From NCBI GenBank assembly GCA_029975215.1, contig JARKPO010000035.1, positions 62,001-126,000 of the forward strand: 64,000 bases of DNA, read 5' to 3'. This document shows, piece after piece, positions 1 to 64,000 of this stretch. Numbering within the stretch: the stretch's first letter is position 1; each line of letters begins with the position of its first letter. The translations under genes and the position numbers were made by a program. The stretch comes from Levilinea sp. Its GTDB lineage: Bacteria > Chloroflexota > Anaerolineae > Anaerolineales > Anaerolineaceae. The notes below the pieces were generated by a model. The model had not been told where the DNA came from. It worked only from the letters and a program-made list of their open reading frames with translations, and did no database searches.

Positions 1-501
1 TTTTTCGGCAATTTTATTGGCTCTATCGGCACAGCCCTCTTAATGTTTGCCACTAAGCAATACACATTCGGCAAAGGCGCCATTGGCCTAAACGCCCTCA
101 ACATTGCCAATTCCAAGTGTGGTCTTGATTTTTTCCAGGCTGTCGCTCTGGGTATCATGTGCAACGCCCTGGTATGTATGGCGGTCTGGCTGACCTTTTC
201 GGCTCGCTCCACCACCGATAAAATCCTGGCCATCATCCCCCCCATCAGCGCTTTTGTGGCTGCCGGTTTCGAACACAACGTCGCCAATATGTATTTTATT
301 CCCTTGGGCCTGTTCATCAAATCCTGGGGCTCCCCTGCCTTCTTTGAAAGCATCGGCAAAACCGCAGCCGATTTTTCCAACCTTACCTGGGGTAATTTCT
401 TCCTGGCAAACCTCCTGCCCGTCACCATCGGCAACATCATCGGTGGCGCCGTGATGGTCGGCCTGATGTACTGGTTCATCTTCAACGGAAAAAAGAAATA
501 A
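1..501 (+). CDS. focA: Formate/nitrite transporter (FocA/FdhC family), 5'-truncated
   Basis: Inner-membrane channel of the FNT family that moves formate (or a similar small anion) across the membrane. The frame is open from base 1, so the N-terminal half is outside the window; about 166 C-terminal residues remain. Family hallmarks are visible: LGIMCNALVCMAVWL, and GFEHNVANMYFIP near the constriction, followed by hydrophobic helices ending in NIIGGAVMVGLMYWFIF and a lysine-rich tail. It is followed 72 bp later by a formate dehydrogenase on the same strand, which favours formate over nitrite as substrate. The family call is secure; the substrate is inferred from context. Confidence 0.9.
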   Translation, partial: FFGNFIGSIGTALLMFATKQYTFGKGAIGLNALNIANSKCGLDFFQAVALGIMCNALVCMAVWLTFSARSTTDKILAIIPPISAFVAAGFEHNVANMYFIPLGLFIKSWGSPAFFESIGKTAADFSNLTWGNFFLANLLPVTIGNIIGGAVMVGLMYWFIFNGKKK

Positions 502-573
502 CCAAACAGCTGATGTCAAGCTGCGCAGCCGCGTCTGATCTCAGGTTCACGGCTGAACTAGACTGGAGAAACA

Positions 574-3333
574 ATGGTTAACTTCACGATCAACGGTCAA
601 TCCGTTCAGGCTCAACCAGGGCAAACCATCCTGGAAGCCGCGCAGCAGGCCGGGATCACCATCCCGACCCTCTGCTATCATAAAGACCTCTCGCCGCACG
701 GCGGCTGCCGCATGTGCATCGTCGAGGTCACCGGCGCTCGCGGGCCGTTAACCTCCTGCACCACCCCTGCATCGGAAGGGATGCAGGTCGTCACCGAAAG
801 CCCCTCTATTATCGAACACCGCCGTATGATCCTCAAGCTCCTGCTCTCTGCCTATTATGACCGCGGAGACAACAAGGATGACGGCCGTGAAAATGAACTC
901 CTCCGCTGGGCCGAGTTCTACGGTGTTTCCTACAGCGAGTACGCCGCCAAAGAGCCTCGCTACGCGATCAACAGCGACCCCAACCCCTTTGTTTGGGTGG
1001 ATATGAACAAGTGCATCCTGTGCTCGCGCTGCGTTCGCGCCTGCGCCGAAGTGCAGGGCCGCTTTGTTTGGGGCCTTGAAAACCGCGGTTTCGACTCTCA
1101 CGTGGTCGCCGGTTCCGGCGTGACCATGCTGGAAGCCCGCTGTGAATCCTGCGGCGCCTGCGTCGCTTACTGCCCCACCGGCGCACTGGACAACAAAATG
1201 TCCGTTGGCGCTGGCGCAGCCGAGAAGAAAGTCACCACCACCTGCACCTATTGCGGTGTCGGCTGCCAGTTCGATCTCAATGTGCGCGACAACCGCATTG
1301 TGCGTGTCACCTCGAATCCCAACGCCCCGGTTAACGGCATGCGCCTGTGCGTCAAGGGCCGCTATGGTTACGATTTTGTGCACCATGAAGAACGCCTCAC
1401 CGAGCCGCTGGTGCGCGAATACCTGCTTCAAGGCAAGGAACGCCCCCACGGAGACCGTGGCGCCTGGGTTCAGGTGGATTGGGAAACCGCCCTCAATTTG
1501 ACCGCGCGCAAAATCGCCGCCGCCCGAGATACCTTCGGGGCATACAGCGTCGGCGTTCTGACTTCGGCCAAATGCACCAATGAAGAAAACTATTTGATGA
1601 ACAAGTTTGCCCGCCAGGTGGTCGGGACAAACAGCATCGATCACTGCGCCCGTCTTTGACACTCCAGCACCGTGGCCGGTCTGGCCACTTCCTTCGGCTC
1701 TGGCGCAATGACTAATCCTATGGACGACGTTGCCGCCCATTCTCAGGCGATGCTTGTGATCGGTTCCAACACCACCGAGCAGCATCCCGTCTTCGGCACC
1801 ATGCTTCGGCAGGCTGTGTTAAAACGCCATGCCAAACTCATCGTCGCCGATCCGCGTAAAATTGACCTTACCGAATTCGCCACCCTCCATCTGCGCCTCA
1901 AACCCGGCACAGATATCGCCCTGCTCAACGGCCTGATGTACATCATCCTGGAAAAAGGCTGGGAAGACAAAGCCTACATCGCCGAACGCACCGAGAACTT
2001 TGACGAATTCAAAGCCAACATCATGAATTACCCGCCGGATGCCGTCTCTGAAACCACCGGCATTCCCGTGGAACAACTCTACGAAGCCGCCGAAATCCTG
2101 GCGACGACCAAGCCCGCGTCGGTCATGTGGGCGATGGGGATCACCCAACATACCGTTGGCGTTCAAAATGTGATGACCTGCGCCAACCTGCAAATGCTGC
2201 TCGGCAATATGGGCGTTCCTGGTGGCGGTGTCAACCCGCTCCGCGGCCAAAACAACGTGCAAGGTGCCTGTGATATGGGCGGTTTGCCCAATTATTACCC
2301 CGCTTACCAGTGGGTTAACCAGGAGCCAAACCAGAAGAAATTCGAAGCGGCCTGGGGCGTTCCCTTGCCTGCGAATATCGGCATGACCGTGACGGAAATG
2401 ATGCCTGCAGCGGCCAACGGCAAACTCAAAGCCCTCTACATCCTGGGCGAAAACCCCGTCATGTCCGATCCAGACACCAATCACATTCGCCACGCTCTGG
2501 ACACCCTCGATTTCATGGTCCTCCAGGAGATCTTCCCCTCCGAAACCGCCGAGTACGCCGATGTCTTGCTCCCGGGCGTGACCTTTGCGGAAAAAGAGGG
2601 AACCTTCACCAACACCGAGCGCCGCGTGCAGCGCGTTCACCAGGCCATTCAGTCTGTCGGAAACGCCCGCCAGGACTGGGAAATCATCCAGGAAATCGCC
2701 CGCCGCGTAATCGAAGTTGGCAGCCGTAAACCCAGCGATGCACCGCATGCCGCGTGGAATTACACCAGCCCCGCTGACATCATGGCGGAAATCAACGCGC
2801 TGGCCCCCTCCTACGCCGGCGTCAGCTACGAGCGCCTCGACCGCGGCGAGCGCCTGCACTGGCCTGTCAAGGACGCGGAACACGGCGGCACCCCCATTCT
2901 GCACGTGGGCAAATTTACCCGCGGGTTGGGTAAATTCGCGCCCACCGTTCACGTTCCGCCGGTTGAAATGCCCGACTACGACTACCCCATGCTGCTGTCC
3001 ACCGGCCGCGTCCTGTACCACTGGCACGGCGGCGAAATGACCCGCCGCGCGGAAGGCCTGATGGAAGTCTACGGCCAATCCCTGGTGGAACTTAATCCCG
3101 ATGATGCCCGCCGGTTGGGCGTCAACGGCAACAAGCGTGTACGCGTGACCTCCCGCCGCGGCGTCATTGAAGCCGAAGCCTGGGTCACCGACCGCGTCCC
3201 GCCGGGCATGGTCTATGCCAACTTCCACTTCCCTGAAGTCAATGCGAATCAGCTGACCATCGCCGCTCTTGATCCCATCGCCAAGATCCCTGAATACAAG
3301 ATCTGCGCGGTCAAAGTCGAATTGGTCAAGTAA
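574..3333 (+). CDS. fdhA: Selenocysteine-containing formate dehydrogenase, catalytic subunit
   Basis: Molybdo/tungsto-bis-PGD enzyme that oxidises formate to CO2 (or the reverse). The reading frame is interrupted only by TGA at 1657-1659, which falls in the family motif DHCARL-U-HSS, so I read it as Sec362 and continue to 3333 (919 residues). Domains in order: N-terminal [2Fe-2S] ferredoxin (Cys34, 45, 48, 62), two [4Fe-4S] motifs (Cys147/150/153/157 and Cys190/193/196/200), then the FdhF-type [4Fe-4S] motif (Cys224/227/231/259) with Lys261, the molybdopterin domains and a C-terminal MoCo-binding barrel. The N-terminal extension resembles soluble NAD- or ferredoxin-linked FdhA. The usual NuoG-type His-Cys3 motif expected around residues 95-115 is absent. 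Start chosen at 574, preceded by GGAGAAA. No electron-transfer subunits lie downstream; partners may be upstream of the window. Confidence 0.93.
1657..1700 (+). promoter_or_regulatory. Bacterial SECIS element for UGA recoding in fdhA
   Basis: Immediately after the in-frame TGA (1657-1659) there is a perfect 6-bp stem, GTGGCC (1672-1677) pairing with GGCCAC (1683-1688), closed by the loop GGTCT (1678-1682). The loop sequence matches the apical GGUCU of the known E. coli fdhF SECIS as I recall it, and lies about 20 nt from the UGA, the distance SelB needs. No selA, selB, selD or tRNA-Sec gene is present in the window. Confidence 0.85.
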
Positions 3334-3361
3334 GCCTCACTCAACATCTTTCAAGAACCAA

Positions 3362-3400
3362 CCCCGCGGCAGGTCGCAAAACCTGCCGCGGGGGCTTTTT
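3362..3400 (+). terminator. Rho-independent terminator after fdhA
   Basis: Perfect 13-bp stem 3362-3374 / 3381-3393 with loop CGCAAA, followed by GCTTTTTAT. It closes the formate transporter/fdhA transcript. Confidence 0.93.
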
Positions 3401-3467
3401 ATCACCTTATTTGTCATGCATTGCCCGTCCAAACGGCCTTTAACGCGCACCAAAAGTCAATAAATTT

Positions 3468-3507
3468 GGTGACAATTCACCTCTCCCGCGGTGACAGTAC
3501 ACACTGT
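3468..3507. promoter_or_regulatory. Two tandem 14-bp inverted repeats, possible Crp/Fnr-type operators
   Basis: GGTGA-CAAT-TCACC at 3468-3481 and ACAGT-ACAC-ACTGT at 3494-3507 are both perfect 5-N4-5 inverted repeats, with centres 26 bp apart. The 5-N4-5 geometry is that of Fnr-type sites, though the half-sites differ from TTGAT. They lie between the fdhA terminator and the cNMP-binding protein gene. Confidence 0.4.
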
Positions 3508-3564
3508 AAAACCCCTCCTCATCAGTGATAAAACAAGATGGGAAGCATTAATAGGATTACCGTC

Positions 3565-4050
3565 ATGTTTGAACAACCCGACCTCACCACGATGCTGCGC
3601 AGCATCCCCTTCTTCTTAGAACTTTCTCCGCGCTCTTTGGAGCCGCTGGAGGAGATCAGTCAACTGCGCCTGGTCCCAGCTGGTGAGACCCTCTTTCAAG
3701 AAGGTGACCGCGAAAGCGAACTGTATATCCTTTTGGAAGGTCAGGTCCAGCTCACCGCCCACATCCCCAATCACGGCGAATTTGATGTGTTCACCGCTGA
3801 ACCCCTGGATATCATCGGCTGGTCTGCCCTGACCCCCATCGTGCGCCAGCGCACTGCCTCTGCCGTGGCTCTCAAAGATTCCATCCTCCTCGCCCTGGAC
3901 GGTGACGGGCTGCGCGCTTTATGTGAGGCCGATCACGACCTCGGCTACATCTTTATGCGCCGCATTTCCAACATCGTCGCCAGCCGCCTGCTTGCCACGC
4001 GGCTCCAGCTCTATGATTTGATCCTGCAGCAGCCTCTGCCCCATTCTTAA
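3565..4050 (+). CDS. Stand-alone cyclic-nucleotide-binding domain protein
   Basis: A 161-residue protein formed by one cNMP-binding beta-barrel (roughly residues 10-130, with GETLFQEGDRESELYILLEGQVQL and a following phosphate-binding-cassette region) and a C-terminal helix. There is no helix-turn-helix after the C-helix, so it is not a complete Crp/Fnr regulator. The PBC region reads EPLDIIGWSALTPIVRQRTASA, which keeps the R-x-A-S-A-like ending but has a weak GE motif, so nucleotide binding is uncertain. Start 3565 is preferred over the in-frame ATG at 3538 because TAGGATT lies 8-12 nt upstream. Position between fdhA and hypA suggests a signalling or redox-sensing role linked to formate/H2 metabolism (inference). 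A second such protein is at 54828. Confidence 0.75.
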   Translation: MFEQPDLTTMLRSIPFFLELSPRSLEPLEEISQLRLVPAGETLFQEGDRESELYILLEGQVQLTAHIPNHGEFDVFTAEPLDIIGWSALTPIVRQRTASAVALKDSILLALDGDGLRALCEADHDLGYIFMRRISNIVASRLLATRLQLYDLILQQPLPHS

Positions 4051-4126
4051 GTCAGAATTGCCCGCTCCGGCGGCATCTCAAGGTCTACGGCTGCCGGTTT
4101 TCCGGAGATCTTCGCCTGTTTTGGTT

Positions 4127-4140
4127 TATAATTACGCCCA
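4127..4140 (+). promoter_or_regulatory. -10 box giving a probably leaderless hypA mRNA
   Basis: A consensus TATAAT at 4127-4132 ends 7 nt before the hypA ATG at 4140. The expected transcription start falls on or next to the A of the ATG. There is no Shine-Dalgarno between them and no good -35. Confidence 0.6.
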
Positions 4141-4508
4141 TGCATGAGCTCTCCGTCACCGAAAATATCCTCGCCATCGCCGAAAAGCACGCCCGCAAAG
4201 CCGGTGCAGCGCGCGTCACCGACATTCACATCGTCATCGGCCAGCTTTCCTCCATTGTGGACGACTCCGTCCAGTTTTATTGGGATATGATTTCCGAAGG
4301 CACCTTATGCACCGGTGCCAAATTGCATTTCAGCCGCAAGCCAGCCCAAATGCACTGCCGCGCCTGTCAGCACACCTTCACGCTCATCCGCGGAGAGCTG
4401 ATCCCTTGCCCAGAATGCAATTCCCTCGATCTTCGCATCGTCTCTGGCGAAGAGTTTTTCCTCGACAGCATCGAAATCGAACGCGACATACCCGATGAGG
4501 AGTCTTAG
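4140..4508 (+). CDS. hypA: Hydrogenase nickel-insertion protein HypA
   Basis: Nickel metallochaperone for NiFe-hydrogenase maturation, working with HypB. The N-terminus MHELSVTENI contains the nickel-binding His2, which fixes the start at 4140. The zinc-binding region has two CxxC motifs, CRAC and CPEC, in the C-terminal half. 122 residues is slightly longer than typical (about 115) owing to an acidic tail. First gene of a six-gene hyp operon; followed by hypB 1 bp later. Confidence 0.95.
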   Translation: MHELSVTENILAIAEKHARKAGAARVTDIHIVIGQLSSIVDDSVQFYWDMISEGTLCTGAKLHFSRKPAQMHCRACQHTFTLIRGELIPCPECNSLDLRIVSGEEFFLDSIEIERDIPDEES

Positions 4509-4509
4509 C

Positions 4510-5181
4510 ATGACCCCAGAACGTGTCACCATCGTCGAAAAAATCATGGACGCCAACGACCAGATCGCCGCCCTCAACCGTGCCCGCTTCGACCGCGCCG
4601 GCGTCTTTGCCATTAACCTCATGGCTTCCCCTGGTGCAGGCAAAACCACCCTCATCCTGGAAACAATCCGCCGCCTGGCGCCTCGGCTGCGTATCGGGGT
4701 CATCGAAGGCGATACCGCCCCCGTGACCATTGATGCGGACAAAGTCACCGCAGCAGGCATGCCTGCTGTGCAAATCAACACCGGCGGCGATTGTCACCTG
4801 GACGGCATGATGATGAGCCGCGGTATGGATCAGCTCCCCCTGGAAAGCCTCGATCTGGTGATTGTCGAAAATGTCGGCAATCTCATCTGCCCCGCTGCTT
4901 TCAACCTGGGCACACACGCCAACGTGCTCATCGCCAGCATCCCCGAAGGCGACGACAAACCCTATAAATACCCCAACATCTACCGCGGCTTGCAGGCCCT
5001 CGTCGTCAGCAAGATCGATCTGCTCCCTTATATCCAGTTCAATATGGACTATTTCCTGAAAGGCGTCGAAGCCCTCAACCCCGGATTGGTGCATTTCTCC
5101 GTGGCCGCTTTGCGCGGCGACGGCATGGACGTCTGGATCCAATGGCTGGAAGAGCAGGTCGCCGCGAAGAAGAAAGCCTGA
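4510..5181 (+). CDS. hypB: Hydrogenase nickel-incorporation GTPase HypB
   Basis: SIMIBI-class GTPase that drives nickel delivery to the hydrogenase large subunit. Walker A is SPGAGKTT (residues 40-47), the metal site region TGGDCHLDG is present, and SKIDLLPY serves as the guanine-specificity motif. It lacks the long N-terminal histidine-rich nickel-storage stretch and the CXXCGC motif of some homologues. Start at 4510 chosen because GAGGAG at 4497-4502 gives 7-nt spacing; an upstream in-frame ATG at 4495 overlaps hypA. 223 residues, normal for the family. Confidence 0.95.
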   Translation: MTPERVTIVEKIMDANDQIAALNRARFDRAGVFAINLMASPGAGKTTLILETIRRLAPRLRIGVIEGDTAPVTIDADKVTAAGMPAVQINTGGDCHLDGMMMSRGMDQLPLESLDLVIVENVGNLICPAAFNLGTHANVLIASIPEGDDKPYKYPNIYRGLQALVVSKIDLLPYIQFNMDYFLKGVEALNPGLVHFSVAALRGDGMDVWIQWLEEQVAAKKKA

Positions 5182-5185
5182 TGCC

Positions 5186-7498
5186 ATGATGACGGACGGC
5201 GATATCGGTTGCAAAATTTGGGTGCGCGGCATCGTTCAAGGCGTTGGCTTTCGTCCCTTTGTCTACACGCAAGCCGTCACCCACCAGCTCACCGGCTGGG
5301 TGCGCAACACCTCCAGCGGCGTGGAAATCGAAATCACCGGCCGACCCGCCGGCGTGCAGTCTTTCCTCTCTGCGCTCAAAGATAACCCACCCCCCCTGGC
5401 GCAAATTGATTCGGTCGTCACCGAACCTATTCCTCCCGCTGCGGGCAGCGGCTTTCTTATCCTGGAAAGCCATCCCGAACCCGGTGCTTTTCTTCCGATC
5501 TCGCCGGATATGTCCATCTGCCCCGATTGTCAGCGCGAACTCTTTGATCCCGCCGACCGCCGCTACCGCTACCCCTTCCTGAACTGCACCCACTGCGGTC
5601 CGCGCTTTTCCATCATTCGCGACATCCCCTATGACCGCCCCTTCACCAGCATGGCCGGGTTTCCCATGTGCCCCGACTGTCTGCGCGAATATCATGACCC
5701 CCTCGACCGCCGTTTTCATGCCCAACCGGTGGCCTGCCCGGCCTGCGGCCCCCAGGTCTGGCTGCAAACCGCCAACGGCACACGCCTGGCCGAGCGGGAC
5801 GAGGCTGTGCATCTGGCCCGCAAAATGCTCAAAGAAGGCGCCATCCTGGCCGTCAAAGGCCTGGGCGGGTATAACCTGGCCTGCGACGCTGCCAATCCCC
5901 AGGCCGTGGCCGAGCTGCGCCGCCGCAAGAAGCGCTCCGATAAGCCCTTCGCCCTCATGGCCTTTGACACGGCCGCCGTGGCCCGCCACTGTCAGCTTGA
6001 CTCCGCCGCCGAGGCCCTCCTCACCGCCCCCCAGCGCCCCATCCTGCTCCTCAACCGCCTGCCAGACGCATCCGTCGCCCCCCAGGTGGCCCCGGGCCAG
6101 GTGACCCTGGGGGTCATGCTGGCTTACACCCCCCTGCACCTGCTGCTGTTGGAGCCAGAACCGGGCTACCCCGATCTGTGGGTCATGACCTCCGGCAACC
6201 TCTCCGAAGAGCCCATCGCCTATGTGGACGGCGAGGCCCAGGAACGCCTCTCCCCCATGGCCGATGCCTTTCTGCTGCACGACCGCCCCATTCACATGCG
6301 TGTGGATGATTCCGTCTTCGCCCTGGCTGACGGCCAGTCCTACCCCATTCGCCGTGCCCGCGGCTACGCACCCGATCCCATCCGCCTCTCTGGCCCCGCC
6401 CTGCCGCCCATCTTTGCCGCAGGCGCCGAGCTAAAAAACACCTTCTGCCTCACCCAGGACCGTTACGCCTTCCTCAGCCACCATATCGGTGATTTAGAAA
6501 ATTACGAAACCCTGCGCTCCTACGAAGATGGTGTAGCCCATTACGAACGCCTCTTCCGTGTGCAGCCTCAGACCCTGGTTTGCGACCTGCACCCCGATTA
6601 CCTTTCCACCCGTTACGCCCAGCAGCGCGCCGCCGAAAGCGGTTTGCCCCTCCTCCAGGTGCAGCATCATCACGCTCACCTGGCCGCCTGCCTGGCTGAT
6701 AACGATTGGCTCGATCCCGATCCGGTCATCGGCCTGTCTTTTGACGGTACTGGTCTGGGGCCGGATGGGGCCATCTGGGGCGGCGAATTTCTGCTGGGCC
6801 ATTACGCCAGCTTCCAGCGCCTCTACCACCTGGCCTACACTCCCCTCCCCGGCGGCGACCAGGCTGTGCGCAAACCCGCGCGCATGGCCCTGGCCCACCT
6901 CTGGCAGGCTGGCCTCGATTGGGAGCCAGACCTGCCGCCTGTTCAGGCCCTGTGCTATGAAGAACGCACGCTGATCCGCATCCAATTGGAGAAATCCATC
7001 AACGCCCCGCTCACCTCCAGCGCCGGCCGCCTGTTTGATGCCGCCGCTGCCCTCATCGGCGTGCGCGCCGAAGCCACCTACGAAGGGCAGGCCGCCATCG
7101 AACTGGAAGCCCTGGCAGACCCGCAGGAGGCTAGGTGCTATGAATTTGACCTGCGCGGCACGCAAATTGACCCTGCGCCCCTCTGGCAGGCTCTGCTGGC
7201 CGACTGGCGCGCGGGAACGGCCGCGCCGATTATATCTGCCCGCTTCCACAACAGCCTGGCCGCTCTGAGCGTGCAAGTGTGCCAGGCCGTCCGCCAGCAA
7301 AGCGGCGCCCGCACCGTTGCGCTCAGCGGCGGAGTGTGGCAGAATCGAACTTTACTCACCAAAACTCTCTCCGGTCTGCGCTCCGCGGGCTTCACCGTCC
7401 TCATCCACCGCCGCGTGCCAGCCAATGACGGCGGCATCGCCCTGGGTCAAGCCCTCATCGCTGCTCACAGCCGGAATGAAACCGTGTCTTCGCCTTAG
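5186..7498 (+). CDS. hypF: Carbamoyltransferase HypF
   Basis: Makes thiocarbamate on HypE from carbamoyl phosphate and ATP, the source of the hydrogenase cyanide ligands. Domains in order: acylphosphatase (residues ~8-95, VQGVGFRPFVY), two Cys4 zinc fingers (CPDC...CTHC, CPDC...CPAC; ~105-190), YrdC-like domain (~200-390) and Kae1-like domain (~400-770, HHHAHLAAC metal motif and SGGVWQN). 770 residues, full length. Starts 4 bp after hypB; a second ATG at 5189 is also possible. Confidence 0.96.
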   Translation: MMTDGDIGCKIWVRGIVQGVGFRPFVYTQAVTHQLTGWVRNTSSGVEIEITGRPAGVQSFLSALKDNPPPLAQIDSVVTEPIPPAAGSGFLILESHPEPGAFLPISPDMSICPDCQRELFDPADRRYRYPFLNCTHCGPRFSIIRDIPYDRPFTSMAGFPMCPDCLREYHDPLDRRFHAQPVACPACGPQVWLQTANGTRLAERDEAVHLARKMLKEGAILAVKGLGGYNLACDAANPQAVAELRRRKKRSDKPFALMAFDTAAVARHCQLDSAAEALLTAPQRPILLLNRLPDASVAPQVAPGQVTLGVMLAYTPLHLLLLEPEPGYPDLWVMTSGNLSEEPIAYVDGEAQERLSPMADAFLLHDRPIHMRVDDSVFALADGQSYPIRRARGYAPDPIRLSGPALPPIFAAGAELKNTFCLTQDRYAFLSHHIGDLENYETLRSYEDGVAHYERLFRVQPQTLVCDLHPDYLSTRYAQQRAAESGLPLLQVQHHHAHLAACLADNDWLDPDPVIGLSFDGTGLGPDGAIWGGEFLLGHYASFQRLYHLAYTPLPGGDQAVRKPARMALAHLWQAGLDWEPDLPPVQALCYEERTLIRIQLEKSINAPLTSSAGRLFDAAAALIGVRAEATYEGQAAIELEALADPQEARCYEFDLRGTQIDPAPLWQALLADWRAGTAAPIISARFHNSLAALSVQVCQAVRQQSGARTVALSGGVWQNRTLLTKTLSGLRSAGFTVLIHRRVPANDGGIALGQALIAAHSRNETVSSP

Positions 7499-7508
7499 GA
7501 GGTTCACA

Positions 7509-7775
7509 ATGTGTCTGGGTGTCCCTGGTAAAGTCATCGAAGTGTATCAAGACAGCGGCATGCACATGGCCAAAGTGGATTTTGGCGGCGTCATCCGCGA
7601 AGTGTGTGTGGAAGCCCTGCCCGAAATTCAGCCCGGTGAATGGACCATTATTCACGCCGGTTTTGCCCTCAGCATCCTCTCCGAAGAAGAAGCCCAGGCC
7701 ACCCTGGACTGCCTGCGTGAGATTGAACTGCTTAACGACGAACTCGACCTTCCCACGCCATCGGCCCAAAGCTAA
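7509..7775 (+). CDS. hypC: Hydrogenase maturation chaperone HypC
   Basis: Small chaperone (88 residues) that pairs with HypD to assemble the Fe(CN)2CO group and carry it to the hydrogenase large subunit. Starts [12 protein letters not shown], with the essential Cys2. AGGAGG at 7497-7502 overlaps the hypF stop and gives a 6-nt spacing to ATG 7509. The longer frame upstream is not coding; it overlaps hypF. Confidence 0.95.
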
Positions 7776-7780
7776 CCGCC

Positions 7781-8869
7781 ATGCAGTTCACTACCGAATT
7801 CCGCGATTCCGCACTGGTACACAAGGGTATCGAAGAAATTCGCCGTACCATCACCCGCCCCTGGACGCTAATGGAGATATGCGGCGGGCAAACCCACGCC
7901 CTGCTCAACACCGGCCTGGATGAAATGCTGCCGCCTGAAATTGAGTTGGTACACGGCCCTGGCTGTCCTGTGTGCGTCACCTCGCTGGAATTAATTGACA
8001 AAGCTCTGGCCATCGCCGCCCAGCCCAACGTCATTTTCACTTCCTACGGTGACATGCTGCGCGTTCCTGGCTCGCGTGAGGATCTGTTCTCCCTACGTGC
8101 CCGCGGGGCCCAGGTGCGCGTGGTCTATTCTCCGCTGGATGCAGTGCGCATCGCCCGCGAGAACCCCAACCGTCAGGTGGTCTTTTTTGCCATCGGCTTT
8201 GAAACCACTGCCCCCGCCAACGCCGCCAGCCTGCTCCAGGCGCACGCCCTGGGTCTGCAGAATTATTCCCTGCTGGTTTCGCATGTGTGCGTCCCCCCCG
8301 CCATGCATGCCATTCTGAGCAGCCCCACCTGCCGTGTGCAGGGCTTCCTGGCCGCCGGGCATGTCTGCGCCGTGATGGGCTATCGGGAATACCTGCCCAT
8401 CGCCGAGCAGTACCGCGTCCCCATCAGTGTCACCGGGTTTGAGCCGCTGGATCTGGTGCAGGGCATCCTGCTCACCGTGCGCCAGTTGGAAGCCGGAACG
8501 CACGAGGTGCAGAACGCCTACCCCCGCGCCGTCACCCTGCAAGGCAACCTGGGCGCCCAGGCCATTATCTCCCGCGTATTCCAGCCCTGCGACCGCAATT
8601 GGCGCGGTATCGGTCCCATTCCCATGTCGGGTTGGGGTCTGCGACCAGAATGGGCCGCCTACGACGCCGAACGGCGCTTTTCGGTCGCCCACATCCAGAC
8701 CCAAGAATCGCCCATCTGCATCGCCGGTCAAATCCTCCAGGGGCTCAAGAAGCCGCCCCAATGTCCGGCCTTTGGTCAGCAGTGCACCCCCGAAACCCCA
8801 CTCGGCGCCACCATGGTCTCTTCCGAAGGTGCCTGTGCCGCCTACTACCGCTACGGCCGCAGCCGCTGA
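7781..8869 (+). CDS. hypD: Hydrogenase maturation protein HypD
   Basis: [4Fe-4S] scaffold on which the Fe(CN)2CO moiety is built, with HypC and HypE. Conserved motifs are visible: [24 protein letters not shown] and a C-terminal cysteine cluster CPAFGQQC...SSEGAC. 362 residues, typical length. Starts 5 bp after hypC. Confidence 0.95.
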
Positions 8870-8893
8870 CCATCTGCGCCGTTTTGAGGCACT

Positions 8894-9955
8894 ATGAACC
8901 CAGCCACGCCCACTTTTGAAGGCCCCGTTTGCCCTCGCCCCCTCGATCATCAGGATCAAATTGTCATGGGGCACGGCAGCGGCGGCCGCATGTCCCACGA
9001 CCTCATCCAGCGCGTGTTTTCCGCCGCTTTTTCCAACCCGGCCCTCGATCAGGCTAACGATTCCGCCCGCCTCAGCCTGCCCTCCGGCCGCATTGCGGTG
9101 TCCACCGATAGTCACATCGTCTCCCCTCTCTTCTTCCCCGGCGGTGATATCGGCCGTCTGGCGGTGTGCGGCACGGTCAACGATGTGGCCATGTCCGGCG
9201 CTGTTCCGCTGTACCTGACGGCGGGCTTTATCCTTGAAGAGGGCCTGCCCATTGCCGTCCTCCAGCGCGTGGTCACCTCCATGCAGGCCGCTGCCCAGGA
9301 GGCCGGAATTCAAATCGTGGCAGGCGATACCAAAGTGGTGGAAAAAGGCAAAGCCGACGGACTGTTCATCACCACCGCCGGTGTGGGCTGGCTGCCTGAA
9401 GATCGGCAAATTGGCGGGGAATTGGCTGCTCCCGGCGATCAGGTGCTGCTCTCTGGCCCCGTCGGCCAGCACGGCATGGCCGTTCTCGCTGCGCGCGGTG
9501 AGCTTGGCTTTCAGGCAGAGATTTCCTCCGATGTCGCCCCCCTTAACGGGCTCATCCAGGACCTGCTGAAGGCCGCCCCCCACACCCATGTACTGCGCGA
9601 CCCCACCCGCGGCGGTCTGGCCACCACCCTGAACGAAATTGCTGTTCAATCTCAGGTGTCCATCCGTATTGACGAAACTGCCGTGCCCGTCCAGCCCACT
9701 GTGCGAACCGTGTGTGAAATGCTGGGGTTCGACCCGCTCTATGTGGCCAACGAAGGCAAACTGATCGCCATCGTCCCCCCCGAAGAGCTTTCCGCTGCCC
9801 TCAGCGCCCTGCGCGCCCATCCGTACGGCGCACAGGCGGCCCACATCGGCACAGTCCAGTCCCAGGACCCTGGGCGCGTTCTCCTTCGCACCCAAATCGG
9901 CGGCACACGCCTGCTGGATAAACTGGCGGGTGAGATGCTCCCGCGCATTTGTTAG
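8894..9955 (+). CDS. hypE: Hydrogenase maturation factor HypE (thiocyanate carrier)
   Basis: PurM/AIR-synthase-fold enzyme that dehydrates the thiocarbamate on its terminal cysteine to thiocyanate and donates cyanide to iron. The protein ends in PRIC, so the carrier cysteine is the last residue as required. N-terminal GHGSGGRM and GDTKVV motifs fit the family. 353 residues. Last gene of the hyp operon; the next gene has its own promoter, whose -35 overlaps this stop codon. Confidence 0.96.
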   Translation: MNPATPTFEGPVCPRPLDHQDQIVMGHGSGGRMSHDLIQRVFSAAFSNPALDQANDSARLSLPSGRIAVSTDSHIVSPLFFPGGDIGRLAVCGTVNDVAMSGAVPLYLTAGFILEEGLPIAVLQRVVTSMQAAAQEAGIQIVAGDTKVVEKGKADGLFITTAGVGWLPEDRQIGGELAAPGDQVLLSGPVGQHGMAVLAARGELGFQAEISSDVAPLNGLIQDLLKAAPHTHVLRDPTRGGLATTLNEIAVQSQVSIRIDETAVPVQPTVRTVCEMLGFDPLYVANEGKLIAIVPPEELSAALSALRAHPYGAQAAHIGTVQSQDPGRVLLRTQIGGTRLLDKLAGEMLPRIC

Positions 9956-9977
9956 CCCGGGGTTAATCCGGTATAAT
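9949..9977 (+). promoter_or_regulatory. Sigma-70-type promoter for the methyltransferase gene
   Basis: TTGTTA (9949-9954) and TATAAT (9972-9977) are separated by 17 bp. The -35 lies in the hypE stop codon. Predicted start near 9984, giving a leader of about 35 nt. Confidence 0.7.
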
Positions 9978-10018
9978 TGCACCGCTGAACCCAATTCGAT
10001 CCTTTGACGTGAGGACCT

Positions 10019-10822
10019 ATGAAAATTAACTATCAGGAAACTACCAGCGATTTGGCCACCCGCATCAACATCCACAATCAATTTGGCGGGCGTGACATTG
10101 ACGCCTGGATGCTCGATCTGCTCAAACTTCAGCCCGGCATGGACATTTTGGACGTCGGCTGCGGTGCAGGTAAACAGTGCTTCTCCTATCACACCTACCT
10201 CAAAGGCCGCGCCACCATCACTGGCGGCGACGTGAACCAGGAGCTGCTGGCCCAGGCTCGCGCCGAAGATGCCAAACGCGGTACCGGCATCCCCTTTATT
10301 GAGCTGGATTTCAACAAAACCTTCCCCTTCGAAGACAATCGCTTCGATCTCACCTCCTGCTGCTTTGCCATCTACTATGCCGAAGATGTGCCCTTCACGA
10401 TGAGCCAGATGCACCGCGTGCTCAAACCCGGCGGCCGCATGTTCCTCACTGGCCCAATGCCCGCGAATAAGCAGCTCTTCTATGACGTCATCCGTGAAGC
10501 CACCAACAACAAACCCATCCCGCCCATGCCCGGCTCATCCCGTTATGAAAGCCAGTTCTTGCCGGTCATCCGCGCCATGTTCTCCAAGGTCGAAGTTCAC
10601 ATCTTCGAGAATCCCCTGACTTTTACCGAAGTGGAACCCTTTGTCGCTTACACCCGCGCCTCCCTCAACGAAGACCGCAAGATTTGGGCGTCCTTCTTCT
10701 CTGGCAAAGATGATTTTGAACGCGTCATGACCGAAATTCAGCGAGTAGCCGCCGCCCGCCTGGAACGCGACGGTAAACTGGTGATGACCAAGGTGGTTGG
10801 CGGCTTCCTCGCCACCAAGTAG
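10019..10822 (+). CDS. Class I SAM-dependent methyltransferase
   Basis: A 267-residue methyltransferase with the SAM motif I DILDVGCGAGKQCF (around residues 42-55), acidic motif II at GGDVNQE, and the post-motif MHRVLKPGGRMFLTGP typical of the UbiE/Methyltransf_11 group. C-terminal ~90 residues are outside the core fold. Start 10019 follows GAGGACCT. The substrate cannot be told. It is 6 bp from a PIG-L deacetylase gene, so the two may modify the same glycoconjugate (inference). Confidence 0.85.
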   Translation: MKINYQETTSDLATRINIHNQFGGRDIDAWMLDLLKLQPGMDILDVGCGAGKQCFSYHTYLKGRATITGGDVNQELLAQARAEDAKRGTGIPFIELDFNKTFPFEDNRFDLTSCCFAIYYAEDVPFTMSQMHRVLKPGGRMFLTGPMPANKQLFYDVIREATNNKPIPPMPGSSRYESQFLPVIRAMFSKVEVHIFENPLTFTEVEPFVAYTRASLNEDRKIWASFFSGKDDFERVMTEIQRVAAARLERDGKLVMTKVVGGFLATK

Positions 10823-10828
10823 CCCGCG

Positions 10829-11500
10829 ATGAACGAGGCCATGATCTTCACCGGACGCCGCATTCTGTGCCTCGGCGCCCATCCAGATGACATCGAACTC
10901 GGCTGCGGCGCCCTGCTGCATCAAATGGCCGCCCTTTCGGACGTTCTCTGCGTCACCCTCTCCGATAACCAGAAGAACCCCGAGTTGAATCATCTGGTCG
11001 GAGAACATTACGCCAGCATGAGCGTACTCGGCCTACCGCCAGAAAAAGTCATCCTCGGCCCTTTTGAAACCCGCCGGTTTCCCCACGCTCGCCAGGAAAT
11101 CCTGGAATACATGCTGGATATCCGCCGCAAGTTCCGGCCGGAAATTGTGCTCACCCATACCCGCAACGACATTCACCAGGATCACAACACCGTCATGGAA
11201 GAAGCCCTGCGCGCCTTTCGCGGGGCCACTGTTTTGGGCTTTGACGTGCTGCGCTCCAGCTACGGCTTCTTCCCCAATTTTCTGGTGGAAGTCAGCGAAG
11301 AGGATGTGGAGAAGAAAATCGCGGCGTTAGCGGAATACAAAACCTACGCCAACCGCTACTACTTCAGCCCCGAAATCACCCGCTCCACCCTCATCCGCCA
11401 CGGTGCTTTGGCCGAACGCCCCTACGCTGAAGGCTTCGATATTCTGCGCATTGTCAGCGTCTTTGGCCGCCCGCCGGAAACTCCACCGGGTACCCCCTGA
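10829..11500 (+). CDS. PIG-L/LmbE family N-acetyl deacetylase
   Basis: Zinc-dependent deacetylase of N-acetylglucosaminyl compounds. The motif AHPDDIELGCG (metal ligands His and Asp) is near residue 17 and the third ligand HxxH lies in THTRNDIHQDHN. 223 residues, usual length. Start could be 10829 or 10841; neither has a good Shine-Dalgarno, consistent with coupling to the methyltransferase 6 bp upstream. Substrate unknown; family members act on GlcNAc-inositol, GlcNAc-malate or surface glycans. Confidence 0.87.
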   Translation: MNEAMIFTGRRILCLGAHPDDIELGCGALLHQMAALSDVLCVTLSDNQKNPELNHLVGEHYASMSVLGLPPEKVILGPFETRRFPHARQEILEYMLDIRRKFRPEIVLTHTRNDIHQDHNTVMEEALRAFRGATVLGFDVLRSSYGFFPNFLVEVSEEDVEKKIAALAEYKTYANRYYFSPEITRSTLIRHGALAERPYAEGFDILRIVSVFGRPPETPPGTP

Positions 11501-11516
11501 CCCTTTCAGCCTCCAC

Positions 11517-11549
11517 CGCCCGAAGGTTCTCACCCTCGGGCGTTTTTTT
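11517..11549 (+). terminator. Rho-independent terminator after the deacetylase
   Basis: Stem CGCCCGA (11517-11523) / TCGGGCG (11536-11542), extended inside by GGT/ACC, followed by a run of seven T. Confidence 0.9.
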
Positions 11550-11579
11550 CACCTCCCGTAGGTATTAAAGGAGCCTTTC

Positions 11580-12659
11580 ATGCCTCCCTCTTCGATCCGT
11601 ATCGGCATCATCGGCATCGGCCAAATCGGTCGTCACCATCTGGAAACTTACCGATCCATCCCCGGCGTTAAGGTGGTCGCTGTGGCAGGCCGCGACCCGC
11701 AGCGCACCGCCCAGGCCGCCCAGGAAACCGGTATAGACTGGTGGACTACCGATTACCAGCAGCTGCTTTGCCGTGAGGACGTGGACGCCGTCAGCATCTG
11801 CCTGCACAACCACCTGCACCGTCCCGTCGCCGAGGCTGCCTTGCGCGCGGGCAAACATGTCTACTGCGAAAAGCCTATTGCCGGAACCTATGCAGACGGC
11901 CTGGCCATGCTCGCCGCGGCCCAGGCCGCCGGAAAACACCTCGCCGTGCAGCTTTCCACCCTTTTCAGCCCCGAAATCAAAGCTGCCCGCCACGCCGTAG
12001 ATCAGGGCTGGCTGGGGCATCCCTATTACGCCGCCTCCACCGGCTTCCGCCGCCAGGGCCGCCCCTACGTGGACGGCTACGGCACGCCCGCCTTTGTACA
12101 GAAGAGCCAGGCCGCCGGAGGAGCCTTGCTGGATATGGGCGTTTATCATATCGCTGCCCTGCTCTACCTGCTCGGCAACCCCGCCCCCCTGCGCATCAGC
12201 GGCTGCACTGCTCAGGAAACCAACATGGACGAAACCCGCCGGCAGGCCAGCAGCTACGACGTGGAAGAATTTGCCGCCGGTTTTGTGCGCCTGCAAGGCG
12301 GCCTCACTCTGCACATCATCGAAGCCTGGGCTGCCCACCTCGATACCTTTGGCGGATCCTTCATCCTTGGTTCGCGCGGCGGTCTGCGCCTGGAACCTTT
12401 TGGCCTCTTTCAATCCGTTGGCGATCTCTCCCTCTCTGCCTCCGCCGACCTGGACGCTTTTCTCTACCGCCAGCACACTGTCCGCCAGCAAGGATGGGCC
12501 TACGACGGCCCCCAGCAGCATTTCATTGCTGTCCTGCGCGGCGAGGCGCCGCCCCTGCCCACCGCCGAAATCGCTCTCAACACCCAGCGTATCTCCGACG
12601 GCATTTACCTCTCGCAGCAGTTGGGCCGCGAAATCGCTGCAGAAGAAGTCCCTGCTTAA
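11580..12659 (+). CDS. Gfo/Idh/MocA family oxidoreductase
   Basis: NAD(P)-dependent oxidoreductase. The Rossmann motif GIIGIGQIGRHH is at residues ~9-20 and the family's EKP motif appears as YCEKPIAGTYAD, with the substrate-binding alpha/beta C-terminal domain including GGALLDMGVYHI. 359 residues. AAAGGAGC lies 6 nt upstream of ATG 11580. The substrate is probably a sugar, inositol or related polyol, but nothing in the sequence defines it. It is separated from the preceding genes by a terminator. Confidence 0.9.
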   Translation: MPPSSIRIGIIGIGQIGRHHLETYRSIPGVKVVAVAGRDPQRTAQAAQETGIDWWTTDYQQLLCREDVDAVSICLHNHLHRPVAEAALRAGKHVYCEKPIAGTYADGLAMLAAAQAAGKHLAVQLSTLFSPEIKAARHAVDQGWLGHPYYAASTGFRRQGRPYVDGYGTPAFVQKSQAAGGALLDMGVYHIAALLYLLGNPAPLRISGCTAQETNMDETRRQASSYDVEEFAAGFVRLQGGLTLHIIEAWAAHLDTFGGSFILGSRGGLRLEPFGLFQSVGDLSLSASADLDAFLYRQHTVRQQGWAYDGPQQHFIAVLRGEAPPLPTAEIALNTQRISDGIYLSQQLGREIAAEEVPA

Positions 12660-12660
12660 A

Positions 12661-12695
12661 TCAAAAGGGCGGGCCGCCCATTTGTCAGCCCGCCC
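12661..12695 (-). terminator. Terminator for the minus-strand lipoprotein gene
   Basis: GGGCGGGC (12667-12674) pairs with GCCCGCCC (12688-12695). Read on the minus strand the hairpin is followed by TTTTGATTT. It separates two convergent genes. Confidence 0.75.
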
Positions 12696-12716
12696 CAAAC
12701 GACCCAATTTCCGGAA

Positions 12717-13889
12717 TTACTCTCCCGGTGTAAAGATCTTCACAATTTCCCATTTGCTGTTAGTAATACGCATCAGCAGGATGGGTTTATTGTGGGGATT
12801 GTGCGTGTCGGGTTCCATCGTCATCTTACCCGTGAACACCGGCACATCCGTCATCGTCTCCAAAGCATCCCGCACCGCCACCGGATCGGGCTTGCCAGTC
12901 TTGTCAATGGCAACGCCAATGGCGTATTCCAGCGAATACAACGCATCCAAAGCATAGTAAGCATACACATTCGCCGCGGTCTTGTGCTTGGCTTCGAAAG
13001 CCGCATTGAAGTCGGCAAATTCCGGCGCATCGGAAGAAATGCCGCTGCTCAAATACGCGCCTTCCAACTCCTTGCCGGCCATAGTCAAGAGTTCATCCGC
13101 CACCCAGCCGTCCCCGCCCAGGAATTGGATCTTCAACCCCAAAGCCGCCGCTTGCTGGGCGATCAGCGCAATGTCGCGGTAGGTTCCCGTCGGCACCACC
13201 AGCAAATCCGCTCCCGAATCTTGCACCTTAGCCAGCTGAGCGCGGAATTCCGTGTCATTGGCCATATAGCCTTCCTTGGTGGCCATCACACCGCCCAATT
13301 CCACAAAGTGCTCTTCGAAGAAATTCATGATGCCCACCGAATAGGGAGCCGACACGTCGTAAATGAAAGCGGCCTTGCGCATCCCCAGTTCTTTGTAGGC
13401 AAAATCAGCCAGAGCATAGCCCTGGTAGGGGTCAATGAAGCACACGCGGAACATATAAGGATTCAGCTTGCCGTCTTCCGTCACGGTCACATTGATGTTG
13501 GATGCCGTTGTCGCCACCACTGGCACTTTATTGGTGTTGGCAATCTCCGCGATCGGGATGGCTGCCCCCGACCATTCCGGCCCAATGATGGCCACCACAC
13601 GATCCTGTTCCATCAAGCGTTTGGCCACTGCCACCGCATCCGTCACCTCGGAACGGCTGTCGTACACCACCAGCTGCACTTTATATCCCTTAATCCCGCC
13701 GTTGGCATTAATTTCATCCACGCGGTCCTGCAGCGCCAGTTGGGCTGCCTGTCCCACGTACGAATCTGGGCCGGTCAACTGCGCGTTCAGGCCAATTTTG
13801 ACCACTTTCTCCTGCTGGCAGCCGCTTAAAATGCCAGATAAGAGTGTGACCATTAACAACAAAGTAATCCATCCAGCGTTTCTCTTCAT
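12717..13889 (-). CDS. ABC-type branched-chain amino acid/urea-like substrate-binding lipoprotein
   Basis: Periplasmic-binding-protein type I of the LivK/Peripla_BP_6 class. The N-terminus is a lipoprotein signal, with hydrophobic core and lipobox LSGC (Cys24), then KIGLNAQLTGPDS, NGGIKGYKVQLVVYD and IIGPEWSGAAIPIAEI, all typical. 390 residues. No permease or ATPase of the Liv type is adjacent, so it is either an orphan receptor or works with transporter genes elsewhere. It has its own promoter and a long leader of about 170 nt. Confidence 0.88.
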   Translation of the reverse strand: MKRNAGWITLLLMVTLLSGILSGCQQEKVVKIGLNAQLTGPDSYVGQAAQLALQDRVDEINANGGIKGYKVQLVVYDSRSEVTDAVAVAKRLMEQDRVVAIIGPEWSGAAIPIAEIANTNKVPVVATTASNINVTVTEDGKLNPYMFRVCFIDPYQGYALADFAYKELGMRKAAFIYDVSAPYSVGIMNFFEEHFVELGGVMATKEGYMANDTEFRAQLAKVQDSGADLLVVPTGTYRDIALIAQQAAALGLKIQFLGGDGWVADELLTMAGKELEGAYLSSGISSDAPEFADFNAAFEAKHKTAANVYAYYALDALYSLEYAIGVAIDKTGKPDPVAVRDALETMTDVPVFTGKMTMEPDTHNPHNKPILLMRITNSKWEIVKIFTPGE

Positions 13890-13922
13890 GACACCATCTC
13901 CTGTTGGGTTGGGGTGGGTTTC

Positions 13923-13945
13923 TTTTTCTGTCTGCGACAGAAAAA
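13923..13945 (-). other. AT-rich hairpin in the leader of the binding-protein gene
   Basis: Perfect 10-bp inverted repeat TTTTTCTGTC (13923-13932) / GACAGAAAAA (13936-13945) with a 3-nt loop, 34-56 nt upstream of the start codon at 13889. It has no T-run after it on the minus strand, so it is not a standard terminator. Function unknown. Confidence 0.4.
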
Positions 13946-14065
13946 ACCGAGGGAATGAATAGGATTATCGGGGGATACAGATTCTCCCCGGTCATCCTCC
14001 AATGGATTGCATTTTAAGTTCCGATGGTCCTGGAATTCGCGGTCACCCCCCTCAGGTGCATGATG

Positions 14066-14094
14066 ATTGTATAAAAAGCGACTCAAAAAGTCAA
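14066..14094 (-). promoter_or_regulatory. Sigma-70-type promoter for the binding-protein gene
   Basis: On the minus strand TTGACT (14094-14089) and TACAAT (14071-14066) are spaced 17 bp. Predicted start near 14059. Confidence 0.75.
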
Positions 14095-14125
14095 TCATTT
14101 ACTGGATTAGAAAAACGGCAAATTA

Positions 14126-14160
14126 AGCAAAAAGGGCGGCGGCCGCCGTCCCTTTTTGCT
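14126..14160 (-). terminator. Terminator of the ABC-transporter operon
   Basis: AGCAAAAAGGG (14126-14136) pairs with CCCTTTTTGCT (14150-14160) around a GC-rich inner stem. The A/T-rich ends would work in both directions; it follows the minus-strand ATPase gene. Confidence 0.8.
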
Positions 14161-14180
14161 GTCAAAACCCTATCCACCGG

Positions 14181-14960
14181 TTAATGTTCCAATCGGCCGC
14201 CCGCCAACCCCTCAATCTCTTCGCGGGTCACATACTGCCGCACCAGCTTACCGTCGCGCATTTGCAGCACGCGGTCGGTGTAGGTCACCATACGCAGGTC
14301 GTGTGTTACCATAATCCCCGCCCGGTTGTTTTCGTGGATTAAGTTGGCAAACGTCTCCACCACCTGATACGCCCGCTCCGTGTCCAGGCTGGCTGTGGGC
14401 TCATCCGCCAATACCAGGCTGGGGTTGTGGATCAGCGCCCGCGCAATCGCCACGCGCTGCTGCTGCCCGCCCGACATTTGCGAAGGCAAATTCGCCATGC
14501 GCTCACCCAGGCCTAAGCGCGCCAATAGTTCCTGCGAGCGCACCCGCCCGGCCTTGTCCAGCCGTCCATTGAGGCGCAGCATCAGCTCTACATTTTCTAA
14601 TGCGGTCAAATACGGCACCAGGTTGTTAGACTGAAAGGTAAAGCCAATCTTCTCGCGCCGCAGCCGCACCCGCTCCAAATCCGACATCTGCGCCAGATCT
14701 ACACCATCCAAAAGCAGCTGGCCCGAGCTGGGTGAAAGTAAGGCCGCCAACATGGCCAGCATGGTGGTCTTGCCCGAGCCGCTCGGCCCCACCAGCGCTA
14801 CAAACTCACCTTGCCGTACCTCAAATGAAACATCATCCACAGCGCGGATCAGCCCCAGATCGCTGGGGTAGGTTTTAGCCACCCGCCGCGTCTCCAAAGC
14901 CACCGCGGCCCTGGGCTTGATTTCATACGCAGTTGTTGTTTCCATAATTTGCGCGTCCAT
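14181..14960 (-). CDS. ABC transporter ATP-binding protein (MacB/LolD/DevA type)
   Basis: 259-residue nucleotide-binding subunit. Walker A GPSGSGKTT (residues ~58-66), Q-loop FQSNNLVPYLT, signature MSGGQQQRVAIARAL, Walker B LVLADEPTASLD and H-loop MVTHDLRMV are all intact. An N-terminal extension of about 20 residues precedes the core. Pairs with the FtsX-like permease 12 bp upstream in the operon, so an exporter or lipoprotein-release type complex is likely. Substrate unknown. Confidence 0.92.
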   Translation of the reverse strand: MDAQIMETTTAYEIKPRAAVALETRRVAKTYPSDLGLIRAVDDVSFEVRQGEFVALVGPSGSGKTTMLAMLAALLSPSSGQLLLDGVDLAQMSDLERVRLRREKIGFTFQSNNLVPYLTALENVELMLRLNGRLDKAGRVRSQELLARLGLGERMANLPSQMSGGQQQRVAIARALIHNPSLVLADEPTASLDTERAYQVVETFANLIHENNRAGIMVTHDLRMVTYTDRVLQMRDGKLVRQYVTREEIEGLAGGRLEH

Positions 14961-14972
14961 GCTTGTTTTCCT

Positions 14973-16160
14973 CTAACTGGATAAGCCCAAAGCTTTCAAA
15001 GGCTCGATGCGAACTGCGTAGCGGATGGAAACCAGACCGCCGACAGGGCCAATCAGCAGCAGCAGCCCCAAGGCCAGCAGCGTGCGCTGACCGTTGAACA
15101 CAATCGGTACCGTGGGCGGAAAACTCAAAGAGAACAAGAAAGTCAGCAGCCCACCGATAGCCACGCCCAGAGCTGTCACAATCAAGATTTGCAGCACCGA
15201 AGCGGCCGCGATCACCGGGTTGGGTGCGCCAATCGCCTTCAGAACACCAATCTGCGGCACTTTTTGCAGCACCTGAATTTGGAAGAAGCCGCCGATCACC
15301 AACAAACCGATAAACAGAGTGAAAATCCCCTGGGTCTGAATGGTGCTTTGCTGGGCGCTGTACCCGGGCACGTTCTGAATGGCCTTATCAATCGTAGCGG
15401 TCTCCACATTCTGAATATTTTCAAATATGCGCGCCTCTACCACATCTAGATCCGCCGGGTTGCTTACCTGCACCGCAATAACGTTAGCGGTGGGGTTATT
15501 GCTGTTCAACTCTGCCTGCGATTTTGGCCGTACCTTATCCCAGGTCTGAAAAGGAACAAACGCCGTGGGAGCCAGGGAGTATTGTCGGCTGTCCGTCAGG
15601 CCAATCACCCGCAGACGGTATTCTTCCGTTTCCGTGCCCTGAGTCGACTGCACCACGACCGTATCGCCCACCTTAATATCAGATCGTTCGGCCACATTCG
15701 AATCGATGATCATCTCGTTGGCCTTACTGGCGCGCAGCGGCTGCCCAGAAATCACCGGCGGCAGCCCTGGGCGCCCTGGTTCAGCCCCGATCAGCGAGAT
15801 CTTTAATGTCTGTCCGCTTGTCCGCGACACCAGGTTCACCGAGGAGGTTCCCAGCGGCCCAGCGTTCTCCACCCCCGGCACGCGCCGGATGGAGGTGCTC
15901 AGCGCCGGGTCCACGCGGCTGGCGGAGATCAAAAAATCGGATTTCTCGGAATACACCAACAGCTGCGCATCCAGCTTCGAGAGGTATTCGCGGTTGCCGT
16001 TGCCCAGCCCTTCGCCCAAAGCCGCGATGAACAGCACCAACAAGGTGATCAAGGCGATCACCAGGCTGAACAGCAAAAAACGCCCGCGGTTGCGCCATAC
16101 TTCTTTGAGAGACAGAAAAACCGGCAGGTCTGCCGATGGATTCGAACCTTTAGTCGCCAT
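14973..16160 (-). CDS. FtsX-like ABC transporter permease
   Basis: 395 residues with one N-terminal membrane segment (~FLLFSLVIALITLLVLFIAAL), a large extracytoplasmic MacB_PCD-like domain, and three C-terminal segments, the layout of DevC/MacB/LolE permeases. Start is set at 16160 (MATKGSN) because GGAGGGAGG lies 6 nt upstream; an in-frame start at 16190 is less likely. It overlaps the stop of the redoxin gene by 11 bp, so translation is coupled. Confidence 0.88.
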   Translation of the reverse strand: MATKGSNPSADLPVFLSLKEVWRNRGRFLLFSLVIALITLLVLFIAALGEGLGNGNREYLSKLDAQLLVYSEKSDFLISASRVDPALSTSIRRVPGVENAGPLGTSSVNLVSRTSGQTLKISLIGAEPGRPGLPPVISGQPLRASKANEMIIDSNVAERSDIKVGDTVVVQSTQGTETEEYRLRVIGLTDSRQYSLAPTAFVPFQTWDKVRPKSQAELNSNNPTANVIAVQVSNPADLDVVEARIFENIQNVETATIDKAIQNVPGYSAQQSTIQTQGIFTLFIGLLVIGGFFQIQVLQKVPQIGVLKAIGAPNPVIAAASVLQILIVTALGVAIGGLLTFLFSLSFPPTVPIVFNGQRTLLALGLLLLIGPVGGLVSIRYAVRIEPLKALGLSS

Positions 16161-16767
16161 GTGCGCCTCCCTCCGTATGGATAGCACCATTGAAAGGCTG
16201 CTCCCAGCGCGTACCCAGGAATCCGCTCAGCAAAACCTCCACCGGCGGATGATCGGCGATGTGGTCGTAGTAATACGGCAGCCGAATGCGTCCATCTGGC
16301 CCAATCACAAACAGCGCCGACATCAGCATGGCGTCTTGTCCCTTGGGCGGAAGTTCCGCCTTATAGCCCTTTTTGGCCGCGCGCGCATTCGCTCGCCACA
16401 CCTCAGCCGAAAGGAAAGTCTCGCGCAGGCCGCCGCGCCCCACTCCATAGGCCCGATATAAGCTTCGTGTGGGGTCCGCCAGGCACAGCGTGCCGGGGAT
16501 ACGCTCCGCGCAAAACGCGGCAGTTTCTTCCTGCGTGCCCTGGGTTACCACCACCAGCCCCAAGTTGTTTTCTTCCAGCTTCGGACGTAGTTGGTATAAA
16601 TGATCCAAGAGGGTCTTGCACTGCGGGCAGCCAAAATGACGGATGAAAGCGAGCACAATAGGACGGGCTTGCCATAAATCGGAAAGCCGCAAGCTGCGTC
16701 CTTCACCGGTGACCACATCGGCGTCAGGGGCAATTTGATCAAAACGGAGTTGGAATTTCGGCTTCAT
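16150..16767 (-). CDS. Peroxiredoxin-like (AhpC/TSA_2) redoxin with CPQC motif
   Basis: 205-residue thioredoxin-fold protein. IRHFGCPQC (Cys47, Cys50) is the active-site signature of the AhpC-TSA_2/Prxl2 group. An insertion of about 30 residues (LSAEVWRANARAAKKGYKAELPPKGQDAM) follows the middle strand before the ALFVIGPDGRIR strand. No signal peptide, so cytosolic. First gene of an operon with an FtsX-type ABC transporter, an unusual pairing. Start codon lies directly behind a -10 box (see promoter). Confidence 0.82.
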   Translation of the reverse strand: MKPKFQLRFDQIAPDADVVTGEGRSLRLSDLWQARPIVLAFIRHFGCPQCKTLLDHLYQLRPKLEENNLGLVVVTQGTQEETAAFCAERIPGTLCLADPTRSLYRAYGVGRGGLRETFLSAEVWRANARAAKKGYKAELPPKGQDAMLMSALFVIGPDGRIRLPYYYDHIADHPPVEVLLSGFLGTRWEQPFNGAIHTEGGAHGD

Positions 16768-16780
16768 AGATACGATTATA
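16768..16780 (-). promoter_or_regulatory. -10 box giving a probably leaderless redoxin mRNA
   Basis: Minus-strand TATAAT (16780-16775) ends 7 nt before ATG at 16767, the same spacing as for hypA. No Shine-Dalgarno fits between; the -35 (ATAACG at 17 bp) is poor. Confidence 0.55.
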
Positions 16781-16882
16781 CGCCCTAAAAGGATAATCGT
16801 TATAGGGTTTGTACAAACTTTTTAGATTCGCTTCCCTGGATGCAGAAAATGCGCCCCTGCGGTTGCCCCCGTATGGAAAAAC

Positions 16883-17221
16883 TTAACTGTGCCGGATCCC
16901 GATCTGAATCTCCCCCTCCACCACGCGCACAGGGTACGCCGCGATGCCCTCCACCGCTGGAAGCTTCTTCGCCTCCCCCGTACGGATGTCAAAGCGCGCT
17001 CCATGCCGCGGGCAAACGATCTCATGCCCTTCCACTTCGCCATCCCCCAATGGGCCCATGTCGTGCGTACATACGTCCGAGATCGCGTAATAATACCCGG
17101 CGATGTTAAACACCACCACCGGTTGACCGTCAATTTCCAGATACAGCCGCTCCCCATTAGGCAGCTCATCCACATCCGCCACGCTGTAGAACGTATATTC
17201 GCCTTCGTGTTCACCCGCCAT
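16883..17221 (-). CDS. Rieske [2Fe-2S] ferredoxin-type protein
   Basis: 112-residue single-domain Rieske protein. Ligand motifs CTHDMGPL and CPRHGARF provide the two Cys and two His. The domain is of the soluble type found in dioxygenase ferredoxins and NirD, with no signal or membrane anchor. It begins 2 bp after the sufU stop, so it is the last gene of the suf operon; it may be an electron donor for cluster assembly or a [2Fe-2S] client (inference). Confidence 0.9.
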   Translation of the reverse strand: MAGEHEGEYTFYSVADVDELPNGERLYLEIDGQPVVVFNIAGYYYAISDVCTHDMGPLGDGEVEGHEIVCPRHGARFDIRTGEAKKLPAVEGIAAYPVRVVEGEIQIGIRHS

Positions 17222-17223
17222 GC

Positions 17224-17634
17224 TTAAAACTCCTCATCGTTTTCCACCAAAGCGTCGCTGGCTTCGCCCAGGCCGTACAGCCCCGCCTTGACCACTTTCA
17301 GCGAAAGCAGCGCACATTTCAGGCGCACCGGTCCCAATTCAATCCCCAGCAGGTCCAAAATGTCCTGCTTGGTCATTTTCTTCACGTCTTCCACGTGTTT
17401 CCCCAGGATGGACTCGATCAGCAGGTCAGCTGATGCCTGAGAAATGGCGCAGCCGTGACCGCTGAAAGCCGCCTCGGTGATGATGCCTGCGTCGTCCACA
17501 CGCACATCCACCCGAATCTGGTCGCCGCACAGGGGGTTTTCATCCTCAAAGGTGTAATCATGCGGATCGAGGGTCCCGCGGTAATGAGGATCTTTATAGC
17601 GTTCGATGATGATTTCGCGGTACATGTCGTCCAT
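17224..17634 (-). CDS. sufU: Fe-S assembly scaffold/sulfurtransferase SufU
   Basis: 136-residue IscU-fold protein. The three metal/sulfur cysteines are in PLCGDQ, GHGCAISQASADLL and LKCALL, with the Asp next to the first Cys as in SufU. In SUF systems without SufE it accepts persulfide sulfur from SufS via zinc-ligand exchange. It follows sufS by 17 bp. Confidence 0.93.
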   Translation of the reverse strand: MDDMYREIIIERYKDPHYRGTLDPHDYTFEDENPLCGDQIRVDVRVDDAGIITEAAFSGHGCAISQASADLLIESILGKHVEDVKKMTKQDILDLLGIELGPVRLKCALLSLKVVKAGLYGLGEASDALVENDEEF

Positions 17635-17651
17635 ATCTAACTCCTTTGCCC

Positions 17652-18914
17652 CTATGCAAACATGCGCTTGACCTTCTCAACCGCTTCCGCCAGACGGTCT
17701 ACTTCTTCGATGGTGTTGTACAGGTAAAAGCTGGCGCGGGTAGTGGCCGGCAGCTTAAAGCGATCATGCAGCGGCATGGCGCAGTGATGCCCCGCCCGCA
17801 CAGCGATGCCTTCGCGGTCTAATAGTTGCGCCACATCGTGAGGGTGCGCTTCCTGCAGGGTAAAAGCCAGCACAGCCCCTTTCTGTTCCGCTGCCGGGCC
17901 GATCACTGTGACCCCATTGATCTCAGCAAAACGTTCCAGAGCATAGCGAATGATGGTTTTCTCGTGCTCTTCCACCGCCTGCATACCTATAGCTTTGAGG
18001 TAATCCACTGCCGCGCCAAAACCGATCCCCTCCGCAATGGCGGGCGTTCCAGCTTCATATTTGTGCGGCAGGGTATTGGCCGCAAAGGTACGCAGCGTGA
18101 CCTTCTTAATCATGTCCCCGCCGCCCATGAACGGCGGCATGGCGTTCAGCAGGGCTTCTTTGCCGTACAGCACACCGATGCCGGTGGGACCAACCATCTT
18201 GTGCGCCGAAAAAGCCAAAAAGTCCGCGTCCAGGTCGCGCACATCCACCGGCAAATGCGGCACGCTTTGAGCCCCATCCACAAGAGCCAGGGCTCCCGCC
18301 GCATGCGCTGCGGCAATCATCTCTTTGGCCGGGTTAATCGTCCCCAACACGTTGGACATGTGCGTGAAGGCCACCAACTTCGGCCCCTGCTCCAGCAGCT
18401 GCTGGTACACCGTTAAATCTAGCAGGCCGTCATCGGTGACCGGAATGAACTCCAAACGCAGACCGCGCTCCGCTGCCAACATCTGCCACGGAACCAGGTT
18501 GGAATGATGCTCCATCTCGGTTAAAATCACCAGGTCGCCCGCCTGAAGCTGCGTTCGCCCCCAGGTCATCGCCACCAGGTTGATCGCCTCGGTGGTGTTG
18601 CGCACAAAGATCACTTCCCGCGCAGTACGCGCCCCAATAAACTGAGCAATCCGTTGGCGAGCGCCCTCATAGGCCGCTGTGGCTTCCTCCGCCAGGGTAT
18701 GCACCCCGCGGTGGATATTGGCGTTTGAATGCCGGTAATACGCATCCATCGCCGCCAGCACCGACTCTGGTTTTTGGGCGGTTGCGGTGGAATCCAGATA
18801 AATTAAAGGTACGCCGTTGTGAACCTGGCGCTGGAGGGTTGGGAAATCGGAGCGAATGCGCTGCAAATCAAAGGGGGTGGGAGAGTTCACCGAAATCCTC
18901 GACTGTTCACTCAA
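17652..18914 (-). CDS. sufS: Cysteine desulfurase SufS
   Basis: Group II PLP cysteine desulfurase that converts cysteine to alanine and transfers the sulfur to SufU. PLP lysine in FSAHKMVGPTGIGVLYG; active-site cysteine in RAGHHCAMPLH; N-terminal YLDSTATAQKP. 420 residues. A run of about 10 residues precedes the usual N-terminus. Part of the minus-strand suf operon. Confidence 0.95.
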   Translation of the reverse strand: MSEQSRISVNSPTPFDLQRIRSDFPTLQRQVHNGVPLIYLDSTATAQKPESVLAAMDAYYRHSNANIHRGVHTLAEEATAAYEGARQRIAQFIGARTAREVIFVRNTTEAINLVAMTWGRTQLQAGDLVILTEMEHHSNLVPWQMLAAERGLRLEFIPVTDDGLLDLTVYQQLLEQGPKLVAFTHMSNVLGTINPAKEMIAAAHAAGALALVDGAQSVPHLPVDVRDLDADFLAFSAHKMVGPTGIGVLYGKEALLNAMPPFMGGGDMIKKVTLRTFAANTLPHKYEAGTPAIAEGIGFGAAVDYLKAIGMQAVEEHEKTIIRYALERFAEINGVTVIGPAAEQKGAVLAFTLQEAHPHDVAQLLDREGIAVRAGHHCAMPLHDRFKLPATTRASFYLYNTIEEVDRLAEAVEKVKRMFA

Positions 18915-18929
18915 ATGAGGTTAGGACAA

Positions 18930-19220
18930 TTACTCCGCCCGCGGCAAATTGGGCTTAGCCGGTTTGCGGGGCAGGCGAATATTGGTTGAATTTACCGGAT
19001 ACCACAAAATATGATCCGGCACCATCCAACCGTCGGTTAAATACACGTTGCTGCGAAACTGCACAGCCACCATTTTGGCGTCCACCTGCACCACAATGCC
19101 CTTGAGCCACCCGCGAATACGCTGGCCGCCCTTTTCGTGGTCGCAAAACACCTCAACAATATCACCCACATCAAACACATATTCAGAATCAGGGGGGCGC
19201 ATGAAAGGAACCGGTGCCAT
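18930..19220 (-). CDS. Conserved small protein inside the suf operon
   Basis: 96 residues, not recognised. It starts at ATG 19220 behind GGAGAGAATAA and lies between sufD and sufS, 15 bp from sufS. The middle, DVGDIVEVFCDHEKGGQRIRGWLKGIVVQVDAKMVAVQF, reads as short beta strands with a KOW/SH3-like feel, followed by a Trp- and Pro-rich segment. One Cys only, so it is unlikely to bind a cluster alone. The operon position suggests an accessory to Fe-S assembly, but the domain gives no direct support. Confidence 0.7.
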   Translation of the reverse strand: MAPVPFMRPPDSEYVFDVGDIVEVFCDHEKGGQRIRGWLKGIVVQVDAKMVAVQFRSNVYLTDGWMVPDHILWYPVNSTNIRLPRKPAKPNLPRAE

Positions 19221-19308
19221 TTATTCTCTCCGCCGTTCAGATTTAACAGAGCATTGTATCACACCCAGGTTGCGGCTGCACAGCCGCAGCCTGGGCAAAA
19301 ATCAAAGG

Positions 19309-20658
19309 TCAGTCACCCATCGCCTGCATCTTCTTTTGAATGGCAGCCTGGAAACGAGCGCGCACACCTTCAAAAGGAATCCGCTGCATAATCGGGTCAA
19401 AAAAGCCTTCCACAATCAGCCGTTCAGCCATACGCCGGGGGATGCCGCGGCTAAGCAGATAAAACACAGGCTCCTCATCCAACCGGCCCACCGTGGCGCC
19501 GTGCGTGCAGCGCACATCGTCTGCCAAAATTTCCAACCCAGGGATCGAGTCGGCGCGCGCGTTCTCACTCAGCACCAGATTGCGGTTCGCCTGATATCCG
19601 TCAGTCTTGGCCGCTCCCGGAGCCACATAAATCATGCCCTGCCACACAGATCGGCTGTGATCCAACAACGCGCCTTTGAAAAGCAAATCGCTGGTGGTAT
19701 GCGGGGCCAGATGGTTCTGCTGCGTGTCGTGATCCAGGTGCTGGTCGTGGTCGGTAAAATAAAAGCCCGACATCTTGCCCACGCTTCCCGTTCCAGCCAG
19801 TTCCAGGTCGGAGAAATTCTTGGTCAGGTGGCTGCCCACCGCGCCGAACACCCAGTCCAGCGTGCCGTCACGGTCCACCCGCGCACGCTCGTGGCTGAAG
19901 TTATAGATGTTCTCGCCCCAGGATTGCAGCTCCACAAACGTCAGCGACGCGCCCGATCCCACATACAGCTCCACAATACCGGCATGCATGGCCGCCTGCA
20001 GGCTGCCTTCGGGGGAAGCCGCCTCGTGCACATACGTCACCGCCGCGCCTTCTTCCAAATGCACCAGCAGATGCGAGAAATGCGCCAGGCCTTCACCCGC
20101 ACCCCACAGCAGGCTGTGCAGCGGCTGTTCCACCCGCACCCCGCGCGGCACATACAACAGCAGGCCGTTTTGCGCCAGCGCCGCGGCCATCGCCGCAAAT
20201 TTTCCTTCGCCAGGGCGCACAACCTTGCCAATGACTTTTTCCAGCAGTTGCGGGTGCTGCGTCTGAGCCATACGCAAATCGGTGAAGATCACGCCCTGCG
20301 CTGCCACCGCCGGATCCAGGGTCACCTGCGACCCACCCGCCATCAGTAGCACCTGGCCGCCGTGCTGGTTGGCCGTCAGCGGGCGTAAAAGCTCCGCCGG
20401 CACCGGCTCCAGGTCCAAATAGGCGTTTTCCGCGGGGATTCGGTACTGCTGCGGCTGCAAGGTTTTCAAGTCCGTCCGCCGCCAGGCCTCTTCGGAAGGA
20501 GTCGGGATGGGCAGGGATTGGTACGCCGTCCAGGCATTCTGCCGGAAAGCCTTCAAAAAGTCTGGCCCACCAGTCGGAAGGTCTTTTTCAGTAAAAATAA
20601 AATCTTGGGCGGCCGCGGTGCGGCGTACGCCCCGAACAATTTTAGGAGTGTCTGCCAT
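19309..20658 (-). CDS. sufD: Fe-S cluster assembly protein SufD
   Basis: 449-residue right-handed beta-helix subunit of the SufBC2D complex. The family C-terminal signature is present (CTHGATVGRLDEEPVFYLLSRGI..A...LIVEGFF), followed by a helix ending in MQAMGD. SufD supports iron entry into the scaffold. Between sufB and the 96-residue ORF. Confidence 0.95.
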   Translation of the reverse strand: MADTPKIVRGVRRTAAAQDFIFTEKDLPTGGPDFLKAFRQNAWTAYQSLPIPTPSEEAWRRTDLKTLQPQQYRIPAENAYLDLEPVPAELLRPLTANQHGGQVLLMAGGSQVTLDPAVAAQGVIFTDLRMAQTQHPQLLEKVIGKVVRPGEGKFAAMAAALAQNGLLLYVPRGVRVEQPLHSLLWGAGEGLAHFSHLLVHLEEGAAVTYVHEAASPEGSLQAAMHAGIVELYVGSGASLTFVELQSWGENIYNFSHERARVDRDGTLDWVFGAVGSHLTKNFSDLELAGTGSVGKMSGFYFTDHDQHLDHDTQQNHLAPHTTSDLLFKGALLDHSRSVWQGMIYVAPGAAKTDGYQANRNLVLSENARADSIPGLEILADDVRCTHGATVGRLDEEPVFYLLSRGIPRRMAERLIVEGFFDPIMQRIPFEGVRARFQAAIQKKMQAMGD

Positions 20659-20676
20659 AGTGTTCGCTGTCCTTCC

Positions 20677-22092
20677 TCAACCGATGGAGCCTTCCATTTG
20701 GAGCTGGATCAGGCGGTTCATTTCCACGGCATATTCCATGGGCAGTTCCTTCACCAGAGGTTCAATAAAACCAGAAACTACCATCGTGGTCGCTTCTTCT
20801 TCGCTCAGCCCGCGGCTCATCAGGTAAAAGAGCTGTTCCTCGCCCACTTTCGAAACGGAAGCCTCGTGGCCGATGTTAACCCGCTCTTGATCAATCTCAA
20901 TATACGGATAGGTGTCGGAGCGCGACTGGGGGTCCAGCAGCAGCGCGTCACAAACCACGTTTGAGCGCGAGTTGACCGCATCGCGGTGCACTTTCAGCAG
21001 CCCACGGTAAGAAGAACGACCGCCACCGCGGCTGATCGATTTCGAGGTGATTTTGCTGCTCGTGTCGGGGGCCAGATGTACCATCTTGCCACCTGCGTCT
21101 TGCTGCTGCCCTGGCCCAGCAAAGGCCATCGAGAGGATCTCTCCGTGCGCGCCGCGCCCCACCAGGTAACAGGAGGGGTATTTCATCGTCACCTTCGAGC
21201 CCAGGTTAGCGTCCACCCATTCCATCGTGCCTTCTTCGTGGACGATGGCGCGCTGAGTCACCAGGTTGTACACATTGTTTGACCAGTTTTGAATGGTCGA
21301 GTAGCGCACGCGTGCGCCCTTCTTCACCACAATTTCGATTACGCCGCTGTGGAATGAATCAGTGGTGTACTGCGGGGCCGTGCAGCCTTCCACATAGTGC
21401 AGCTGCGCGCCCTCATCCGCAATAATCAAGGTGCGCTCAAACTGCCCAATATTGGCCACGTTCAGGCGGAAATAGGCCTGCAGCGGCAAGTCCACCTTCA
21501 CACCCTTGGGCACATACACAAACGACCCACCCGACCATACCGCGCTGTTTAACGCCGCGAACTTGTTATCCTCAATCGGGATGATCGTGCCAAAATGCTC
21601 GCGGAACAGGTCAGGGTATTGACGCAAGCCGTCTTCAATGCTCACAAAAATCACACCGGCTTTTTCCAGGTGTTCCTGCACGCGGTGATACACCATCTCC
21701 GATTCGTACTGCGCCCCCAGTCCAGCCAAAAAGTGCTGCTCGGCTTCGGGGATCCCCAGGCGGTCAAAGGTCCGCTTGATATCATCCGGCACATCGTCCC
21801 AGGAACGGCCTTCTTTGTCCGAAGGTTTCACATAATAGATCAAGTCGTCCAGGTTCAGGTTAGACAAATCCGGCCCCCAGGTGGGAATGGGCCGCGCCTG
21901 AAAATGAGCCAAGGCTTTCAGACGGAAATCCAACATCCACTGCGGCTCGCCCTTCATGGCCGAAATCTGCGCCACAACTTCCGCGCTCAGGCCTCTGCCG
22001 GTGTTAAACACCGAGGTGTCCGGGTTGCTAAACCCGTATTTATACTCACCCAGCTTTTCTAAATATTCGGCTTGCGGGTTTGAACTCATCAT
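20677..22092 (-). CDS. sufB: Fe-S cluster assembly protein SufB
   Basis: 471-residue scaffold subunit of SufBC2D. Typical segments include [41 protein letters not shown] (with the cluster/sulfur cysteine) and [26 protein letters not shown] lies just upstream; start could be the ATG at 22092 or the one at 22089. 18 bp from sufD. Confidence 0.96.
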
Positions 22093-22125
22093 CGCCTCCA
22101 GGCACTCAGGTCACATACCAGTAAA

Positions 22126-22905
22126 TTAGCCGTTAACCGCTTCGCCTTCGTACTTTTCGCGCACCCAATCGTAGCCGTGTTCTTCCAGGCTCAGGGCCAG
22201 CTCTGGGCCGCCCGATTCCACAATGCGCCCGCCCAACATGACGTGCACAAAATCCGGCTGAATGTAATTCAGGATACGCTGGTAATGGGTGATCACCATC
22301 ACACCCAGATCTTTTCCGCGCAGCGTGTTCACACCTTCTGAGACAATCCGCAGCGCGTCAATATCCAACCCCGAGTCGGTCTCATCCAACACTGCGATTT
22401 CGGGCTTCAAGGTCGCCATCTGCAAGATTTCCGCGCGTTTCTTCTCACCGCCCGAAAAACCGTCATTTAAGTAGCGTCCGGCAAAGGCGTGATCCATGCG
22501 CAGCATGTCCATCTTTTCTTTGAGCATCTTGCGGAATTCGGGAATGGGCATGCCCTTATCTTCCGGGTTGACCGCCTTGCGGCGCGCGTTCAGCGCCGTG
22601 CGCAGAAAGTTCGCCAGAGTCACCCCCGGGATCGCCACCGGATACTGGAATGCCAGGAAAAGCCCCAACCGCGAGCGCTCGTCCGTTTCCATTTCCAAAA
22701 TATTCTCGCCGTTAAACAAAATCTCGCCGTCCGTCACCTCATAGGCCGGGTGGCCCATGATCGTGTACGAAAGCGTAGATTTTCCCGTGCCGTTGGGTCC
22801 CATGATGGCATGCACCTCGCCGGTCTTTACGGTTAAATCCAATCCCTTGAGGATTTCCTTCCCCTCGATGCTGACGTGTAAATTTCGAATCTCCAAAACG
22901 GACAT
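22126..22905 (-). CDS. sufC: Fe-S cluster assembly ATPase SufC
   Basis: ABC-type ATPase (259 residues) of the SufBC2D complex. Walker [10 protein letters not shown], signature [12 protein letters not shown] and Walker [16 protein letters not shown] are intact, with the SufC-typical DETDSGLD. First gene of the suf operon; a strong promoter lies about 70-100 bp upstream. Confidence 0.96.
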
Positions 22906-22933
22906 GGAAGCGCTGCTCCTTTTTGCACAATTT

Positions 22934-22954
22934 CATTTCGGTAAAACCGAAATG
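22934..22954 (-). other. Perfect hairpin in the sufC leader
   Basis: CATTTCGGT (22934-22942) and ACCGAAATG (22946-22954) form a 9-bp stem with a 3-nt AAA/TTT loop, between the predicted transcription start and the sufC start. It could be an operator or an mRNA structure. Confidence 0.5.
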
Positions 22955-22979
22955 CAGTTGATGTATGTAATCTGGCCGG

Positions 22980-23037
22980 ATTATATCATAGTAAAGGTAA
23001 TTCGGTCAATATTTATTATAATATTCTTATATATTCG
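22980..23037 (-). promoter_or_regulatory. suf operon promoter with putative SufR box
   Basis: Minus strand: TTGACC (23009-23004), 18-bp spacer, extended -10 TGA-TATAAT (TATAAT at 22985-22980). A 33-bp block at 23037-23005 (CGAATAT...ATATTGAC) ends in the -35 and matches the block at 27264-27296 in front of sufR at 23 of 33 positions by my alignment. Inverted half-sites CGAATAT and ATATTG bound it. Inference: SufR operator. Confidence 0.7.
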
Positions 23038-23052
23038 AATATCTTAAAGAAC

Positions 23053-23080
23053 AAACCGCCGCGGTCATCTGCGGCGGTTT
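23053..23080 (-). terminator. Probable terminator of the large membrane-protein gene
   Basis: AAACCGCCGC (23053-23062) / GCGGCGGTTT (23071-23080), 8-nt loop. On the minus strand it ends in GGTTTGTTCTTT, an imperfect T-tract. Confidence 0.65.
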
Positions 23081-23097
23081 GCGTCATAATCATCCGG

Positions 23098-26000
23098 TTA
23101 AGCCTGTCGTTCCAGCCAGGCCAGGGCCTGCTCCGCAGCGGCATGTCCCAGTTTTGCCGCCCGCAGGAAACAGCGCTGCGCTGTGGCCCGATCCCCCTGG
23201 CGAGCAGCCGCCCACCCCAGCCACAGCCACGCATCCGCATTGTCCGGCTGCAGTTCCAGCACTTTGCGTAAAATCGCATATCCCTGGCGGATATTGCCGC
23301 TCTTCACCTGCTGAATGCCCTGCGCCAGAAAATCAACCCCTTCCACGGATTCCCGCGGCACCACCTGCGGCGGACGGGCAGCCATGCGGTCTTCTGCCTT
23401 GGGCGTTGCCGACGGAGTCGCTTCCGGAACCTGCTCTGGGGCTGGGGGAGCAACGGTCTGCGGCTGGCGTTCTTCTATCCGTTCTGGCTGACTTTCAGGG
23501 GTTGCGGCAGCCTCCAGGCGGGCTTCCGTCTGGCGTTCCCGACGGCGGATCCCCCGCCGGATCAGCGCCCACAGCACCAGCACCAACAACAGCAGCACCA
23601 GTCCTGCCAGAGCCAGCCATAAAACCGGCGTATTCATGTTCAAATCCAATTGAATATTGGGCAGCTTTGGCAGCACGATTCCAGGTGCAGATGTCGGGGT
23701 CGGTTCGCTCGCCGCACCAGCAGGGGTATCCCCCACTTGGGCTGCCGCCGCCTTGCGTACATCCACGCGCACGCTCACCCCGCGGTAGGTTCCCGCCGAG
23801 TCAGACACCGTCAGGGAGATGTCATGTACCCCTTCGCTTAGGTGCGCAAATACCTGCGGCCCGCTGCCCAGCACCCCATCCAGATTGGAATTCCATTCCA
23901 TCCTTTCGCCGGTGATAGCCCCATCTTCCAGGTCGTAGGCGTATCCTCGCAGCCAGACCCCTTGTGTCGATGCGCTGCCTCCGTCCAGCGGTGATAGAAT
24001 GACCGCTGTTGGGGCGTGATCTGCCACCGTCACCGCCCCCGCCGATTGAGTCGAAACGCTGTGAAAACCGTCACTGGCGTCCACCCGCAGCCAAAGCGGC
24101 TTTCCCCCCGGCAGCCGTGTTGGGTCCACCGCCAGTTCACTTGCCCGGATCCCCACCGCCATGGGGTTCCACGTTTGCCCTTGATCCTGGCTATACGAAA
24201 CCGCATAGGTCAACGCGTCCCCATCCGCGTCAGAAGCCTGCCAGCGCACCCAGGCGGTCTGCCCATCCGCCCACGTTTCGCCGCCCGCGGGTTCCTGCAG
24301 CCTGAGAACAGGCGGATTGGCCGAAGCGGTCTGTCGGGCCAGCTCGGTTTCTCCTCGCACCACCACCAAAGAGGCCGCCTGCTCGCTGTCTGCAGTAAAA
24401 CTGGCCGTGATGAAATCCACCCCAATATTCTGCCCCAGGGTGGGATGCAGATAATCCAGTTCCTGACACATCTGCTCCAGCACGTTTTCTTCTGCGTCGC
24501 GCACCTGCAAGCATGTCCCCGTTTCGCCTCCCACCAGCGGCGGCATCCGCGATGCAATGCGGAAAGCGGGCAGAATCTCTGCCTTCCCGGTTTGCCGAAT
24601 TAACGCAGCCGTCAGCAGCTGCCCTTCTGCGGGTGCACGCCGGTTCCGCGGGATTCCTGCGGCCAACCGTCCGCCCACAGGCAGATCTCCATCCGAAAGG
24701 AACGCATCCTGATTGGCAAAACCTGTTCCAAAAGCCTGTGCCGTCGCCGGGGAAACCCAGGCAGGCGTGCAGTACGACAGCACGTCATAAGTAACGACCG
24801 GGTCAAACAGCTCAAAGCCCGATGCGCTCACCCGCGCCCCCCAACTACCCAGGGTGCCCGTGCCGCCCGCCTCACCCCACCAACACGCCAGTCGCTTATT
24901 AACAGCCGCCGGGCGCAGCCCATTTGCGTTCAGCAAATGGCCCATCTCGCGCGTCAGCGTCTGACCGGACTCCATCGTTTTCAAATTAAACGTACAGGTA
25001 GAAGCACCCACCGCCACCCGGCCGATGGACGGCAAGTCGTCACCGTGCGACCAGCCTGTATCCGCCAGGCTGCACTGCCCATCGTTCTGGGTATCGGGAT
25101 GTGTCCACGCAAACAGTCGGTCGGGCGCAGTTCCGCCCGCCCAGCGTCCCTCGCGCGCCGTGCGTTCATACAACAAACGCAGAGTCACCAGATAATCCGT
25201 CACCGCCGGACAGTCGCTGCCGTCGGTTAAGGCCGGGCAGTCCAGAGTGCTTTCAAAAGTTTGCAGGATCCCCGGCTGATACACATAGGTCAACCCATCC
25301 GGAGCCAGCGGCAGCATATCCCACAAATCACGCACAGCCTGCTGCGCCGCGCTGCGGTCCGGCAAGAGCGTTTCTTTCGCTGGTTCTGGCGTGCCAGCCC
25401 CAGCCGCCGGGCGGTATCCCAGATCAAACCAGGCCAGCCGCAGACGGATCCCCGGCGCAAAAGTCAGGTTCGTTTCGCGCTGCGTGCCTCCCACCTCAGC
25501 CGTCAGCCGCAGTGTGCCGCTCAGCCACTCCGCGGGCAGCAGGAAGTTCAGGCTGCGCTGCGGGTCGCTTTGCTGCCGCGTCCAATCCTCATGGAAAGCC
25601 GTGATGCTGACCGGTTCCGGCGTCAGCATCCCCAAGTCACGTCCTTCTCCGCTCACCCCGCGCAGCGTCCCGGTGACCCCCGCCAGCTCGGTGCAGCCCT
25701 CGCCGCAGTCCACATACACGCGCACCACAGTCGGCTTGCCCGCCGTTAGCTGCCCTTCCCCATCCACAGCTTGAATCGCCTGAATATGTGAGATGAACAG
25801 CCCATCCGCCTGGACGGCTTCAAAGGCCACCTCGCCGGTCCCTTCGCTCAGATTCACAAGCTGCTCAGACGGTTGAAACTGATATCCGCTCAATACAGGC
25901 CGCAGTGCATAACTGCCCGCGCTTAAATGCTGGAAGCTGAAACGTCCGTCCGCGCCGGTTAAAACCGGCTCAGAATCTGCCAGGTGCACGCTCACCCCCG

Positions 26001-27162
26001 CCAAAGGCTGTCCGTCCTCCGTCCGCACCACTCCTTCCAGGGTCAGGCTCGGCTCCAGCCCGCCGCCCGCCGCGGCACTGGGGCTAAAGGCCGCCCCCTC
26101 CACTGAGGTGATCCACTGCATCTGTGAGCCGTCCGTTCGTACCGATGCCAGATTCAGCCCTGTGCTGCCAGTCTGTGGGTCTGGACTCTGAGTGAAGACA
26201 ATCCGGTCCCCTTCCGCCGTCCAGCAATAATCCGCAAACGGCAAGCCCGACACCAACAGCAGCAGTCCGCTGCCGTCCGGCCGCACCAGATAAATCTCAG
26301 CCTGGGCGTCGGGCTGCGGGGTAAACAAAGCTCGCCGACCCAAAGCCGGATCCGAAACAAACGCAATCCAACTTCCATCTGGAGACCATTGCGGTGAATG
26401 ATCCCCTTCATGCGCACTCAGCACGAAGTCTGCACTGCCATCCACATCTGTCAAATGAATTCCGCTTTGTCCCCCGCCTGAAACCGCATAGGCAATGCGT
26501 TTACCGTCCGGCGACCAGGAAGGTGAAAACTGCGCCGCCCCTGGTTGGGAAATCAGCGCACGGCGTTCACCGCTTTGTGTTTGGATCAGTACCACCTGGC
26601 TTTCCGGGTATGGGGTTTCGGAAGGGCCAAACGGGGCGCAAGTCACCGCCAGCTGACCGCCCAAAGGCGACCAAACCGGCTCCCAGCAGGCCTCATTTTC
26701 CGCGCTGACGGCCTGCGGGCTGCCGCTCCCATCCGCCGCGGTGGTGTACACGCGCAGTTTGCCGCCCATAGGGGGCGACGCCGTAAATGCCAGATGCTGG
26801 CCGTCCGGCGACCAGGCTAAATCGCGAACTGTTAACGTATCCGGACTTAACCGCAGCCGATTTTGCCCCCCGGCGTCCATCACCGCCAGCGCAGAGACCT
26901 CCCCTTGCCCCTCCAGAAAGGCAAGGCGTTTACCATCCGGCGAGAAACGCGGCAGATCTTCGCGAGCCGGGGTATCCGTCAAGGCTACTGCCGTACCCCC
27001 GTCTGAGCGCGCCCAGTAGAGATCTGTGCCTCCGGCGTTTTCCGCCGCATAAACCACCCAACTCACAGCTTCCGTCTGCGTCTGAGCACGGGCCGCTCCC
27101 TGCAACCACAGCCCCCCCAGCGCCGCGGCGGCTGCCAGTAATAGTCGTCCTATCGAATTCAA
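23098..27162 (-). CDS. Large exported TolB-like/carboxypeptidase-regulatory/metallopeptidase-like protein with TM and TPR tail
   Basis: 1354 residues, start TTG at 27162 behind AGGCAGGCAG. Layout: signal peptide (1-~26, ending ARAQ); TolB/PD40 beta-propeller repeats (~35-350; recurrent SPDGKRLAF, SPDGQHLAF, SPDGSWIAF); a carboxypeptidase-regulatory-like beta-sandwich (~373-450, LEGVVRTEDGQPLAGVSV); a long unrecognised region containing TREMGHLLN at 737-745, a HExxH-like motif whose first His is Arg738; Ig/fibronectin-like segments (~950-1150); one TM helix (~1178-1200, LWLALAGLVLLLLVLVLWALI); a basic and Gln/Pro-rich cytoplasmic linker; and a C-terminal TPR/Sel1-like unit (~1270-1354, LQPDNADAWLWLGWAAARQGD). 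It is therefore anchored with the big part outside and the TPRs in the cytoplasm. Function unknown; sensor, receptor or inactive peptidase are possible. It lies between the suf operon and sufR. Confidence 0.85.
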   Translation of the reverse strand: MNSIGRLLLAAAAALGGLWLQGAARAQTQTEAVSWVVYAAENAGGTDLYWARSDGGTAVALTDTPAREDLPRFSPDGKRLAFLEGQGEVSALAVMDAGGQNRLRLSPDTLTVRDLAWSPDGQHLAFTASPPMGGKLRVYTTAADGSGSPQAVSAENEACWEPVWSPLGGQLAVTCAPFGPSETPYPESQVVLIQTQSGERRALISQPGAAQFSPSWSPDGKRIAYAVSGGGQSGIHLTDVDGSADFVLSAHEGDHSPQWSPDGSWIAFVSDPALGRRALFTPQPDAQAEIYLVRPDGSGLLLLVSGLPFADYCWTAEGDRIVFTQSPDPQTGSTGLNLASVRTDGSQMQWITSVEGAAFSPSAAAGGGLEPSLTLEGVVRTEDGQPLAGVSVHLADSEPVLTGADGRFSFQHLSAGSYALRPVLSGYQFQPSEQLVNLSEGTGEVAFEAVQADGLFISHIQAIQAVDGEGQLTAGKPTVVRVYVDCGEGCTELAGVTGTLRGVSGEGRDLGMLTPEPVSITAFHEDWTRQQSDPQRSLNFLLPAEWLSGTLRLTAEVGGTQRETNLTFAPGIRLRLAWFDLGYRPAAGAGTPEPAKETLLPDRSAAQQAVRDLWDMLPLAPDGLTYVYQPGILQTFESTLDCPALTDGSDCPAVTDYLVTLRLLYERTAREGRWAGGTAPDRLFAWTHPDTQNDGQCSLADTGWSHGDDLPSIGRVAVGASTCTFNLKTMESGQTLTREMGHLLNANGLRPAAVNKRLACWWGEAGGTGTLGSWGARVSASGFELFDPVVTYDVLSYCTPAWVSPATAQAFGTGFANQDAFLSDGDLPVGGRLAAGIPRNRRAPAEGQLLTAALIRQTGKAEILPAFRIASRMPPLVGGETGTCLQVRDAEENVLEQMCQELDYLHPTLGQNIGVDFITASFTADSEQAASLVVVRGETELARQTASANPPVLRLQEPAGGETWADGQTAWVRWQASDADGDALTYAVSYSQDQGQTWNPMAVGIRASELAVDPTRLPGGKPLWLRVDASDGFHSVSTQSAGAVTVADHAPTAVILSPLDGGSASTQGVWLRGYAYDLEDGAITGERMEWNSNLDGVLGSGPQVFAHLSEGVHDISLTVSDSAGTYRGVSVRVDVRKAAAAQVGDTPAGAASEPTPTSAPGIVLPKLPNIQLDLNMNTPVLWLALAGLVLLLLVLVLWALIRRGIRRRERQTEARLEAAATPESQPERIEERQPQTVAPPAPEQVPEATPSATPKAEDRMAARPPQVVPRESVEGVDFLAQGIQQVKSGNIRQGYAILRKVLELQPDNADAWLWLGWAAARQGDRATAQRCFLRAAKLGHAAAEQALAWLERQA

Positions 27163-27205
27163 ATCTGCCTGCCTTTGAACCTTCGAAAGAATTACACCTG
27201 TACGT

Positions 27206-27211
27206 ATTATA
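27206..27211 (-). promoter_or_regulatory. -10 box for the large membrane-protein gene
   Basis: Minus-strand TATAAT at 27211-27206, 44 bp upstream of the TTG start; the -35 is weak. It diverges from the sufR promoter in the same 247-bp gap. Confidence 0.5.
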
Positions 27212-27263
27212 CCGTCACTCGTCTAAATTGATTCCTTGCAGCAGGCTCCATCCTACCGTTCAA

Positions 27264-27321
27264 CGAATATTTAGGATATAAATCTTATATATTGACATTA
27301 TTGAAACGCCTGTGATATACT
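27264..27321 (+). promoter_or_regulatory. sufR-sufT promoter with putative SufR box
   Basis: TTGACA (27292-27297), 18-bp spacer, extended -10 TGA-TATACT (27316-27321). The 33-bp block 27264-27296 is the counterpart of 23037-23005 in front of sufC, with the same length, the same ends and the same offset to the -35. This suggests autoregulation by SufR. The leader to the ATG (about 80 nt) contains short hairpins such as CTTCGC/GCGAAG. Confidence 0.7.
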
Positions 27322-27409
27322 GCCTCCATGCGGTGCGTTCCGCAGCTCCCTTCGCCGCGCGAAGAGAGAAGGTTAGACCCTTCAAACGGATAGCATACGT
27401 GATGTCGCG

Positions 27410-28045
27410 ATGAAAAGCACACGAGATCGAATCTTACACACCCTGCTCAACCATCCCCGCTGCAGCATCAACGAACTGGCCGATGCGGTGGGCATTAATG
27501 GTATTTCCGTGCGCCACCACCTCAGCAATTTACAAGGCGATGGGCTGATTGCCGTCGAAGAAGAGCGCCACGGTGTGGGCCGCCCTCGCCTGGTGTATTC
27601 CCTCACCGAAAAAGGCATGGAGCGCTTCCCCACCCGTTACCTGCGCCTTACCAACCGCCTGTTGGATCAGCTCAAAGAAACCCTCCCTTCCGAGGTGGTC
27701 GACCGCCTGTTCGTGCAGATGGCCACCGATTTAGGCTCCGATATTGCCCAAAAAGTGCAGACTCTTTCCATCGAAGAAAAACTGGAAGTGATTAAAGATG
27801 TGCTGTCTCAGGAAGGTTTCTCCGTAGAGTGGGAAAAACAAGGGGACCAATACCTGATCCATGAAATCAGCTGCCCCTACTATCAAGTCGGCCAGCAGCA
27901 CCCCGAAGTTTGTTCCCTGGATCAAACTCTCATCTCCACCGTCCTGGCCATCCCCACCGCCAAAATCCAATGCCTGCTGCGCGGTGACCAGCACTGCACC
28001 TATGTCGTCTCAGATCTTGCTCCTTCGGAGGATCAACTCGCATGA
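27410..28045 (+). CDS. sufR: Fe-S-sensing transcriptional regulator SufR
   Basis: 211-residue DeoR/ArsR-like winged-helix protein. The N-terminal HTH (residues ~5-65) has ELADAVGINGISVRHHLSNLQGDGLI and the wing GRPRLVYSLTEKG. The C-terminal domain carries the SufR cysteine set, CPYYQVGQQHPEVC then CLLRGDQHC, which binds a [4Fe-4S] or [2Fe-2S] cluster in known SufR proteins. The repressor presumably shuts off suf when clusters are plentiful. Start at 27410 lacks a good Shine-Dalgarno. It overlaps sufT by 4 bp (ATGA). Confidence 0.9.
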   Translation: MKSTRDRILHTLLNHPRCSINELADAVGINGISVRHHLSNLQGDGLIAVEEERHGVGRPRLVYSLTEKGMERFPTRYLRLTNRLLDQLKETLPSEVVDRLFVQMATDLGSDIAQKVQTLSIEEKLEVIKDVLSQEGFSVEWEKQGDQYLIHEISCPYYQVGQQHPEVCSLDQTLISTVLAIPTAKIQCLLRGDQHCTYVVSDLAPSEDQLA

Positions 28046-28398
28046 CCGCCCCCTCTAATCCCCCCGGCTCCAACCAGCCTGTCTGGCAGGCTGAAAGCGA
28101 ACATCCCGAACTTTGCGTCGCGCTGCGTGAAGGTCTACGCGAAGTGATTGACCCTGAAATTGGTCTGAACATCATCCAACTCGGCCTCATTCGCGATGTC
28201 ACCATCGAAGCCGATCACGCCCTCATCCGCATGATCCTCACGACTCCCTTCTGCCCCTACGGCCCGGCTATGATCGAAAGCACCCGCCAAAAAGCTGAAT
28301 CCATCTTAGAGCGCCCCACCCATGTGGATTTAGGGTTGGACGTCTGGGATTTTTCCATGATGGAAGAGGGTTTGGCCGACGATTGGGGGCTGTTCTAA
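28042..28398 (+). CDS. sufT: SufT-like metal-sulfur cluster assembly factor (MIP18/DUF59)
   Basis: 118 residues. The DUF59/MIP18 core spans ~25-105: REVIDPEIGLNIIQLGLIRDV and TTPFCPYGPAMIESTRQKAE, with the TPxCP-type cysteine at the usual place. SufT-type proteins help Fe-S maturation or carrier steps. Translationally coupled to sufR through ATGA, linking regulator and assembly factor in one transcript. N-terminal ~20 residues are Pro/Gln-rich and probably disordered. Confidence 0.88.
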   Translation: MTAPSNPPGSNQPVWQAESEHPELCVALREGLREVIDPEIGLNIIQLGLIRDVTIEADHALIRMILTTPFCPYGPAMIESTRQKAESILERPTHVDLGLDVWDFSMMEEGLADDWGLF

Positions 28399-28423
28399 AC
28401 CGGCCCATCCTCAAATGAAATCG

Positions 28424-28460
28424 TTTCGCCGTGAGAAGGCTGCGCCCTCCCACGGCGAAA
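28424..28460. terminator. Inverted repeat between sufT and the convergent SCP2 gene
   Basis: TTTCGCCGTG (28424-28433) / CACGGCGAAA (28451-28460), 10-bp stem, 17-nt loop, only a weak T-tract on either side. Probably a shared terminator. Confidence 0.5.
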
Positions 28461-28495
28461 TTGATTCTCTTTGAATGAATGCAGGCATCTGCCGC

Positions 28496-28834
28496 CTAAA
28501 AGCTGCGGTTGACGTTAAAGAAACTGGCCAGCTTCATCGCCAGGCTCATATCACCCCGCAGCTGAAGCTTACCCAGCATAAAAGCCTTCATCCCATCCAA
28601 CTTCCCGGTAAAAATATCCAGGCAGTCCTGTGCCGACGCCAAAAAGGTCAAATTGGGGTTCGGGATCGTGCCTGCTGCCGTTTTGCACTGCTGGTTTGCA
28701 ATCGTAATCACCCAATCGCCGCCGCCCGGCCCGCTCAAATGCAGCTGCACAGTGGCGTTCACACCCGCCGCGCGTTCCGGCACAAAGGCTTCCGGCATTC
28801 GTTCCAACAGGCCCGCAATGGTATATTCGCTCAT
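28496..28834 (-). CDS. SCP2 sterol-transfer-like domain protein
   Basis: 112 residues, one SCP-2 domain: VQLHLSGPGGGDWVITIANQQC, then NPNLTFLASAQDCLDIFTGKLDGMKAFMLGKLQLRGDMSLAMKL. Such domains bind hydrophobic ligands such as fatty acids or isoprenoids. Start set at ATG 28834 (MSEYTIAG), with GGGAG 6 nt upstream; the frame extends upstream through TTG but lacks support. Diverges from corA across a perfect palindrome. Confidence 0.88.
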   Translation of the reverse strand: MSEYTIAGLLERMPEAFVPERAAGVNATVQLHLSGPGGGDWVITIANQQCKTAAGTIPNPNLTFLASAQDCLDIFTGKLDGMKAFMLGKLQLRGDMSLAMKLASFFNVNRSF

Positions 28835-28916
28835 ATTTTCTCCCAAGAAACACCCCCTCGCGAGGGCTGTAAAAAGGAAGCCCGCCCATCGGCGAGCCGT
28901 CAGAAATTATCGTCTA

Positions 28917-28934
28917 CCAGTATAATTATACTGG
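28917..28934. promoter_or_regulatory. Perfect 18-bp palindrome forming two divergent -10 boxes
   Basis: CCAGTATAATTATACTGG is its own reverse complement. TATAAT occurs at 28921-28926 on the plus strand (toward corA) and at 28930-28925 on the minus strand (toward the SCP2 gene). No good -35 is visible on either side, so it may be an operator as well. Confidence 0.6.
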
Positions 28935-29007
28935 TTTTCACCCCAATTCACGATTTCGTCCTGCATTTTTGCGCAGATTTTTCCGTAATAGGATAGGATA
29001 CCTCACC

Positions 29008-29985
29008 ATGATCCAGACGTTTGTTTTCGATGAACAAAAAAACTATCAGAAAGACCTCACCCTCGACCAAATCCGTGTCAATTTATCGAACCCGAATCAT
29101 TTATTATGGGTAAACCTGGCCAGCCCCACCCCCTCAGAAACCCAATTTATTCTGGGGGAGATCTTCCATTTTCACCCGTTAACCATTGAAGACTGCCTTT
29201 CGGTCGGTTACCAGCCCCCTAAGATTGACGATTTCGGCAGCTACCTCTTCCTGATCGTCCACGCCCTCCACCCAGATCACCGCCTGGATGCCCTGGAAAC
29301 TTTTGAACTGAATCTTTACCTGGGTGATAACTTTGTGGTCACCTGTTATTCAGAAGAGACTATGCCGCCGGTTGAACGCGTCATTCAGCGCCTGTCGCGC
29401 GACCAGCGCGTATACCTCAACGGCTCCGACTTCCTCTGCCACGCAATTCTTGATGCGCTGGTGGATGATTACATGCCCCTGGTGGATCAGCTCGATGATG
29501 AGTTGGACGACCTGGAAGATACCGTCCTGCAAAAACCGCATCCCATCACCCTCCAGCGCATCCTGTCCATCAAGCACAGCCTGATGACTCTGCGCCGCAT
29601 CCTCAGCCCCCAACGAGAGATCATCAACCGCCTCACCCGTGATGAATTCCCAATGGTGGATAAACAAAGCCAGATTTATTTCCGCGATATTTACGACCAT
29701 CTGGTGCGCATTCAGGACCTCACCGAAACCCTGCGCGATATCGCCACCAGCGCCCTGGACATCTACCTGAATTCCACCTCCCTGCGCCTGAATGAGGTCA
29801 TGAAGGCCCTCACCATTGTATCCACCATCTTCCTGCCGCTTTCCTTCGTTGCCGGAGTGTACGGCATGAATTTCCACTTCATGCCGGAATTATCTCACCC
29901 TTTGGGCTACCCTATGATCTGGGTTGTGTTTGTCCTCATTGCGAGTGGAATGGTGATATTCTTCAAAAAGCGCGGCTGGTACTAA
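29008..29985 (+). CDS. corA: CorA-family magnesium/divalent-cation channel
   Basis: 325 residues: N-terminal cytosolic alpha/beta domain, long stalk helix, and two C-terminal TM helices (~265-290 and ~300-320). The signature YGMNFHFMPE sits at the end of TM1, as required for Mg2+ selectivity. The C-terminus is KKRGWY, basic as in CorA. Start set to ATG 29008 with AGGATAGGATA upstream; an earlier TTG at 28969 is unlikely. Its stop overlaps the convergent HAD gene by 4 bp. Confidence 0.93.
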   Translation: MIQTFVFDEQKNYQKDLTLDQIRVNLSNPNHLLWVNLASPTPSETQFILGEIFHFHPLTIEDCLSVGYQPPKIDDFGSYLFLIVHALHPDHRLDALETFELNLYLGDNFVVTCYSEETMPPVERVIQRLSRDQRVYLNGSDFLCHAILDALVDDYMPLVDQLDDELDDLEDTVLQKPHPITLQRILSIKHSLMTLRRILSPQREIINRLTRDEFPMVDKQSQIYFRDIYDHLVRIQDLTETLRDIATSALDIYLNSTSLRLNEVMKALTIVSTIFLPLSFVAGVYGMNFHFMPELSHPLGYPMIWVVFVLIASGMVIFFKKRGWY

Positions 29986-31163
29986 TTCAAAGCGCGGTCC
30001 ACCGCCTGGTTGACATCCTCACAGATTTCTGCGCCCAATGCGCGCAGCGCTTCAGTTTTCTCGGGGTGGCCGGAGGCAATGCCCCAGGCCTGCACCTGCA
30101 CATCCACGCCCGCTTGCGCTAACAAAGCTGCCGCCCGCTGCACCGCCAGGATCCCCACCGGCGAATCTTCAAACACATGCACTTCCACCGCCTCTGGCAG
30201 CATCTGGCGCGCGGTCTCTGCCGGGGTCGAGCTGGCCAGCATCTCTGCAGCCCAATCCAAAGAGCGCATCTCATCTCCGCTGAGAGCTGCTGCCATGCCC
30301 GACAGGGCCTGCATAGGCGCAGGCTTCAGAAGCAGATCCGGCGATTTCCCCAACTTTTTCCCCTGATGCACCAATCGTCCCCAGGCCACTGAGGGCAGCT
30401 CACTCAGCCCCACCGCCTGCAAAGCCAATTCAGCCTCCGGCGAATATTCCTCGCGCGGTTCATCGCTTGCTCCGCGCGGCGGCAAGCTGGGGCGGGCGGT
30501 CAACGCCGCAGCAAAATGCGCTCCGCTGCGTACCCCTGACAAAATGCGGGCTGAGGTTTCCGGCGTCGCCAGCGGCTCATCCATCGCCAGCAGGTACGAG
30601 GGCACCTCCAAATACGGCTCCTGGTCATAATACTCGCGGAACATCTCCGCCCCCAAAGCCAGATTCTGGAAAAAGCGCGTCGTAGGGCAGTTCCACAACT
30701 CCCGCGTGCACCCCAGCAGGTCCGCCAGAATCTCCTGCCCGCTCAGGTTCGGCAGCAAATGCTTACCGTTTCCCTGACAGGCCGCCAACAGCGCTTCCGA
30801 AGGTGACGGCTCGCGCTTCATGAACGGTCCCAGGGCGCGCACGCGCTCCCGCCAGTCCACCTGCAGCTCGCGCAAGTCCAAATTTTCCATTGCAGTCTTG
30901 ATCTGCACCAACGTACGCGCTTGCGCCAGATGCGGAAAAGCTCCCGCCGCCGCATCCAATGCCACGGCCAGCGAGACGGCGATCATGTCCCATTCCGAGG
31001 TCACCCCCAGGGATTCAAACAGTGGCGGCAGGCCGTCGTCCACCTCCAGGTGGCTCAGGTTTAAATCTTCCAAGAAGTACGTCAGAGTATCGTGAACAGC
31101 AGCCCGGTAGCCCCGCGGCAGGATCAAAACACCATCCAGATCAAACAGCAAAATCCGCTTCAA
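29982..31163 (-). CDS. HAD-superfamily hydrolase-like protein
   Basis: 393 residues. Motif I KRILLFDLDGVLILP is at the N-terminus and a motif IV-like FEDSPVGILAVQRA lies near residue 345; the intervening ~300 residues are far longer than a normal HAD cap and are not recognised. Start set to TTG 31163 because GGTGAGG precedes it by 6 nt and motif I then begins at residue 3; the frame is open to 31226. Substrate unknown. It may recognise a phosphorylated metabolite. Confidence 0.7.
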   Translation of the reverse strand: MKRILLFDLDGVLILPRGYRAAVHDTLTYFLEDLNLSHLEVDDGLPPLFESLGVTSEWDMIAVSLAVALDAAAGAFPHLAQARTLVQIKTAMENLDLRELQVDWRERVRALGPFMKREPSPSEALLAACQGNGKHLLPNLSGQEILADLLGCTRELWNCPTTRFFQNLALGAEMFREYYDQEPYLEVPSYLLAMDEPLATPETSARILSGVRSGAHFAAALTARPSLPPRGASDEPREEYSPEAELALQAVGLSELPSVAWGRLVHQGKKLGKSPDLLLKPAPMQALSGMAAALSGDEMRSLDWAAEMLASSTPAETARQMLPEAVEVHVFEDSPVGILAVQRAAALLAQAGVDVQVQAWGIASGHPEKTEALRALGAEICEDVNQAVDRALN

Positions 31164-31246
31164 CGCACACCTCACCGTGGTGGAATAAAAACGGCTGAGC
31201 TTTCCTCTCAGCCGTTCAGCCAGCATGCAGACAGCAGAAAGCCTGC

Positions 31247-31252
31247 TATAAT
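31247..31252 (+). promoter_or_regulatory. Extended -10 promoter for the DegV gene
   Basis: TGC-TATAAT with TATAAT at 31247-31252, no good -35; leader about 37 nt to ATG 31296. Confidence 0.5.
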
Positions 31253-31295
31253 GTTCCCATTGTTTTCATACGAAAGTCAACCAAAGGTGCCCATT

Positions 31296-32132
31296 ATGAT
31301 TCAAATTATAACCGATAGCTGCGCTGACCTCAGCCCAGCCCTCAAAGAACGCTATCATATCCATACTGTCCCCCTCAGCGTGTTCCTGGGCGGGCAAACC
31401 TACCTGGATGGAGAAGAAATTGGCCTGGCGGAATTATTTGCAGGCGTCAAGCAGCACAACCAGCTTCCCAAAACTTCTGCCGTGCCCCAAGGAAGGTTTG
31501 AAGCCGCCTTTCAGGAACTGAACGGCGATTTGTTGGTGCTCACCATCAGCAGCCAGCTCTCCGCCACCTACCAAAGCGCCGTCCTGGCCAGCCAGACCTT
31601 TCCAGACCGCAGCATCCGCGTGGTCGACTCCCTCAACCTATCCACCGGTATCGGCCAGTTGGCTCTGCGTGCCGCAGAACTGCGCGACGCCGGTAATAGC
31701 CTGACCGAAATTGCCCAAGACCTCACCCAAACCGCAGCCAAAGTCCGCACCGCCTTCATCATTGACACCCTCGAATATCTTTACATGGGCGGACGCTGCT
31801 CGGCCATGCAGAACATCATGGGCAGCCTGCTGCAAATCAGACCCGTCATCGAAATTCGTCCCGACGGCACCCTCGGCATTCAAAGCAAAATACGCGGCAC
31901 GCGCAAAAAAGCCCTCGCCAGCCTGGTGGAATCCTTCCAAAAGAATCTAGAACAGATTGATCTGCACCGTGTGTTTGTCACCCACACCGGCTGCGATGAA
32001 GACGCCCAATCCATCGCCGCAGAGCTCGCTGCCCTGGCACCCATCCAGGAAATTTGCATTACCACCGCCGGCGCCACGGTGGCCAGCCACTGCGGTCCTA
32101 ACACCCTGGGGATCATCTATCTGGAAAAATAA
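31296..32132 (+). CDS. DegV family fatty-acid-binding protein
   Basis: 278 residues. Starts MIQIITDSCADLS, the canonical DegV N-terminus; other family segments are PLSVFLGGQTYLDG, KTSAVPQGRFEAAF, LTISSQLSATYQSA and the C-terminal HCGPNTLGI. DegV/FakB proteins present fatty acids to the kinase FakA; no FakA is in the window. AAAGG lies 8 nt upstream of ATG 31296; the open frame before that overlaps the HAD gene and is not coding. Confidence 0.92.
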   Translation: MIQIITDSCADLSPALKERYHIHTVPLSVFLGGQTYLDGEEIGLAELFAGVKQHNQLPKTSAVPQGRFEAAFQELNGDLLVLTISSQLSATYQSAVLASQTFPDRSIRVVDSLNLSTGIGQLALRAAELRDAGNSLTEIAQDLTQTAAKVRTAFIIDTLEYLYMGGRCSAMQNIMGSLLQIRPVIEIRPDGTLGIQSKIRGTRKKALASLVESFQKNLEQIDLHRVFVTHTGCDEDAQSIAAELAALAPIQEICITTAGATVASHCGPNTLGIIYLEK

Positions 32133-32152
32133 GCTTCGCCCGCCTTAAATTC

Positions 32153-32195
32153 AAACGCGCGTGAGGTGGTAAAACCGACCCCCACGCGCGTTTTT
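32153..32195. terminator. Bidirectional terminator between convergent genes
   Basis: AAACGCGCGTG (32153-32163) pairs with CACGCGCGTTT (32183-32193), T-run on the plus side and TTT on the minus side. Serves DegV (plus) and the alpha-oxoamine synthase (minus). Confidence 0.85.
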
Positions 32196-32206
32196 CTTGA
32201 TATCGC

Positions 32207-33385
32207 TTAGATCACGCCGATCTCTTTGCCAATCCGTCCAAAGATCTCCAGCACACGGTCCATCTGCTCATACGTGTGCGTGGCCATGTAGCTGGTGCGC
32301 AGCAGCTGCATACCGGGTGGAACCGCTGGGCTGATCACCGGGTTCACAAACACACCCGCATCAAACAGCATCTTCCAAAAAGCGAAGGTCTTCTGGTCGT
32401 CTCCAATGATCACCGGAATAATGGGGGTCACCGACTGTCCCACGTTGAACCCCATCGAGCGATAACCCTTGCGCATGTATTCCGCGATCTCATTGACGTG
32501 CTTCGCCCGTTCTGGCTCGCTGCGCATCACCTCCAGTGCCGCCAGGGCCGCTGCCGTGTTGGCTGGCGGGATGCTGGCGCTGAAAATGAGCGACCGTGCG
32601 TGGTGTTTGATGTAGCTGATCACATCCGCATCCCCCGCCACAAACCCACCCAGCGAAGCAAAAGATTTGCTGAAGGTAGACATGATCAAATCCACCGACT
32701 CGGTCAAGCCAAAATGAGCCGTTGTCCCGCGGCCGCCGCCCATCACACCCATGCCGTGCGCATCGTCCACCATCAGGCGCGCGCCGTATTTCTGGGCAAT
32801 TTTCACCAGCTCCGGCAGCGGAGCCAAATCGCCGCCCATGCTGAACAGCCCGTCCACCACAATCAGGCGTCCGGCGCTCTCCGGCAGACATTCCATCACC
32901 CGTTCCAGGTGCTCCATGTCGTTGTGGCGGAAGCGCTCAATCTTGCCGTAGCCCAGCCGCGCACCGTCCACAATGCTCGCGTGGTCGTCCTTATCCAGAA
33001 TCACCACATCATTGCGCCCCACCAGCGCGCTCACCGCCCCCAAATTGGCCTGCATCCCCGTCGAAAAGACCAGAGCAGCATCCTTACCCACCCACTCAGC
33101 CAGCTCCTGTTCCAGCTGCTCGTGCATCTCCAGCGTCCCGTTTAAAAAGCGGGAGCCTGTGCAGCTGGTGCCGTAGCGTGCCGTGGCCTGTATGGCTGCC
33201 TCGCGCACCTTGGGGTGCGTTGTCAGACCCAGGTAATTATTTGAGCCGCACATAATCAACCGGTGGCCGCGGTAGACCACCTCTGTGCCTTCATTATCGG
33301 TCAAAGGGATGAAAAATGGGTAAAACCCTTGTTCAATGGCTTCTTTGACGTCTGTGTATTCAAAACACTTCTTGAAGATATCCAT
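32207..33385 (-). CDS. PLP alpha-oxoamine synthase, SPT-like (serine palmitoyltransferase/KBL/BioF family)
   Basis: 392 residues. Condenses an amino acid with an acyl thioester. PLP lysine lies in STFSKSFASLGGF; other motifs are SNNYLGLTTHPKV, GTSCTGSRFLNGT, DHASIVDGARL, HNDMEHLE, VDGLFSMGGD and MVDDAHGMGVMG. The wording of these motifs recalls bacterial serine palmitoyltransferases of Bacteroidetes more than BioF. Start set at 33385 (MDIFKKC), with GGAG upstream. An acyl carrier protein gene 3.2 kb away could provide the acyl donor (inference). BioF or KBL activity remains possible. Confidence 0.85.
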   Translation of the reverse strand: MDIFKKCFEYTDVKEAIEQGFYPFFIPLTDNEGTEVVYRGHRLIMCGSNNYLGLTTHPKVREAAIQATARYGTSCTGSRFLNGTLEMHEQLEQELAEWVGKDAALVFSTGMQANLGAVSALVGRNDVVILDKDDHASIVDGARLGYGKIERFRHNDMEHLERVMECLPESAGRLIVVDGLFSMGGDLAPLPELVKIAQKYGARLMVDDAHGMGVMGGGRGTTAHFGLTESVDLIMSTFSKSFASLGGFVAGDADVISYIKHHARSLIFSASIPPANTAAALAALEVMRSEPERAKHVNEIAEYMRKGYRSMGFNVGQSVTPIIPVIIGDDQKTFAFWKMLFDAGVFVNPVISPAVPPGMQLLRTSYMATHTYEQMDRVLEIFGRIGKEIGVI

Positions 33386-33547
33386 TTGCGTTTCTCCTAT
33401 GAATCGAGGGAACAATGAGGCAGCCCAGGCGGAGAATAATCTACCGTCCAATAATTCGCCTGGCTCACCTTCCGATGATCTCCAACGTCGCCAGCCTTCA
33501 CCCGCGAAGATGCCAGCCGTTTGGAGAGGATCTTCAATAAGGGCAAT

Positions 33548-34126
33548 TTAAAAATGCAGGGGCATGGAACTGCGTGAGATATTATCCAAAAATTCCATGC
33601 GCGTGGCCATATTGTTGCGAAATGCGCCCAACATGGCCGAGGTGGTCATACGCGAGTCGTGCTTTTTCACACCACGCATCATCGAACATAAGTGCAGCGC
33701 TTCCACCACCACCGCCACCCCGCGCGGCTTCAGCAGCTCATTCAAAAAGTCTGCGATCTGGCGAGTCATACGCTCCTGCACCTGCAAACGCCGTGCAAAA
33801 AGGTCCACCACACGCGGGATCTTAGAAAGCCCCAAGACGCGCCCGTTGGGCATGTAGGCCACGTGCGCCCGCCCAATAAAGGGCAGCATGTGATGTTCGC
33901 ATAAACTGTAAAATTCAATGTCCCGCACGATGACCATTTCATCATACGAGTCCTCAAACAACGCCCCGTTAATCAAAGCCTCCGGATCCATTCGGTAGCC
34001 CGCCAGCAATTCATCGTAGGCCCGCGCCACCCGTTCAGGCGTGCGCTGCAAACCTTCGCGTTGAGGGTCTTCCCCTACCGCTGAAAGAATCTGCCGGACA
34101 GCATCTTGAATTGCGTCATGATCCAT
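33548..34126 (-). CDS. folE: GTP cyclohydrolase I
   Basis: Opens GTP to dihydroneopterin triphosphate for folate or pterin synthesis. [12 protein letters not shown] carries the zinc Cys and His, and [22 protein letters not shown] the second Cys and the catalytic region. The start at 34126 ([20 protein letters not shown] upstream) gives 192 residues, the usual length; in-frame ATGs at 34183 and 34213 would add an unconserved extension. Confidence 0.95.
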
Positions 34127-34339
34127 CGTGGGACTTTCCAGTAAGGCTGCGGCCTGAATCAGCGAACCGTTTTTTCCTGCCATATCGTGCTGTTTTATCC
34201 CGCGCTCGTCCATCCGTCCAACTGCGCGGCTCCCTTCCTAATCCTGGCGTATGATAAAGTCGCCCAGCCAAGAGCCGGGCGCGCTTTGCAGACAGGCTGA
34301 TTATACCCTGAAAACGGAGAAAATGAGGCGTGCTGCCCG

Positions 34340-35347
34340 TTAGGATTGGCGCTGCAAGAGGCCGTCCGCCAGCTCACGCAGCGCTGCGCAGGCTTCCGCC
34401 TCGCCGTCCAGGCTGTCCAACGCCTCACGTGACTGACGCGTCAGGCGTTCGGCTTCAGCCAGGGTGTAAGCCTCAGCGCCTTCCTCCGTCAGCATGGCCG
34501 CCACCTCGCTCACCTCTTCCGCATTCACCGGCCCGCTCAGCCAGCGGCGTGCAAAGGCTCCCCCCTGCGATAAGGCGTACACCACCGGCAGGGTCTTCTT
34601 GCCCGTCACAAGGTCGCTGCTGGTCGATTTGCCGATCTTGGCGGCGTTGCCCCAAATCCCCAGCCAATCATCCAACACCTGAAAGGCCAGTCCCAAAGAC
34701 CAACCAAAGGTGCGCAAAGCCATGCGTTGATGTTCGCTGCCCCCCGCCGCCAACCCGCCCAATTCGGCACATGCCGAAAGCAGCGCCGCGGTTTTTCCGC
34801 CCACCATTGGCCAGTAATCGCTCAGCGGCAGGCTGCGCGCCTGTTCATTGGCCATGTCCAGATACTGCCCCTCGGTCAGGGCTACACAGGTATGGTTGAG
34901 AATGCGCGCGCCCTCTAGCCCCACAGCCGGATTCACACTTGTGCCCAGTTCCAGAATTGCCTGCTGGGCCAGGGTGAACATCAAATCCCCGGCGTTGATC
35001 GCCTGGGCCACGCCCCATTTCTTCCAAACCGTGGGCCGCCCGCGCCGCACCTCGCTCTGATCCTGAATGTCGTCATGGATCAGCGAAAAATTATGCAGAA
35101 GCTCCACGCTGGCCGCCGCGGGCAGCGCCGCCCGCCAATCACCGCCCACCGCCGCCGCGCTCAACAGCACCAAAATCGGGCGGATGCGCTTGCCCTGCGC
35201 CTCGGGGCCGGCTCCCTCCCCCTGCCAGCCCATGTGGTAGGTCAGCATACTCAGCAATTCCGGGTAAGGCTGAATGGTGTACACGATCTTCTGCAATTGG
35301 CTTTCCACATCCGGCCGCATCGCCGTTATCATCTCACGCAGTGCCAT
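34340..35347 (-). CDS. Polyprenyl (geranylgeranyl-type) diphosphate synthase
   Basis: 335 residues of the trans-isoprenyl synthase fold. First Asp-rich motif LIHDDIQD; second motif FQVLDDWLG, a DDxxG variant of DDxxD; also GKRIRP and KTAALLSACAELGG. Product chain length cannot be fixed from this view. Gene is 37 bp downstream of the type II IPP isomerase in the same direction, so the two form an isoprenoid operon. Confidence 0.9.
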   Translation of the reverse strand: MALREMITAMRPDVESQLQKIVYTIQPYPELLSMLTYHMGWQGEGAGPEAQGKRIRPILVLLSAAAVGGDWRAALPAAASVELLHNFSLIHDDIQDQSEVRRGRPTVWKKWGVAQAINAGDLMFTLAQQAILELGTSVNPAVGLEGARILNHTCVALTEGQYLDMANEQARSLPLSDYWPMVGGKTAALLSACAELGGLAAGGSEHQRMALRTFGWSLGLAFQVLDDWLGIWGNAAKIGKSTSSDLVTGKKTLPVVYALSQGGAFARRWLSGPVNAEEVSEVAAMLTEEGAEAYTLAEAERLTRQSREALDSLDGEAEACAALRELADGLLQRQS

Positions 35348-35384
35348 TGTTGTCTGCCTCCCACGTCAGAGCTGCCTGACTGAC

Positions 35385-36416
35385 TTATTCTGTGCGAATC
35401 AGCCGCGTGCGGGCCAACTGTTCCAGGCTGCCAGCCCCGGCCGCGAACATGCAAATCTGAAGTTCCTGTCGGATTTCATCCACCGCCCCGATGGTTTCCT
35501 CGGTGGAAACCGCCGCCGCTTTTAAGAACGGCCCGGCCATCCCCCCCAGCCTGGCCCCCAATGCGATGGTTTTCGCAATGTCCAATCCGTCCCGCAAGCC
35601 GCCCGACGCAAAAACAAGCAGGTCCGGTGCGCCGCTCTTCACCTCTAAGATGGACTCTGCGGTCGGCACACCCCAATGCCGAAAAGCCGCCGCCACCCGC
35701 GCCTGCCGTGGATCGGCGATGCGGTACATCTCCACTTGCGACCATGAGGTGCCGCCTGCTCCCGCCACGTCAATCGCCGCCACACCTACCTGCGCCAACC
35801 GCCGCGCCGTGGCCGCAGAAAATCCCCAGCCCACTTCTTTCACAATCACCGGCACGTTCAGCGCCTTGCACACCGCCTCAATTTTGTGCAGCAGCCCCTT
35901 GAACTGCGTCTCGCCTTCCGGCTGCAGGGCCTCCTGCAAGGCGTTCAGATGCAAAATCAGCGCATCCGCCTCGGCCAGTTCCACCGCCCGCTGACATTCT
36001 GCCGCGCTGTAACGGTAATTTAATTGCACCGCGCCCAGATTGGCCAGCAGCAGAATATCCGGCGCATATTTCCGCACCCGAAAGCTTTCCGCCAGCTCCG
36101 GGTGTTCAATAGCCGCCCGCTGCGAGCCTAAGCCCATAGCAATGCCGTGAAATTGCGCCGCCTCGGCCAACCGCCGGTTAATTTCGCCCGCCTCTTGTGT
36201 CCCTCCCGTCATCGAGGAGATCAGAATTGGCGCGCGCACCGTTCGCCCAAACAATTCCTGACTCAGGTCAATTTTGGCCAAATTCAAGTCCGGCAGCGCC
36301 TCATTTAGAAAACGATAGCGTTCCAATCCGGTGGTCACTCCCGACCGCACGTCCGCTTCCAGATTGATGCGAATATGATCCGCTTTGCGACCCGCCACTT
36401 GACTGTTATCTGGCAT
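35385..36416 (-). CDS. fni: Type 2 isopentenyl-diphosphate delta-isomerase (FMN)
   Basis: 343 residues, FMN- and NADPH-dependent TIM barrel that interconverts IPP and DMAPP. Motifs: [58 protein letters not shown] and [13 protein letters not shown]. First gene of the operon with the prenyl synthase; promoter 25-30 bp upstream. Confidence 0.95.
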
Positions 36417-36440
36417 AGTTCCCTGCCCTGTTTTTGGAGT

Positions 36441-36446
36441 ATTGTA
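36441..36446 (-). promoter_or_regulatory. Extended -10 promoter for fni
   Basis: Minus strand TGA-TACAAT with TACAAT at 36446-36441; no clear -35. Confidence 0.5.
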
Positions 36447-36552
36447 TCAAAAATGCGCGTCACTGGCGGGGCTGCCTGTCTAAGCTTTTAGCGGCTGCGT
36501 ACCGCAGCGCTCCACGCGGGGTTATAATTAACCAGATCACCGCGCGGAGGGC

Positions 36553-36580
36553 TTGACAGATCTTCCGCTGAAGATACAAT
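36553..36580 (+). promoter_or_regulatory. Promoter of the acyl carrier protein gene
   Basis: Consensus TTGACA (36553-36558), 16-bp spacer, TACAAT (36575-36580). Leader about 40 nt. A further TATAAT at 36523-36528 lies upstream without a matching -35. Confidence 0.75.
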
Positions 36581-36627
36581 TCATACATACATGGATCAAC
36601 CCATCCCTGGTAAATGGAGAACCGCAA

Positions 36628-36864
36628 ATGAGTGATACTTTCGAAGATGTAAAAACCGTTATCGCCGAAGTCCTGAAAATCGACGCCAGCACCCTCAGCA
36701 TGGAAACCCGTTTCATTGAAGATCTCAAAGCGGATTCGATGGATCAATTTTTCCTGATCGACGGCTTTTGCGAGAAATTCGGCCTGAACATTTCAGACGA
36801 TGACGCCCGCACCATCAAATCCGTCGGCGACGCTGTTAACTATATCAGTACCCACAAGAACTAA
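36628..36864 (+). CDS. acpP: Acyl carrier protein
   Basis: 78-residue ACP: VKTVIAEVLKIDASTLSMETRFIEDLKADSMDQFFLIDGFCEKFGLNISDDDA. The Ser in ADSM is the 4'-phosphopantetheine site. Its helix II sequence QFFLIDGFCEKF differs from the standard housekeeping ACP (usually ELVMALEEEF), hinting at a dedicated partner. GGAGAA precedes ATG 36628 by 8 nt. No fab genes are next to it; the nearest acyl-using enzyme is the SPT-like synthase at 32207. Confidence 0.92.
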   Translation: MSDTFEDVKTVIAEVLKIDASTLSMETRFIEDLKADSMDQFFLIDGFCEKFGLNISDDDARTIKSVGDAVNYISTHKN

Positions 36865-36885
36865 CCCGCGTCTTACTCACAATTT

Positions 36886-36947
36886 AGCCGTAAACCGCCC
36901 AGCCTGAAGAAGTTTAGATCCGCTTCGGCTGGTTGTGGTTTACGGCT
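36886..36947. repeat. Long imperfect inverted repeat between ACP and sucD
   Basis: AGCCGTAAACC (36886-36896) pairs with GGTTTACGGCT (36937-36947), and inside it CAGCC-TGAAG (36900-36909) with CTTC-GGCTG (36923-36931). No T-tract. Likely a transcript-end or boundary hairpin between convergent genes. Confidence 0.6.
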
Positions 36948-36963
36948 GCCTGTGCTGCTCACC

Positions 36964-37827
36964 TTACATCAATATAGCTGGAATCTCCTCCGGGTGTCTG
37001 GCTACACGCACACCAACCGCCTCCAACGCCCGGATTTTCTCCGCCGCCGTACCTGAACCCGATTCAATGATCGCCCCAGCATGGCCCATGCGCTTGCCTG
37101 GCGGGGCTGCCTGCCCGGCGATAAAGGCCGCCGCCATCTTGGTCATGTGATGGCTGATGTAATCCGCGGCTTTTTCCTCTTCGCTGCCGCCAATTTCACC
37201 GATCAGCACCACCTTCTCCGTGTGGGGATCATTTTCAAACAGTTGCAGCACATCCACAAAATTGGTTCCATTCACCGGATCACCGCCGATGCCCACGCAG
37301 GTGCTGGCCCCCATGCCCGCCATCTTCAGCGCGTACAGCACCTCGTAAGTCAACGTCCCAGAGCGCGATACAATGCCGATATTTCCCGGCACAGCGATAT
37401 CCCCCGGAATGATGCCCACCTTAGCCCCCCCAGGCGTCAGCAGCCCCGGGCAGTTCGGTCCAATCAGGCGTACATTCTTTTGGTCAAAATAGCGCCGCAC
37501 TTCCATCATATCGCGCACAGGTATGCCTTCGGTGATGCACACCACCAGTTCAATGCCCGCGTCCGCTGCCTCAAACATGGCGTCTGCCGCCGCCCGCGCC
37601 GGGACAAAAATCACGCTGGTATTCGCGCCGGTGTAATCCGCCGCCAGCCGTACCGAATCAAACACGGGGACTTTGCCGTCCAGCACCCATTCGCCGCCGC
37701 GCCCGGGTGTGACCCCTGCCACCACCTGCGTGCCGTACTCCATCATCTGCTGGGTGTGGAACAGGCCCTCATGACCGGTGATCCCCTGAACCAATAAGCG
37801 CGTGGTTTTATCCACCAGAATGCTCAT
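36964..37827 (-). CDS. sucD: Succinyl-CoA synthetase alpha subunit
   Basis: 287 residues. Rossmann CoA-binding domain with [10 protein letters not shown] and TPGRGG; phospho-histidine region [12 protein letters not shown] and [13 protein letters not shown]. Interconverts succinyl-CoA and succinate with ATP/GTP in the TCA cycle. Start overlaps the sucC stop by 4 bp (ATGA), so expression is coupled. Confidence 0.95.
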
Positions 37828-38966
37828 CGTCCCTCTCCCTTCGCCATGCGAACCGCAGTCTGGGCAGCCTCCACCAGAGTTTCTGCCGTGACCATATGCG
37901 CATCCTCCAACAGCCTCAGCCCTTCGGCCGCGTTGGTGCCCACCAGGCGCACCACCATCGGGATCTTCGGCTTCACTTCCGAGATGGCTCCCAAAATCCC
38001 ACGCGCCACCTCATCACAGCGGGTGATACCGCCGAAGATATTGATCAATACCACCTTTACTTTGGGGTCGCTGAGGATGATGCGGAAAGCCGCCCCCACT
38101 TTTTCGGCGCTGGCCCCCCCACCAATGTCCAAAAAGTTGGCAGGTGCCCCGCCGTACAGCTGAATGATGTCCATGGTTGCCATCGCCAGCCCGGCCCCGT
38201 TGACCATGCATCCGATTTCGCCGTCCAATTGGATATACGATAGGCCGTATTTGCGCGCTTCCACTTCCGGCGCAGCCTCCACATCCAGATCGCGCATATC
38301 CGCCAGGTCAGGGTGGCGAAACAGGGCGTTGTCATCTACCACCATTTTACCGTCCAGGGCCAACAGGCGGTTTTCTGCGGTGATCACCAGCGGGTTAATC
38401 TCCGCCAGAGACGCATCCGACTGGCTGTAGGCGTTCCACAGCCCGTGACAGATCTCCTGAAACCCCCGCCAATATTCGCGCGGCAAGTCAATGGATACAG
38501 CCAGGTCGCGTGCCTGGTAATCCCGCAGGCCTAGCAAAGGATCAATATGAGTCTTGATGATCTTCTCCGGGCTGACCCGTGCCACTTCCTCGATATCCAC
38601 ACCCCCTTCAGAAGAAGCCATCATCACCGGCCGGTGGGCCGCACGGTCATTGGTGATGCCCAGGTAAATTTCTTTCTGAATGCGGACGGTTTCATCCACC
38701 AACAGCTTGCGCACCGGCAAGCCTTTGATATCCATGCCCAGGATCACTGTGGCCAGTTCTTCGGCCTCTTTGGAGTTTTTGGCCAGCCGAATTCCGCCGG
38801 CTTTCCCCCGTCCACCCACCAACACCTGCGCCTTAATCACCACCCGGCCACCCAGCTCTTCAGCAATCTGTTTGGCTTCGCTGGCCGTGGCGGCTACTCG
38901 ACCACGCGGTATGGGTATTTTATAGCGTGCAAAAATCGTTTTGGATTGGTACTCGTGAAGCTTCAT
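37824..38966 (-). CDS. sucC: Succinyl-CoA synthetase beta subunit
   Basis: 380 residues. N-terminal ATP-grasp domain ([38 protein letters not shown]) and C-terminal ligase domain ([35 protein letters not shown]). GGGGAGACCGG precedes ATG 38966. First gene of the sucCD operon. Confidence 0.95.
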
Positions 38967-39016
38967 CCGGTCTCCCCAGGCTGCCTAAAGAAGGATGTCC
39001 AAGCACCTACGAAAAA

Positions 39017-39022
39017 ATTATA
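39017..39022 (-). promoter_or_regulatory. Extended -10 promoter for sucCD
   Basis: Minus strand TGA-TATAAT (TATAAT 39022-39017); -35 not recognisable. Leader about 43 nt. Confidence 0.55.
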
Positions 39023-39092
39023 TCATGGAAGCCTCCCGCAGGGTTTGCGAAACCGCCTGCGGCTGCCCACCCAAGGCAGTCTTTCAGAAAGA

Positions 39093-39121
39093 ACAACCCG
39101 GCCCACAGTGGACCGGGTTGT
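39093..39121 (-). terminator. Terminator after the SPFH gene
   Basis: ACAACCCGG (39093-39101) / CCGGGTTGT (39113-39121). On the minus strand followed by TCTTTCT. Confidence 0.7.
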
Positions 39122-39142
39122 CATGTTTCATTTTTAGATCAA

Positions 39143-40222
39143 TTAGCCCTTCAGGAATTCTTCCAAAGCTTCTTTGCTGATGCGGAAGGCGCTGCCAATC
39201 TTACGCGCCTTTAAATCACCGGCGTTGATGGCCGCAATCACATCTTCTTCCGACACCCGCAGGATCTGGGCGGCTTCCGCTGGGGTCATCACCGAAGGGA
39301 TGGCCGCCCCACCGGCTGCCGCTCCTGCGGCCGCCCCAGCGCCCGCAGCCGCCCCTGTGGCCGCCGCACCCGCCGCCGGGGTCATGCCCGAAAGCGACTG
39401 GCTGAGCACGTTGCCGATGCCCATCCCAGCGCCGATGCCGGCCGTCAGGCCAGCACCGCCAGCCGGGTTCTGGGCCGCATCGCGCAGCGCATCCGCCGCC
39501 TGCAGCTGAGTGTAGGTAGTCATATCCAGCATACCCATTGCCCGCAGTTCCTCGGCAGATTTTTCCGAAGGCTTCAAGTTGCCAATATAGAAGCTCTTCA
39601 ACAGCAAACCGATGGCCGCGAAGTCATCCTGAGCCTTCGCGCGTACACCCGCGCTCAGTTCATCCGTCAGGCCAATCAGTTCAACCACGCTGCTCTTGGC
39701 TGCCGTTTCACCCAGCAGGTCCTGCAGCTTGGAAAGCAGCATCGTGCGCAGGCGGTTCTCAATATCCGCCGTGCGGTAAATGCCCTGCGCGCCCACGATC
39801 TGGGTGATGAACTGCTGAGGATCCTTCACCTGGAAGCTGTAGGAGCCAAACGCCTGCAGCAGCGCCACGCCCAAACCCATGCCGGGGTTGCGCACGATGA
39901 TCGGCTGCGGGGTGCCCCATTTACGGTCCGCAAATTCTTTCATGGAAACGTAATACACTTCTGCAGTGAAAGGCGTGCGGTCGTTAAACAGTTTTCCCAC
40001 CAGGTCAATCAGCTTGGGAATATTGGCCGTAACAATCGTGTGGCGGCCGGGGCCAAAACTGTCCAACGCCTGGCCGTCGCGGAAGAAGACCACCCGCTGC
40101 GATTCGCGTACAATTACCTGTGAGCCAATGCGCAGGTCCGCCACACCCGTTTCTGGGAAACGGTGCACCAGCTCATCGGCCATCTCACTGGGATACTCAA
40201 CGACATCAAAAATTCTAGCCAT
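39143..40222 (-). CDS. SPFH/Band 7 domain protein with C-terminal excisionase-type HTH
   Basis: 359 residues. N-terminal SPFH domain of the YdjI/virion-core type (~1-220; SQVIVRESQRVVFFRDGQALDSFGPGRHT, VSMKEFADRKWGTPQPI, SFQVKDPQQFITQIVG). Then a helical stretch, an Ala/Gly-rich linker (~265-310), and a C-terminal ~48-residue HTH_17/excisionase-like unit, TPAEAAQILRVSEEDVIAAINAGDLKARKIG..FRISKEALEEFL. No signal peptide or TM helix. Family members usually end in a zinc ribbon or SHOCT segment, so the HTH tail is unusual. Second gene of a two-gene operon with the 177-residue protein. Confidence 0.85.
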   Translation of the reverse strand: MARIFDVVEYPSEMADELVHRFPETGVADLRIGSQVIVRESQRVVFFRDGQALDSFGPGRHTIVTANIPKLIDLVGKLFNDRTPFTAEVYYVSMKEFADRKWGTPQPIIVRNPGMGLGVALLQAFGSYSFQVKDPQQFITQIVGAQGIYRTADIENRLRTMLLSKLQDLLGETAAKSSVVELIGLTDELSAGVRAKAQDDFAAIGLLLKSFYIGNLKPSEKSAEELRAMGMLDMTTYTQLQAADALRDAAQNPAGGAGLTAGIGAGMGIGNVLSQSLSGMTPAAGAAATGAAAGAGAAAGAAAGGAAIPSVMTPAEAAQILRVSEEDVIAAINAGDLKARKIGSAFRISKEALEEFLKG

Positions 40223-40269
40223 GTTTTCGCTCCAATTCTATAAATACGGTCGTCAGCAGGCTGCCCGAA

Positions 40270-40803
40270 TTACTGGGCCGTTCCCGTGATCCCGCCGATC
40301 ATCACTTCCGAACGGCGGTTATAAGCGTCCACGCTTTGCTGGGCGATGGCGGTCAGGTGGCGGATGGCCGCTGGCAAACCGTCCGTGCCCATCGAAGTTT
40401 CCACGTTATCCACTGCGTTTTTCAGCTCATCAGCCGCATCCAGCAGAGCCAAATCATATTGGTAGACCTGGGCCAATTCTTCTTCGTTGATCTTAACCGC
40501 ATCGAAAAAGCCGGAATATCCGTAGGAGGCGGTGCGAACCCGGTCAATGAACTGGCGCAGTTTGATCGCCGCGGCTTCCATATCATCCACATAGGCGATT
40601 CCGCCCGTGCTGATCAAATCACGCTGCAGCCCCGAAATACGCTGCCATTGATCTTCATAACGCTGCGCGACAGCCTGGCGCAAAATCTGATCCGCCTGCC
40701 GCCGGTTGGAGCGTTCAATATAACCGCTGAAGCCGGGAATCTTGCTCAGCAGCTTCTTGAAGATATCTTGATCGCCAGTCACCCGTTCGAACAAATCGCT
40801 CAT
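40270..40803 (-). CDS. Helical protein of unknown function, partner of the SPFH gene
   Basis: 177 residues, not recognised. Predominantly alpha-helical and charged (QADQILRQAVAQRYEDQWQRI; AAAIKLRQFIDRV; EEELAQVYQYDLALLDAADELKNAVDNVE), with no signal peptide, TM segment or cysteine. It precedes the SPFH gene by 47 bp in the same direction, so the two products may form a complex at the membrane or with DNA (inference). Confidence 0.7.
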   Translation of the reverse strand: MSDLFERVTGDQDIFKKLLSKIPGFSGYIERSNRRQADQILRQAVAQRYEDQWQRISGLQRDLISTGGIAYVDDMEAAAIKLRQFIDRVRTASYGYSGFFDAVKINEEELAQVYQYDLALLDAADELKNAVDNVETSMGTDGLPAAIRHLTAIAQQSVDAYNRRSEVMIGGITGTAQ

Positions 40804-41154
40804 CTTGTTCCGTCCTCCATTTTCAGAATTGTTTCCGTATAGAAACCCATCCGTGGGGTCTCCTCCAATTGCTAAGATGATTATAGCTTAATTCCAAACC
40901 GGCACAATAGCGCACTCCTGGTAGATTTTGGATCCTGCCCACCGCTGTACTCCGTGAATATATACGCTCTCCGCGCTGAAAAGTTGCGCCAGCAGCCCCG
41001 CCCACACCCCAATTGGGTGATGAAAAATGAAAAAACGGAACAGTTCCTGTAAGGTGTTTGTAATGTCAAAGATCTTGTAATATTTTTCAAACCACTTATA
41101 ATATGGTCAGGTTCAAAAAAGAACGACTTTATGAACAGGAAGGAGGTGAAAAAC
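40804..41154. other. Intergenic region with divergent promoters (SPFH operon / Tad locus)
   Basis: 351 bp without a gene. Contains a minus-strand TATAAT at 40885-40880 with TTGTGC 16 bp upstream (SPFH operon), and the flp promoter at 41075-41102. Two copies of TTGTAAT followed by TCAAA (41059-41071 and 41075-41091) stand in front of flp at a period of 16 bp. I see nothing else coding. Confidence 0.55.
41075..41102 (+). promoter_or_regulatory. flp promoter
   Basis: TTGTAA (41075-41080), 16-bp spacer, TATAAT (41097-41102). Leader about 45 nt with AGGAGGTG at 41141-41148. Confidence 0.65.
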
Positions 41155-41301
41155 ATGTTGTTCGCTCCGAAGGAAAAAGGTCAGGGTCTGGTTGAGTACG
41201 CGTTGATTCTCGTTTTGGTGGCTGTTGTCGTCATTGTTATTCTCGCCCTCCTCGGCCCCGCGATCGGTAAGATCTTCTCCAACATCGTGAACGCTGTCTA
41301 G
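41155..41301 (+). CDS. flp: Flp-type (type IVb) pilin
   Basis: 48-residue prepilin. A short basic leader MLFAPKEKG is followed by QGLVEYALILVLVAVVVIV: cleavage after Gly9 puts Glu at +5 and Tyr at +6, the signature of Flp pilins, then a hydrophobic helix and an IFSNIVNAV end. AGGAGGTG 7 nt upstream fixes the start. It forms the fibre of the Tad pilus used for adhesion. A terminator follows, so flp can be expressed far above the assembly genes. Confidence 0.93.
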   Translation: MLFAPKEKGQGLVEYALILVLVAVVVIVILALLGPAIGKIFSNIVNAV

Positions 41302-41340
41302 TACAGCCGCCGTATCCAAACCATTTGAAGTAAAGATGAA

Positions 41341-41373
41341 GACCCAGCCGTCAGGTTGGGTCTTTTCTTTTTC
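41341..41373 (+). terminator. Terminator after flp
   Basis: GACCCAGCC (41341-41349) pairs with GGTTGGGTC (41354-41362) including one G-T, tetraloop GTCA, followed by TTTTCTTTTT. Confidence 0.9.
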
Positions 41374-41458
41374 CGAATTTATTGAGAAAATGGCATATTG
41401 CTTGCAATCCTTACAAAAATATATAGTCAGGAACATTTGTGCGATTCTAGTTTTGCCG

Positions 41459-41488
41459 TATAATTAGCTAGAGATGTCCTATGTATAA
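41459..41488 (+). promoter_or_regulatory. Possible cpaB promoter(s)
   Basis: TATAAT at 41459-41464 with TTGTGC 16 bp upstream, and a second TATAAT at 41484-41489 just before the AGGAGG. The first fits the leader length better. Confidence 0.45.
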
Positions 41489-41507
41489 TCAAAAATAGGA
41501 GGCTTTC

Positions 41508-42596
41508 ATGGCCGCTGGTGGACGGCGTAAAAGTGGTTTAGTTTTTATCCTAATCGCGATCATATTGATCTCGGTCTTAGGCGTTGCCGCGTTTTTACTG
41601 CGGGGTCAACTTCTGGGGGGAGGCGGCGGCAGCACGGCACAAGACCTGGCCACGCCCACTCCGCAGCAGAACCTGGTGGAAATTATCATCCTGGCTCAGC
41701 CTGTTCCTCGGGGCACCGTCTTATCGGAAGGCGTCCTGGCCCGCGTCAGCTACCCCCAGGCTCAAATGGTCGAAGGCCTGTTCTTCACGGATATCAATCT
41801 GGTCATCGGTCAACGCACTCGCTATGATCTGGACCAGGGTACACCCCTGACCCCCAGCCTGCTTACCGATAAGCCCACCGGCTCCTATGCCGCCGTGCGC
41901 ATCCCCCGCGGGCAGGTGGCCGTCTCCATCCCCATCAACCGCCTGACCTCGGTTTCATACGGATTGCAGTCCGGCGACCATGTCAATATCATCGCTTCGC
42001 TCATGCTGGTGGATGTGGACACCCAATTCCAGAGCCGTCTTCCTAACCTGGCTGCTTCCATCATAGCCCCCGGCCCCGGCAGTGCTGAAACCGGCGGCAC
42101 AACCGCCACCATCTCGGTGGTCTCTGGCGGCCCTGGCTCTGTGCAGGGGCGTGCCGAATTAGACACCACCCTCAACCAGGCTGTCTACGTCCTGCCTTCC
42201 GAAGAACAGCGCGGGCGGATCGTCAGCCAAACCCTGGTGCAGGATGCCACCGTTTTGTGGGTCGGCGAATTCCCTGAGGACGGCAAGATTGAAGAAGGCC
42301 CCAAGCCCACCCCCACCCCCGCCCCCGAAGGCCAACAACAAGCCGCCGCGGAAACTCCGGCTCCCCGCCCCGACATCATCACCCTCATCGTTTCCCCGCA
42401 GGATGCAGTAACCCTCAATTACCTCATCCTGGCTGGTGGTAAGCTCAGCCTGGCCATGCGCAGCTACGGCGACGACCAGCGTATCGATACTCAGGCCGCT
42501 ACCCTCCAGTTCATCCTGGATCAATACCGCATCCCCAACCCGGTCAAACTGCCTGTGGGCCTGGAACCACGCACGGATGAAATGCTTTGGCCGTAA
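41508..42596 (+). CDS. cpaB: Flp pilus assembly protein CpaB/RcpC
   Basis: 362 residues. One N-terminal TM helix (LVFILIAIILISVLGVAAFLL), then an extracytoplasmic SAF domain (IILAQPVPRGTVLSEGVLARV) and a RcpC-like domain (GQVAVSIPINRLTSVSYGLQSGDHVNII, ITLIVSPQDAVTLNYLILAGGKLSLAMR). A Pro/Glu/Gln-rich linker of ~50 residues lies between them. AGGAGG is 9 nt upstream. In diderms CpaB acts with the secretin; no secretin gene is in this locus. Confidence 0.92.
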   Translation: MAAGGRRKSGLVFILIAIILISVLGVAAFLLRGQLLGGGGGSTAQDLATPTPQQNLVEIIILAQPVPRGTVLSEGVLARVSYPQAQMVEGLFFTDINLVIGQRTRYDLDQGTPLTPSLLTDKPTGSYAAVRIPRGQVAVSIPINRLTSVSYGLQSGDHVNIIASLMLVDVDTQFQSRLPNLAASIIAPGPGSAETGGTTATISVVSGGPGSVQGRAELDTTLNQAVYVLPSEEQRGRIVSQTLVQDATVLWVGEFPEDGKIEEGPKPTPTPAPEGQQQAAAETPAPRPDIITLIVSPQDAVTLNYLILAGGKLSLAMRSYGDDQRIDTQAATLQFILDQYRIPNPVKLPVGLEPRTDEMLWP

Positions 42597-42699
42597 TCCC
42601 GGCCTCCGCAGCCTGAGGCTGGCTGGATGAAGTACCAAATCGACAGAAAAACCGGATGCTTGGTCCGGTTGGATTGTAAAGGTAGCGCTGGAGAGCTGT

Positions 42700-43938
42700 A
42701 TGCCAATCACTGAAAAAATTCGCGTGCTCATCGTTGATGATATCAGCGAAACACGAGAAAACGTCCGACGTTTACTCCAGTTTGACAATGCGGTAGAAGT
42801 CGTAGGCATGGCCCGCGGCGGGCAAGAGGCGATCAATTTATCCCAAAGCCTCAAACCCGATGTAGTCATCATGGATATCAACATGCCGGATATGGACGGC
42901 ATCACCGCCACCGAAGCCATTCGCCGCAAAGTCTCCTACACGCAAATTGTGATCCTGTCGGTTCAAAACGACCCAGGCTACATGCGCCGCGCGATGTTAG
43001 CAGGTGCGCGGGACTTCCTCAGCAAACCGCCCTCCATCGACGACCTGACCGCGGCCATTCACCGCGCGGGTGAAATGGCCATCGAAGAGCGTTCCAAGCT
43101 CGCTTCCAGTTTTCCCGTAGCTGTCACCCCCGGCGGCCCATCCGTCCCCGGCATGGCGGGCAAACCATTGGGCAAGATCGTCATGGTCTACAGCCCCAAA
43201 GGCGGCTCAGGCACCACCACCATCGCCACCAATCTGGCCATCGCCCTGCACAGCGAAGAAAACCATGTCATCCTCATTGATGCTTCGCTCCAGTTTGGCG
43301 ATGTAGCCGTGTTCCTCAACGAGCAAGTCAAAAACTCTCTCTTAGAGTTGGTGCCCCGCGCCGAAGAACTGGACCCTGAGGTGGTCAAGGATGTCGCCAT
43401 CCATCACTCCGCTTCGGGCATTGATATTCTGGCTGCGCCGCCCCGCCCCGAAATGGCGGAAAAAGTCAACGCCGATCAGTTTGGCAAAATGCTCCAGTAC
43501 CTGCGCCAGATGTATGCCTACATCCTCCTGGATACCTCATCCTACCTCACCGATGTGGTGCAGGTATCCATCGAAGCGGCGGATTCGATTGTGCTCATCA
43601 CCACCCAGGATATCCCCGCCATCAAAAACGCCAACTCCTTCCTCACCCTCACGGATGCCTCGGGGATCAAGCGCGAGAAAATTCTCTTCATCATGAACCG
43701 CTATGATAAGCGCATCAGCATCGCCCCCGAACGCGTGGGAGAAAGCCTGCGTCAGCCCATCCCCATCGCCATCCCTCTGGATGACCGCATTGTCAGCGGA
43801 TCCATCAACCGCGGCGTCCCCTTTGTCATTGATAACAAAGCCCAACCCACAAGTAAGGCTATCTTCCAACTGGCCGATCTCGTCCGTGAACGGCTTGCCA
43901 ACCCTGAAGGCCAGCCAGAAGCCGCTGGTAAGAAATAG
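42700..43938 (+). CDS. cpaE: Tad pilus localisation protein CpaE/TadZ (receiver-MinD fusion)
   Basis: 412 residues. Receiver domain (1-~125) with intact acidic pocket Asp13/Asp14 and phospho-acceptor Asp59 (VVIMDINMP) and Lys in LSKPPS; then a MinD/ParA-like ATPase (~150-400) with deviant Walker A KGGSGTTTIA. It places the Tad machine in the cell. Many TadZ receivers have lost the Asp; here it is present, so phosphorylation by a histidine kinase is plausible. GGAGAG upstream of the ATG. Confidence 0.92.
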   Translation: MPITEKIRVLIVDDISETRENVRRLLQFDNAVEVVGMARGGQEAINLSQSLKPDVVIMDINMPDMDGITATEAIRRKVSYTQIVILSVQNDPGYMRRAMLAGARDFLSKPPSIDDLTAAIHRAGEMAIEERSKLASSFPVAVTPGGPSVPGMAGKPLGKIVMVYSPKGGSGTTTIATNLAIALHSEENHVILIDASLQFGDVAVFLNEQVKNSLLELVPRAEELDPEVVKDVAIHHSASGIDILAAPPRPEMAEKVNADQFGKMLQYLRQMYAYILLDTSSYLTDVVQVSIEAADSIVLITTQDIPAIKNANSFLTLTDASGIKREKILFIMNRYDKRISIAPERVGESLRQPIPIAIPLDDRIVSGSINRGVPFVIDNKAQPTSKAIFQLADLVRERLANPEGQPEAAGKK

Positions 43939-43967
43939 CACTGGTTGGTCGGAGGTAAATTAATCGT

Positions 43968-45350
43968 ATGTCAATCTTAAAACGGCTGCAAGGTGGTGAT
44001 AACCAAAACACCCAGCCCACCGGCTCGCAAAACCAGGGTGTTCAGGCCCGGCGTATTGTCGCGCCGCCCTCTTCACCCGCACAAAACACCTATCAGGATT
44101 TGAAAAACCGCGTCCAGAACAAGCTGCTGGCCAGCCTGGATCCCAACGCTGATGTCACCCGTGTGGCTGAAGTTCGCCGAACCATTCAGGAAATGTTTGA
44201 GCAGATCCTGAACGAGGAAAATATCGTCCTCTCTCGCCCCGAACGCGCCCGCCTCTTTGAACAAATCGCCGCGGAAATTTTAGGTTTTGGGCCGCTGGAA
44301 CCGCTACTGCAGGATGACACCATCACAGAAATCATGGTCAACGGCGCCCGCAATATCTATGTTGAGCGCCGTGGAAAAATCACCCGCGTGCCCATCTCTT
44401 TTGAGAGCAACGAGCACGTCATGCGCATTATTGACCGCATCGTCGCCCCTCTGGGCCGCCGTATTGACGAATCCAGCCCCTATGTCGATGCTCGTCTCCC
44501 CGACGGTTCCCGTGTAAACGCCGTTATCCCCCCCATTTCGCTGGTGGGACCGGTGATCACCATTCGTAAATTTTCCCGCAACCCCATCACGGTCGAACAG
44601 CTGATTGGTTTTGGTTCCATCACTGCCGAAGCAGTGGAATTCCTGAAAGCCTGCGTAGAGGCCCGCCTGAACGTGGTCATCTCTGGCGGTACCGGCTCTG
44701 GTAAGACCACTTTGCTCAACATCCTCTCCGGCTTCATCCCCGCGGATGAGCGTATCCTCACCGTCGAAAACGCAGCGGAACTTCAGCTGCGTCAGGAACA
44801 CGTGGTCACCCTGGAATCCCGCCCTGCCAACATCGAAGGCCGCGGCGAAGTCACCATCCGCGATCTGGTGGTGAATGCCCTTCGTATGCGCCCCGACCGC
44901 ATTGTTGTGGGTGAAATCCGCGACGCCGCCGCCATCGATATGCTCCAGGCCATGAACACCGGTCACGATGGTTCCATGACCACCGCCCACTCCAACAGCC
45001 CCCGCGACACCCTGGCTCGCCTGGAAACGATGACCCTTATGGCAGGTATGGACCTGCCGGTGCGCGCCATCCGCGAACAGATCTCCTCTGCCGTAGATTT
45101 GATCGTCCATCAGGAACGCATGCGCGACGGCACCCGTAAGGTTACCCATATCACCGAAGTCACCGGCATGGAAGGTGAAATCATCACCCTTACCGATCTG
45201 TTTATTTTTGAACAGGTCGGCTATGAAAACGGCAAGGTGATTGGGCGGCTGCGCCCCACCGGTTTACGCCCGCGTTTCATGGAAAAGATCGAAATCGCCG
45301 GCATCAATCTGCCCCCTTCCATTTTTGGCGTCGGCGACCGCAGACGCTAG
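43968..45350 (+). CDS. cpaF: Tad secretion ATPase CpaF/TadA
   Basis: 460-residue hexameric ATPase that powers Flp pilin export. N-terminal helical domain, [22 protein letters not shown], Walker [11 protein letters not shown], Asp box [11 protein letters not shown], His box and Walker [44 protein letters not shown] lies 13 nt upstream of ATG 43968. Confidence 0.96.
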
Positions 45351-45413
45351 GAGATGCATGGTTTCTAACTTCGACAAACCCTGTATCGGTTTCTCAGAAA
45401 AGGTTGGTGAAGT

Positions 45414-46376
45414 ATGTCTCTTCCAATTCTGATCCTCGGCCTCGGCGGTGGGCTGGCAGTCATCCTCCTGATTGTGGGGATTATCGTCACCGTTTCCAGC
45501 GAGCGCAGCCTGGTTGAAGAACGCCTGGGCCGGTATGTAGATCAGCGCCAGACCACCGTGGTCCGCCAGAAAAACACCCCAATGGTGGACTGGCTGAATA
45601 AACGCGTTGAAGGTTCCTCCTTTGGCGACAAAATCGCCCGCGACCTGGCCCGCGCCGACATCAAAATGAAGGCGGGCGAATACATCGCCCTCCAGATGAT
45701 CTCGGCTTTTGGTGTGGGGGTGGTGGTGTGGTTTATCACCGGTCAAAACCTGCCCATCGGCCTGCTCGGCGCCATCGGCGGCTTTTTCCTCCCTGGGATG
45801 TACGTCAAACGGATGCAGGGCAAACGCCTGATCCGTTTTAACGAGCAGTTGGCTGACATGCTCAACTTGATGGTCAACGGCCTGCGGGCCGGTTACTCCA
45901 CTACCCAGGCCATGGAAGCCGTCTCCAAAGAGCTTCCCCCACCGATCAGCGACGAGTTCCGCCGTGTGGTGCAGGAAATGCAGTTGGGCGTCCCCATGGA
46001 AAAAGCCCTGGATAATCTCCACCGCCGCATCCCCTCCGACGACCTCGACCTGGTCATCACCGCCATCAACGTTCAGCGCGAGGTGGGTGGTAACCTGGCC
46101 GAAATTCTCGATACCATCTCCTACACCATCCGCGAACGCGTGCGCATCAAAGGTGAAATTCGCGTCCTCACCACCCAGGTGATGTATTCTGGCCGCTTCC
46201 TGGCCATGATGCCCCTCTTTGTGATCGCTATCTTGTACCTGCTCAACCGCCCCTACATGATGGAATTCCTCAACCCCGAAAACGTCCCTTGCGGTTACAT
46301 CGCCCTGGGCGTCTCCGGCTTATTGATTGTATTGGGTTACTTCGCCATGAATAAACTTGGCGATATTGAAATCTAG
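45414..46376 (+). CDS. tadB: Tad inner-membrane platform protein TadB
   Basis: 320 residues, T2SSF domain. N-terminal TM (LILGLGGGLAVILLIVGIIV), two mid TM segments, a cytosolic domain RFNEQLADMLNLMVNGLRAGYSTTQAMEAV..EMQLGVPMEKAL, and two C-terminal TM helices. Forms the platform with TadC. Confidence 0.93.
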   Translation: MSLPILILGLGGGLAVILLIVGIIVTVSSERSLVEERLGRYVDQRQTTVVRQKNTPMVDWLNKRVEGSSFGDKIARDLARADIKMKAGEYIALQMISAFGVGVVVWFITGQNLPIGLLGAIGGFFLPGMYVKRMQGKRLIRFNEQLADMLNLMVNGLRAGYSTTQAMEAVSKELPPPISDEFRRVVQEMQLGVPMEKALDNLHRRIPSDDLDLVITAINVQREVGGNLAEILDTISYTIRERVRIKGEIRVLTTQVMYSGRFLAMMPLFVIAILYLLNRPYMMEFLNPENVPCGYIALGVSGLLIVLGYFAMNKLGDIEI

Positions 46377-46394
46377 CCAAGGGAAGGTGAGACC

Positions 46395-47345
46395 ATGACG
46401 ATCATCTTGATAGTAGGAGCAGTCATTCTCATCGGGGCCGCCGCACTGGTCTATATCGGCATTCGCAACCCCCAAACCGCCAATGAGCGCGCATTGGCAG
46501 CTCGTCTGGAAGAATTTAACAAAAGCGGCGAAGCCATCAACCTCGAGAAGATTGAGCTTTCCCAGCCTTTCTCTGAGCGCGTCATCTTCCCGGTTGCCCG
46601 CCGACTGGGTGAAATCGCCATCCGCTTCACCCCGCAAAATGCCCTGCAATCTCTGGCGCGCAAATTAGAGCTGGCCGGAAGCCCCGCACGCCTGGATCCC
46701 ACCATGATCCTGGCCATGCAGTTCATCGCTATGGCCATCTTCGGCGGTCTGGTAGCCCTGGTCTTCACCGTCGGCGCCACCAAATGGCCGCTGGGCCGCA
46801 TCATCCTGGCCTCGGTGGCCTTCGGCCTCTTGGGCTTCTTCTTCCCCCAGCTCTGGCTGTCCAGCAAAATTGCCAAACGTCAAAAAGATATCCGAAAAGC
46901 CATGCCAGACGCCCTGGACCTGCTCACCATCTGCGTGGAAGCCGGTCTGGGCTTTGATGCCGCCATGTCAAAAGTGTCGGAAAAATGGGAAACGGATCTT
47001 TCTCTGGCTTTTGCCCGCGTCATCCAGGAAATTCAGCTGGGCAAGCTGCGCCGCGAAGCCCTACGTGATATGGCCGACCGCATCGGCCTGGCCGAAATGA
47101 CCAGCTTCGTCGCTGCCGTGATCCAAAGCGAGCAGCTGGGCGTCAGCCTGGCCAAGGTGCTGCGCATCCAGTCCGATCAAATGCGCGTCAAGCGCCGCCA
47201 GTTGGCCGAGGAAGAGGCCCACAAAGCCCCCATTAAAATGCTCATCCCGATGGGCTTGCTGATCTTCCCGTCGTTGATGATCGTTCTGTTGACTCCGGCA
47301 GCCTTGCGTATCTTCAAGTCTGCCCTGGGAGGGATGTTCAAATAG
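46395..47345 (+). CDS. tadC: Tad inner-membrane platform protein TadC
   Basis: 316 residues, T2SSF domain: RKAMPDALDLLTICVEAGLGFDAAMSKVSEKW and QSEQLGVSLAKVLRIQSDQMRVKRRQLAEEEAHKAPIKML are typical of TadC. TM segments near the N-terminus, the middle and the C-terminus. GGTGAG is 6 nt upstream. Last Tad gene; tadD, tadE/F, TadV peptidase and secretin are not present. Confidence 0.93.
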   Translation: MTIILIVGAVILIGAAALVYIGIRNPQTANERALAARLEEFNKSGEAINLEKIELSQPFSERVIFPVARRLGEIAIRFTPQNALQSLARKLELAGSPARLDPTMILAMQFIAMAIFGGLVALVFTVGATKWPLGRIILASVAFGLLGFFFPQLWLSSKIAKRQKDIRKAMPDALDLLTICVEAGLGFDAAMSKVSEKWETDLSLAFARVIQEIQLGKLRREALRDMADRIGLAEMTSFVAAVIQSEQLGVSLAKVLRIQSDQMRVKRRQLAEEEAHKAPIKMLIPMGLLIFPSLMIVLLTPAALRIFKSALGGMFK

Positions 47346-47369
47346 CCTGACCCTATCGAAGGGAGCGGT

Positions 47370-48131
47370 ATGCAAATCGCTGGCAGGTATCGCCTCAATC
47401 ACCCTGCCGAATGGCTCTACCACCTGTTCTGGGGCGCGTTGGATTGGCTGTACCCCCCTCAGTGCGGCGGCTGTCAGACTTTGGGAACACGTTGGTGTTC
47501 GCAATGCCAATCTGACTGCCGCCGAATTGTTTCTGCGTGCTCCCGCTGCGGCAGACCAGAACCTTCACCCAACCGCCTATGCGCCGAATGCGCTGCCCAG
47601 CCCCCCACTTTTGATGCCCTGCGTTCCTGGGCAATCTATACCGGGCCATTGCGTTTCGCGATTCTTCGATTAAAATATCATCAAGATGTGGGGTTGGGTG
47701 AAATCTTCGCCCAATCGTTGATTGAACTTTACCAACAAGTCAAATGGCCGGTGGATATCATCGTGCCGGTGCCGCTCAGCGCCGACCATGCCTGGGAGCG
47801 AGGCTACAATCAATCCACGCTCCTGGCACGCCCTCTTGCACTCCACTTGCGCATTCCACTCAGACCCCGTGCTCTCCGCCGTACCCGCATCACTCAGGCA
47901 CAGGTCGGGCTGAATGCGCAGGAACGGCGCGAAAACGTCAGCCAGGCTTTTATGGCCAATCCGCGCGATGTGGCTGGCAAATCCATGCTCATTGTGGATG
48001 ATGTCACCACTACCGGTGCGACCATACAAGCCTGCGCCCAAGCCTTGCGGGATGCTGGCGCACGCAGTGTTTATGGGTTGACCCTGGCTCGGGCAGCCCA
48101 TCCGTCACCCGACGGAGAACAACAGCCATAA
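47370..48131 (+). CDS. comF: ComF family phosphoribosyltransferase-like protein
   Basis: 253 residues. N-terminal zinc region with paired cysteines (CGGC, CSQC, CSRCGRPE, CAEC), then a PRTase-type domain with PVPLSADHAWERGYNQS and the PRPP loop VLIVDDVTTTGATIQA-like segment (MLIVDDVTTTGAT). In other bacteria ComF is needed for DNA uptake. It starts 25 bp after tadC, so it may be co-transcribed with the pilus genes. Confidence 0.92.
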   Translation: MQIAGRYRLNHPAEWLYHLFWGALDWLYPPQCGGCQTLGTRWCSQCQSDCRRIVSACSRCGRPEPSPNRLCAECAAQPPTFDALRSWAIYTGPLRFAILRLKYHQDVGLGEIFAQSLIELYQQVKWPVDIIVPVPLSADHAWERGYNQSTLLARPLALHLRIPLRPRALRRTRITQAQVGLNAQERRENVSQAFMANPRDVAGKSMLIVDDVTTTGATIQACAQALRDAGARSVYGLTLARAAHPSPDGEQQP

Positions 48132-48201
48132 GACGGCCTCACCGCATTCCCCACATGGCGGCAGACGAGTCTGCCCCACAAATACATAACAGGAGGATGA
48201 A

Positions 48202-48765
48202 ATGGCTATAAAAGTGGAACTGTTCGTCAAAAACATGGAAGTTACCGATCGCATTAAGGATTATGTCGAAAAAAAGGTGTCCAAACTCGACCGGTTTTTG
48301 AGTGACATTGAAGAAGCTCGGGTAGATTTAGCGTACGTAAAATCAGCGCGCTCCGCCGCCGACCGCCAGGTGGCTCAAATCACCATCCGCGGGCGCGGCT
48401 ATATCCTGCGCACCGAAGAGCGGTCTGACGACCTTTTCAACTCTATTGACATCGCCATGGAAAAGATTCAGCGCCAGATCGAGCGTTTTAAAGGTAAGCG
48501 CGCTCACGGCCGCGGCGACGGCACCCCGGCTTCCGAAGTCGTTCCCAACATCCCCGAGATCGAAGAGCTAGAAGAGACCCCCATCATCGCCCGCCGCAAA
48601 GAGTTTACCCTGGTGCCGATGGACGAGATGGAAGCCATCGAGCAGATGGCACTCTTGGGGCACGAAAACTTCTTTGTCTTCTATAACGCCAATTCCAATG
48701 CCATTAATGTCCTGTACATGCGCCGCGACGGGACTTACGGCTTGATTGAGCCCAAGCTCGGCTAA
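48202..48765 (+). CDS. hpf: Ribosome hibernation-promoting factor, long form
   Basis: 187 residues: N-terminal RaiA/YfiA beta-alpha domain (1-~100; ELFVKNMEVTDRIKDYVEKKVSKLDRFL), linker, and C-terminal dimerisation domain (~130-187; RRKEFTLVPMDEMEAIEQMALLGHENFFVFYNA..INVLYMRRDGTYGLIEP). Long HPF makes 100S ribosome dimers in stationary phase. AGGAGG 5 nt upstream. Confidence 0.95.
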   Translation: MAIKVELFVKNMEVTDRIKDYVEKKVSKLDRFLSDIEEARVDLAYVKSARSAADRQVAQITIRGRGYILRTEERSDDLFNSIDIAMEKIQRQIERFKGKRAHGRGDGTPASEVVPNIPEIEELEETPIIARRKEFTLVPMDEMEAIEQMALLGHENFFVFYNANSNAINVLYMRRDGTYGLIEPKLG

Positions 48766-48789
48766 ACCCAGCCTCTCTTACGCAGCCAA

Positions 48790-48820
48790 CACCGGCGGGC
48801 AGATCCCGCCGGTGTTTTTT
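48790..48820 (+). terminator. Terminator after hpf
   Basis: CACCGGCGGG (48790-48799) / CCCGCCGGTG (48805-48814), loop CAGAT, then six T. Confidence 0.93.
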
Positions 48821-48824
48821 AATC

Positions 48825-48853
48825 TTGTCACCCACCCCGCCCTGCGCTATAAT
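48825..48853 (+). promoter_or_regulatory. efp promoter
   Basis: TTGTCA (48825-48830), 17-bp spacer, TATAAT (48848-48853). Starts immediately behind the hpf terminator. Confidence 0.8.
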
Positions 48854-48927
48854 AAACAGGTTTGATGATCAGCGCATCCCACGAGCAGCCATCTACTGCT
48901 CCCAATTAGATGAAGAGGCAAGTATCT

Positions 48928-49485
48928 ATGATCGACGTAAATGAACTTCGCAAAGGCGTCACCTTCGAAATGGACGGCCAGCTCTATAAAGTGTTGGACT
49001 ATGAACACAACAAAAGCGGCCGCGGCAATGCCAGCATCCGCATTAAAGCCCGCAACATGCGTTCCGGCGCCACCATCGAGCGCACCTTCAACTCCGGCAA
49101 CCGTGTCCAAGACGTGCGCCTCGATTATGTCAACATGCAATACCTGTATAACGACGGCGATTTTTATTATTTCATGAACACCGAAACCTTCGAGCAGATC
49201 ACCGTCGGCAAGGCCATTTTGGCCGACGCTGCTGGTTACATGAAAGAAAACCTTGAAGTGAAACTGACTTTCTACCACGACGAAGTCATTGATATCGAAC
49301 TGCCCACCTCAGTAGACCTTCTCGTCACCCAGGCCGAAACCGCCGTCAAAGGCGATACTGCCACCGGCGTGACCAAACGTATCACCGTCGAAACCGGCGC
49401 CACCGTGGATGTTCCCTACTTCGTCAACGAAGGCGACACCATCCGCGTGGATACTCGCACCGGCGCGTACGTCACCCGCGTCTAG
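48928..49485 (+). CDS. efp: Translation elongation factor P
   Basis: 185 residues in three beta-barrel domains. Prevents stalling at polyproline. The start at 48928 (MIDVNELRKG) matches the family; the ATG at 48910 would add six residues. The modification loop reads HNKSGRGNAS, with Arg32 where most EF-P carry Lys, so it would not be a substrate for EpmA lysylation; arginine rhamnosylation (EarP) or no modification are the alternatives. C-terminal EGDTIRVDTRTGAYVTRV is standard. Confidence 0.96.
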   Translation: MIDVNELRKGVTFEMDGQLYKVLDYEHNKSGRGNASIRIKARNMRSGATIERTFNSGNRVQDVRLDYVNMQYLYNDGDFYYFMNTETFEQITVGKAILADAAGYMKENLEVKLTFYHDEVIDIELPTSVDLLVTQAETAVKGDTATGVTKRITVETGATVDVPYFVNEGDTIRVDTRTGAYVTRV

Positions 49486-49537
49486 CCGCGGCCTCATCCC
49501 TGACCTTATTCCCCAGGTATCATCCATCTCTGGGGAC

Positions 49538-49563
49538 CTGTCCCCTGACGGGGACAGTTTTTT
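49538..49563 (+). terminator. Terminator after efp
   Basis: CTGTCCCC (49538-49545) / GGGGACAG (49550-49557), loop TGAC, then six T. Confidence 0.88.
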
Positions 49564-49618
49564 ATCGGTGAATGAATTCTCAACTGAAGGGTGACAAAAA
49601 CCAGCGAAAGGGAGAATG

Positions 49619-49951
49619 ATGCGCACACCAGCCGGCATTGATTGCCCCTATTTTTACGGTAACTACTTCCGCGGCAAGTCACAAGAAGAATGCCGCCTGT
49701 TGTCTGGCGCCAACCCACCCCTGCGTTGGACAGCCGATTTATGCCGCACCTGCCCCGTCCCAGGCATTCAGCGTGCCAACGCCTGCCAGCATATGAGCCT
49801 GCGTCCTCAAATCACCAGCATCCTGGGCTTCCGACGCCGCGTGCAGGTCACCGCTTACTGCCGAAAAACCGGCCAGGTTGTCCAGGAACCGCATGTGGGC
49901 TGCGGCTCCTGCCATCAGCTGCCCTTTGACCTCAAGGAACCCAAAGCATGA
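49619..49951 (+). CDS. Cys-rich protein of unknown function
   Basis: 110 residues, unrecognised. Cysteines occur in DCPYFYGNYF, EEC, DLCRTCPVP, ANACQHM, AYC and GCGSC, a pattern that fits one or two zinc or Fe-S sites; basic arginine-rich segments lie between. AAGGGAG with 5-nt spacing favours ATG 49619 over 49616. It overlaps the next gene by 4 bp (ATGA), so it is translated together with the HAD-DinB fusion. Confidence 0.75.
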   Translation: MRTPAGIDCPYFYGNYFRGKSQEECRLLSGANPPLRWTADLCRTCPVPGIQRANACQHMSLRPQITSILGFRRRVQVTAYCRKTGQVVQEPHVGCGSCHQLPFDLKEPKA

Positions 49952-51153
49952 AAATGACCGTCTTGTTTGACCTGGATGACACCCTCCTCACCAACAACAT
50001 GGACACATTCCTGTCCGCCTATTTGAAAAACCTCAGCGCATCCATCCCCGCCGTCCCCCAAGGTCATTTCATCCAAACTCTGCTCTTCGCCAGCCAAAAA
50101 ATGACGGAAAACATGAACCCCGCTTTGACTCTGGAAGAAGTCTTTAACCAGCACTTCTACCCCGGCATCGGCATCCCCCGCGAAGAGATCAACGAAGATC
50201 TGAACGCTTTCTATCGCGACTGTTACCCTGCCTTGCGCACCGTCACTCAACCTCGGCCCCAGGCAGTCGCCGCCGTGCAGCACGCCTTCCAGCGCGGCTG
50301 GCAGGTGGTTGTGGCCACCAACCCCCTCTTCCCTCAAACAGCCACCTATCAACGCCTGGATTGGGCCGGGCTGCCCGCCGAGGAATACCCCTTTGCCCTC
50401 ATCACCACCTACGAGGCCTTCCATTTTGCCAAACCCAACCCCGCCTATTTCGCCGAGATTCTGAGCCAATTAGGCTGCCCCGAAGGGCCGGTGGTTATGG
50501 TGGGCAACAGCCTGGAAGATGATCTGCTTCCCGCGGCCGTTTTGGGCATCCCTTGTTATTGGGTCACGGATGACGGCGTCCCCGTCCCCACGGAACTCCC
50601 CGCCGGATCCGCCGTGGGTTCTCTGGCAGGCCTCATCCCCTGGCTGGAGGCACGTTCCACCGAAACCTTCACCCCCCAACTCGACACCCCCCAGGCCTTA
50701 CTGGCCTGGCTGCGCGCTGCCCCGGCGGCCATTGCTGCCCTGACTCAGCCTCAAGACTTGACTACCTGGGGCCAGCGTCCTGCCGCGGAAGAATGGTCGC
50801 TGACCGAGATCTTAGCCCACCTGCGCGATGTAGATCTTGAGGTCAACCTGCCTCGCTTTCAAAAACTGGCCGCCGAAAGCAACCCCTTCCTCCCCGGCAT
50901 AGATACCGATTCCTGGGCCGAACAGCGCGGTTACTGCCAACAGAACGGCCCCGAATGTCTGCGTCAATTCTTGCAGGCTCGTCTCCAGCTCATCCACCAT
51001 CTCACCAGCCTGCCCGTCGAAGCCTGGCAGCAAACCGCCCGCCACGCCATTTTCGGCCCCACCACCCTACAGGAGTTGGTGCACTTCATCGCCACTCACG
51101 ACCGATCGCACCTTCAGCAAATATTTGACACTCTGCGACAGATCCGCTCTTGA
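49948..51153 (+). CDS. HAD hydrolase fused to a DinB-like domain
   Basis: 401 residues. N-terminal HAD phosphatase-like domain (1-~225): motif I VLFDLDDTLL, motif II in VVVATNP, motif III Lys in FAKPNP, motif IV VGNSLEDDLLPAAVLG. C-terminal DinB_2-like four-helix bundle (~245-400) with AEEWSLTEILAHLRDVD and LQELVHFIATHDRSHLQQI; the His residues in AHL, ATHD and RSH are placed like DinB metal ligands. The fusion suggests a small-molecule or thiol-linked hydrolase; the substrate is unknown. Start 49948 overlaps the Cys-rich ORF. Confidence 0.82.
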   Translation: MKMTVLFDLDDTLLTNNMDTFLSAYLKNLSASIPAVPQGHFIQTLLFASQKMTENMNPALTLEEVFNQHFYPGIGIPREEINEDLNAFYRDCYPALRTVTQPRPQAVAAVQHAFQRGWQVVVATNPLFPQTATYQRLDWAGLPAEEYPFALITTYEAFHFAKPNPAYFAEILSQLGCPEGPVVMVGNSLEDDLLPAAVLGIPCYWVTDDGVPVPTELPAGSAVGSLAGLIPWLEARSTETFTPQLDTPQALLAWLRAAPAAIAALTQPQDLTTWGQRPAAEEWSLTEILAHLRDVDLEVNLPRFQKLAAESNPFLPGIDTDSWAEQRGYCQQNGPECLRQFLQARLQLIHHLTSLPVEAWQQTARHAIFGPTTLQELVHFIATHDRSHLQQIFDTLRQIRS

Positions 51154-51179
51154 ATCGCTAACACCAGAAGATATCCCTT

Positions 51180-51219
51180 TTCACACCCCGCTGTGAGTCC
51201 TGCGGGGTGTGAATTTTTA
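51180..51219 (+). terminator. Terminator after the HAD-DinB gene
   Basis: TTCACACCCCGC (51180-51191) / GCGGGGTGTGAA (51202-51213), then TTTTT. Confidence 0.92.
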
Positions 51220-51261
51220 TAAGAGATTTCTTAGATTTTCACAGATTCATGAGACAAACTA

Positions 51262-51290
51262 TGGAAACCTCCCCTAGAGATTGGTATAAT
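51262..51290 (+). promoter_or_regulatory. ftsH promoter
   Basis: TATAAT at 51285-51290 with TGGAAA (51262-51267) 17 bp upstream; leader about 108 nt. Confidence 0.55.
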
Positions 51291-51405
51291 CGCTCTCAGT
51301 AAAACCAATTAAACCGTTTCCATCGGAAGGCATTTCCTCGCCTCCTGTGGTGAATCACCGGTAAACAATGCCGGACATCGCATCCCGAATTGTTTCGGAG
51401 GATAC

Positions 51406-53271
51406 GTGAACTCAAGAAATCAATCTTACGCCATCTACATTCTGCTCTTCATGGCCATTATCGCCCTGGTAGTCTACTCCTGGAGTTCGCAAAACAGCAG
51501 CCAGGAAGCGATAACCATCAATCAAGTTGCTGATGAAATCAAACGCGGGCAAATTGCCAAAATTGTGCAGGATGAGACCCGCTTGCGCATCACCAAAGTT
51601 GACGGCACGCAAAATACATCCAATATAGATGCCAATGCCAGCATGGTCGAGCAGTTCCTCCAATTGGGCGTCACTGCTGACCAGCTTTCTCCCACCGCCA
51701 TCCAATTGGAGATCAAACCGCCCAGCCCCTGGCTGAACGTGATGACTTTTGCCAGCTATGTGCTGCCCTTCCTCATCCTGGCAGGCGCGTTCTTCTTCAT
51801 CTTCCGTCAGGCTCAGGGCAGCAACAACGCTGCCATGTCTTTTGGCAAATCCCGCGCACGTATGTTCGCGGGTGATCAACCGACTGTCACCTTTGCAGAT
51901 GTAGCCGGTGTGGAAGAATCCAAAGAAGAGCTGCGCGAGGTGGTGGAATTTCTGCGCGAGCCGCAAAAATTCATTGCCCTCGGCGCTCGCATTCCGAAGG
52001 GCGTTCTCCTGGTTGGCCCTCCCGGAACCGGTAAAACCCTCCTGGCCAAAGCCGTCTCCGGTGAAGCCGGTGTGCCCTTCTTCTCCATTTCGGGTTCCGA
52101 ATTCGTGGAAATGTTCGTGGGTGTCGGCGCCAGCCGCGTGCGCGACCTGTTTGATCAGGCCAAGCGCCACTCCCCCTGCATCATCTTCGTAGATGAAATT
52201 GACGCCGTCGGCCGCCAGCGCGGCGCGGGCCTGGGCGGTTCGCACGACGAACGCGAACAAACCCTCAACCAGATGTTGGTAGAAATGGACGGTTTCGATA
52301 CCGACACCAACATCATCATCATGGCCGCCACCAACCGGCCCGACATCCTCGACCCCGCCCTGCTGCGCCCTGGCCGCTTCGACCGCCGTGTAGTCCTCGA
52401 TCGTCCCGATGTGCGCGGACGTGAAGCCATCCTCAAAGTGCATGTCAAGGGGAAACCCCTCGAGCCCAATGTGGACCTGGCCTCCATCGCCCGCTCGACT
52501 CCTGGTTTCGTCGGTGCAGACATTGAAAACCTGGTCAACGAAGCCGCCATCCTGGCCGCACGCCGCAATAAGAAAGTGATCACTCAGGAAGAGTTTGAAG
52601 AATCCATCGAGCGCGTTATCGCTGGCCCCGAACGCAAGAGCCGCCTGATCAGCGCCGAAGAAAAACGCATCATTGCCTATCACGAGGCTGGTCACGCCGT
52701 GGTCATGAACGCCCTGCCCGAAGCTGACCCGGTGCAGAAGGTCACCATCGTGTCGCGCGGCATGGCGGGCGGCTACACCCTCTCCCGCCCTGCAGAAGAC
52801 CGCATCCTCATGTCCCGCAAGAAGCTCATTGCCGAAATGATCAGCCTCTTGGGTGGGCGCGCTGCTGAAGAGCTGGTCTTTGACGACATCACCTCCGGTG
52901 CATCCAACGACATCGAGCGCGTCACCCAAATGGCCCGCACCATGGTCACTCGCCTGGGAATGAGCGACGAAATGGGCCCGATGGTCTACGGTCAAAAAGA
53001 GGAACTGATCTTCCTGGGCCGTGAGATCTCGGAACAGCGCGACTACTCCGAAGCCGTCGCCCAGAAAATTGATACCCAGGTACGGCAGTTGGTCAGCGAA
53101 GCTCACCAACAGGCCAAAGCCCTGCTGACCCAATACCGCGCCCAGTTAGACAATGTGGCGGAGCTTCTGCTGGAAAAAGAGACCATCACCCGCGAAGAGT
53201 TCGAGGCGGTCTTCCCCACTCCTCAGCCCAAACACAGCGGCACCCCCGTGATGCTGGCGGGGAATAATTAG
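51406..53271 (+). CDS. ftsH: ATP-dependent zinc metalloprotease FtsH
   Basis: 621 residues; GTG start behind GGAGGA. Two N-terminal TM helices (~8-26 and ~106-128) flank a short periplasmic domain; AAA+ domain with [23 protein letters not shown] and second region of homology [20 protein letters not shown]; protease domain with HEAGHAVV zinc motif and distal Asp region. Degrades misfolded and regulated membrane proteins. Confidence 0.97.
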
Positions 53272-53296
53272 TCTCCCTTTTGTTTGCAGGATCCTG

Positions 53297-53327
53297 AGCT
53301 GCCGGCGAAACCCCGGCAGCTTTTTTT
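53297..53327 (+). terminator. Terminator after ftsH
   Basis: AGCTGCCGG (53297-53305) / CCGGCAGCT (53313-53321), then T run to 53327. The run overlaps the end of the convergent miaA gene. Confidence 0.9.
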
Positions 53328-54297
53328 ATACCTCTGCCGCTTCCCCCGCCGCTAGCCAGGGCGGATCTGCCGACAGCCAGGCGAGGATCTCGCGTTCCAC
53401 TCCCGAACGCGCTGTGAACCAGTGAATATTGGGATCGCTTTCTTTAAACCAGTTGGCCTGACGGCGCACAAACACCCGCGTCTGCCGTTTCATCCGCGCC
53501 ACGGCCTCTTCCAGCGTAATCTCCCCCCGCACCACTTCGGCCATTTCGCGGTAGCCAATGGCCGACAGCGTAGGCAAATCAGCCCCATAACCGCGGCTCA
53601 ACAGCCCGCGCACTTCCTCCAGCAGCCCATCTGCCACCATCTGCTCAATGCGCTGATCAATGCGCGCATACAACTCCGCTCGCGGACGGCGCAGGCCGAT
53701 GGTCAGGCGTGTGTACGGTGAAGGCCCTCGGCCGCGCTGATCTGAAAATCGCCGCCCGCTCTGAAAAATCACCTCCAGCGCCCGCACCGTGCGGCGCACA
53801 TTAGTAAAGTCAATCCGTGCTGCCGCCGCCGGGTCCACCACCGTCAGGCGCTCGTGCAGCGCCTGCGCCCCAATCTGCTTCCCCCAGGCCTCCAAAGCCG
53901 CCCTCAGCCGCAAATCCGGCTGTGTGGATGGCGGTTCCCATGCTTCCATCACCGCCCGCAGATACTGACCCGTTCCCCCCACCAGCAGCGGCAAACGTCC
54001 GCGGGCGTGCACCTCGGCAATAGCCCGCTGGGCTGCCTGCTGAAACACAGCCAGGCTCCACACCTCATCCGGATCGGCCACGTCAATCAAGTGGTGAGGT
54101 ACCCGTGCTCGTTCTTCCAGCGTCGGTTTAGCCGTGCCGATGTCCATGCCGCGGTAAAACAGACGCGAATCCACTGAAATGACCTCAGCATTCAACGCCT
54201 CAGCAATACGCAGCGCTGTCTCTGTCTTGCCCACGGCGGTCGGCCCCACCACCGCCAAAATTGCCCGCTCAGGAATGTGCATTGCTCGTACCCTCAT
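53326..54297 (-). CDS. miaA: tRNA dimethylallyltransferase MiaA
   Basis: 323 residues. Adds a dimethylallyl group to A37 of tRNAs reading UNN codons. P-loop GPTAVGKTETA, DSRLFYRGMDIGTAKPT, GGTGQYLRAV and the C-terminal YREMAEVVRGEITLEEAVARMKRQTRVFVRRQANWF are all present. ATG 54297 directly abuts the yraN stop; MHIPERA at 54282 is an alternative start. Confidence 0.95.
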   Translation of the reverse strand: MRVRAMHIPERAILAVVGPTAVGKTETALRIAEALNAEVISVDSRLFYRGMDIGTAKPTLEERARVPHHLIDVADPDEVWSLAVFQQAAQRAIAEVHARGRLPLLVGGTGQYLRAVMEAWEPPSTQPDLRLRAALEAWGKQIGAQALHERLTVVDPAAAARIDFTNVRRTVRALEVIFQSGRRFSDQRGRGPSPYTRLTIGLRRPRAELYARIDQRIEQMVADGLLEEVRGLLSRGYGADLPTLSAIGYREMAEVVRGEITLEEAVARMKRQTRVFVRRQANWFKESDPNIHWFTARSGVEREILAWLSADPPWLAAGEAAEV

Positions 54298-54699
54298 TCA
54301 TCCCACGTCCTCAGCCGTCCCCGCCTGTACCGCATTGGGGTACCAGGTGACTTCTGCGGATGCCTCCACTTCTGGCTTGCCGCGCACCGCCACCACGTCC
54401 ACCCGCCAGCCCCCTGTCCATTCGGGGTGACTTTGCAGCCAATATTGCGCTGAACGTACCATCCGGCCTTGCTTGCGCCCATCCACCGCCGTCTCCGGCA
54501 GCCCAAAATTTCCCGTGGTGCGCGCTTTCACCTCCACAAATACCATCTCGTCCTCGTCCTGCAGGATCAAGTCAATTTCACCGTATGGCGTGCGCACATT
54601 GCGCCCCACCAGCCGCAGCCCTTTCTGCGCCAGAGTCCGCAGCGCCACATCCTCACCCCACCGTCCCACTTGCTGCCGGCCGTTCTTTCGCGCCATCAT
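54298..54699 (-). CDS. yraN: UPF0102/YraN-family endonuclease-like protein
   Basis: 133 residues. GRWGEDVALRTLAQKGLRLVGRNVRTPYGEIDLILQDEDEMVFVEVKAR carries the PD-(D/E)XK-like residues (E, D and ExK) seen in YraN. Start at 54699 or 54696 (MMARKNGRQQVG); the longer open frame to 54846 overlaps the divergent gene and is not supported. Role unknown; often adjacent to tRNA or RNase HII genes. Confidence 0.9.
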   Translation of the reverse strand: MMARKNGRQQVGRWGEDVALRTLAQKGLRLVGRNVRTPYGEIDLILQDEDEMVFVEVKARTTGNFGLPETAVDGRKQGRMVRSAQYWLQSHPEWTGGWRVDVVAVRGKPEVEASAEVTWYPNAVQAGTAEDVG

Positions 54700-54773
54700 G
54701 CCTGTTTTGTCCTCCTGCGCAGCTCGCTCACCATCCAAAAAGAATTTATATCGCCAGCCTCGCCCATTAAAAA

Positions 54774-54801
54774 TTGACAATTTCTTGAAACGTGCTAAAC
54801 T
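54774..54801 (+). promoter_or_regulatory. Promoter of the second cNMP-binding gene
   Basis: TTGACA (54774-54779), 16-bp spacer, TAAACT (54796-54801); leader about 20 nt with GGAGG. Confidence 0.65.
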
Positions 54802-54827
54802 AATTTTCAACCTCGGAGGCTGCCAGT

Positions 54828-55367
54828 ATGGGTAAATATCACACATTTATCAAAGAAAGCGACCTGTTCTATAAACTGACCGTCAGCCAGTTGGAACGCA
54901 TTGAAGAACTGTGTGAAGAGCGGGTGTACCAGCCCGGCGAAACGATTTTTGAAGAGAACTCCCGCAGCACTGAATTGTACCTGATCTTGAACGGACGCGT
55001 GGAAATTTTGCTCAACCCGGCCCTGGTCTCCCCAGAAAACGCCGGTCACGAGCCAATCCCCATCGCCAGCCTGTGGCGCGGCCAATCCTTTGGTGAAATT
55101 GCCCTGGTGGATGAAGGCGTACGTTCAGCCAGCGCCCGCGCAGCCGCCCCCGACACCCGCGTCCTCAAAATCTCGCGCCAAAAATTTCTCGACCTTTGCA
55201 ATGCAGATCCCGAAATGGGCCACCGGGTAATGTTTAACCTGGCCCTCGACCTATCTCAAAAAATCCGCAGCGCCGACCTCAAAATTCGCGAGGTTCTGCT
55301 CTATCAAAAACCCGGGCACACGACCCCGCCACCCCGTAATATGGAGGCGATCCATGCCGGCCGCTGA
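54828..55367 (+). CDS. Stand-alone cyclic-nucleotide-binding domain protein (second)
   Basis: 179 residues; cNMP-binding barrel (~10-130) with GETIFEENSRSTELYLILNGRVEILL and a good phosphate-binding cassette, GQSFGEIALVDEGVRSASARA. A C-helix follows but no HTH. The C-terminal ~20 residues are Pro/Thr-rich. Better conserved ligand pocket than the 3565 protein, so nucleotide binding is more likely here. It overlaps cinA by 14 bp and shares its transcript. Partner unknown. Confidence 0.82.
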   Translation: MGKYHTFIKESDLFYKLTVSQLERIEELCEERVYQPGETIFEENSRSTELYLILNGRVEILLNPALVSPENAGHEPIPIASLWRGQSFGEIALVDEGVRSASARAAAPDTRVLKISRQKFLDLCNADPEMGHRVMFNLALDLSQKIRSADLKIREVLLYQKPGHTTPPPRNMEAIHAGR

Positions 55368-56514
55368 GATTATCGCCATCGGCACCGAACTGCTCCTTGG
55401 AGAAATCCAAGACACCAACACCCGCTTTTTAGCCCGATCGCTGCGTGAAGTCGGCATTGACCTCTACCGCACGACCATCATCGGCGATAATGTCTCCCGC
55501 ATCGCCGATGCCCTGCGCGAAGCCTGTCAGCGCGCCGATGTGATTATCACCACCGGCGGCCTGGGTCCCACCGTGGATGACCCCACCCGTCAGGCAGTCG
55601 CCGACTGTTTGAACGTCCCCCTGGAATTCCGTCCCGACCTATGGCAGCAGATTCAAGATCGTTTTAAGCGCTTTAACCGCCAGGCCACCGAAAATAACCG
55701 CCGCCAGGCCTGGGTTCCCCAAGGGGCCAAGGCCATTGAAAACCCTGTTGGCACAGCCCCCGCCTTTTATGCTGAAAACGGTCCTGCCCTCATCGTCTGC
55801 CTGCCGGGCGTCCCCCGCGAAATGGAGTATCTGCTCACCAACGCGGTACTGCCCTTGCTGCGCACCCGCCTGCCCGAATCCGGCACCATCCAGGCCGTTG
55901 TCCTCCACACCGCCGGGGTGGGCGAATCGCAGGTAGATGAATGGGTGGCCGATTTGGAGACCGAAAGCAACCCCACCGTTGGTCTGCTGGCTCACCCAGG
56001 GATAGTGGACATTCGCGTCACCGCAAAGGCCCGCAGTATCGAACAAGCCCACGCTATGATGCAGCCCATTCTGTCCACGCTCTACAAGCGCCTGGGCGAT
56101 CACATCTACGGTCAGGATGATCAAACCCTCGACAGCGTGGTGCAAGCCTTGCTGGCTGCCCGCCAATGGTACGCCCTGGCGATTGAATGCGGCCTCCAAG
56201 GCGAGCTTTACCGCCGCATCAACTCCCTTCCCAACATCTCCACCCTCACCGATCTCAGCAGCCAGCCGTGCGGACTGCCCGAGCTGCGCCATCTTTTAGA
56301 AATCGAACGGTATCAGCGCGGCGCGCAGGTGGCCCTGGGGGCGGTTCTCCTGCCCGAAGGCCCGCGCCATGTTCTGACTTTATGTTTGATGACCCCCAAT
56401 CTCACTGTAGACCAGCAGCGTGCTTATGGGGGGTCGCCGGAAAATGCACCGCAGTGGGCCTCCAACATGGCTTTGGATTTCTTACGGCGCCATCTCTTAC
56501 AAAAACACAAATAG
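55354..56514 (+). CDS. cinA: CinA-like protein with degenerate amidase domain
   Basis: 386 residues. N-terminal MoCF/COG1058 domain (1-~250): IIAIGTELLLGEIQDTNTRFLARSL, TTGGLGPTVDDPTRQAVA, LPGVPREMEYLL; in known CinA it is an ADP-ribose pyrophosphatase. The C-terminal PncC-like domain (~255-386) keeps the fold and its closing RAYGGSPENAPQWASNMALDFLRRHL, but the AESxTGG catalytic segment reads AIECGLQGELYRR, so nicotinamide-nucleotide amidase activity is probably lost. Translation is coupled to the cNMP-binding gene by a 14-bp overlap. Confidence 0.88.
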   Translation: MPAAEIIAIGTELLLGEIQDTNTRFLARSLREVGIDLYRTTIIGDNVSRIADALREACQRADVIITTGGLGPTVDDPTRQAVADCLNVPLEFRPDLWQQIQDRFKRFNRQATENNRRQAWVPQGAKAIENPVGTAPAFYAENGPALIVCLPGVPREMEYLLTNAVLPLLRTRLPESGTIQAVVLHTAGVGESQVDEWVADLETESNPTVGLLAHPGIVDIRVTAKARSIEQAHAMMQPILSTLYKRLGDHIYGQDDQTLDSVVQALLAARQWYALAIECGLQGELYRRINSLPNISTLTDLSSQPCGLPELRHLLEIERYQRGAQVALGAVLLPEGPRHVLTLCLMTPNLTVDQQRAYGGSPENAPQWASNMALDFLRRHLLQKHK

Positions 56515-56531
56515 AAAGGGAAGCGAATTTT

Positions 56532-58508
56532 ATGGAAAAGGTAGATGTATTGTTGACGAACGCCCTGGTTCTCACCATGGATCAGGCCCTCAGCCAATAT
56601 GAACCCGGCGCCGTGGCCGTCCGGGGCGATTCCATCGTCGCTGTCGGCCCCCAAGAAACCCTTCAGGCCCAGTACACCGCCAGTCAGGTGATCGACTGCG
56701 GCGGAAAAACCCTCATGCCTGGCCTGATCAACGCTCACACCCACGTCCCCATGACTCTCCTGCGCGGTTTGGCAGATGACCTGCGCCTGGATGTGTGGCT
56801 GATGGGCTATATGATGCCGGTGGAGCGTGAGTTCGTCTCGCCCGAATTTGTGCGCCTGGGCACGCAGATGGCCTGCGCAGAAATGATCCGCAGCGGTGTC
56901 ACCTGCTTTGCCGATATGTACTACTTTGAAGAGGACGTCGCCAAAGCCACTGCCGATGCCGGCATGCGCGCCCTCTGCGCGGAATCAGTGCTCAAATTTC
57001 CCAGCCCAGACGCCGATTCCTATGAGGAAGGCCTTGCGATCGCCCGCGATTTTATCCAGCGCTGGAAAGGCCATCCCCTCATCGTGCCTTCCATCGCCCC
57101 CCACGCCGCCTACACCTGCACACCCGAAATTCTGCGCGCCGCGGCTGAGCTGGCCGCCGAGTTTGATGTGCCCCTCCACACGCACATTTCCGAAACTGCC
57201 GGCGAAGTGGCCAACATGCGCGAGGAAAACGGCATGCCCGTGGTGCCTTACATGAAGAAATGCGGCCTGTTCGAGGCCAAAGTCCTGGCCGCCCACTGCG
57301 TCCACGTGGACGAAGGCGAAATCCGCACCATGCAGCACCTGGGCGCGGGCGTGGCCCACAACCCCTCCTCCAACCTCAAGCTGGCTTCCGGTTTTGCGCC
57401 CGTGCAGCGCATGTTGGAATTGGGGCTAAACGTGGGCATCGGAACCGACGGCCCGGCCTCGAACAACGACCTGGATATGTTCGAAGAAGTGCGTCTGGCT
57501 GCCTTCGTGGCCAAATGCGTCACCAATGACCCCACTGCCCTGCCCGCCCAAACCGCCCTGCTCATGGCAACCCGCCAGGGTGCCCAGGCCATGCATATGG
57601 ATGACATCACCGGCTCTTTAGAGCCGGGCAAACGCGCCGATCTGATCCTGGTAGAAAACCGCCAGATTCACAATGCCCCCTTCTTCCGCCGCGATCCCAA
57701 CGCTGCCTATGCGCAGATCGTCTACGCCTCCAAAGCCACCGACGTATCCGACGTGATGATCAACGGTCGATGGGTCATGCGCGGCCGCGAACTGCTCACC
57801 CTCAACGAAGAAGAGATCCTGGCCGCCAGCATGGACTATGCCCGCCGCATTGACGCCTTCCTCACCGCCCGCGAGCAGTCCGTTTTGGCCAAGCTCATCG
57901 CCATCGGCGGCGCCACCGAGGAGGAAAGCTTCGAAGTGCAGGCCAAAGTGCCCATCAGCAACGAACAGCCTATCCTTCAGGCCCTGCTTCACAGCCCCCA
58001 GATCGAAATCCTCCGCAAGCGCCACTACCGCGAATACGACACCTATTTCCTCTTCAATGACGTTGAACAAGGCCGTCTGCGCATCCGTGAAGATCACTTC
58101 GTTGACGACCAGGGCAAAATTGACCATGTCCGTTCCCGCCTGACTCACGTGGGCGTGTCCAGCGAATACAACTTCCCCAGCGGTGTGCTCCTCTCCCGCA
58201 GCCGCTTCCTGGCCCCAGCCACCCAAAGCATCCGCTTCTACCGCGAATACTTCCGCCCTGATGAGGTCATGGAAATTGAAAAAGATCGTCTGCGCTATCT
58301 GGTACGCTTCCAAGATACCGAGTTCTTCATCAACATCGACACCCTCATCCAGCCCAGCACCGGTAAATTCTTGGAAGTCAAAAGCCGCACCTGGTCGCGT
58401 AAAGATGCCGAGCAAAAATCCATCCTGGCCGCGGAGTTAATTGCCCTGCTGGGTGCATCGCCCAACAACACCATCTCCCGTGATTATGTCGAGCTGTTAA
58501 AACCATAA
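56532..58508 (+). CDS. mtaD: MtaD-type amidohydrolase (SAH/MTA deaminase) fused to a CYTH domain
   Basis: 658 residues in a continuous frame. Residues 1-~440 form a metal-dependent amidohydrolase: His69/His71 (NAHTHVPM), VPSIAPHAAYTCTPE, HTHISETAGEV, AHCVHVDEGEI, IGTDGPASNNDLDMFEE, and the closing beta-sandwich. This is the pattern of 5'-methylthioadenosine/S-adenosylhomocysteine deaminases. Residues ~465-655 form a CYTH (triphosphate tunnel) domain: E468-V-Q-A-K472 at the start, CYTH-like strands LRIREDH and RYLVRFQDTEFF, FLEVKSRTW at ~613-621 and a C-terminal helix; the first motif is E-x-Q-x-K rather than E-x-E-x-K. Start ATG 56532 with AAAGGGAAG upstream. The join is unusual. Confidence 0.85.
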   Translation: MEKVDVLLTNALVLTMDQALSQYEPGAVAVRGDSIVAVGPQETLQAQYTASQVIDCGGKTLMPGLINAHTHVPMTLLRGLADDLRLDVWLMGYMMPVEREFVSPEFVRLGTQMACAEMIRSGVTCFADMYYFEEDVAKATADAGMRALCAESVLKFPSPDADSYEEGLAIARDFIQRWKGHPLIVPSIAPHAAYTCTPEILRAAAELAAEFDVPLHTHISETAGEVANMREENGMPVVPYMKKCGLFEAKVLAAHCVHVDEGEIRTMQHLGAGVAHNPSSNLKLASGFAPVQRMLELGLNVGIGTDGPASNNDLDMFEEVRLAAFVAKCVTNDPTALPAQTALLMATRQGAQAMHMDDITGSLEPGKRADLILVENRQIHNAPFFRRDPNAAYAQIVYASKATDVSDVMINGRWVMRGRELLTLNEEEILAASMDYARRIDAFLTAREQSVLAKLIAIGGATEEESFEVQAKVPISNEQPILQALLHSPQIEILRKRHYREYDTYFLFNDVEQGRLRIREDHFVDDQGKIDHVRSRLTHVGVSSEYNFPSGVLLSRSRFLAPATQSIRFYREYFRPDEVMEIEKDRLRYLVRFQDTEFFINIDTLIQPSTGKFLEVKSRTWSRKDAEQKSILAAELIALLGASPNNTISRDYVELLKP

Positions 58509-58539
58509 GTCGTTTTCTGATCCACTCGGAGGGAACCCG

Positions 58540-60021
58540 ATGATGCCGCCCTCGTCTGCAAATAAGAAACTGCGTGTGCTCTTTATTGCCTCTGAGGCCG
58601 ACCCGTGGGTTAAAGTCGGCGGTCTGGGGGATGTCACCGGCTCGCTGCCCCGCGCGCTGCGCGCACTCACACCCGAGGAAACCGGCGGGGTGCAGTTGGA
58701 CGTGCGCCTGGCCATCCCCTACCATTCCATGATCCGTCAGAAGGCCAAAAACCCCAAGCTGCTCTCCCGCCTCACCGTCCGCCGCGGCAGCGAAACTCTC
58801 ACCGGGCAGGTCTTCTTGATCGAAAACGCTGGCATACCCGTTTATCTGGTAGACGGCCCGCCCTTCCGTGAAGGCGATCCCGTCTACGGCAGCGATCCGC
58901 GCCTCGACGGCGAGCGCTACACCTACTTCTCACTGGCTGTACTGGAGGCTATGCGTCAAATCGGCTGGGCCCCAGATGTGGTGCACGCCAACGATTGGCA
59001 CACCGCTCTATCCTGCTACTGGCTGAATCTCAACCGCGGCAGCGATGATTTCTTCCGCCGCACCCGCACCCTGCTGGCCGTACACAACCTGCCCTTCATG
59101 GGCGCCGGTTCTGAGGAAGCCACCGCAGCTTACGGCCTGCCCGCCGCCAGCGACCCCCGCCTGCCCGATTGGGCGCGGCGCATGCCTCTGCCCCTGGGTT
59201 TGCTCTCCGCCGATCACATTGTGGCCGTTTCGCCCACCTACGCCCGCGAAATCTTGACCCCCGAATTTGGCTGCAGCCTGGAAAATTTCCTGAAAACGCG
59301 TGAAGCCAATCTATCCGGCATTCTCAATGGTCTGGATCTGGATTTGTGGAACCCCGCCACAGATGCCCTGGTTTCACCCTTCAGCCTGGAGACCCTGTCT
59401 GCGCGCCAGGCGAACAAGCAGGCCCTACTGAAAGAATTTTCTCTCGATCCATCTCAAAACTCGCCTCTCTTTATCGTCATCAGTCGCATGGATCAGCAAA
59501 AAGGCATTGACTTGGCCCTCCAGGCTCTGCGCGAGCTTCCCGATCCGAATTGGCAGTTGATCTTGCTGGGTACCGGCGATGAAATTCTGGAAGAAAACGC
59601 CCGCCAGATGGAAAAGGCCTACCCCGACCGCGTCCGGGCTGCGGTTCGCTTCGATGCCCGCCTGGCACGCCGGATGTACGCCGGCGGGGACATCATCCTC
59701 ATGCCCTCCCGCTACGAACCCTGCGGCATGGCCCAGATGATCGCCATGCGCTACGGCTGCGTCCCCCTGGCGCGCGCCACTGGCGGCCTCAAAGACACCA
59801 TCATCGACTCGCCCGACCCAGCCGCCGCCACCGGCTTCTTGTTTGAAGCGGCCACTGTCCCCGCCCTGGTGGCAGCCTTGCAGCGCGCCCAAAAAGCCTA
59901 TGCCGACTCTGCCCACTGGCAGGCTCTCCAGCGCAACGGCATGTCCCAGGATTTCTCCTGGAACCGTTCTGCGCGTGAATATCTGGCTCTCTATCAAAAG
60001 CTGGTGGAATCGCAGTCATGA
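58540..60021 (+). CDS. glgA: Glycogen synthase GlgA (ADP-glucose)
   Basis: 493 residues, GT5. Elongates alpha-1,4-glucan from ADP-glucose. N-terminal [21 protein letters not shown] is the ADP-glucose binding K-x-G-G-L motif; HANDWHTAL, and the C-terminal [39 protein letters not shown] upstream of two successive ATGs (58540, 58543). Stop overlaps the glgC start by 4 bp. Confidence 0.95.
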
Positions 60022-61274
60022 AGACCCGCGCTATCATCCTGGCGGGTGGAGAAGGCACACGGCTGAGCGTCTTGACCTTCAAGCGCACCAAGCCTGCTGT
60101 GCCTTTTGCTGGGAAATATCGCATTATTGATTTTCCCCTCTCCAACTGCGTGAACTCCAATATCTTCGATGTGGTCATTATCGCCCAATACCGCCCCCAA
60201 TCCCTCATCGAACACATTGGCGCGGGCGGCCCTTGGGATTTGGACCGGGAGTTCACCGGCGGCCTCAAGATCTTCACCCCCTACAAAGCGCGCGGTGCGG
60301 GCTGGTTCATCGGCACTGCCGACGCCGTTCAGCAAAACTTTGCATTCATTAAACGCAGCGACCCCGACCTGATTCTGATCCTTTCAGGCGATCATGTCTA
60401 CAAAATGGATTACGACGCCCTCATCCGTTACCATCTGGAGAAGAAGGCCGCCGTCACCCTGTGTACCATTCAGGTGCCTCTGGAAGAAGCCTCACGCTTC
60501 GATATCGTCGGGGTAGATGAGAACCAGCGCGTTACCTCCTTTGTAGAAAAGCCCGCCGACCCCACGTCTAATCTGGTGAACATGGGCGTCTATTTGTTCG
60601 ACCGTCAGGTGTTGGACGAAGAATTGTGGAAGGATCATCTCCAGAAAGATTCCAGCCACGATTTTGGCAAAGACATCCTCCCCAAAATGGTGGCTGAGCG
60701 GGATGACATCTATGCATATCCCTTCAACGGTTACTGGGTAGACGTGGGCACAGTCAATTCCTATTGGCAAGCCCATATGGACCTGCTGTGTGTGCCCCCC
60801 ACGCTCGACCTTCACACCCGCGGTTGGGTCATTCACACCCGTTCCGAAGAGCGACCCCCTGCCAACATTCAAAAAGGCGCGCGAGTCGAAGACAGCCTGG
60901 TCTGCGACGGCTGCATCATCGAGGACGGCGCCTGCGTCTACCGCAGCGTGCTCTCCCCAGGGGTCATCGTCCGTTCTGGCGCAGTCGTACACCATTCGAT
61001 CCTGCTCACCGATACCCAGGTGCAGCCCGGCGCGGCGATCAAATGCGCCATCGTGGATAAACGCTCCATCATTGGTGAGAAAGCCGCCATCGGCGGCGAT
61101 CTGGACGGCGAACCCGCCATTGCCCTGGTCGGCAAAAATTCCATCGTCCCCCCGGCGACGGTCATCCAGCCGGGGGCCGTCGTGGGTACCGATGTCATCC
61201 CTCCCGATTACACCGTATCTGTTGTACAATCGGGACAGTACATTCAAACCAGGAGACTCCCGAATGAGCTTTAA
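60018..61274 (+). CDS. glgC: Glucose-1-phosphate adenylyltransferase GlgC
   Basis: 418 residues. Makes ADP-glucose from ATP and glucose-1-phosphate, the committed step of glycogen synthesis. [60 protein letters not shown] and the C-terminal left-handed beta-helix. ATGA overlap with glgA and 11-bp overlap with malQ mean the three are translated as a unit. Confidence 0.96.
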
Positions 61275-62760
61275 ACGTGCGTCCGGCGTTTTAATGCACC
61301 CGACCAGCTTCCCCGGGCCGGATGGCATTGGCGACCTTGGCCCAGAGGCTTACCGCTGGGTCGATTTTCTCAAAGAAACTGGCTGCGGCCTGTGGCAGCT
61401 TCTGCCCCTTGGCCCCACAGGCTACGGCGATTCGCCCTATCAGTGCTTTTCTGCCTTCGCGGGCAACCCCTATCTGGTCAGCCCCACTCTGCTGCTGGAA
61501 GAAGGCCTGCTCGTACGCACCGATCTGGCCGACCGGCCTGAATTCCCTGAGAACTCAGTGGATTTTGGCCCCGTCATCCAATGGAAACTGACCCTCTTAG
61601 ACCGCGCCTTCAACCGTTTCCTGCAAGCCCCCATCCCTGCCTTTCAGGCCGAATTCGCCGCATTCCAGGCGGAAAATGCCAGCTGGCTGGATGATTTTTC
61701 CCTCTTCATGGCCATCAAAGAGGCCAACCAGGGCAGTTCCTGGAATAACTGGCCCAAAGGGCTGCGCACCCGCCAGAAAGCCGCGCTGAACTCCTTCCAA
61801 CAGCAGTTCCAGAAGGACATTTTGCGCCACAGTTTTCGCCAGTTTCTCTTCTTCCGCCAATGGAAGCAGGTAAAAGCATACGCCAACCAGCAAGGCATTC
61901 AAATCATCGGCGATATCCCCATCTTCGTAGCCTACGACAGCTCAGATGCCTGGGCCAATCCCGATCTGTTCTATCTGGATGAAGAAGGCCTTCCCACCGT
62001 GGTGGCGGGCGTACCGCCAGATTACTTCTCGCCAACCGGCCAGTTGTGGGGCAACCCACTGTACCGCTGGGATGCCCACGCCAAAAGCGGCTACGCCTGG
62101 TGGATTCAACGCGTACGCGCCACGTTAAACACGGTGGACATTATCCGCATGGATCATTTCCGCGGCTTCGCCGGATATTGGGAAGTCCCCGCCAAAATGC
62201 CCACCGCCGAAATTGGTCAATGGGTTCCCGGCCCTGGGGCAGCCCTGTTTGAGGCGCTCACCCAGGCCCTGGGCGGCCTGCCCATCATCGCCGAAGATTT
62301 GGGCGAAATCACCCCCGATGTGATCGAGCTGCGCGACCGCTTCCAACTCCCCGGCATGAAGATCTTCCAGTTCGCTTTCTCCAGCGACTCCAACGACCCC
62401 TTCCTGCCCCACAATTACCCCGCCAACTGCGTGGCCTACACCGGCACGCATGACAACGACACCGCCCTGGGCTGGTATCAAACTGCCCCAGATGTTGAAA
62501 CTGATTTCTGCCGCCGCTATCTGGCCCGCTCTGGTGAGGACATCTCCTGGGATATGATTCGCGCCGTATGGTCTTCGGTGGCAGTCATGGCCCTGGCCCC
62601 CCTGCAGGATCTGCTCAGCCTGGGCAGCGAGGGACGCATGAATTTTCCCGGACGCGCCAGCGGCAACTGGACCTGGCGCTGCCGCCCCAACGATTTATCC
62701 CCCGCCCTGGCGGCCCGCCTGCGCGAACTGAACACCCTCTACAGCCGGTTGGAGGATTGA
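61264..62760 (+). CDS. malQ: 4-alpha-glucanotransferase (amylomaltase) MalQ
   Basis: 498 residues, GH77. Transfers maltooligosyl units in glycogen/maltodextrin metabolism. HPTSFPGPDGIGDLG, LLPLGPTGYGDSPYQCFSAFAGNPYL, GDIPIFVAYDSSDAWA, VAGVPPDYFSPTGQLWGNPLY, IRMDHFRGF (nucleophile Asp) and AEDLGEITPDV. AGGAGA lies upstream of ATG 61264 inside the glgC end. Confidence 0.95.
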   Translation: MSFKRASGVLMHPTSFPGPDGIGDLGPEAYRWVDFLKETGCGLWQLLPLGPTGYGDSPYQCFSAFAGNPYLVSPTLLLEEGLLVRTDLADRPEFPENSVDFGPVIQWKLTLLDRAFNRFLQAPIPAFQAEFAAFQAENASWLDDFSLFMAIKEANQGSSWNNWPKGLRTRQKAALNSFQQQFQKDILRHSFRQFLFFRQWKQVKAYANQQGIQIIGDIPIFVAYDSSDAWANPDLFYLDEEGLPTVVAGVPPDYFSPTGQLWGNPLYRWDAHAKSGYAWWIQRVRATLNTVDIIRMDHFRGFAGYWEVPAKMPTAEIGQWVPGPGAALFEALTQALGGLPIIAEDLGEITPDVIELRDRFQLPGMKIFQFAFSSDSNDPFLPHNYPANCVAYTGTHDNDTALGWYQTAPDVETDFCRRYLARSGEDISWDMIRAVWSSVAVMALAPLQDLLSLGSEGRMNFPGRASGNWTWRCRPNDLSPALAARLRELNTLYSRLED

Positions 62761-62784
62761 TCCCCCGGACAAGATGAGAATAGG

Positions 62785-62824
62785 AACCGCCCCCCAACCC
62801 ATGCAGATCGGGGGGCGGTTTTCT
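62785..62824 (+). terminator. Terminator after malQ
   Basis: AACCGCCCCCC (62785-62795) / GGGGGGCGGTT (62810-62820), then TTCTT. Separates malQ from the convergent transporter. Confidence 0.85.
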
Positions 62825-62836
62825 TGGTTGAACAAT

Positions 62837-63763
62837 TCAAACCGGCTCGCTGCGCGCTGCCAGGAAGATGCCCACCAGGATCAGCGCCCCACCCATCAGC
62901 TCCACAGCCCCCGGAATCTCTCCCAACAGCACCACCGCCAGCAGTGATGCCCCAATTGGCTCACCCAGCAGCGAGACAGACACCACCGTGGCCGACACAT
63001 AACGCAGCGCCCAGTTATAGGTGGAATGGCCGATGAGCTGCGGAAATACAGCCAGCGCCAGCATCCAGCCGTACGTGGAAAGCGGATACCCCCCCACCGG
63101 CAGCCCCGAAACTAGCACCGCCACCCAAAGGCACACCGCCGCCGCCCCATATACCACAAAGGTATAAGTTGCCAGCGACAGCGAAGCGCGCATCCGCCGC
63201 CCAATCAGAAGATATCCCGAGGCGAACACCGCCCCCAACAGCGCCAACAGGCTGCCCCACAGCCCCCGTCCGTCCCAGCCGGCCTGCCAATCGCAAGCCA
63301 GCCGTCCGCCACCCCAGATGCAGGTCTGGCTGAGCGCAACGATCACCCCGCCCGCCAGGGCCGCCGCCAACCCCAACACCACCCCGCGCGGCGGGCGTTC
63401 GCCCAGCGCCAGGGTAGAAAGCAGAGCCACCCACAAAGGCGTTGTCGTCACCAGCACAGAAGAAATGGCCACACTGGTATGCTCCAGCGAAGTGATCCAG
63501 GCGGCAAAATGCAGTGCCAAAAAGGCCCCCGACAGCGCCAGCCCTCCCAGGGTTTTCCAGCTCAGGGCGCGCAATTCCTCCCAATGGCGGCTCAGCGCCG
63601 CAGGGGCCAGCAGCAGGGCGGCAAACCCCATCCGGTAAGCCGCGATCACCAGCGAAGGCGCGTCCTGCTGCGCCATGCGGATCAAAATGGAGGCCGCCGA
63701 AACCGCCAGAATAGCCAATCCCAGACCCAGGATAGGAGAAATAATGGGTTTATCGTTTGTCAT
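62837..63763 (-). CDS. EamA/DMT-superfamily transporter
   Basis: 308 residues with ten predicted TM helices in two EamA repeats (LGLAILAVSAASILIRMAQ..., LLGAVFASGYLLIGRRMR..., ending GGALILVGIFLAARSEPV). Such proteins export amino acids, metabolites or nucleotide sugars. Start set at 63763 (MTNDKP), where the conserved part begins; the open frame to 63832 adds a Cys-containing stretch without support. Substrate unknown. Confidence 0.9.
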   Translation of the reverse strand: MTNDKPIISPILGLGLAILAVSAASILIRMAQQDAPSLVIAAYRMGFAALLLAPAALSRHWEELRALSWKTLGGLALSGAFLALHFAAWITSLEHTSVAISSVLVTTTPLWVALLSTLALGERPPRGVVLGLAAALAGGVIVALSQTCIWGGGRLACDWQAGWDGRGLWGSLLALLGAVFASGYLLIGRRMRASLSLATYTFVVYGAAAVCLWVAVLVSGLPVGGYPLSTYGWMLALAVFPQLIGHSTYNWALRYVSATVVSVSLLGEPIGASLLAVVLLGEIPGAVELMGGALILVGIFLAARSEPV

Positions 63764-63836
63764 CGCGCCGCAGCCTTGAACTAGACTTTTAAGGTAGATA
63801 ATGTATAGGCACTTGCAAATTACATCATTCAACGGT

Positions 63837-63872
63837 ACACTAATACTAAGTGTTTGTGATTATAACAACAAA
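63837..63872 (+). promoter_or_regulatory. Possible regulatory region of the ferredoxin gene
   Basis: Inverted repeat ACACT-N7-AGTGT (63837-63853) and a weak -10, TATAAC (63861-63866), before the ferredoxin gene. No clear -35. Confidence 0.3.
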
Positions 63873-63913
63873 TCCATCTCACCCATCTATCTGAATACCT
63901 GTCGGAGGAACCT

Positions 63914-64000
63914 ATGACCCATGTAATCACCAGCCTGTGCCTACGCGATGGCGGCTGCGCCACCGTTTGCCCGGTCGAGTGCATCGTCCCCGGAAAACCC
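63914..64000 (+). CDS. Ferredoxin, [4Fe-4S]/7Fe type, 3'-truncated
   Basis: Only 29 residues are in the window: MTHVITSLCLRDGGCATVCPVECIVPGKP. The cysteines at 9, 15, 19 and 23 and the CPVEC motif match small bacterial ferredoxins with a CxxxxxCxxxCP-type first cluster. GGAGGAA is 5 nt upstream. The rest lies beyond the window. Confidence 0.85.
   Translation, partial: MTHVITSLCLRDGGCATVCPVECIVPGKP

Follow-up and report, generated by a model that had tools for sequence, protein, structure and literature searches.

The suf locus and its presumed regulator

The window, that is, the whole 64-kb stretch of DNA analysed here, carries a suf operon for iron-sulfur cluster assembly on the minus strand, which runs in the order sufC-sufB-sufD-orf96-sufS-sufU-Rieske from 22905 downward, and a sufR-sufT pair on the plus strand from 27410. 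The genes that matter for the following are these:

17224..17634, minus strand, sufU
17652..18914, minus strand, sufS
19309..20658, minus strand, sufD
20677..22092, minus strand, sufB
22126..22905, minus strand, sufC, the first gene of the suf operon
23098..27162, minus strand, gene for a 1354-aa beta-propeller (PD40/TolB-like) protein, now between both operator copies described below
27410..28045, plus strand, sufR, winged-helix regulator with C155-X12-C168-X27-C196
28042..28398, plus strand, sufT-like gene with an FeS_assembly_P domain, overlapping the end of sufR

The 96-aa ORF between sufD and sufS (18930-19220, minus strand) has no Pfam or NCBIfam match.

SufR of the window is 96% identical to that of Levilinea saccharolytica KIBI-1, the nearest named relative. 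Its N-terminal part is a winged helix-turn-helix (Pfam HTH_24, 3.7e-8; HTH_5, 4.2e-6), and the spacing C-X12-C-X27-C of C155, C168, and C196, which is kept in 52 of 53 orthologues, equals that of Mycobacterium tuberculosis Rv1460, a protein that needs its three cysteines C203/C216/C244 (PMC6034842). The protein stays under the cut-off of the NCBIfam model TIGR02702 (SufR_cyano), with 88.5 vs 178.8 bits. Across the 61 genomes compared, SufR and SufC are each matched in 58, and SufR is linked to the suf genes in most, either as a divergent neighbour or on the same contig.

In its layout, the locus is like sll0088 sufR and sufBCDS of Synechocystis, where the regulator is divergent from the suf operon and the sites lie between them (PMC6034842, PMC8593673, PMC13421787). 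Autoregulation and C-terminal cysteines for an Fe-S cluster, both features of cyanobacterial SufR, are predicted here as well (PMC6034842, PMC8593673, PMC13421787). The actinobacterial proteins (Streptomyces avermitilis, Corynebacterium glutamicum, and Rv1460) are winged-helix suf repressors with the same C-X12-C-X27-C (PMC6034842), but in them sufR heads the operon, unlike in the window. In a literature search that had most subscription journals outside its reach, no paper on SufR regulation in Chloroflexota was found.

Two copies of a 34-bp element and their promoters

The sufC and sufR promoters of the window each overlap a copy of an AT-rich element, the putative operator:

22980..23009, minus strand, sufC promoter: TTGACC, 18-bp spacer, TGA-TATAAT
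23005..23038, minus strand, sufC copy of the 34-bp putative operator, on the plus strand GTCAATATTTATTATAATATTCTTATATATTCGA, with the right (sufR-side) -35 end decayed
27263..27296, plus strand, sufR copy of the 34-bp putative operator, ACGAATATTTAGGATATAAATCTTATATATTGAC, with the left (sufC-side) -35 end decayed
27292..27321, plus strand, sufR promoter: TTGACA, 18-bp spacer, TGA-TATACT

The first-pass annotation had described a 33-bp element at 27264-27296 (plus) and 23037-23005 (minus) with 23 of 33 matching positions; coordinates, strands, and count are exact, and 20,000 pairs shuffled at constant composition never gave as many as 23 matches (mean 11.6, sd 2.5). The resemblance thus stands, while the length does not, as the natural element has 34 bp. 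It was also right that both copies end in TTGAC inside the -35 box, followed after an 18-bp spacer by an extended -10, TGA-TATACT for sufR and TGA-TATAAT for sufC. On the chromosome of this Levilinea-like genome the two copies are placed in parallel; they nevertheless match when read in opposite directions because the element is a near-palindrome.

A search of the 4.3-Mb genome with an operator model, built from sequence only out of 20 elements that all come from genera other than that of the window, ranked the two copies as the top two places (E 2e-4 each), the next-best place genome-wide having E 1.1. No further promoter in the genome was found by the model to carry the operator core.

Within the 64-kb window, the sole other place with 22-23 matches to the element is 51209-51243, an AT-rich near-palindrome (GTGAATTTTTATAAGAGATTTCTTAGATTTTCAC) that adjoins a terminator-like repeat before ftsH. 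It was rejected as an operator: it is the T-tract side of that inverted repeat, is without TTGAC, and is absent from the results of the model search.

A shared two-way element in relatives

Most relatives in the order have sufC and sufR side by side in divergent orientation, with one common 34-bp near-palindrome, GTCAATATTTAnnATAAnnATCTnATATATTGAC, both ends of which are the -35 boxes of the two divergent promoters. The exact form GTCAAT-N22-ATTGAC stands between divergent sufC and sufR in 21 of 53 genomes. Downstream of these boxes, TATACT follows at 16-18 bp in 26 of the 31 scored sufR promoters, and TATAAT on the sufC side in 25 of 33 scored sufC promoters. Inside the boxes, the element consists of inner half-sites AATA...TATT and a core ATA...ATCT; its symmetry peaks at the centre of the 34-mer, and the inner 22 columns have a mean pairwise identity of 68%, compared with 44% for shuffled sequence and 31-33% for promoter spacers. 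The inverted half-sites CGAATAT / ATATTG proposed earlier need correcting: CGAATAT is a decayed -35 end ('CG') joined to an AATA half-site, and the true half-site is AATA(T)/(A)TATT with the inner core.

Conservation upstream of sufC and sufR in sister taxa, the check that had been proposed, was observed: among the 51 genomes of the order that have a close SufR and could be tested, 46 have the element at the suf locus. All three testable genomes without a close SufR are also without the element (Fisher p 0.002, uncorrected for kinship). G014 counts against the link to SufR, having a SufR-like protein but a sufC without the element. More widely in the class of the window, the element is present in G263. 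In the 61 genomes, the hits of the operator model below E 0.005 are all at suf loci. The weak hits outside the suf loci (E 0.02 to 1) come to about the number expected by chance over 61 genomes; a wider regulon is not claimed, and the suggested extension to nif or other Fe-S genes is unsupported.

The element differs from the operators known for SufR. The cyanobacterial operator is CAAC-N6-GTTG (PMC8593673, PMC13421787), present as two sites of unequal affinity, whereas here a single AT-rich palindrome of 34 bp carries a -35 box in both ends, or two copies of that palindrome are present; C. glutamicum has GAAC-N6-GTTG (PMC11995493), and CAAC-N6-GTTG over the -10 of S. avermitilis is reported second-hand in PMC11995493. 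As the first-pass annotation had stated, the operator proposed here is not of the CAAC-N6-GTTG type, a motif that is no commoner than in shuffled sequence: in 53 genomes, the 250 bp preceding sufR contain 0 exact occurrences, and the distribution of best matches there equals that of shuffled sequence.

Split genomes and complementary decay

In 15 genomes, that of the window included, sufC and sufR are separated, and a copy of the element stands at each of the two promoters. The sufC copies keep the left GTC in 14 of 15 and the right GAC in 0 of 15, and the sufR copies keep the left GTC in 0 of 15 and the right GAC in 15 of 15; the far -35 end has thus gone from every copy, in a manner complementary between the two. 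AATA or TATT at the promoter-side end is kept in all 15 of each kind of copy, and ATT is kept at the far end in 13 of 15 sufC copies.

It might be asked whether there is an operator at all, or merely a likeness between sigma-70 promoters that are both AT-rich and both combine TTGAC with an extended -10. The ancestral element does, after all, have a -35 box for either end, and an AT-rich stretch preceding such a box can serve as an UP element. This explanation is very improbable, given that the core is conserved well above what composition would give, is kept in register on the promoterless side, and is found at no other promoter in the genome.

If the element is an operator, its second copy could have come from duplication or been gained anew by the second promoter under selection for SufR control. 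The latter is rather unlikely, although the separation of the two genes seems to have been repeated: the split label has to change 12 times on the SufR tree, with well-supported branches forcing at least 4 of these changes, and the number of separations is uncertain because the label is no more clustered on the tree than shuffled labels. A new site could arise in either orientation, whereas the parallel orientation fits better than the inverted one in 14 of 15 pairs (p 7e-4), and the two copies of G044 are identical over 28 of 28 core columns, the unusual core included. The pairs of G060 and G057 reach 26/28 and 25/28. The window's own pair, with 23/28, is not above the best likeness between genomes (23), and over all split genomes the comparison of within- and between-genome likeness gives only p 0.07, so that the best evidence for duplication comes from orientation and from genomes other than this one. 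From the parallel copies and the identity in G044, duplication with complementary decay would therefore explain the copies, and the shared element was presumably duplicated as other genes came between sufC and sufR.

Between the two copies in G044 and G057 (L077, L075), there is a frame that, by eye, resembles a LysE-like membrane protein.

Predicted control by SufR

Taken together, the sequence comparisons suggest with considerable likelihood that the element is a SufR operator, copied by duplication of a shared two-way switch. This agrees with the earlier proposal of a SufR operator common to the suf operon and sufR-sufT, which is supported here with binding by SufR presumed. As the site is tied to SufR by inference, and suf operons elsewhere among bacteria answer to different regulators (PMC8593673), it could instead be the operator of another regulator, of the Fur or Rrf2 type, controlling suf and sufR. 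That seems improbable, in that the element lies in this genome only at the suf promoters and at the promoter of sufR itself, its presence tracks SufR across genomes, and a related element precedes sufR in another class, where sufR heads the suf operon.

Such sufR-sufC-sufD-sufS-sufU-sufB operons occur in other classes of the phylum (G191, G175, G284, and G223). Before sufR, G175, G284, and G223 have AATA-N20-TATTGAC, whose end holds the -35 box and whose geometry is that of the element in the window; G191 has GATA instead of AATA. The elements of these classes serve one promoter only and differ in the core (AAAAAG...CTTTTT in G110), and their SufR proteins are 31-36% identical.

For SufR as the regulator, it is logical to propose that a dimer bearing an iron-sulfur cluster occupies the palindrome and masks the -35 box or boxes; judging from the position of the element and from the cyanobacterial case, these would be sterically blocked by holo-SufR. 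Bound SufR would repress the suf operon and sufR-sufT together, and under iron or oxidative stress the cluster would be lost or damaged and the promoters freed.

The SufR proteins of Chloroflexota probably use a separate class of operator, a long and AT-rich palindrome into whose ends the two -35 boxes are built, and this two-way switch would have undergone duplication and complementary decay more than once. If true, this would be a case of duplication-degeneration-complementation in a bacterial regulatory site, with many related genomes in which a shared two-way promoter is divided into two one-way promoters, each of which retains a repressor site. The operator, unlike the published SufR operators, would also predict suf regulation in Chloroflexota.

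Finally, a SufR-like paralogue with cysteines of the CPYW-X-C type is encoded at L172 7180-7880, minus strand (G000:C73). The gene that follows it has a start resembling, by eye, a ribonucleotide reductase ATP-cone, and an AT-rich repeat lies at the promoter.
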